From positions 1-32,227 of the forward strand of contig SVGF01000009.1 of NCBI GenBank assembly GCA_015056475.1: a stretch of DNA of 32,227 nucleotides, in the 5' to 3' direction. Positions 1 through 32,227 of this stretch are shown piece after piece. The position numbers were made by a program, and so were the translations under genes. The DNA is from Clostridiales bacterium (lineage in GTDB: Bacteria; Bacillota; Clostridia; HGM11327). The notes under the pieces are model-generated. The model had not been told where the DNA came from, did not search any database, and saw nothing but the letters and a program-made list of their open reading frames with translations. Within the stretch, counting starts at the first letter, position 1; each line of letters opens with the position of its first letter.

Positions 1-1212
1 ATGCACCGAGTCATCCGATCCCGTGAGGGGGTTTATGCCATTGTAGAGCGTATATTCAAGGCATTTGCAGAAGCTTACTTCGCCGTCCTCAAGACCCATA
101 TGGCTCTTGCCCATGATGTCTATCTGATTACATCCGTTCATGCAGTACAAATGACTGTCGTTTGCGGGAATACCTATCTTTTCAAGAGCCTTGCACACTA
201 CCTCGTCATTGTAGAGTGCGGGCATTCCTATTCCCGTAGCCTGTGTATGGGCAATAGCCTGCCAAAGCTTTTCGGGAGTGTTGCGGTGCACTCTCAACGT
301 GATGTTGGGAGTGTGATATTTCTTTTCTCTTGCAATCTCAAGTATCTTGTACGTAAGCTCATTTGTATTATCGTTCCAATTTTCATCCGAGCCACTCAAG
401 CAAAGATTCCACGCTCTTTCATTGTGCAAGACCTCCCATAGTCTGTAAAGAGCCGCATCCGCATCAGCTTTATTCTCTGTGATGGAGTAAGCTCTATACA
501 TATATTGGTCAAATCTGCCGGGGGAATCGTCACCGTCAAAAGTAAATATCATCCAAAATACAAGGCAAGCGGATTCAAAATCATAAGCGGGCTTTTTGGG
601 CACTACCTCAAAAGCCCTTGCAGCTGACTCAAACAGAGCCTTCTTGTCGGGGTCGTCACACTTTTGAGCTTCTTCCTTAGCGAGGGCGCAGAATCTTTCG
701 CCGAGGATATCTACAGCATCCATGGCGTATTCACATCCGCGGTAGAACCAATCCTTTTTGGGATCGGCCTGCTTGCACTCTTGTATCTTTTCTCTGATAC
801 CGTCGGTACCAATATTGACTATTCTGCCGAAATCGGGGTTACCGTGACCTCCCCAATTTCCCGACCAGGTAGCCTTGGAGGCAAAAAGCTTGTTATACCT
901 TTCGGATACAAGAGGAACCCTTTTTTCTCCGAATTCCATTGCATACCGAGTCATGCGCTTTGCAGTTGCAGCATACTCGGGATATTTTTCCGCATAAGAC
1001 TTTAACATCTCAACATCACACGAGGGGCCGTCGGAATAGCAAAAGCGGTATGCCGTATTCTCATCATACCATGTCCAGATGTACGGCATTACGTTTTGAT
1101 CAAAACGGATCTTTGCGATCTTGGCGTATTCCTTGAGCGCAAGCCCCGTTCTTTCTACCAATTCAAGTGAATCGTTTAAGGCAAACGCCTCCATTGGTAT
1201 ATCTCTGAACAT
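1..1212 (-). CDS. Glycyl radical enzyme (pyruvate formate-lyase-like), second tandem copy, C-terminal part cut by window edge
   Basis: Reverse-strand frame open from ATG at 1212 (SD AGAGG) to the window edge; translation MFRDIPMEAFALNDSLELVERTGLALKEYAK... contains WFYRGCEYAMDAV, FWMIFTFDGDDSPGRFDQYMYRAY and SHLYCMNGCNQIDIMGKSHMGLEDGEV, collinear with the GRE at 1230..3404. Not in the ORF track because it has no stop in the window. Confidence 0.92.
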   Translation of the reverse strand, partial: MFRDIPMEAFALNDSLELVERTGLALKEYAKIAKIRFDQNVMPYIWTWYDENTAYRFCYSDGPSCDVEMLKSYAEKYPEYAATAKRMTRYAMEFGEKRVPLVSERYNKLFASKATWSGNWGGHGNPDFGRIVNIGTDGIREKIQECKQADPKKDWFYRGCEYAMDAVDILGERFCALAKEEAQKCDDPDKKALFESAARAFEVVPKKPAYDFESACLVFWMIFTFDGDDSPGRFDQYMYRAYSITENKADADAALYRLWEVLHNERAWNLCLSGSDENWNDNTNELTYKILEIAREKKYHTPNITLRVHRNTPEKLWQAIAHTQATGIGMPALYNDEVVCKALEKIGIPANDSHLYCMNGCNQIDIMGKSHMGLEDGEVSFCKCLEYTLYNGINPLTGSDDSVH

Positions 1213-1229
1213 ATTTACCTCTTAAAATA

Positions 1230-3404
1230 TCAAACCTCTGTAAAGGTTCTTGCAATAACGTTATCCTGAAGATCCTTGTCAAGATTTACGAAGATGTCGC
1301 TGTAACCGCCTACACGCACGATAAGATCGCGGTGCTTGTCGGGATTCTTCTGTGCATCGATAAGCTCCTCGGGATCAACAACCGTTGCTGTAAACTGCTG
1401 TCCGCCGCCTGCAAAATACGTCTTTGCAAGTGCAATGAGCGTAGCCTTGCCCTTTGGAGTATTGAGCAATTTCTTTTCAAACTTGGTGTGGAATATAAAT
1501 CCGCTGCCACCGTCGATATGGTTGTACTTAAGCGTACTCTTCATGAGTGCTGTGGGACCGTTTTCATCACAGCCGGGAACTGCGCCTATGCAATCCGCGA
1601 TAAGGGGCTCGCCCCTCTTTTTGCCGTTGGGCAATGAACCTATGCAATGGCCGTAACTTGCAGCTCTGCTGAAGGGGCTGCAACCGCCCATAAATACGCC
1701 GCCTCTGTATGTATGATTTCTCTTGAGGAAAGTAAAGAATCTGTTCAAAGCCTTGGTTGTGATCTCGTCAACGCATTCAATATCGTTACCGAATTTTTCG
1801 CACGTAGAGAAGTCGTGGTAGAGCTCGTCATATCCCTCAAAATTTGCCGCGAGAGCGTCGATAAGCTGTTCCATAGTATACTTACCCTCATCAAAAACAA
1901 GCTTCTTTATAGCCCAAAGGCTGTCACCTGTGTCCGCAATAGCTTCTGCAAGTATCTGACCGTGACCATATAACGGTCCGCCGTTACGGTAGTCTACACC
2001 CTTTTCAAGACAACCGTCAATAAAGCATGATCTGAAGGGGTTAGCCTCATAAATAGCTCTCTGGTGCTGATGAACGTTTGCAGTTTCGCAACAAACGTAA
2101 GTAACGTAATCAAGCTGACGGTAAAATGCATTTTCAAGCTCAGCGTAGGTCTTGAATTTCTTTGCATCACCCGTGGGCAAGCCGTGTCTTTCGCCGTTGC
2201 CAAGTCCGTTGTGACCGTCGTAAAGCGCATATTCAAGACACTTAGCAAAAATAACCTCACCATCCTCAAGACCCATATGGCTCTTGCCCATGATGTCTAT
2301 CTGGTTACATCCGTTCATACAGTAAAGGTGGCTGTCACATGCGGGAATACCCACCTTCTCAAGCGCAGGGCAAACGATCTCATCGTTGTAGAGTGCGGGC
2401 ATACCGATACCGGATGCAAGTGTATCCGCAATAGCCTGCCAAAGCTTTTCGGGAGTATTTCTGTGTACTCTCAACGTGATGTTGGGAGTATGGTACTTCT
2501 TCTCTGCTGCAAGAGCAAGAATTTTATAAGTAAGCTCGTTTGTTTTATCATTCCAGTTTTCATCGGAGCCGCTAAGACAGAGATTCCATGATCTTGTATT
2601 GTGGAAAGCTTCCCAAACTCTTCTCAAAGCATCATCTGCTTCTTCTTTGTTTTCTGTTATATCATAAGCTCTGAACATATACTGGTCGAATCTACCGGGA
2701 GAGTCGATGCCGTCAAAAGTAAAGTGCATCCAGAATGCGTGACAAGCTGAAGTAAAGTCATAAGCAGGCTTTCTCGGAATAACCTCAAATGCCTTTGCAG
2801 CATCCTCGTATCGCTTTTTATTTGCTTCGTCAGTACATTCCTCGGCCATTTTTACAGCGAGGTCGTGGAATCTGTCGCCGAGGATCTCAAGTGCTTCAAG
2901 AGCGTATTCACAACCACGGTAGAACCAATCGCAATCATCGCCCGTATTCTTTGCTCTGCACTCATTGAGATGCGCTCTTATTCCCTCTGTACCAATGTTT
3001 GCAATTCTGCCGAAATCGGGGTTGGAATGTCCGCCCCAGCCACCTGCCCATTCTGCCTGATCACCGTTGAGCTTGTTGTGCTGTGGTGAGCGCAAAGCAT
3101 CCTTACCTGCAAGCTGATGAGCCCACATTATCTGGTAGTACTTTTCAGCCTCTTCCTTGTGCTCGGGATATTTTTCTGCAAGACTCTTTGCTCTGCCGAA
3201 ATCATAGCTGAGACCCGAAGAAAAATGCACTGACGTTGCACCGTGTCCAACAGAGCAAGAAGCCGTCGGCAAAATATACGAATTAAACGAAATATTACAA
3301 TACTTTGCCGCTTCTCTTATTGCAAGACCTGTTCTTTCTGCTACTTCAAGGGAAGGATCTTCACAAAACACCTTCGCCATTGGATCAAATATAAATTCAC
3401 TCAT
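1230..3404 (-). CDS. Glycyl radical enzyme (PFL-like family, substrate unknown)
   Basis: 724 aa; C-terminal glycyl radical motif RVGGYSDIFVNLDKDLQDNVIARTF; PGCDENGPTALMKSTLKYNH motif; active-site Cys in MNGCNQID; SD AAGGAG upstream. Confidence 0.95.
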   Translation of the reverse strand: MSEFIFDPMAKVFCEDPSLEVAERTGLAIREAAKYCNISFNSYILPTASCSVGHGATSVHFSSGLSYDFGRAKSLAEKYPEHKEEAEKYYQIMWAHQLAGKDALRSPQHNKLNGDQAEWAGGWGGHSNPDFGRIANIGTEGIRAHLNECRAKNTGDDCDWFYRGCEYALEALEILGDRFHDLAVKMAEECTDEANKKRYEDAAKAFEVIPRKPAYDFTSACHAFWMHFTFDGIDSPGRFDQYMFRAYDITENKEEADDALRRVWEAFHNTRSWNLCLSGSDENWNDKTNELTYKILALAAEKKYHTPNITLRVHRNTPEKLWQAIADTLASGIGMPALYNDEIVCPALEKVGIPACDSHLYCMNGCNQIDIMGKSHMGLEDGEVIFAKCLEYALYDGHNGLGNGERHGLPTGDAKKFKTYAELENAFYRQLDYVTYVCCETANVHQHQRAIYEANPFRSCFIDGCLEKGVDYRNGGPLYGHGQILAEAIADTGDSLWAIKKLVFDEGKYTMEQLIDALAANFEGYDELYHDFSTCEKFGNDIECVDEITTKALNRFFTFLKRNHTYRGGVFMGGCSPFSRAASYGHCIGSLPNGKKRGEPLIADCIGAVPGCDENGPTALMKSTLKYNHIDGGSGFIFHTKFEKKLLNTPKGKATLIALAKTYFAGGGQQFTATVVDPEELIDAQKNPDKHRDLIVRVGGYSDIFVNLDKDLQDNVIARTFTEV

Positions 3405-3434
3405 TGTTTTATCTCCTTTTTATTTTGTTTTATA

Positions 3435-4334
3435 TTATTGGGACACCTGCGCCTCAATACCATTTTTCTTAAACTGCTCCACCCATCTGAGCTTATCCTC
3501 ATCGGTGGCATTTTCGTGCACAAATTCCGCATCCTCGCCTATTCTTTGCGATTTACCGACTCCAAGCTTATGATAAGCCATTATCTCCGCATAACGATAT
3601 TTACCTTCTATCTGCTTGAGGAATTCACAAAGCAATGCTATATCTTCATCGGAATCGTTGCAGCCCGGCACCATCGGCATACGGATTATTATCTCAGCGC
3701 CAAGCTCCGTTAACATCTTAAGGTTTGACAGAATGTGAGCATTGTCGACCTTGGTAAGCTTTTTGTGCTTTTCGGGATCAATACATTTAATGTCAAACAA
3801 AAAGAGTGTCCCGAGCTCTGCAGCTTGACGGTAAAACTCAGCTTTACCTATTCCGCATGTTTCTATCGCTCTGCTTATGCCCGCTTCCTTGGCAAGTCTT
3901 AAAAGTTCCAACGTAAATTCCGGTTGATACGATGGCTCTCCGCCCGACACCGTAATGCCCCCGCCCGTGGAATCGTAGAACATTTTGTCCTTCATCACCT
4001 CGGCAAAGACCTCGTCGCTTTCTCTTTCCTTTCCGCAAAGCTCATTTGCATCGTTAAGGCAATGCTCTATGCACTCACCGCAAAGGTCGCATTTTGTACG
4101 GTCGATGGTAAGTTTGCCATCTTTTATGCTTCTGCCCTTGCACGTGGGCAAGCATCTGCCGCAAAGAGAGCATCTTGAGCTGTTGAACAAAAGCTGTACC
4201 TTGTTACTTTTACTTTCGGGATTGTGGCACCATATGCAACCAAGGGGACAGCCCTTCAAAAACACACAAGTGCGCACACCGTCGCCATCGTGTAAACAAA
4301 ATTTTTGCACGTTAAATACCGTACCCTTTACCAT
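3435..4334 (-). CDS. Glycyl-radical enzyme activating enzyme (radical SAM, with two extra 4Fe-4S motifs)
   Basis: CPLGCIWCHNPE (CX3CX2C) radical SAM motif; ferredoxin-like CSLCGRCLPTC and CDLCGECIEHC; TGGGITVSGGEP motif. AGGAGG lies just before ATG 4334, so the start is probably codon 8 of the 4355 ORF. Confidence 0.95.
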   Translation of the reverse strand: MVKGTVFNVQKFCLHDGDGVRTCVFLKGCPLGCIWCHNPESKSNKVQLLFNSSRCSLCGRCLPTCKGRSIKDGKLTIDRTKCDLCGECIEHCLNDANELCGKERESDEVFAEVMKDKMFYDSTGGGITVSGGEPSYQPEFTLELLRLAKEAGISRAIETCGIGKAEFYRQAAELGTLFLFDIKCIDPEKHKKLTKVDNAHILSNLKMLTELGAEIIIRMPMVPGCNDSDEDIALLCEFLKQIEGKYRYAEIMAYHKLGVGKSQRIGEDAEFVHENATDEDKLRWVEQFKKNGIEAQVSQ

Positions 4335-4369
4335 ACGATACCTCCTCTTGAACATAGTAATACACGTAT

Positions 4370-4398
4370 ATTATACTATATATTTTTTGCTTTGTAAA
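4370..4398 (-). promoter_or_regulatory. sigma70-type promoter for the activase-GRE operon
   Basis: Minus strand TTTACA-N17-TATAAT upstream of the activase. Confidence 0.7.
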
Positions 4399-4438
4399 TA
4401 GATTTTTAAAATATAAGGTGTTTTTTTAAAATTTACGG

Positions 4439-4467
4439 TTGAAAAAATTCAAGAATTATAGTAAAAT
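4439..4467 (+). promoter_or_regulatory. sigma70-type promoter for pyrH-frr
   Basis: TTGAAA-N17-TAAAAT. Confidence 0.65.
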
Positions 4468-4521
4468 ATAATGTAGTAACCAATTGTGGTTAAAATCTAT
4501 ATTGAACTAAGGAGCACGGCT

Positions 4522-5226
4522 ATGAAGGAAATAAAAAGAGCGTTGCTTAAGCTCAGCGGCGGCGCACTTGCAGGCAAAAACGGAGATACGTTTGACTTTG
4601 ACAGACTTGATAAGGTCGCAAAACAGATAATTGACATTGCCAATACAGGCATTCAGCTTGGTATCGTTATCGGCGGAGGCAATATCTGGAGGGGCAGATC
4701 AAGCGGTGATATGGACAGAACACAGGCAGACAATATGGGTATGCTTGCAACGGTTATAAACTCACTTGCACTTCAGGATGCTTTGGAAAGACACGGTCAG
4801 CCCACGTCTTTGGTTTCATCAATTGAGATCCCCAAGATCGCACAGTCTTTTAACAAGCGACGCGTTGAACAGCTTTTTGCTCAGGGTGAAATAGTTATAC
4901 TTGCAGGCGGCTCCGGCAACCCCTATTTCTCAACGGATACAGCGGCAGTGCTCAGAGCACTTGAGATAGATGCTGACGTTATCCTCATGGCTAAGGATAT
5001 CGATGCTATCTATGACAAGGACCCCAGAAAATATCCCGATGCAGTTCGTATACCAACAATGAAGTATTCCGACATTTACGAGAAGGGACTTACAGTTGTT
5101 GATATGACGTCCGCAGTTCTTTGCATGGAGCACGATCTTGACACATTTGTTTTCGGATTGTCCGACGACAACAATATCGCAAAGGCTCTTGCCGGCGAAG
5201 ATATCGGCACGTACATTACAAAGTAA
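4522..5226 (+). CDS. pyrH: UMP kinase
   Basis: MKEIKRALLKLSGGALAG...GIVIGGGNIWRG...ILAGGSGNPYFSTDTAAVLRA; SD AAGGAG before ATG 4522 (the upstream GTG at 4486 is less likely). Confidence 0.96.
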   Translation: MKEIKRALLKLSGGALAGKNGDTFDFDRLDKVAKQIIDIANTGIQLGIVIGGGNIWRGRSSGDMDRTQADNMGMLATVINSLALQDALERHGQPTSLVSSIEIPKIAQSFNKRRVEQLFAQGEIVILAGGSGNPYFSTDTAAVLRALEIDADVILMAKDIDAIYDKDPRKYPDAVRIPTMKYSDIYEKGLTVVDMTSAVLCMEHDLDTFVFGLSDDNNIAKALAGEDIGTYITK

Positions 5227-5258
5227 AAAATTTATAAAAATATACAGGAGGAAAAAAC

Positions 5259-5831
5259 ATGGCAGAAGAATTTGATTTTGACGTATTTATGATGGAAGCA
5301 GAGGAAGGAATGGAGAGCGCGATCAAGGCTTTGAAGAATGACCTTATGGGTATCCGCGCAGGCAGAGCTAACCCCCTCCTTTTGGAAAAGATACAGGTTG
5401 ATTACTACGGCACAATGACACCCATCAATCAGATGGCAAACGTAAGCGTGCCCGAGCCGAGATTGCTCACAATTGCTCCTTGGGAAAAGAGCATGCTTTC
5501 AGCGATCGAAAAGGCCATCCTTAAGTCAGACCTCGGCATCACTCCCAATAACGACGGTAAGATAATAAGATTGGTATTCCCCGAGCTCAACGCTGAAAGA
5601 CGTAGCCAGCTTGCAAAGCAGGTTTCAAAGCTCGGCGAGGAAGCAAAGGTAGTTGTCCGTCAGGCTCGTCGCAGTAGCATGGACATAATCAAGAAGGCTG
5701 AAAAGGACGGCGAGATAACAGAGGACGATCTCAAACTTACAGAAAAGGACATTCAGGACCTTACTGATAAGTACACAAAGCTTGTTGACGCTACCGTTGA
5801 AGAAAAGAGCAAGGAAATTACAGAGCTTTGA
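5259..5831 (+). CDS. frr: Ribosome recycling factor
   Basis: GIRAGRANPLLLEKIQVDYYGTMTPINQMANVSVPEPRLLTIAPW; SD AGGAGG. Confidence 0.97.
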   Translation: MAEEFDFDVFMMEAEEGMESAIKALKNDLMGIRAGRANPLLLEKIQVDYYGTMTPINQMANVSVPEPRLLTIAPWEKSMLSAIEKAILKSDLGITPNNDGKIIRLVFPELNAERRSQLAKQVSKLGEEAKVVVRQARRSSMDIIKKAEKDGEITEDDLKLTEKDIQDLTDKYTKLVDATVEEKSKEITEL

Positions 5832-6034
5832 TTAACGAATTGATCGGATTAAGGCTTGACGATGCCAAAAAGCGCCTTGAAGGCAAGAACGTTACGGTAA
5901 AGGATTTTTCACGTCCCGACAAGTATCACAAGGACCTGCCGCAATCATTGAGAGTGGTAAAGGTCACCCAATGCGAAAATGAGTTCGTGCTTTTCGTTGC
6001 GGGGTTTGTGGATGAGATATTAACTGAAAAATAA
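5828..6034 (+). CDS. Small hypothetical protein (68 aa, PASTA-like), translationally coupled to frr
   Basis: TTG start overlaps the frr stop (TTGA); translation MINELIGLRLDDAKKRLEGKNVTVKDFSRP...RVVKVTQCENEFVLFVAGFVDEI resembles a single PASTA-type G-x-x-x-x-x-A-x-x-x-L repeat. Confidence 0.65.
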   Translation: MINELIGLRLDDAKKRLEGKNVTVKDFSRPDKYHKDLPQSLRVVKVTQCENEFVLFVAGFVDEILTEK

Positions 6035-6037
6035 ACT

Positions 6038-6065
6038 AAAGGTCACTTCAAACGAAGTGACCTTT
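6038..6065. terminator. Bidirectional intrinsic terminator between convergent genes
   Basis: AAAGGTCACTTC-AAAC-GAAGTGACCTTTT: perfect stem with U-tract. Confidence 0.9.
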
Positions 6066-6069
6066 TTAA

Positions 6070-6999
6070 TTACCCAAATATTCTCTCAACCAACGTACCC
6101 ATAACTCCGCTTACAAACAGCGTTGACAAAATACCTATTGCAATGCCCACCCAACGCTTTGCAGACAATCTTTCGTTGAAAAGTATCATTGCCGCAAAGG
6201 TAGTAAGCACAAGGGGACAGATGTTTACTATGGGGAAAAGCACCGCCGCATCAAGTCTTCCCGAAAGGTTAAGATTTATAACGTGGCAAAGGCTGAGTGC
6301 AACGCCCGCACTTACCGGAATAAGTATATGTGATATGCGCTTAAAATCAAACGATACCTCGTAATCTGGAGAATCCTTGCCCTTTGACCTTGTAATTATA
6401 AGCATTACTACGCCGAAAAGTGCCATTGTTACCATCGTAACCATAAGGAATATGGGAGATTCATACTTATAAGGCGAGGACTGGTGGATCTTCTGCATAA
6501 CACCTATAACACCGTTGAGCACGGCTGAGGTTAAGCAGCATACGAGCCACTTTGTTGTGATCTTTTTTTGCGAGCTGTCCTTATCGCTTGAAAGCAAAAT
6601 GCAAATTACCATGAGCACAATGCCTATCATCTGCATATAAGTGATGGTTTCGTTCCAGAATATACCACTCAACGTGGGTATAACCGTAGAAAGCGATATG
6701 AGCACAGACGTGTACGAAAACGGTCCGATAGCAAGCGCCTTAAGATTGAGCCAGAGCTGGCCAACCACAGTTAAGCCGAATATCACGCCAAAAATTATGG
6801 AATACGTTGATATCTCGCCTATTCCGCCCGAAGCCAACACAACGCCTATCGCACAAACCAAGCCCTCGATTATCATATATATGTAATAATCGGAGTTTGT
6901 TTTTGATATCTTTTTTGCAAAAAGACTGTTTGAAATATAAAACATCACCGCTGCCGCCAATGATATGACGAGCAACAAGCCTTCTGAAAGTTGAAGCAT
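6070..6999 (-). CDS. DMT/EamA-type transporter
   Basis: About 10 hydrophobic segments, two EamA-like halves (SAKRWVGIAIGILSTLFVSGV at C-term); start at 6999 supported by SD CGGAGAG. Confidence 0.8.
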   Translation of the reverse strand: MLQLSEGLLLVISLAAAVMFYISNSLFAKKISKTNSDYYIYMIIEGLVCAIGVVLASGGIGEISTYSIIFGVIFGLTVVGQLWLNLKALAIGPFSYTSVLISLSTVIPTLSGIFWNETITYMQMIGIVLMVICILLSSDKDSSQKKITTKWLVCCLTSAVLNGVIGVMQKIHQSSPYKYESPIFLMVTMVTMALFGVVMLIITRSKGKDSPDYEVSFDFKRISHILIPVSAGVALSLCHVINLNLSGRLDAAVLFPIVNICPLVLTTFAAMILFNERLSAKRWVGIAIGILSTLFVSGVMGTLVERIFG

Positions 7000-7100
7000 A
7001 AATTTTCTCTCCGTAATGATCTCGCCTGCAAAATGCAAGCTCGATTATTATAGCACATCACATTGTTTTTGTCAAATATTTTTTATTATTGTAATAACAA

Positions 7101-7133
7101 GATCTCCCGCATACCATAAGGCTGCGGGAGATC
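7101..7133 (-). terminator. Probable terminator of the ABC/DUF4340 operon
   Basis: GATCTCCCGC-13nt-GCGGGAGATC stem; T-rich but not a clean U-tract. Confidence 0.6.
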
Positions 7134-7158
7134 AATTAATTGATCGTTCGTTTATTTA

Positions 7159-8643
7159 TTAAAGCTTGTAATCAGGCTTACCGCCATCCTTAACAATCTG
7201 TATAGCTTCAATATAGTCATTAACGTCAGTTACTGATGCCATAACGTTTATTACACCGTTGATCTCTACTGCGCAAAGATCGTTGTTGATCTTATAGAAG
7301 GATATTACTCTTGCTTCCTCCGTCGTATCAAACGGCGTAAACGTGAGTGTAAGCATCGGTGTTTTTTCGTACTCAGCACTTCTGTACTGATTCTGTATTC
7401 TCATACCGATAGCATTTCTATACAAGAGACCCATTGCCATATCATCATAAGTCATACCGTCAAGAGTGTAAGTATGGCTGTAAATAATTCTGCCTTCTTC
7501 GTCCAAGCCTTCAGACTGTCTCTTGTGCATAAAAATGCTTGTCTTGCCGTCATATTCAGCCTTTACACTCTCAATATCGTTGAGGTTAGCCAAAACAACG
7601 TAGGGAGAAGTAAGTTCAAGATGATCATGCTGACCGGGGTAAGCAGCTTTTGTCTTGTTTACAATGTAGATCTGATTTGAGTTGTGATCAAGCACGTAGC
7701 ACTCGTAATCAGAATCTTCACTTACATCGTTACCGAATGAGTATTCAATAACAGTACCGTCAACGCAAACTACCTTATAGTATCCCCAGGGATCGTCAAG
7801 ACCGTAATCAGAAAGTTTAACCTCAGTACCATCGATCTTTGGTGTAACGTAACCAAGGATCTCAAGAGCAGCCATGTTCTCAATAAACATCTGCATAGTA
7901 TCACCGTTTACAGGGAACGCCATATCCCAGGGCTCCTTGATAAAGAAGTTTACGTGGGGGTTAAATACGCTTACTTCCATATCTCTGTAAATTCTTATAA
8001 ACTTACCGCCCTTATATTCCCACTCCATTGATTCGATGGCTTCAACAGTATTTTCTGTTGTAAGAAGACTCAAGCGCATATCGTTTGCAGACTTTGTGAG
8101 CGTTTCGCCGTAAATGGGAAGAACAACGTAAACGTGATCGTCACCGTCAACTCTGCAGTAATAGCCCAAGCCACCGGAAGCTGAGTTACCAATATAAAGC
8201 TTTGTACTCGTGCCGTTTGTAAGAAGGATAGTTACAGTACTTGCAGGGTTTTCAAGGCCAAACACGCCCCAATTCTCTTGCGTCTGCACACCCATGTCAC
8301 GACTTGCACTAAGCACGCTTGCATATGCCACCACCTGCTTTGCAAGTGAAGCATTGTATTCCAGTCCCTCGTAAACGCCGTTAAACGTAACCTTGTATGC
8401 CACGTTGGAGCCACCCTGAGATGCAACCGCATCTTCAGTCACAAAGTAATATTCACCGTTGGCAAGCTCAACCTTTACGGATGCTACGTCACCAACCTCA
8501 TACTTTGTGATCTGCTTGTTGGATTCTTTGCCCTCACCACTACTGGTCTGATTATTAATGACCGTCTGAACAACAAAGAACACCACCAACGCAAGAACAC
8601 CTACGCAAAGCGTTACGAGAATTGATCTTAACCTTTTATTCAT
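7159..8643 (-). CDS. DUF4340-like membrane-anchored protein
   Basis: N-terminal TM followed by DVASVKVELANGEYYFVTED...VFGLENPASTVTILLTNGTSTKLYIGN; overlaps the upstream gene by 1 nt (TAATG). Confidence 0.8.
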   Translation of the reverse strand: MNKRLRSILVTLCVGVLALVVFFVVQTVINNQTSSGEGKESNKQITKYEVGDVASVKVELANGEYYFVTEDAVASQGGSNVAYKVTFNGVYEGLEYNASLAKQVVAYASVLSASRDMGVQTQENWGVFGLENPASTVTILLTNGTSTKLYIGNSASGGLGYYCRVDGDDHVYVVLPIYGETLTKSANDMRLSLLTTENTVEAIESMEWEYKGGKFIRIYRDMEVSVFNPHVNFFIKEPWDMAFPVNGDTMQMFIENMAALEILGYVTPKIDGTEVKLSDYGLDDPWGYYKVVCVDGTVIEYSFGNDVSEDSDYECYVLDHNSNQIYIVNKTKAAYPGQHDHLELTSPYVVLANLNDIESVKAEYDGKTSIFMHKRQSEGLDEEGRIIYSHTYTLDGMTYDDMAMGLLYRNAIGMRIQNQYRSAEYEKTPMLTLTFTPFDTTEEARVISFYKINNDLCAVEINGVINVMASVTDVNDYIEAIQIVKDGGKPDYKL

Positions 8644-10139
8644 TACAAATGTCTCCTCTTAAGGTAAACCACCAAGCCACATCCAAGTATTGCTACAGGA
8701 ATAACGATACCGAATATCACACCGTAAACGTAGATACCGAATGTCGAAAGCTCATGAGTAGCTGTTATGAAATACTTTGATGTAAGGTTAACCTTTGCAT
8801 TGCTATCACCGATACACCAGTAGAGTGCAGAATAGAACACTTCATCGTTTGCATAAGCATTAAGGCTACCCTGATCTTCCAAGAGGAAATATTCACAGTT
8901 GAATATTATAAGGTTTGAAACGTTTGTACCAACGCTGTCGCTGAGTTCCATAACACCAAGAGCAGGAACAAATGCAGCATTCTTATCAAGCTTGATATCT
9001 GTGTCGGGGTCAAAATCAAGTGTACCTGACTTGGGATTAGCAGATGCCCATGCCTGATCTGAAGTTAATGCAAGGTCAAAATAAAGCGTGGATACTCTTG
9101 AAAGCTCGGGATAAGTAAAGATAGGCTTAGCCTCATTAAACAAAAGCTTCTGAGAAACAGTTGTGCTGCTTGTAATTTCATTCTTCTGGTAGGGAAGCAT
9201 GAGCGAATACTTTACATCAGCTGTTGTGTTCTTTGTGTTTTCCTCATAGATGATCTTGTCTTCAAGAGATACACAATAGTGCTCAAGCAATTCATCAAGG
9301 TTAGGTGTATCACCCTTTGCCTTACCTGCAACAAATATCACGCTACCGGCTGTATCCTTGGGATCAAGATACTCAAGGATAGTATCCTTTTCGGGAGCTG
9401 TGATATCCCACTCGGGAGCAAGAATAAGAAGAACGTCTGTTCCGGCGGGGATCTCCTTGTCAGTCATAAGGTCAACGTCATATACGTTAAAGAACATTCT
9501 GTCCATAACCGTCTTCATTGCATCGGGAATGGAATTCTCGTTATGACCCGTAAGAACACCTATATTGTATGTCATTTCTGTTGTTACGGCTGCAATAGCA
9601 CTTGTAAAAGCTTCCTCACCGTCGTAATACTTCTGAGTTGCATTACCTTCTTCATCGTAACTGTAGGAATAGAAATCATCGGTTGTAAGTGTTACAAACA
9701 TACCTGTTGTAGTATTTTCAACTACAACGCTTCCCGTCTGAGGCTCTGTGGAGGACTTGTTGTCATCAATGGCAAACATTTCCTTAAAACCGGGGTTTAC
9801 AACGGGATCGATAATTTCGGATTTGATCTTGTCGGATGCTGCAACGTATCTGTCTGCAAGCTCCATAACGTAATTATCTTCAAGACCTACCTGGTAAATA
9901 AAGTTGAACTTGATATCGTCCTCAAGTCTGTTCAAAACGCTGAGTGTTTTATCGGAGATAGAAAATATCTTGTTTGCAGTAATATCAACCTTAAGAGGAA
10001 TTATGCTGAACAAAAGATTGATAAGAAGTGTAGCGATAACAACACAAATAACGAGGAGTGTTGCTGTGCCGCTGTACTTAAACTTTCTATCCTTAAACGC
10101 ATTCGCTATGTCTAAAGAAAATTTTGGTTTGGTTTTCAT
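8643..10139 (-). CDS. GldG-like ABC-type uncharacterized transport protein
   Basis: N- and C-terminal TM; VDITANKIFSISDKTLSVLNRLEDDIKFNFIYQ; Gld-type operon context. Confidence 0.8.
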   Translation of the reverse strand: MKTKPKFSLDIANAFKDRKFKYSGTATLLVICVVIATLLINLLFSIIPLKVDITANKIFSISDKTLSVLNRLEDDIKFNFIYQVGLEDNYVMELADRYVAASDKIKSEIIDPVVNPGFKEMFAIDDNKSSTEPQTGSVVVENTTTGMFVTLTTDDFYSYSYDEEGNATQKYYDGEEAFTSAIAAVTTEMTYNIGVLTGHNENSIPDAMKTVMDRMFFNVYDVDLMTDKEIPAGTDVLLILAPEWDITAPEKDTILEYLDPKDTAGSVIFVAGKAKGDTPNLDELLEHYCVSLEDKIIYEENTKNTTADVKYSLMLPYQKNEITSSTTVSQKLLFNEAKPIFTYPELSRVSTLYFDLALTSDQAWASANPKSGTLDFDPDTDIKLDKNAAFVPALGVMELSDSVGTNVSNLIIFNCEYFLLEDQGSLNAYANDEVFYSALYWCIGDSNAKVNLTSKYFITATHELSTFGIYVYGVIFGIVIPVAILGCGLVVYLKRRHL

Positions 10140-10186
10140 AATATTTATTTACTCCTGTGAATTACACAATGATCCTTTCAATTTAA

Positions 10187-11056
10187 TTAGCCTACCCATC
10201 TGCGCTTTTCTACCTGGTAGATCGTCATATAAACGAACACGAAGGAGAAGCTTATGAGATATACAAATGAAGATAAGCTTACTGAGCCGGAAAGATACTC
10301 GGAGAATCTCTCAAGCAAAGATATCCATGTGAGGAATGTGTTAAGCAAGCCTGCATACACGTTGATATCGATAATAGCAACCAATGCAATTGCAAGAGCT
10401 TCAACTATCAATACGCAAGCTGCAGCAACCTTATTCTTTGTTGTGGAATATATAAGAGCTACAATAAGCAATGCGATCACTGCGCAAACGATGATACCGG
10501 ACGTTACTGAGGATACAACGGACGTTGTAAGAAGCTGAACACCGTAGATCAATGCAAATACAGCAAAAGTAACGATTGCAGAAATAACCTGATTGCTTGT
10601 TGTGGATGATACGAAAATACCTACCGCTATATAAGCACAACCAACAATAAACAAACCAATGTAACCAACAATGATGTCAAGCGCATACATATTCGTTGAG
10701 AAAAGTGAGATCACAAATGCATCCAAGGAGTGGATGATCAAAGTGATAAGAAGCACTGTAACAGCCGCAAGGTACTTACCGATAACAATGTCGGAAGCCT
10801 TCAACGGGCTTGTAAGGAGCAATTGGTCCGTCTTTGTTTTTCTCTCTTCGGAAAGAGTTCTCATTGTAAGTATCGGGATCGTAAGCATAAATACGAGGTT
10901 AAGGTAGTACAAATATCCTGTGTACTGAACGTAACCCGTCATGAGGTAACCAAATACCAACAATACCGCTGAAACCAAAAGGAACAAGCCTATAAACACC
11001 GCACCAACCGGGGAACGGAAATAGGATTTTAACTCTTTTTCATAAACTGCTAACAT
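10187..11056 (-). CDS. ABC-2 type transporter permease (GldF-like)
   Basis: MLAVYEKELKSYFRSPVGAVFIGLFLLVSAV; TIPILTMRTLSEERKTKTDQLLLTSPL; multiple TM segments. Confidence 0.9.
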   Translation of the reverse strand: MLAVYEKELKSYFRSPVGAVFIGLFLLVSAVLLVFGYLMTGYVQYTGYLYYLNLVFMLTIPILTMRTLSEERKTKTDQLLLTSPLKASDIVIGKYLAAVTVLLITLIIHSLDAFVISLFSTNMYALDIIVGYIGLFIVGCAYIAVGIFVSSTTSNQVISAIVTFAVFALIYGVQLLTTSVVSSVTSGIIVCAVIALLIVALIYSTTKNKVAAACVLIVEALAIALVAIIDINVYAGLLNTFLTWISLLERFSEYLSGSVSLSSFVYLISFSFVFVYMTIYQVEKRRWVG

Positions 11057-12004
11057 TTATTTGCCCTCCTTTTCTGTGTGAGTGAGCTTCAAGAATATTT
11101 CCTCAAGGGACATATCCAAGGGTCTCATCATGAGAAGCGGATAACCCGATCTTGCAACGCCGTTGAATACTGTCTTTCTTACGTCAAGATCTACTCCTGT
11201 TTCTACGATAAAATCGCTTGTGCCCTCTTCTCTTTCACCCTGGAACTGAACGGACTTTATGCCCTGAATATCCTTGATGATCTTGGAAGCTGTCTTTTCG
11301 GGAGCTGCAAGTCTGATCTGCAAGCGATTTGTGCCCTGAAGCTGTCTGGAAAGATTATCGGGAGTATCGCTGGCAACGATCTTGCCCTTGTTGATAATAA
11401 GAACTCTTTCACATACAGCACTTACCTCAGAAAGAACGTGTGAGCTGAATATGATAGTGTGCTTTTTACCCAAGCCCTTGATAAGATTTCTTATCTCGAT
11501 GATCTGCTGCGGGTCAAGACCTACTGTAGGCTCGTCCAAAATAATGATCTTGGGATCACCAATAAGTGCCTGAGCAAGACCAACTCTCTGCTTGTAACCC
11601 TTTGAAAGGTTAGCTATAAGACGCTTTCTCATGTGCTGGATCTTAACTACTTCCATTACAGAGTCGATGGACTCCTTGCGGTTTGCTTCCTTGACCTTCT
11701 TGAGCTTTGATACCATATCAAGATACTCACCGACTGTCATATCTGTGTAAACAGGGGGGAATTCCGGCAAATAGCCGATCTTTTTCTTGACACCCTCGGG
11801 ATCGTCGAGAATGTCCGTGCCATCAATTATTGCCTGTCCGGATGTTGCAGATATGTAACCTGTGAGAATGTTCATTGTGGTTGTCTTACCCGCACCGTTA
11901 GGTCCGAGGAAGCCAAGAACTTCTCCATCTTCAACCGTAAAGGAAATATCATCAATAGCATGGTGCTGACCGTAAACCTTGGTCAAATTACGAACTTCAA
12001 TCAA
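11057..12004 (-). CDS. ABC transporter ATP-binding protein (GldA-like)
   Basis: Walker A GPNGAGKTT, signature LSKGYKQRVGLAQAL, Walker B IIILDEPTVGLD; TTG start with SD GAGGTG. Confidence 0.95.
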   Translation of the reverse strand: MIEVRNLTKVYGQHHAIDDISFTVEDGEVLGFLGPNGAGKTTTMNILTGYISATSGQAIIDGTDILDDPEGVKKKIGYLPEFPPVYTDMTVGEYLDMVSKLKKVKEANRKESIDSVMEVVKIQHMRKRLIANLSKGYKQRVGLAQALIGDPKIIILDEPTVGLDPQQIIEIRNLIKGLGKKHTIIFSSHVLSEVSAVCERVLIINKGKIVASDTPDNLSRQLQGTNRLQIRLAAPEKTASKIIKDIQGIKSVQFQGEREEGTSDFIVETGVDLDVRKTVFNGVARSGYPLLMMRPLDMSLEEIFLKLTHTEKEGK

Positions 12005-12086
12005 TTTTTTACACCTCGTTTGATATTTTTAGTCAGACGTTCAAAAAGAACTGTGACCTTGAAGCCTAATGCATTCTATAAGTTAT

Positions 12087-12115
12087 ATTATATCATATAA
12101 TGCATTCTCTGACTA
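12087..12115 (-). promoter_or_regulatory. Promoter of the ABC/DUF4340 operon
   Basis: Minus strand TAGTCA-N17-TATAAT; -10 lies between two direct repeats TAATGCATTCT (12067-12077, 12098-12108). Confidence 0.5.
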
Positions 12116-12207
12116 TTATTTTTAGTGAATGTTTTGTGTTTTTTCGGTGAATTTACTATTTATTCACACTTTTTCGCCATTTGGGCGATAAATCGCCCGT
12201 TGTGACG

Positions 12208-13500
12208 TTACTTTTTGGGAGAGATCTTCTCCATTCCGCCCATGTACTTTCTCAAGCACTCGGGAATGATAACGCTGCCGTCAGCCTGCTGGTGCTGCTC
12301 AAGAATTGCGGGGAGCAAACGGCTTGTAGCCATACCGGAAGCATTGAGTGTGTGGAGGAATTCAACCTTCTTTGTAGAGTTACGTCTGAATCTTATGCCG
12401 CCACGTCTTGCCTGGTAGTCCTTAGCGTTGGATGCGGAGGAAACTTCCTTATACTCGTTCATGCTGGGGAGCCACACCTCAATATCGTACGTCTTTGCCA
12501 TTGATGCGGAGCAATCCTCTGCTGCGAGCTTTGAAACTCTGTAATGCAAGCCAAGGGACTTAACGATGTACTCAGCCTTACCGATGAGCTCAGCAAGAGC
12601 CTTGTCGGATTCCTCGGGAACTGTGTACTGGAACATTTCAACCTTGTTGAACTGGTGGCCTCTGATCATGCCTCTCTCGTTTGCACGGTAGCTGCCTGCC
12701 TCGCGTCTGTAGCAGGGAGTGTATGCAAAATACTTCTTGGGGAGCTCATCCTCTGTAAGGATCTCATCTCTGTGATAGTTGATGAGTGCTGTTTCTGCCG
12801 TGGGAAGCATAAAGAAATTGAACTTGCCGTCCTCTGCACCCTCTGTGAGTGAGAATACGTCGTCCTCAAACTTGGGGAACTGACCTGCTGTGTATCCGCA
12901 CTGATAAGTAAGGATGTGGGGCGGGAGCATGAATTCATAGCCGTCTGCGAGGTGGCACTCAATAAAGAAATTGATAAGTGCCCATTCAAGCTGTGCGCCC
13001 AAGCCCTTGTAGATCCAGAAGCCGTTACCGCCAAGCTTTGCACCTCTGGGATAATCCACGAGGTCAAGGTTAGTAGCGAGCTCTACGTGATCCTTTGCCT
13101 TGAACTCGAATACGGGCTGCTCACCGTAAACGGAAACAACTGCGTTTGCTTCCTTGCCGCCGGGAACAACGTCGTCATCGGGCAAATTGGGCAATGCATC
13201 CATAAAAGTCTTGATCTCGGCTGTCATTGTGTTGAGCTGAGCGTCAAGATCGCGGATCTCCTCGGAAAGCACCTTCATCTGTGCCATGATCTCAGAAACG
13301 TCCTTGCCTTCCTTTTTCATTGCAGGGATCATCTTAGAAACCTTGTTCTGCTCTGCCTTCTTTTCTTCAACCTTTGTCATGAAGGCACGCTTTTCTGCAT
13401 CCATCTTCAAAAGCCCGTCGATATCTGCGTGATTGCCCTTTGCGGCAAGACGCTCTTTAACGTATTCGGGATTCTGACGTATCAAATTGATATCCAACAT
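12208..13500 (-). CDS. serS: Serine--tRNA ligase
   Basis: MLDINLIRQNPEYVKERLAAKG; class II motifs FMLPTAETALINYHRDEIL, YTPCYRREAGSYRANERGMIRGHQFNKVEMF; NASGMATSRLLPAILE. Confidence 0.97.
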   Translation of the reverse strand: MLDINLIRQNPEYVKERLAAKGNHADIDGLLKMDAEKRAFMTKVEEKKAEQNKVSKMIPAMKKEGKDVSEIMAQMKVLSEEIRDLDAQLNTMTAEIKTFMDALPNLPDDDVVPGGKEANAVVSVYGEQPVFEFKAKDHVELATNLDLVDYPRGAKLGGNGFWIYKGLGAQLEWALINFFIECHLADGYEFMLPPHILTYQCGYTAGQFPKFEDDVFSLTEGAEDGKFNFFMLPTAETALINYHRDEILTEDELPKKYFAYTPCYRREAGSYRANERGMIRGHQFNKVEMFQYTVPEESDKALAELIGKAEYIVKSLGLHYRVSKLAAEDCSASMAKTYDIEVWLPSMNEYKEVSSASNAKDYQARRGGIRFRRNSTKKVEFLHTLNASGMATSRLLPAILEQHQQADGSVIIPECLRKYMGGMEKISPKK

Positions 13501-13571
13501 ACCAATACTGTGAGATCCTCACGGATTAAAAGGATCTCTACTCCTTCCGTATATATACTTAATTTTTAATT

Positions 13572-15167
13572 TTATCTTATTTTTCTTTGCTGCATATAGT
13601 CGGTGTACTCTATGAGCCCCGCTTCTATGAGCGAATTATAATATCTTTCCCAATAATAATCCGAAAAGCCGTTATCCAAGGTAAATTCTATAAAATCCTC
13701 TGTCAACTGCTCTAACTGAGAAAGAATATTATTATATTTCCAAAGCTGGGTCCTGTCTTCGAGCACGTCCACACCGTCACAGAATACCGTTGGGTATTTT
13801 AAGTTGACTGTGTTGCTTGCCAAGAATTCATCCTGCTTTGAATATCTGTCCGTATAATTTTTTACCGTTACCTTGTCCCAAGGTGTAAGCGCAAGCATTC
13901 TGCCCAAGCCGGCATCACTCACCCTGCCATCCTTTTCGGGATCAAGCTCAGGAGTTACCTCCTCGGAATAAAACTTTATGAACTCCATTTCGCCGTTGGC
14001 GTTAAGAATATATTCGCTGCCGAGCGATCCAAAATTGGTCCATATATTGCCCTCATCCGTGCAGAGCCAATTTACAAGCGTGAGCAAAATTGAGATAACG
14101 TTTTCATCCGCCTCGGACGAAATGCACGTCGCTTCGTCAATATACGGTGTGTTCAATAAAAGTGCGGGGGTATTTCCATCCTGACTTATCATTGTGTCAC
14201 CGTGTATCCACTCACCATTTGACTGCTTTCTTGTGAGGTACAAATAATTGTAGCACTGAGTAAACTCAATTATCTGCATCTTGTTATTCGTTACGGTTTC
14301 GTACTCGCTGTCCTTATACGACTTTATCCTTCCATCCTCACTCGGTACAACGCCCAACTTCATGAGCTTTGAGAGCCATTCAAGCGATCTGTACCACGAT
14401 TTTTTGGAATAGAGGTAAAACACGTCACCGTTTACGTCCGTCTGCCAAGTTTCATTTGTCAAGCCGTAAGCGCTGAGCAACGCTTCCATGTGACGGGATT
14501 CATATCTGTTTGTCCAAAGCACCGACGATGCGCTGTGAGCTTCCTTATAGGTAACCAGTGCAACGTAGAGCTCGTCAATAGTTGTGGGGTAAGCGATACC
14601 CTCAACCTTGAACACGTCCTTGTTGTAGATCCATGAAGTAAGCGTGCTTCTGTTTTCGGGGACTAAGCAATACAGCTCATCCTTTGCGCCGATCTCGTCA
14701 AGAGTATAATCCCAGCCCTTTTGATTGTCGCTCCAGAGTGCAAAATAATCGCCAAGCTCGCTTTTGTAATCGTTAAGATCAAGAAAAAAACCTTTGTTTG
14801 CAAGCTTTTTTGCGTCCGCAGTTGTGATTCCCGTTGTGATGTCGGGTATCATGCCCGAAACGTACATATCAAGTATCTCGCTGCTCATGTTTTGCGACGG
14901 AAAGAACTTTTCGTTTATCTTTATGCCAAAATTCATAAGCATAAAGTCGAGCACTTCTTCAGAAAGAGGCTCGTCGGCAACTCTTAACCAAGTGATATCG
15001 GTTATTTTGTCGTAATTAATTATGGGGGATGACTGGATACCGCTATCGGGAGTTGGCTTTGTGCCGCCAATATCAGCACCCGGCGAGCATGAACACAAGG
15101 ACAATACTGCCGCCACAGTAAGCAGCAGGGCTACTACTCGCCTTGCGCTATGCTTTATTGATCTCAT
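13572..15167 (-). CDS. Extracellular solute-binding lipoprotein
   Basis: Signal peptide with lipobox (LLLTVAAVLSLCSCSPG); overall sugar-binding-protein-like composition and length; ATGA overlap with the prfB stop. Confidence 0.75.
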   Translation of the reverse strand: MRSIKHSARRVVALLLTVAAVLSLCSCSPGADIGGTKPTPDSGIQSSPIINYDKITDITWLRVADEPLSEEVLDFMLMNFGIKINEKFFPSQNMSSEILDMYVSGMIPDITTGITTADAKKLANKGFFLDLNDYKSELGDYFALWSDNQKGWDYTLDEIGAKDELYCLVPENRSTLTSWIYNKDVFKVEGIAYPTTIDELYVALVTYKEAHSASSVLWTNRYESRHMEALLSAYGLTNETWQTDVNGDVFYLYSKKSWYRSLEWLSKLMKLGVVPSEDGRIKSYKDSEYETVTNNKMQIIEFTQCYNYLYLTRKQSNGEWIHGDTMISQDGNTPALLLNTPYIDEATCISSEADENVISILLTLVNWLCTDEGNIWTNFGSLGSEYILNANGEMEFIKFYSEEVTPELDPEKDGRVSDAGLGRMLALTPWDKVTVKNYTDRYSKQDEFLASNTVNLKYPTVFCDGVDVLEDRTQLWKYNNILSQLEQLTEDFIEFTLDNGFSDYYWERYYNSLIEAGLIEYTDYMQQRKIR

Positions 15168-16265
15168 GAATTGAGAGCCTTGAGGTAGCCTACTATGAAA
15201 AGGTCGATCTCACCGTCCATTACTGCCTGAACGTTTGGAGTTTTGATCTCCGTTCTGTGATCGTTTACCATAGTATATGGGCAGAATACGTAGGAACGGA
15301 TCTGTGAACCCCATTCTATCTTTTTTACCTCGCCCTTAATATCGGAAAGCTTATCCATTTCCTCCTGCTCCTTGAGCGCCATGAGCTTACCGCGGAGCAT
15401 ATTCATTGCTGTTTCTCTGTTTTGTATCTGTGAACGCTCGTTCTGACACTGAACCACTATACCCGTGGGCAAGTGTGTGATACGGATGGCAGATTCTGTT
15501 TTATTAACGTGCTGACCGCCCGCACCCGATGAACGGTAGGTATCCACCCTCAAATCCTCGGGACGGATCTCAATATTGATCTCGTCGTTAAGCTCAGGCA
15601 TTACGTCCGCCGATGCAAAGGAAGTATGTCTTTTCTTTGCGGCATCAAACGGGGAAATTCTTACCAATCTGTGAATACCTCTTTCTGCCTTGAGGTATCC
15701 GTAGGCATATTCGCCCTCTATTTTAAGTGTAACGCTCTTTACGCCCGCTTCGTCACCGTCAAGGAAATCAAGCGTTGTGACCTTAAAGCCCTTGTTCTCT
15801 GCCCAACGAGTATACATTCTCAAAAGCATACTCGTCCAATCGCAAGCCTCAGTACCGCCCGCACCTGCGTGAAGGCTTATAACGGCGTTGTTCTTGTCGT
15901 AAGGACCGTCAAGGAGTGTTTCAAGTCTTAAGGTTTCAAGCTCAACCTCCGCTGCAAGCAATTCCTGCTCAGCCTCGTTGAGTGAATCCTCATCCTCAAC
16001 CTCCTCATAAAACGATATCAACGTTGCAACATCGTCAAGCTTTGTTTCAAGATCGTCGAGTATCTCAAGCTTTGTAGTGCAGCCCTTGAGCTCTGCGTTG
16101 AGCTTGTTCATTTTGTCAGGGTCGCCCCAAACCTCGGGATCCGAGAGCGTCATGTTCAATTCTTCTACTCTTTGTTTCATTGCACCTATGTTAAAGTGCA
16201 TCACCTACCTGTTTTATGACTTCCAATAGATAATTAAGCTTTTGCTTAGCTTGTTCTATCTGCAT
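15164..16265 (-). CDS. prfB: Peptide chain release factor 2, apparently with programmed +1 frameshift at CTT TAA C (16196-16190)
   Basis: ATG 16265 with SD GAGGGTGA; 24 codons MQIEQAKQKLNYLLEVIKQVGDAL then TAA (16193-16191); +1 frame continues NIGAMKQRVEELNMTLSDPEVW... with SPF motif (RISPFDAAKKRH) and GAGGQHVNKTESA. The ORF track shows only the +1 part (15164..16204). Confidence 0.93.
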
Positions 16266-16309
16266 AATATTCACCCTCTCTTGTTTATATTTTGATTTGT
16301 GGATAGTCT

Positions 16310-19048
16310 TTAATTTGCAGCGTTATTCGCGCCGTTTTCTTTCAATGCACAGCATTGCTTGTATTTTTTACCGCTACCGCAAGGGCAGGGATCGTTTCTG
16401 CCGGGGAGCTTTTTTGCTACCACCGTGCTCTTTACTCTGTTAGGCTCGTTTATTACTACACCGTCACTGGTTCTGTTCGTTCTCATGTTCGTATCAACGC
16501 TCTGCTGTGATCTTTGCGGAACACCCTCTCTTGACACCTTTACGTTGAACAGCATTTTGAGAGTTTCTCTCTGAATTGCGCTTGACATTTCGTCAAACAT
16601 ATCAAAGGACTCCTTTTTATATTCCATGATAGGATCTCTGTTTGCATAAGCTCTCAAGCCAACGCCCTCTCTGAGCTGTGACATAGCGTCGATATGATCT
16701 CTCCACTTTGTGTCAACCACAGTAAGAAGAACGTATCTCTCAAGCTCACGCATGATAGCCTCTGAGTTTTCTTCTTCTTTCTTTTTATACTCAGCCTTTG
16801 CAACGGAATTGATCCTCTCAATAAGCTCCTTGCGCTCTATCTCGCGCTTTTCCTTATCGGTGAACACAAGTGCACCCTTGGGCATGAATACGGATTCGAT
16901 ATATTCTATCATACCTTCAAAATTGTAATCAAGAGGATCGTCCGACTCCGCCGTATATGCCATTACAATGTCCTCAACAACTGTATCGATCATGTCCATT
17001 ATAAAGCTGTTTACGTTTTCGCCCTCAAGCACTCGTCTTCTCTGGTCGTATATAAGCTCACGCTGACGGTTCATAACGTCATCGTACTGCAAAACGCTCT
17101 TTCTGATGGAGAAGTTTCTGCCTTCAACTCTCTTTTGAGCATTTTCTATCTGCTTTGAGAGCATTCCCATTTCAAGAGGAGTATTATCCTGCGGGTTCAA
17201 CGTGTCCATTATGCCCTGCAAACGGTCCGATCCGAACAAGCGCATGAGCTCATCCTCAAGCGAAACATAGAATCTTGATCTGCCGGGGTCACCCTGACGT
17301 CCTGCACGGCCTCGAAGCTGATTGTCGATTCGTCTGCTCTCGTGGCGTTCTGTGCCGATTATATACAAGCCGCCAAGCTCGGTTACCTTTTCCTTTTCGG
17401 CGTCTGTCTGGACCTTGTACTTTGCAACAAGCTCAGCAAACACAGCTCTGCCCTTTATTACATCCTGATCGGACGTTTCTTCATAAGTATCAACGAGCTC
17501 AAGCACCTCGGGAGTGTAGCCCTCGCGCTTCATCTCCTGCTTTGCCATTATCTCGGGGTTACCGCCGAGCATGATATCGGTACCTCTACCTGCCATGTTT
17601 GTGGCGATGGTAACGGTATTGAGTCTGCCTGCCTGCGCAACTATCTCTGCTTCTCTGTCGTGGTACTTTGCGTTGAGCACCTGATGCTTTACGCCCTTGC
17701 GCTTAAGCATTGCGCTCAGCATTTCGGACTTTTCAACCGATACAGTACCAACAAGCACGGGCTGACCTCGTCTTGAGCACTCAACTATATCCTCAACTAT
17801 CGCCGCATACTTTGATCTTTCCTTGGCGTATACAACGTCGTTCATATCCTCTCTTATCATGGGCTTGTTTGTGGGAACTACCACAACGTCAAGAGCATAT
17901 ATCGCCTTAAATTCTGATTCCTCCGTCTTTGCAGTACCCGTCATACCCGAAAGCTTCTTATACATTCTGAAGAAGTTCTGGAACGTGATGGTTGCAAGGG
18001 TTACGCTTTCGCGCTCTACCTTCAAGCCTTCCTTTGCTTCGATCGCTTGATGAAGACCGTCGCTGAATCTTCTGCCTATCATAAGACGACCCGTAAATTC
18101 GTCAACGATGAGCGCCTGACCGTCCTTTACAACGTAGTCAACGTCGCGCTTCATCTGATAACGCGCCTTGAGTGCCTGCTGAACGTGATGCTGTATTTCA
18201 ATATTATCCGCATCAGCAAGATTCTCAATACCGAAGAATTTTTCTGCCTTTGCGTTACCGGAATCCGTGAGGTAAACAGTCTTTGCCTTTTCGTCAACGC
18301 CGTAATCATCCGCAGTAAGGCGGGATGCAAATTTATCTGCCGTAAAGTACATCGACGTGGATTTATCACCCGTACCCGAAATAATAAGAGGAGTACGCGC
18401 TTCATCAATAAGAATAGAGTCAACTTCGTCGATGATTGCAAAGTTGAGATCGCGGATAACCATCTGGCTCTTATCCTTGACCATGTTATCACGAAGATAA
18501 TCAAAACCAAGCTCGTTGTTTGTAACGTAAGTAACGTCACAGCCGTAATTCTTTCGTCTGTCCTCGGCAGTCATCTCATGAAGGATAAGACCGCACGAAA
18601 GCCCGAGGAAAGTAAATATCTTACCGATAAAAGCGCACTGTGTTTTTGCCAAGTATTCGTTAACCGTAACGATATGAACGCCATTGCCTGCAAGCGCGTT
18701 AAGATATGCCGCAAGAGGTGCAACGAATGTTTTACCTTCACCTGTTCTCATTTCTGCGCATCTGCCCTGATGAAGAATTATACCGCCGATGAGCTGAACG
18801 TAGTACGGCTTTTTGTTGAGCACACGCCATGACGCTTCTCTTTCTACCGCAAACGCCTCAACGAGGATATCGTCAAGAGTTTCGCCGTTTGCAAGCCTCT
18901 CCTTGAATATGCGAGTATAGTCGCGAAGCTCCTCGTCCGTTTTGCTCTGCATTGTCGCGTCGAGCGCCTCGATTTTATCTGCAATTTTGGAGATCCTCTT
19001 TATTTCCTTTTCGTTTTGATCTCCGAATATCGCACTAATAAGTCCCAT
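16310..19048 (-). CDS. secA: Preprotein translocase subunit SecA
   Basis: [52 protein letters not shown]-terminal SEC-C metal-binding motif [18 protein letters not shown]. Confidence 0.98.
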
Positions 19049-19218
19049 ATTACATATCCTTTCTATAAAGAAAACACTTTTTTGCGATGCAAAAAGTATT
19101 ATCTGCCTATCATATTCATTTTAACATTATATCACATATTTGCATTTTATGCAAGTTGAAATTTTGCCGTTTATGGGGAAATATTGTAAAATTTTATAAG
19201 GTAAGCACTTTATCCCGC

Positions 19219-19256
19219 AAAAAAACAAAAGCGGCAGGAAAATAATTCCCGCCGCT
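19219..19256 (-). terminator. Intrinsic terminator after the CofE-like gene
   Basis: Minus strand GCGGCGGGAA-TTATT-TTCCTGCCGC followed by TTTTGTTTTTTT. Confidence 0.88.
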
Positions 19257-19270
19257 CGCGCTCTGAATAA

Positions 19271-20455
19271 TTACTTGGTTGCGTAGTTGTTAAAATAATT
19301 CTGAACTACAATAATGGGTGTGCCCTTGTCACCGCTACCGGAAGTAAGGTCACAAAGTGAACCGATAAGGTCTGTAAGTCTTCTTGGTGTTGTGCCCTGC
19401 GAAGCCATGTTACCCTTAAGGTCGCCCTCCTTAGCCTTGATCTTTTCAACGATAGCCTGACGGAGCTCTTCACCCGAAAGGTCTGCAAAGTCGTTGTCAG
19501 CCAAGAACTTGAGCTTGAGCTCATTGGGCAAACCGATAAGACCGTCAGTATAACCAACGCCTACAACCGGGTCTGCAAGCTCCCATATTTTACCAACGGG
19601 ATCCTTGAATGCGCCGTCGCCGTAAACGAGGGCTTCAACGTTTACGCCGGTTCTTGCAGAGATCTCTTTGCTTATAGCCTCAGCAACCTCCTGAGCGTTC
19701 TTGGGGAAAAGCTTTACTGTTTCTTCAGTTGCCTTGTTGGAGCCGAGCAAGCCGTAATCGGGCTGATAGCCGCTGCCGTTAACAGGCTTATTAAGAATAT
19801 CGCAGAGAGTAAGAACGTTCTTACCGCCGTGCTTGATTATCTTCTTCTGTGTTCTTGCTCTTGTGTGAGTGTCACAGCAGATAGCGTTCTTAGTGTAAGC
19901 AAGGATAGCTTCGGGCTTGTTTGCAAAAACGACTTCTATCTCACAGCCCTCTGCAGTAATAAGATCTGAATAATATTCAACGTAATCTACACCTGTAAAG
20001 GGGTGCTTAGCATAGCCAAACGCTGCTCTGTACTGTTCAAGCGAGAGGACGTCTGTGTAGGGGTTAACGTCGCAATCGTCAAGCAAATCAACGTCAAAAA
20101 GATGGTTGCCTACCTCGTCGGAAGGATATGAGAACATAAGAACTATCTTCTTTGCTCCTCTTGCAATGCCCTTTAAGCATATAGCAAAACGGTTACGGCT
20201 GAGAATGGGGAAAACCACGCCCACAGCCTCATCGCCAAACTTAGCTTTAACGTCTGAAGCAATGTCGTCAACGCTTGCATAGTTACCGTCAGCACGGGCA
20301 ACAACTGCCTCTGTTACTGCAACTATATCTCTGTCCTTAAGTGTGAAGCCGTCTTCCTTCATAGCCAATTCTACAGAATCAGCAACGATCTTCACAATAT
20401 CATCGCCCTGCTTGATGATCGGGGCTTTGATTCCTCTTGATATGGTACCTGCCAT
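19271..20455 (-). CDS. Coenzyme F420-0:L-glutamate ligase (CofE-like) family protein
   Basis: MAGTISRGIKAPIIKQGDDIVKIVADSVELA...DRDIVAVTEAVVARADGNY; start at 20455 supported by SD AAGGAG. Confidence 0.7.
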   Translation of the reverse strand: MAGTISRGIKAPIIKQGDDIVKIVADSVELAMKEDGFTLKDRDIVAVTEAVVARADGNYASVDDIASDVKAKFGDEAVGVVFPILSRNRFAICLKGIARGAKKIVLMFSYPSDEVGNHLFDVDLLDDCDVNPYTDVLSLEQYRAAFGYAKHPFTGVDYVEYYSDLITAEGCEIEVVFANKPEAILAYTKNAICCDTHTRARTQKKIIKHGGKNVLTLCDILNKPVNGSGYQPDYGLLGSNKATEETVKLFPKNAQEVAEAISKEISARTGVNVEALVYGDGAFKDPVGKIWELADPVVGVGYTDGLIGLPNELKLKFLADNDFADLSGEELRQAIVEKIKAKEGDLKGNMASQGTTPRRLTDLIGSLCDLTSGSGDKGTPIIVVQNYFNNYATK

Positions 20456-20670
20456 AAGATGAATCTCCTTAAATAATAAAAAATATCTAATGCGGAAACC
20501 GCATATTTTCGTAAATAAACTTGATTTATGCGCCAAAGGACACACTTTCAACCATATCTATAACATATATATTATACTCTTTGATGGCGTTTTTGTCAAT
20601 AATTTTTAGTCGGATTTTTTGAACAAATAATGAATTATTTGTATATTTTTTACTTTAGCGCAAAATGATA

Positions 20671-20718
20671 TTGCAAAATAATAAAATATATAGTATAATA
20701 AAGTCAAAGTCAGTCAAA
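20671..20718 (+). promoter_or_regulatory. ctsR promoter (TTGCAA-N17-TATAAT) with overlapping CtsR operator
   Basis: AGTCAAA-GTC-AGTCAAA at 20702-20718 matches the CtsR heptad repeat RGTCAAA-N3-RGTCAAA immediately downstream of the -10. Confidence 0.9.
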
Positions 20719-20749
20719 CACAAAAGCTGACTGCAAAGGATGAAGAAAT

Positions 20750-21202
20750 ATGCAAAACACAAGTGATATTATAGAATTGTTTTTGAAGGAGCTTATCGAT
20801 CAGAAAAACGGCGAGCTCGAATTAAAGCGTAACGAGCTTGCGCTGAAGTTCAATTGTGCGCCGTCGCAGATAAACTATGTTCTTGCAACGAGATTCACCG
20901 CAAACCGAGGCTACGTTGTAACCAGCCGAAAGGGTGGCGGAGGCTATATCCGTATCACAAGCATAGATATGGCAAGAAACGAATATATTCTGCATATTAT
21001 GGAACAGATAGGCCCTACAATAAGCGAAGCTTTGGCTTTCCAGACATTGAACGGACTTTTTGAGAGAGGAATAGTTTCAAAGCGTGAGGCTCAGCTTATG
21101 GCTTGCTCGCTTAAGGATGAAGCCCTCGGTGACAATATTGAGATCTGTGCAAGACGCAGAGCTTACGTGCTCAAAAATATGATGCGCGTTTTAATTGAAT
21201 AA
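20750..21202 (+). CDS. ctsR: Transcriptional repressor CtsR
   Basis: DIIELFLKELIDQKNGELELKRNELALKFNCAPSQINYVLATRFTANRGYVVTSRKGGGGYIRI. Confidence 0.97.
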   Translation: MQNTSDIIELFLKELIDQKNGELELKRNELALKFNCAPSQINYVLATRFTANRGYVVTSRKGGGGYIRITSIDMARNEYILHIMEQIGPTISEALAFQTLNGLFERGIVSKREAQLMACSLKDEALGDNIEICARRRAYVLKNMMRVLIE

Positions 21203-21218
21203 TGAAAGGATATAAATT

Positions 21219-21749
21219 ATGATCTGTCAACTCTGCGGTAAGCGCAACGCTACCGTTTGTATAAATATCGACCTTAACGGAGTAAAATCCATGCAGTACA
21301 TCTGCGAGGTCTGTGCCGAAGAAAGAAAGCTCAGAGAAAATCCCTCGGGAGAAGCCATTCTTCGCCTTGTAAACGACATAAAAAAGGAAAACGCAAAGCG
21401 CATTGCCCAGGTGCAGGAATCCCTGCCCGACATCACCTGCCCGCAATGCTCAACAACGTATAAGGATTTTATCAAAACAGGACTTTTGGGCTGTGATAAA
21501 TGCTATTCCTGCTTTAGCGAACAGCTTGAGCCGCTTTTGAGCCAGATAGCAAAGCATCCCAAGCCCACACCCGAGCCCGAAGCTGCAGCCCCTGCAAATG
21601 ATGACACAAACAAGCTTTTGAAGCTTAAGCTCAAGCTGAAGCAATGCATTGACGCAGAGGATTATGAACAAGCGGCAATAATCAGAGATGAGATAAACGA
21701 ATTGACGTCCGCAAAGGACATCAAGGAGGATGAGCAGGATGATCAATGA
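21219..21749 (+). CDS. mcsA: McsA-like adaptor (four CxxC, C-terminal UVR motif)
   Basis: CQLC, CEVC, CPQC, CDKC; KQCIDAEDYEQAAIIRDEINEL. Confidence 0.92.
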   Translation: MICQLCGKRNATVCINIDLNGVKSMQYICEVCAEERKLRENPSGEAILRLVNDIKKENAKRIAQVQESLPDITCPQCSTTYKDFIKTGLLGCDKCYSCFSEQLEPLLSQIAKHPKPTPEPEAAAPANDDTNKLLKLKLKLKQCIDAEDYEQAAIIRDEINELTSAKDIKEDEQDDQ

Positions 21750-22761
21750 AAATAAACGCTTTGCAGTATCATCAAGCGTAAGATTCTTTCGAAACGTAAG
21801 CGAAATACCGTTTGTAAGCCACATCTCCCCCGACGATGCGGACGATCTCAATCATAACACAAAGCTCTGCGTAAATTCACTTTGGGGAGAGGATAAATAT
21901 ACCGTTGAGAATTACTGTGGATTTGATACTCTTGACGAGCTTTATCTTATGGATTTTGCCAACAATACGTTTACGGCACCCTCGGGGGTTGAGAGCATAA
22001 CGCTTTGCTCCCCCGACGGCACGTCAACCATCACCACAAACAAGGGTGAGCACATCATCGTAAATTCCACAGCAGAGGGAAATGATATAAGCTACGCATA
22101 CAAGCAAGCAGTAAAATGCACAAACGCACTTTCATCAAGAATACCCTTTGCCACATCCGATGAAAAAGGCTTTTTGACCGCTAATCCGCTTTGTTGCGGC
22201 ACGGGATTAAAGGTTTGCATGCTTCTGCACTTGCCCGCGCTGTCACTCACGCCTGAATTTATGGTGCTGAATGAAGCACTCAAAGCTCGCGGCGTTGGAT
22301 TGAAAAGCTATTTTGTTGATAAAAAACGCACGTTCGGTTGCTTATACTACATTGTGAATAACCTTACTCTAGGCGTTGATGAAGACGAAACCGTCGAAAC
22401 AGTCATCGAAGCCGCAAAAAACGTGATCGCGAAGGAAGAACAAAAGCGAAGCGAGCTGATAGGCGCAAATAAGATATTCGTTCAGGACTCCGCATGGCGC
22501 GCACTCGGCGCATTGTCGTGCGCCAGAAGGCTCTCCGAAAGAGAATTCCTTACAGAGCTTTCAAGCATAAGGCTTGGAATCACTCTCGGAGAATTCGATA
22601 TCGATATCGACACAATAGATCCGCTCCTGTTTAAGGGCACAAAGCACTACGTAAAAGAAAAGATCAAAAGCAGCGATGCTCCGGACGGCATTACCGAAGA
22701 CGTAATGCGCGCAAGGATCATGCGCGAGGAGATCGCCCCAATTTTGAAGGGCTTGTTATAA
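21739..22761 (+). CDS. mcsB: McsB-like protein arginine kinase homologue, apparently catalytically degenerate
   Basis: Phosphagen-kinase fold landmarks retained (GFLTANPLCCGTGLKVCMLLHLPALSLT, NNLTLGVDEDETVE) and operon position, but catalytic motifs changed. Start 21739 is preferred (AAGGAGG 9 nt upstream); 21730 also possible. Confidence 0.85.
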   Translation: MINENKRFAVSSSVRFFRNVSEIPFVSHISPDDADDLNHNTKLCVNSLWGEDKYTVENYCGFDTLDELYLMDFANNTFTAPSGVESITLCSPDGTSTITTNKGEHIIVNSTAEGNDISYAYKQAVKCTNALSSRIPFATSDEKGFLTANPLCCGTGLKVCMLLHLPALSLTPEFMVLNEALKARGVGLKSYFVDKKRTFGCLYYIVNNLTLGVDEDETVETVIEAAKNVIAKEEQKRSELIGANKIFVQDSAWRALGALSCARRLSEREFLTELSSIRLGITLGEFDIDIDTIDPLLFKGTKHYVKEKIKSSDAPDGITEDVMRARIMREEIAPILKGLL

Positions 22762-22805
22762 TAAGAAAGGCACTCGAACCCGAGTGACAAATTACGGTAA
22801 ATAAT

Positions 22806-25274
22806 ATGGAAATATTTAATTTAATGAGCGACAACGCCAAAAGAATAATGGATATCGCAACCGACGAGGCTAAAGCACAAAAGCAAAACTTCGTAGGCAC
22901 CGAGCATATCCTTTTGGGGCTTTTGGATGCAGAATCAGAGGTCGCATTTATATTCAATGAGCTTGGAATAAAATACTCCGATGCTAAAAAATACGTTGAC
23001 GATATACACAAGGAAAAGGAACCCTTATTCACCACCATAATATCCTATTCCGCAAAGGCAAAGGCCGCACTCCAAAGATGCTTGAACAAAGCCAAGCAAA
23101 ACGACACACATATCGTGCGCACGGAGGATATTGCAACAGAGATATTATCCGACAAGGAATGCAAGGCTTGCCAATGCATAACTGCTTTGGGCGTTGACGT
23201 TGAGCTGGTAAGAAAAACGTTTATTGACCTTTTCTCAAAGGTAACACCAAACGTTATCCCGCAGGAGGCTGCTCCCAAGCAGGAAAAGCCCGCCTCAATT
23301 CTTCAGAAATACACAAAAAATCTCTGTGCAATGGCAAGGGCGGGCGAATTTGACCCCGTTATAGGCAGGGACACCGAAATTGAGCGTGTACTGCAGATAC
23401 TTTGCAGACGAAACAAGAACAATCCCGTGCTGATAGGCGAGCCAGGCGTAGGTAAAACTGTAATAGCACAAGGTCTTGCGCAAAGAATAGCCCAGGGCAA
23501 CGTCCCCGACGCAATGAAAAACAAGGACATACTCTCTCTTGAAATGGGCGCACTTGTTGCTGGCGCAAAATACAGGGGCGAATTTGAGGACAGACTTTAC
23601 AAGCTCGTAGACGAAGTAAGAAAAAGCTCCGGCGCAATACTCTTTATAGATGAGATACACACAATAGTGGGTGCAGGTGGTGTTGAAGGCTCAATGGATG
23701 CGGCAAACATATTAAAGCCTGCACTCGCAAGCGGCTCAATGCAGGTCATCGGCGCTACAACCACAAGGGAATACAAGCGCAGTATAGAAAAGGATTCCGC
23801 ACTTGAAAGGCGTTTCCAATCCGTTATGATAAACGAGCCCGATATCGAGCAGACTATTGAGATACTCAAGGGCTTGCGCAAGACTTACGAGGAGCATCAC
23901 GGTGTTGTGATCTCCGACGAAGCCATCCGCACGGCAGTCACACTCTCGCAAAGATATATTTCCGACAGATATATGCCCGACAAGGCAATTGACGTAATTG
24001 ACGAAGCAGCATCAAGAGTAAGGCTCAACGCTCATATTGAGCCTATATCACTCACGGAGCTTGAGAATGAGCTTGCAGAGGTAACCGCAGCCAAGAGAAA
24101 AGCTGTTGAAGCTCAGGATTTTGAGAGCGCGGCATCACTTCGCGATAAAGAGCGCGCCATAAAAGCTCAAATGGATGCAAAGCAGGACGAATGGCTCAGC
24201 TTGCAGAAATCAAAGAAGCTCAACGTTACGGCAGAAAGCATTGCGGGAGTAGTATCGTTCATGACGGGTATTCCGGTTGCAAAAATAAGCGAGGACGAAA
24301 AGCAGAGATTATTAAAGCTTGAAGACGTGCTCCACAACAGAGTTGTGGGTCAGCACGAGGCTGTAAGGGCTATTTCAACCGCCATAAGACGCTCAAGAGC
24401 GGGAATTTCGGACCCCAGACGTCCCATCGGCACTTTCTTGTTTGTAGGACCCACGGGCGTTGGTAAGACTGAACTTTGTAAAGCATTGGCAGACACACTT
24501 TTTGGTGACGAGGATGCTCTCATAAGAATAGACATGAGCGAATACATGGAGCTTCACTCCGTTTCAAAGCTCATAGGCTCTCCCCCGGGATACGTCGGCT
24601 ACGAGGAAGGCGGCCAGCTTACTGAAAGAGTACGTCGCAAGCCGTACTCAGTGCTTTTGTTTGACGAGGTTGAAAAGGCGCATCCCGACGTTTTCAACAT
24701 AATGCTCCAGCTTCTCGACGACGGCAGACTCACCGATTCTCAGGGCAGGACGGTAAATTTCAGAAACACTGTCATCGTTCTTACAAGTAACGCAGGTGCT
24801 TCACTCGTTAAAAAGCAGAATACTCTCGGCTTTGCTTCCACAAATCAAAAAGCTTCCGACCACGAGGCTATGAAGTCCGCCATCATGGATGAGGTTAAAA
24901 GAATATTCCGTCCCGAATTTATCAACAGGCTTGACGATATAATCACCTTCAGCAAGCTGTCCGAGGATGATATGAGGCAGATAGTTGATATCATGCTAAA
25001 GGCAACGTTTGAGCGCATTGCTCAAAAGGGTATCAACGTTGTAGCTACCGACAAAGCAAGACAAATGCTCGCCGAAAAGGGCTACGATCCCGTTTACGGC
25101 GCAAGACCCCTCAAGAGATTGATACAAAAGACGGTTGAAGACAAGCTCTCTGAATGTATACTTTCAGGAAACGGCACTCACGCAGAATATATACTCGATT
25201 GGGCTGAGGATGATTTTATCGTTTGCGAAAACGTAACCCTCCCCCAGCACGAGATCATAACCGCAAAGCAGTAA
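22806..25274 (+). CDS. clpC: ATP-dependent Clp protease ATP-binding subunit ClpC
   Basis: N-terminal GTEHILLGLL repeat, GEPGVGKT and GPTGVGKT Walker A motifs, UVR/M-domain, NTLGF ClpP-binding-type loop. Confidence 0.96.
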   Translation: MEIFNLMSDNAKRIMDIATDEAKAQKQNFVGTEHILLGLLDAESEVAFIFNELGIKYSDAKKYVDDIHKEKEPLFTTIISYSAKAKAALQRCLNKAKQNDTHIVRTEDIATEILSDKECKACQCITALGVDVELVRKTFIDLFSKVTPNVIPQEAAPKQEKPASILQKYTKNLCAMARAGEFDPVIGRDTEIERVLQILCRRNKNNPVLIGEPGVGKTVIAQGLAQRIAQGNVPDAMKNKDILSLEMGALVAGAKYRGEFEDRLYKLVDEVRKSSGAILFIDEIHTIVGAGGVEGSMDAANILKPALASGSMQVIGATTTREYKRSIEKDSALERRFQSVMINEPDIEQTIEILKGLRKTYEEHHGVVISDEAIRTAVTLSQRYISDRYMPDKAIDVIDEAASRVRLNAHIEPISLTELENELAEVTAAKRKAVEAQDFESAASLRDKERAIKAQMDAKQDEWLSLQKSKKLNVTAESIAGVVSFMTGIPVAKISEDEKQRLLKLEDVLHNRVVGQHEAVRAISTAIRRSRAGISDPRRPIGTFLFVGPTGVGKTELCKALADTLFGDEDALIRIDMSEYMELHSVSKLIGSPPGYVGYEEGGQLTERVRRKPYSVLLFDEVEKAHPDVFNIMLQLLDDGRLTDSQGRTVNFRNTVIVLTSNAGASLVKKQNTLGFASTNQKASDHEAMKSAIMDEVKRIFRPEFINRLDDIITFSKLSEDDMRQIVDIMLKATFERIAQKGINVVATDKARQMLAEKGYDPVYGARPLKRLIQKTVEDKLSECILSGNGTHAEYILDWAEDDFIVCENVTLPQHEIITAKQ

Positions 25275-25289
25275 CGAAAGGAGCGCAAC

Positions 25290-26684
25290 ATGGCGCAAAA
25301 AGAATCAAAAACATATACCTGCCGTGAATGCGGATATATGACGTCAAAATGGCTCGGCAAATGCCCTTCGTGCATGACTTGGGACAGCTTTGACGTTACC
25401 CCGTCCTCACAGCAAACAGCCGCAAAGGCATCCGCAAGCGCTACCCCTGCAGTTAAGCTCACCGACGTGACAACGGACAGTTCCGTCAGATTCAAAACGG
25501 GAATGAGCGAATTTGACAGAGTGCTCGGCGGTGGACTTGTAAACGGCTCGTTAGTGCTTATCGGCGGTGACCCCGGAATAGGTAAATCGACCCTCATGCT
25601 TCAGATAAGCAAATATCTTGCAGACGGCGGCAAAAAGGTGCTCTACGTTTCGGGTGAGGAGTCCATGAGCCAGATAAAGCTCCGTGCCAACAGATTAAAA
25701 ATAAATAATCCGTCAATCTATCTTTACTCCGAAACAGATACCGACGCCGTTGTTAACAAGGCGCTCGATGAGCGTCCCGACTTTTTGATAGTGGACTCCA
25801 TCCAGACAATGAACAAAAAGGAGCTTTCAGCGGTATCGGGCAGCATTTCACAGGTAAGGGAGGCAACCGGCGCGTTTATGAGCCTCGCCAAAAACGAAGG
25901 CATCCCCGTGCTGGTTGTAGGTCACGTTACAAAGGACGGCGCAATTGCAGGGCCTAAAATTCTTGAGCACATGGTAGATACCGTGCTGTACTTTGAAGGC
26001 AATAACGACCATTCGTTCAGAATACTGCGCGCGGTAAAAAACAGATTCGGTCCTACAAACGAAATAGCAATTTTTGAAATGGCACAAAACGGGCTTGCCG
26101 AGATCACAAATCCGTCGGAGCTTTTTGTAAGTAAGCAGAGCTTTGACGTGCCGGGCTCGGCAGTCGTTGCTTCAATAAACGGCACAATGCCCGTGCTTGT
26201 TGAGGTGCAGGCACTTGTGTCAACTCTCCCCCACGAGGGCCGCCCAAGATGTGTAGTTGACGGCATCGACTACAACAAGCTCTCGCTCTTGTGTGCCGTG
26301 CTTCAAAACAGAGTTGGTATGGATATTCTTTCCAAGGACATATTCGTAAACATTGCAGGCGGCTTGACCATCAACGAGCCAGCTGTTGACCTTGCGGCGA
26401 TCCTTGCGGTATATTCCGCAGGCAAAGGAATCGTAATGCCAAAGGGTACTTGCGTATTCGGCGAGGTAGGACTTGCAGGTGAAATAAGAGGTGTTTCGTT
26501 TGCAGAAAAGAGAATAAGCGAAGCATTCAAAACAGGCTTCAGAAGGCTCATCATCCCTCGCGACAATTTAGATGCCGCAAAGGAATACGAGGACGATATG
26601 GAAATATGCGCCGCAAGAAACATTCGCGAGGCGGCTGAATGGATAATCGACCGCGCAAAAAATAACAGAGGTGACGCAAAATGA
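25290..26684 (+). CDS. radA: DNA repair protein RadA
   Basis: Zinc finger CRECGYMTSKWLGKCPSC; GGDPGIGKSTL; KNRFG motif; Lon-like C-terminal domain. Confidence 0.97.
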   Translation: MAQKESKTYTCRECGYMTSKWLGKCPSCMTWDSFDVTPSSQQTAAKASASATPAVKLTDVTTDSSVRFKTGMSEFDRVLGGGLVNGSLVLIGGDPGIGKSTLMLQISKYLADGGKKVLYVSGEESMSQIKLRANRLKINNPSIYLYSETDTDAVVNKALDERPDFLIVDSIQTMNKKELSAVSGSISQVREATGAFMSLAKNEGIPVLVVGHVTKDGAIAGPKILEHMVDTVLYFEGNNDHSFRILRAVKNRFGPTNEIAIFEMAQNGLAEITNPSELFVSKQSFDVPGSAVVASINGTMPVLVEVQALVSTLPHEGRPRCVVDGIDYNKLSLLCAVLQNRVGMDILSKDIFVNIAGGLTINEPAVDLAAILAVYSAGKGIVMPKGTCVFGEVGLAGEIRGVSFAEKRISEAFKTGFRRLIIPRDNLDAAKEYEDDMEICAARNIREAAEWIIDRAKNNRGDAK

Positions 26685-27541
26685 AATATATTTTAATTAT
26701 ACTGCTTATACTTGCTGTTATCTGCATTATAAGCCTTATCGCAGGTGCAAAATGGATAAAGATCCGCAATTACTACGTTTCAAGCGACAAGCTGAACAAC
26801 ACCTCAACCGTCACGAGGATAGTTTTTATCACGGATCTTCACGAAAAAAGCTTCGGTTATAAAAATCAGAAGCTTATAGAAAAGATCGATCAGCTTGATC
26901 CCGATGCGATCTTTATAGGCGGAGATACTGTTGACAGCTATTCAAAGGTCGGTGGTGACTACATCCCTCTTTTTGAGGAATTGCCCAAGCTTGCAAAAAC
27001 ATTCCTTGTGCTCGGAAATCACGAATACTCCGCAAAGCGTGATATGGAGATCATCGGTTACGCGCAGAGCCTTGGAATCAGAGTCCTTGAGGATGAATTT
27101 GAACCCTTGGTCTGCAATTCCGACACAATAAACGTTATTGGCATGACGGACTATTTAAGCGAAAACGTTGTTACAAAAACACTTGCAGAAAGGTTTGACG
27201 CCGTGCCCGTGCCGTACTACGCACAGAGATTCAACATCCTGCTCTGCCACAGACCCTGCGAGCTTGAGGAAATGTCAAAAAGAGGCATTGATTTGATGGT
27301 TTGCGGCCACACTCACGGCGGACAGATGCGCATACCCTTTGTTGGCGGTGTGTTTACACCAAGCTCTTTCAAGCTTTTTCCCAAGTACGATATGGGTTAC
27401 TTTGGAATCGGCAAAATGGACCTCATTATAAGCTCGGGTCTTGGCACGAGCTCCATTCCGCTAAGGCTATTCTGTCGTCCCGAAATCACTGTGATAGACC
27501 TGCAGGGTAAATTGCCGTATCAGCAAAAAAAGAAACATTGA
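26681..27541 (+). CDS. Membrane-anchored metallophosphoesterase (YkuE-like)
   Basis: DLHEKSFG, GGDTVD, GNHEYS, GHTHGGQMRIP; N-terminal TM; ATGA overlap with radA. Confidence 0.9.
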   Translation: MKYILIILLILAVICIISLIAGAKWIKIRNYYVSSDKLNNTSTVTRIVFITDLHEKSFGYKNQKLIEKIDQLDPDAIFIGGDTVDSYSKVGGDYIPLFEELPKLAKTFLVLGNHEYSAKRDMEIIGYAQSLGIRVLEDEFEPLVCNSDTINVIGMTDYLSENVVTKTLAERFDAVPVPYYAQRFNILLCHRPCELEEMSKRGIDLMVCGHTHGGQMRIPFVGGVFTPSSFKLFPKYDMGYFGIGKMDLIISSGLGTSSIPLRLFCRPEITVIDLQGKLPYQQKKKH

Positions 27542-27550
27542 TATATCCTG

Positions 27551-27596
27551 TATGCACCTTCAAGAGTCAATCTACTTTGGAGGTGCATATTTTTTA
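27551..27596 (+). terminator. Intrinsic terminator after radA-metallophosphoesterase
   Basis: TATGCACCT...AGGTGCATA followed by TTTTTTT. Confidence 0.85.
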
Positions 27597-27682
27597 TAGG
27601 CAAATCAGTAAAAATAGCTAACTTCCATTGGCAGTAAGTGGAATCAAAAACAACTAACGCGTCATTGATGAAACATCGCTTC

Positions 27683-28060
27683 TATGTTATAATAATCGCA
27701 ACAAGGTATACAAACTGCGTTTGTAATAATGCGATTATTGAAACATTTGAGGTAGAAATGCGGACAGCGCATTTCATTATGTTATAATAATCGCAACAAG
27801 GTATACAAACTGCGTTTGTAATAATGCAATTATTGAAACATTTGAGGTAGAAACGCGGTTTGCGCGTTTCCTTATGTTATAATAATTGCACATAAGGTAC
27901 AAACCTCGTTTGTTTTGATGCAATTATTGAAACATTTGAGGTAGAAACGCGGTTTGCGCGTTTCCTTATGTTATAATAATCGCAAGCATGGTACAAACTT
28001 CGTTTGTTCAAGTGCGATTATTGAAACATTTAAGGTAGAAATGCGGATAACGCATTTCAT
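27683..28060. repeat. Tandem array of four 94-95 bp structured units (27683, 27778, 27873, 27967) plus a fifth partial box at 28061
   Basis: Each unit: TATGTTATAATAATYGCA ... ACAAAC-NNC-GTTTGT ... TGCRATTATT GAAACATTTRAGGTA GAAAYGCG-5nt-CGCRTTTC. Two inverted repeats per unit with compensatory differences between units. Confidence 0.95.
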
Positions 28061-28062
28061 TA

Positions 28063-28071
28063 TGTTATAAT
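28063..28071 (+). promoter_or_regulatory. Extended -10 box (TGTTATAAT) upstream of the XRE gene, formed by the terminal repeat box
   Basis: TGT-TATAAT about 47 bp upstream of ATG 28118; the same box starts each array unit. Confidence 0.6.
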
Positions 28072-28117
28072 GATTACACTTCGAAGTAAATCAAAGAACA
28101 AACAAAAGGAGATAACA

Positions 28118-28735
28118 ATGTTATATTTGTCAGAAAATCTAAAGAAATACCGTATTGAAAAAAATCTTACACAAGAGGATGTTGCCGAATATTTGGGATT
28201 AACCCCTCAAAGCGTTTCAAAATGGGAACGAGGTGAATGCTATCCCGACATAACGCTTCTTCCAGCTTTGGCATACATATTCGAAACAAGCATAGATCTG
28301 CTTATAGGCTTGGACACAATACGCGCTCAAGAAACTCGCCTCAATATTCACAAAAAAGCCTCTGAATTTCAGCGTAACGGTGATTACGCCTCTGCGGAAA
28401 AAGTATATCGAGATGCATTGCTTATATATCCCAATAAGCCCGGAATGATCTTAGGGCTGGCAGGAGTATTGGCATTGCAGGACAAGCCGGAAGAATCCAT
28501 TGAATTGATAGAACGCGGTTTACCGCTATCTGTCAACGAAAAGCAAAAGGCAACAATGCGTGCTGCACTCTGTTTTTTGTATCTGAAGTGCGGGAAAGCC
28601 GAGAAAGCAAGCTCACTTGCTTCAGAGCTTCCTCACGAAAGAGAAAGCCGCGAGGCAATTCTTCCGCTGATTCAAAACGGACTCGATGAATCCGAAATAT
28701 ACAACCATATCAAAAGCATTATTCTTGGAATATAA
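28118..28735 (+). CDS. XRE-family HTH regulator with C-terminal TPR-like helical domain
   Basis: LSENLKKYRIEKNLTQEDVAEYLGLTPQSVSKWERGECYPDITLLPALAYIFETSIDLLIG followed by TPR-like repeats; SD AAAGGAG before ATG 28118. Confidence 0.9.
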   Translation: MLYLSENLKKYRIEKNLTQEDVAEYLGLTPQSVSKWERGECYPDITLLPALAYIFETSIDLLIGLDTIRAQETRLNIHKKASEFQRNGDYASAEKVYRDALLIYPNKPGMILGLAGVLALQDKPEESIELIERGLPLSVNEKQKATMRAALCFLYLKCGKAEKASSLASELPHERESREAILPLIQNGLDESEIYNHIKSIILGI

Positions 28736-28748
28736 ACACATGCAGACA

Positions 28749-28893
28749 CACCGGGCTCCACTTGTCAGGGGAGCCTAGGGTACGGTGGTAAAAATAGGAT
28801 TGCAAAACGGGACGCCGAAGACGTCGTCCCCTACGAGATCAATGGCGTTTTATCGAATGAATACTCAAAATTCGTAGGATCGATTCACGAATT
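28749..28893. repeat. Cluster of three short imperfect palindromic elements
   Basis: CACCG-GGCTCC...GGAGCC...CGGTG (28749-28787); GGGACG...CGTCCC (28809-28830); AATTCGT...ACGAATT (28869-28893); no coding potential. Confidence 0.6.
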
Positions 28894-28957
28894 GCATTAT
28901 GATCATTAACACCTCATCCGTCATTTTTCCTCCGGGTGCAGTTATGCGGTATGGCGC

Positions 28958-28997
28958 AAAAAATGCGAGACTTCCTTATGTGAAGTCCCGCATTTTT
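28958..28997 (-). terminator. Intrinsic terminator of the isomerase-like gene (potentially bidirectional)
   Basis: AAAAATGCGaGACTTC-CTTATGT-GAAGTCcCGCATTTTT. Confidence 0.85.
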
Positions 28998-29005
28998 AGT
29001 TTATT

Positions 29006-29758
29006 TTACCCAAAATTCTTCTTCAAATAATCAATACTTATCTTTACCTCACCAAGCGTATCCTCAAAATCAACTGCATTATCCTGCTCAACGATCAAGT
29101 GCTTTGCGCCTGCGTTCAGCACCTTAGGTACTATGTCTGTAAAGTCTATCATTCCCGATCCGAGGTGCGCTATTTCATAATTATTATCCTTTGTGAGCCT
29201 GCCATCCTTAAGATGTACGCATTCTATTCTGCCTGCCATCTTTGTGATATATTCAGTAAGGTCTGCTCCCGCAAACGCCACCCAATACGTGTCAAGCGTA
29301 AAGTTCAACGCTTCCGCATCTTCTATAAGATGATCCATTATATATCTGCCGTCTGCCATATTTTTGAATTCAAAATTATGGTTGTGATAGAAGAATTTAA
29401 AGCCTCTTTCGTTCATTCTTCTTGCGGCATTATTGAGTGCTTCAACCTGCTTTTTAATTTCATCATCGGGCTTTGAGCAATCCATTGAGCCAAGACCTAT
29501 ATTTCGGCAGCCAAAAGCCTCGTGCTCCGCCATCAATGCATCCGTATCGTTAACTATTCTGTCGTAGCCAACGTGAGTAAGCACCACGGGAAGGCCCGTT
29601 TGAGAAGTTGCTTTTTTATAAAGCTCAACGTCATACGGACAACCCGAGCACTGCAAAGCAGAATATCCCATACTTTTAAGCTTGTGTGCAGTTGCCAGGA
29701 ATTTCTCGTGTGTGTCAACCTCTGTTCTTATCGAAAATAAGTTCAAACCAAAATCCAT
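29006..29758 (-). CDS. Sugar phosphate isomerase/epimerase (AP endonuclease 2-like TIM barrel)
   Basis: FFYHNHNFEF, LDTYWVAFAGAD, RIECVHLKDG, LIVEQDN; SD AAAGGAG before ATG 29758. Confidence 0.85.
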   Translation of the reverse strand: MDFGLNLFSIRTEVDTHEKFLATAHKLKSMGYSALQCSGCPYDVELYKKATSQTGLPVVLTHVGYDRIVNDTDALMAEHEAFGCRNIGLGSMDCSKPDDEIKKQVEALNNAARRMNERGFKFFYHNHNFEFKNMADGRYIMDHLIEDAEALNFTLDTYWVAFAGADLTEYITKMAGRIECVHLKDGRLTKDNNYEIAHLGSGMIDFTDIVPKVLNAGAKHLIVEQDNAVDFEDTLGEVKISIDYLKKNFG

Positions 29759-29831
29759 ATTAATTCTCCTTTTGTAAACTCGGTCATATTTATATGATAC
29801 CACATTTTCAATTATTTTTCAATAATTATTT

Positions 29832-30497
29832 TTACGGCACAAGATCAAGCGCGCTGTCAACGCTGTCAACGTTTATGTACGTGTCGGGTACGTCGCCAAC
29901 TATTATCATCTCGGTGATAGGTACGATAGTTTTTACCTCTATTGCAGAGCCCGAAAGCGGCGCTACTATCCTTACCTGCGCACTTACCTCAAGGTAAACT
30001 CTGTGCCTTGTCTGATTTATTCCCGCATTTTCAAACTCTGTGGAAAAGCTCGTATTTACTGCCCCCGCAGGAACCATATTGATCTTGATGTCCGGTCCTC
30101 TGCCCGAAAACAGACCGTTGCTCACCAATGAGCCCAACGGAATAGATATATCAATATCCGTCAACTGCTGAAGCATATCCTGAGCAGTCTGACTCACAAG
30201 TGTCGATAGCCGGTTCATAGCCACAGAATCAGTTTGCACCAGCCTCACTGAGCCGTCGGCATTTGTGAGCACCTCAACTATCGAACGTATATTGTCCTCT
30301 GTTGACGTGACCTGCTTTATGGCGTTATTCATTATGTCAACTGCATAGTATCTCACTCTTACCTGAGCAATTGCATCCATAGCAGGCTTTATTGCAGAAT
30401 CAATGAACAATATTACCCCTACCGAAATTATCCCCGCTGCGGCAATCGACAAAATAAGAATCCTTAAAGCTCTTTTGTTTGGTTTTCTGAATCGCAT
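29832..30497 (-). CDS. yunB: Sporulation protein YunB family
   Basis: Single N-terminal TM then AIKPAMDAIAQVRVRYYAVDIMNNAI...IDISIPLGSLVSNGLFSGRGPDIKINMVPAGAVNTSFSTEFENAGINQTRHRVYLEV; SD GGAGGTGAT. Confidence 0.85.
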   Translation of the reverse strand: MRFRKPNKRALRILILSIAAAGIISVGVILFIDSAIKPAMDAIAQVRVRYYAVDIMNNAIKQVTSTEDNIRSIVEVLTNADGSVRLVQTDSVAMNRLSTLVSQTAQDMLQQLTDIDISIPLGSLVSNGLFSGRGPDIKINMVPAGAVNTSFSTEFENAGINQTRHRVYLEVSAQVRIVAPLSGSAIEVKTIVPITEMIIVGDVPDTYINVDSVDSALDLVP

Positions 30498-30547
30498 TAC
30501 ATCACCTCCGTCATATATTGTATGCGGATAAAAGCAATATAGTGCAA

Positions 30548-30588
30548 ATAAAAAACGTCTGCAATGCACATAATATGCATCGCAGACG
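30548..30588 (-). terminator. Intrinsic terminator of the LRR lipoprotein gene
   Basis: Minus strand CGTCTGCGATGCA...TGCATTGCAGACG followed by TTTTTTA. Confidence 0.85.
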
Positions 30589-30608
30589 CCTAAAAGTCTG
30601 ATCTTGAA

Positions 30609-31553
30609 TTAATCTACGTATGTAACGTATTCAGCGTAAGTAGCACTTACACCCCACATGTTACCGTCATCAGCAATGGAAATAAAGAACTGATCAACGT
30701 AGCAACCCTTCTTAAGATAAATGTTAAGCTTGGGTGAGCAAGTAAGTGTGTAGTAACCGATAGCGTGAACGGATTCGGGAATTGTGATGGACTCGATATT
30801 AACACCACGTGTGAATACCTGGTCACCGATAACCTCAACGCCTTCCTTGATGTCAACAGTCTTCAAAGATGCACAATTATAGAACGCATAGTCGTTAATT
30901 ACCTTAACTGTTGAAGGAATCTCGATAGACGTAAGCTTTGTGCAGCTTCTGAATGCGCCACCGTCAATAACCTCAACTGATGAGGGGATCTTGTAAGATG
31001 TAATATCCTTATCCAAGCAATAATAAAGAGTCTTCATATCCTTGCTGAATACAACACCATTAACAATCTTAAAACCCTTCCATGAAACGGATCTGAGGTT
31101 GTCGCAACGTTCAAAGAAACCGTCGGGGATGACATCAATAGTATCAGGAATAACGAGTTCTTCGATCTTGCAAACGAATCTCGTATCACCAACGTAAACT
31201 CTTGTATCGTCACAAATAGCCAATCTGTCAAGCACTTTTACCGGAAACTCTGAACCGCCAATGCTCATAGTTTCGGGAATAGTCAAAGACTTGAGATCGC
31301 CTGCGTAGCCGTAAATGATCAACTGATTCTTTTCCAAAGCGTAACGCCAGCCTTCGCCTGACTCCTGAATTGAGATCTTAGAAGGTGATGGGATCGGCAT
31401 GGGATCTCTGTAAGGTGTGGGAGAGGGTGTGGGAGTAGGCTTGATCGTAGGCAACACTGATGCACCGGGAGTGCCTTCAACAACTTCACCGCAACCTGCT
31501 ATAAGGGATATAAGAGAAATACAAACAAGTAAAACAGCTAAAAACTTTTTCAT
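30609..31553 (-). CDS. Leucine-rich-repeat (BspA/LRR_5-like) surface lipoprotein
   Basis: Lipobox LIAGC; Pro/Thr-rich linker PTIKPTPTPSPTP; repeated IPSSVEVIDGGAFRSCTKLTSIEIPSTVKVINDYAFYNCASLKTV. Confidence 0.88.
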   Translation of the reverse strand: MKKFLAVLLVCISLISLIAGCGEVVEGTPGASVLPTIKPTPTPSPTPYRDPMPIPSPSKISIQESGEGWRYALEKNQLIIYGYAGDLKSLTIPETMSIGGSEFPVKVLDRLAICDDTRVYVGDTRFVCKIEELVIPDTIDVIPDGFFERCDNLRSVSWKGFKIVNGVVFSKDMKTLYYCLDKDITSYKIPSSVEVIDGGAFRSCTKLTSIEIPSTVKVINDYAFYNCASLKTVDIKEGVEVIGDQVFTRGVNIESITIPESVHAIGYYTLTCSPKLNIYLKKGCYVDQFFISIADDGNMWGVSATYAEYVTYVD

Positions 31554-31757
31554 AGTAGTCCTTCCTTTTCTGTTTGTGGGAGGGTTTTGCCTCCATGATT
31601 TGTACGCCCGACAATACGGGCATTTCTACGTACATACATTATACTAAATTAATTTCCTGTTGTCAAGTACTATTTTTCAATTATTTTAAATTGTTTACAA
31701 TTATATTATAATTTCAGATAAAAAAATAAAAATGAGCGATTTTATTTAAAAAAGTCC

Positions 31758-31786
31758 TTGACAAAACCGCATAAATAGTGTAAAAT
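31758..31786 (+). promoter_or_regulatory. Promoter for tRNA-Thr (and possibly tuf)
   Basis: TTGACA-N17-TAAAAT. Confidence 0.8.
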
Positions 31787-31823
31787 AATACCGTATGTCA
31801 GTTCAGCATGCACAGACTTTTTT

Positions 31824-31899
31824 GCCTATATAGCTCAGGAGGTAGAGCGCAACCATGGTAAGGTTGAGGTCACCGGTTCAAATCCGGTTGTAGGCTCCA
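31824..31899 (+). tRNA. tRNA-Thr (anticodon GGT), CCA encoded
   Basis: GCCTATA acceptor pairing TGTAGGC, anticodon arm CAACC-ATGGTAA-GGTTG, T arm CCGGTTCAAATCCGG, CCA at 31897-31899. Confidence 0.93.
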
Positions 31900-31956
31900 C
31901 TCATGTAGCGTCGCCGTACGCTAAAAGTGATAATTTTCATCAGGAGGATTTTCAAA

Positions 31957-32227
31957 ATGGCAAAGGAAAAATTTGAGAGAAGTAAGCCGCACGTAAACAT
32001 CGGCACAATCGGCCACGTTGACCACGGTAAGACGACGCTTACAGCAGCAATCACAATGACACTTTCCAAGGCTGGTATGGCTAAGGAAATGAAGTACGAG
32101 GATATCGATAAGGCTCCCGAAGAGAGAGAACGTGGTATCACAATCAACACAGCACACGTTGAGTACGAAACAGAAACAAGACACTATGCTCACGTTGACT
32201 GCCCCGGACACGCAGACTACGTTAAGA
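31957..32227 (+). CDS. tuf: Elongation factor Tu, N-terminal part (cut by window edge)
   Basis: [40 protein letters not shown]...; SD AGGAGG. Confidence 0.97.

Follow-up and report, generated by a model that had tools for sequence, protein, structure and literature searches.

A probable pseudo-McsB in the ctsR operon of a gut Clostridia lineage, with recurrent loss of the McsB catalytic cysteine in the class

The window analysed here is a stretch of 32,227 nucleotides of contig SVGF01000009.1, which belongs to a Clostridiales MAG of 1.99 Mb that is 79% complete (G000). It carries the genes of the CtsR circuit, preceded by a CtsR operator and followed by radA (Table 1). Four genomes of the order were compared (79-94% complete), namely, the window's own genome, its congeners G001 and G002 (94 and 79% complete) and G003 from a sister genus; the gene order ctsR-mcsA-mcsB-clpC is intact and a perfect CtsR box lies upstream of ctsR in all four. 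G001 and G002 are publicly available MAGs of Clostridia, of which one comes from water deer rectum, and a contig scan for further relatives returned these two only. The 5' end of mcsB overlaps mcsA. An AAGGAGG motif ending at 21729 leaves a 9-nt spacing to the ATG at 21739 and none to the in-frame ATG at 21730, so that the former is the likelier start codon. The gene divergent to ctsR, which encodes a 426-aa F420-0:gamma-glutamyl ligase-like protein, also adjoins ctsR in G002 and was not found in the stretch of G003 that was read.

Table 1. Features of the ctsR operon and its surroundings in the window (residue numbers of McsB follow B. subtilis McsB).
Feature	Position	Strand	Evidence or remark
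F420-0:gamma-glutamyl ligase-like gene	19271-20551	-	PF01996, 192 bits
TATAAT box	20694-20699	+	operator lies just downstream
CtsR operator AGTCAAAgtcAGTCAAA, perfect	20702..20718	+	0 mismatches to RGTCAAANNNRGTCAAA
ctsR, repressor	20750..21202	+	Pfam CtsR 109.5 bits, CtsR_C 50.9 bits; PDB 3h0d E=6e-29
Lys codon at the CtsR Arg62 position (residue before GGGG)	20930..20932	+	alignment to 3h0d
mcsA, kinase activator	21219..21749	+	NF053706 101.5 bits (cut-off 210); McsA chain of 8wtb E=6e-16
mcsB homologue without catalytic site (pseudo-McsB)	21739..22761	+	PF00217 and NF002194 matches
SSSVRFFRN, degenerate SxRIRLARN	21769..21795	+	R29 lost; R31, R34 kept
NKGEHIIVN, degenerate NEEDHIRIQ	22039..22065	+	E121G, D122E, R125I; H123 kept
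LTANPLCCGTG	22174-22206	+	part of the catalytic-Cys loop
Degenerate catalytic-Cys loop LTANPLCCGTGLK	22174..22212	+	C167N, N170C, R176K
Degenerate RGxYGEGSE...NQ loop KSYFVDKKRTFGCLYYIVNN	22303..22362	+	R207K, G211V, E212D
VDKKRTFGCLYYIVNN	22315-22362	+	string quoted in the earlier note, located
clpC	22806..25274	+	Pfam/NCBIfam profiles
radA	25290-26684	+	

The product of the third gene of the operon retains the phosphagen kinase fold by profile (PF00217, 100.2 bits, above the gathering cut-off of 22.4), while it falls below the cut-offs of the McsB equivalog profiles (NF053707, 134 vs 500 bits; NF002194, 186 vs 385 bits). Its closest solved relatives are the McsBs 8wtb, 6tv6, 8gqd and 6fh1. 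The motifs were aligned to the B. subtilis McsB chain (8wtb) and 27 McsBs of the class, and residues are numbered as in B. subtilis McsB. Eight of the nine phosphagen-kinase active-site positions are lost (C167N, E121G, E212D, R29S, R125I, R176K, R207K, and N170C), together with the changes D122E, G211V, and R337E; R31 is the sole active-site position kept. Both guanidinium-binding carboxylates are thus replaced (E121 by Gly, E212 by Asp), and the phosphate-site arginines other than R31, i.e., R29, R125, R176 and R207, have become Ser, Ile, Lys and Lys. Among the other near-invariant columns, 18 of 44 are lost and 26 kept (Fisher p 0.011 against the eight of nine), so the losses cluster in the active site. 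Chance is excluded for these changes, because in the 107 class McsBs with C167 conservation is 98-100% at R29, R31, R34, E121, D122, H123, R125, R176, R207 and E212.

Arginine kinase holds the guanidinium group of its substrate through Glu225, Glu314 and Cys271, and it binds the phosphoryl group through Arg126, Arg229, Arg309 and Arg330 (PMC11075012). Judging from shared motifs, McsB E121, C167 and E212 appear to correspond to Glu225, Cys271 and Glu314, and R31, R125 and R207 to Arg126, Arg229 and Arg309. Arginine kinase activity has very probably been lost from this protein. An AlphaFold2 prediction from three sequences (pLDDT 37, pTM 0.28) gave no usable model. The earlier note on this DNA, made from the sequence alone, had described a pseudo-arginine-kinase with Asn at the position of the catalytic cysteine. 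Every motif string that it quoted is present where it was placed, its comparison with B. subtilis McsB agrees with the alignment to 8wtb and the 27 McsBs, the Asn was confirmed, and the description is well supported by the eight lost active-site positions and by losses common to the genus.

The McsBs of G001 and G002 are 43-46% identical to that of the window, are encoded by full-length open frames and have lost the same sites, with Val or Asn at C167, Ser or Gly at E121, and Leu or Ile at R125. The replacement residues differ among the three congeneric species; at C167, Asn is found in the window and G002, Val in G001, and Ser in G003. The sister-genus McsB is intermediate, i.e., it has C167S, E212H and a remodelled E212 loop, and its RIRLARN and NEEDHIRIQ motifs are intact. 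A Cys at position 170 is present in all three congeners, and substitutions of C271 in phosphagen kinases are known to lower activity without abolishing it. Both points speak for a rebuilt kinase, in which Cys170 or some other residue would stand in for C167 and the substrate might be a different one. However, E121, E212, R29, R125, R176 and R207 have changed as well, the three species differ in their substitutions, and no LMW-PTP was found in their genomes (see below), making such a kinase highly doubtful.

Differences among the three congeneric mcsB genes amount to about 0.42-0.46 at first, 0.33-0.35 at second, and 0.65-0.71 at third codon positions. Third positions are saturated and second positions lower, and therefore silent change has reached saturation while the protein is still constrained; as NG86 dS is saturated too, no dN/dS ratio could be obtained. 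Within the genus (g1), pairs of genomes share 43-45% identity in McsB, 65-73% in CtsR and 64-68% in ClpC, whereas 16 intact same-family pairs at the same ClpC identity have a median McsB identity of about 60%. Since McsB diverged faster than its partners, selection on it is partly relaxed in the genus. This difference in identity and the overlap of mcsB with mcsA would suit a functionless McsB that survives through translational coupling to mcsA and clpC and by slow decay. Yet the frame is open in three deeply diverged species, in which second codon positions are twice as conserved as third, and 27 of 53 near-invariant columns are kept overall, including R34, H123, G172, R272 and R341. Had the gene decayed freely while synonymous sites diverged to saturation, stops and frameshifts would be expected, and such dead weight is therefore improbable; a decaying pseudogene is ruled out by the open frames and the codon-position pattern in the three species. 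The earlier note had set its reading against intact close relatives beside one neutrally decaying copy; what was found is equally degenerate congeners with open frames and constrained second positions.

No second mcsB, which the note had proposed to look for, was found with PF00217 in the window's own genome or NF053707 across the order (one McsB-family match per genome), an absence to be read with care, as these two profiles matched none of 14 control genomes, B. subtilis included. B. subtilis is known to have McsB, and in its control genome the MecA and LMW-PTP profiles matched and the McsB profiles did not. All residue statements rest on sequences that were read directly.

McsA of the window keeps four CxxC pairs (C3/C6, C29/C32, C74/C77, C92/C95), as had been noted. 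CtsR of each of the order's four genomes has Lys in place of Arg62, a reported phosphorylation target of McsB (PMC11224942), and the residue is Arg in 97/97 sampled class genomes in which McsB has C167. A wider pattern search returned two genomes with Lys62 beside an intact McsB (L168 in G252 and L170 in G301), and hence the replacement supports, but does not prove, the loss of the kinase. Lys62 is therefore no exclusive sign that the kinase has been lost, and these two cases show that Arg62 of CtsR is not always needed.

In ClpC, the first GTEHILLG repeat is kept and the second is degenerate (IVRTEDIATEIL), so that the earlier statement that the repeat is kept holds for the first copy only. 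Alignment of the N-terminal domain indicates that E32 and E106 of the phosphoarginine (pArg) pockets are kept, while R9, P82, R83 and G104 have changed; within the genus, the changes around the pockets are R9N, P82A/T, and R83K. With both glutamates in place, a loss on the receptor side is not evident. The pockets of S. aureus ClpC also anchor its resting state (PMC12583610), which could explain the retention. The suggestion that ClpC targeting by pArg is lost or rewired is thus favoured by CtsR Lys62 and the missing phosphatase, and is weakened by the retained ClpC glutamates.

The altered surroundings of these pockets and the apparent absence of MecA from the order, whose four genomes yielded no homologue, would also agree with a pseudo-McsB that acts mainly on the ClpC N-terminal domain, as a MecA-like adaptor or inhibitor, and not on CtsR. 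MecA is, however, absent too from most of the class genomes with an intact McsB that were checked, and a role centred on ClpC is rather unlikely, although it is, along with simple slow decay, one of the two main rivals to the reading given below. With MecA rare in the class genomes checked as well as not found in the order, MecA itself was rejected as a replacement adaptor.

On the phosphatase side, which the earlier note had named as a check, PF01451 (LMW-PTP/YwlE) had no match in G000, G001, and G002 (79-94% complete), and the YwlE-type motif CxGNTCRSP, in which Thr instead of Ile is taken here as the criterion for a YwlE-type phosphatase, was not found in these three genomes either. LMW-PTP is present in 169/196 class genomes, G003 included. 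The state of the pathway, with no YwlE family member found and Lys62 in CtsR, fits a loss of phosphoarginine signalling.

The best explanation, with a probability of about 0.6, is that the window gene encodes a pseudo-McsB that carries out no arginine phosphotransfer and that selection maintains, in a non-catalytic capacity, within the CtsR-McsA-McsB-ClpC module. At the sequence level, the loss of catalytic residues is genus-wide, gene, operon and operator are kept, no LMW-PTP/YwlE was found, and CtsR Arg62 has become Lys. From this we infer the absence of kinase activity, an anti-repressor or ClpC role, redox gating by McsA and the binding events that these would involve. The protein most likely serves as a partner of CtsR and/or ClpC that is gated by McsA and has no catalytic function. 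In such a circuit, reduced McsA would hold the pseudo-McsB; oxidation of the McsA cysteines or loss of zinc would release it; and the freed protein would displace CtsR from its operator and/or dock on ClpC without phosphoarginine as a mark. The arginine-phosphate arm, comprising the kinase site, the phosphatase and Arg62 of CtsR, has presumably been dismantled. In B. subtilis, oxidation of McsA frees McsB, which then takes CtsR off DNA independently of its kinase activity, whereas its ClpC-adaptor role needs that activity (PMC5506225). An McsA with all its cysteines, a CtsR with its operator and an McsB that lacks the catalytic site fit a circuit of which the kinase-independent branch is all that is left. 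Adaptor action without catalysis would represent a new mode, since the B. subtilis adaptor needs the kinase, and this speaks against the reading. The earlier proposal of an McsB retained in the role of adaptor or regulator is plausible.

The window protein resembles the McsBs of B. subtilis, G. stearothermophilus and S. aureus (6tv6, 8wtb, 6fh1, 8gqd) in whole-length homology, operon and CtsR operator, and in the landmarks of the dimerisation domain, including R272 and R341-A342. Unlike these, it is without C167, E121/E212 and R29/R125/R176/R207, and its RDxxRA pArg-receptor motif has Glu in place of R337 (Ala in G001). The system also differs from known ones in having no YwlE that could be found in the genome and Lys for CtsR Arg62. 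The bacterial Ser/Thr pseudokinases, which keep a kinase fold without catalytic residues as a regulator (PMC12599244), are a functional parallel with an unrelated fold. No reports of a pseudo-enzyme McsB were found in the open-access literature searched.

The earlier note took the case for a single curiosity, which it is not. C167 is absent in 19 of 126 Clostridia McsBs (about 15%), from ten genera and seven families, and a tree of ClpC fragments places at least five C167 changes on well-supported branches and seven on the best tree. By this tree, C167 has been lost independently at least five times in the class, ruling out an oddity of one genus. Families f31, f40, f57, and f65 contain members both with and without C167. 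The YwlE-type motif occurs in 53 of the 107 genomes whose McsB has C167 and in none of the 19 whose McsB lacks it (Fisher p 1.6e-5 when genomes are counted and 0.003 when genera are counted, p-values that ignore relatedness). On the ClpC tree, all independent pairs that differ in the phosphatase agree in direction and are too few for significance, and the association is only suggestive once relatedness is allowed for. The counts of McsBs without C167, the number of losses and the lack of the motif beside them are new in this work.

A close counterpart is lineage f42/g53 (L076, L077, L078, L080), in which McsB degenerated independently at the same sites, with Asn or Asp at C167, NEEDH replaced convergently by G-x-x-E-H, and the operon kept. 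In contrast to the window, ClpC Glu32 is Thr, with T81R and a changed R83, in the three members with a readable ClpC, CtsR Arg62 is kept, and the genomes have LMW-PTP-family proteins, none with the YwlE-type motif. The pArg receptor may thus be lost too in f42/g53, which is possibly a cleaner case of complete loss of the pArg system than the window.

The kinase fold of McsB can apparently outlive its chemistry, as the gut Clostridia lineage described here and the at least five losses suggest. It is possible, if tentative at somewhat less than even odds, that McsB has repeatedly become, in several Clostridia lineages, a pseudokinase that runs the CtsR/ClpC circuit by binding, under McsA and without phosphoarginine. 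If true, the anti-repressor/adaptor function would be separable from protein-arginine phosphorylation, and perhaps older. The kinase and adaptor roles are hard to separate in B. subtilis, because adaptor activity needs the kinase (PMC5506225), and naturally occurring McsBs that lack the catalytic site and persist alongside McsA, CtsR, and ClpC would be ready-made separation-of-function proteins. The C167 state and the YwlE-type phosphatase motif together supply a sequence marker by which the Firmicutes that actually use phosphoarginine could be predicted. Annotation by homology only would name all such proteins protein arginine kinase, including the roughly 15% of those sampled that are without the catalytic Cys.

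A further C167-less lineage, f6/g7 (L079, L081, L082, L086; genomes of ~0.9 Mb), has C167S as its sole active-site change, and its McsBs may still be active. In f6/g7, ctsR was not found beside mcsB and the McsA-like frames are short (56-64 aa, 2 CxxC), representing a reduced version of the module. Lastly, in family f31, to which the genomes G033 and G091 with intact McsBs also belong, L074 (G116) and L075 (G184) have very divergent McsBs with Phe or Asp at C167, and the tetraglycine loop of their CtsR is broken (GGNG, GEGG).
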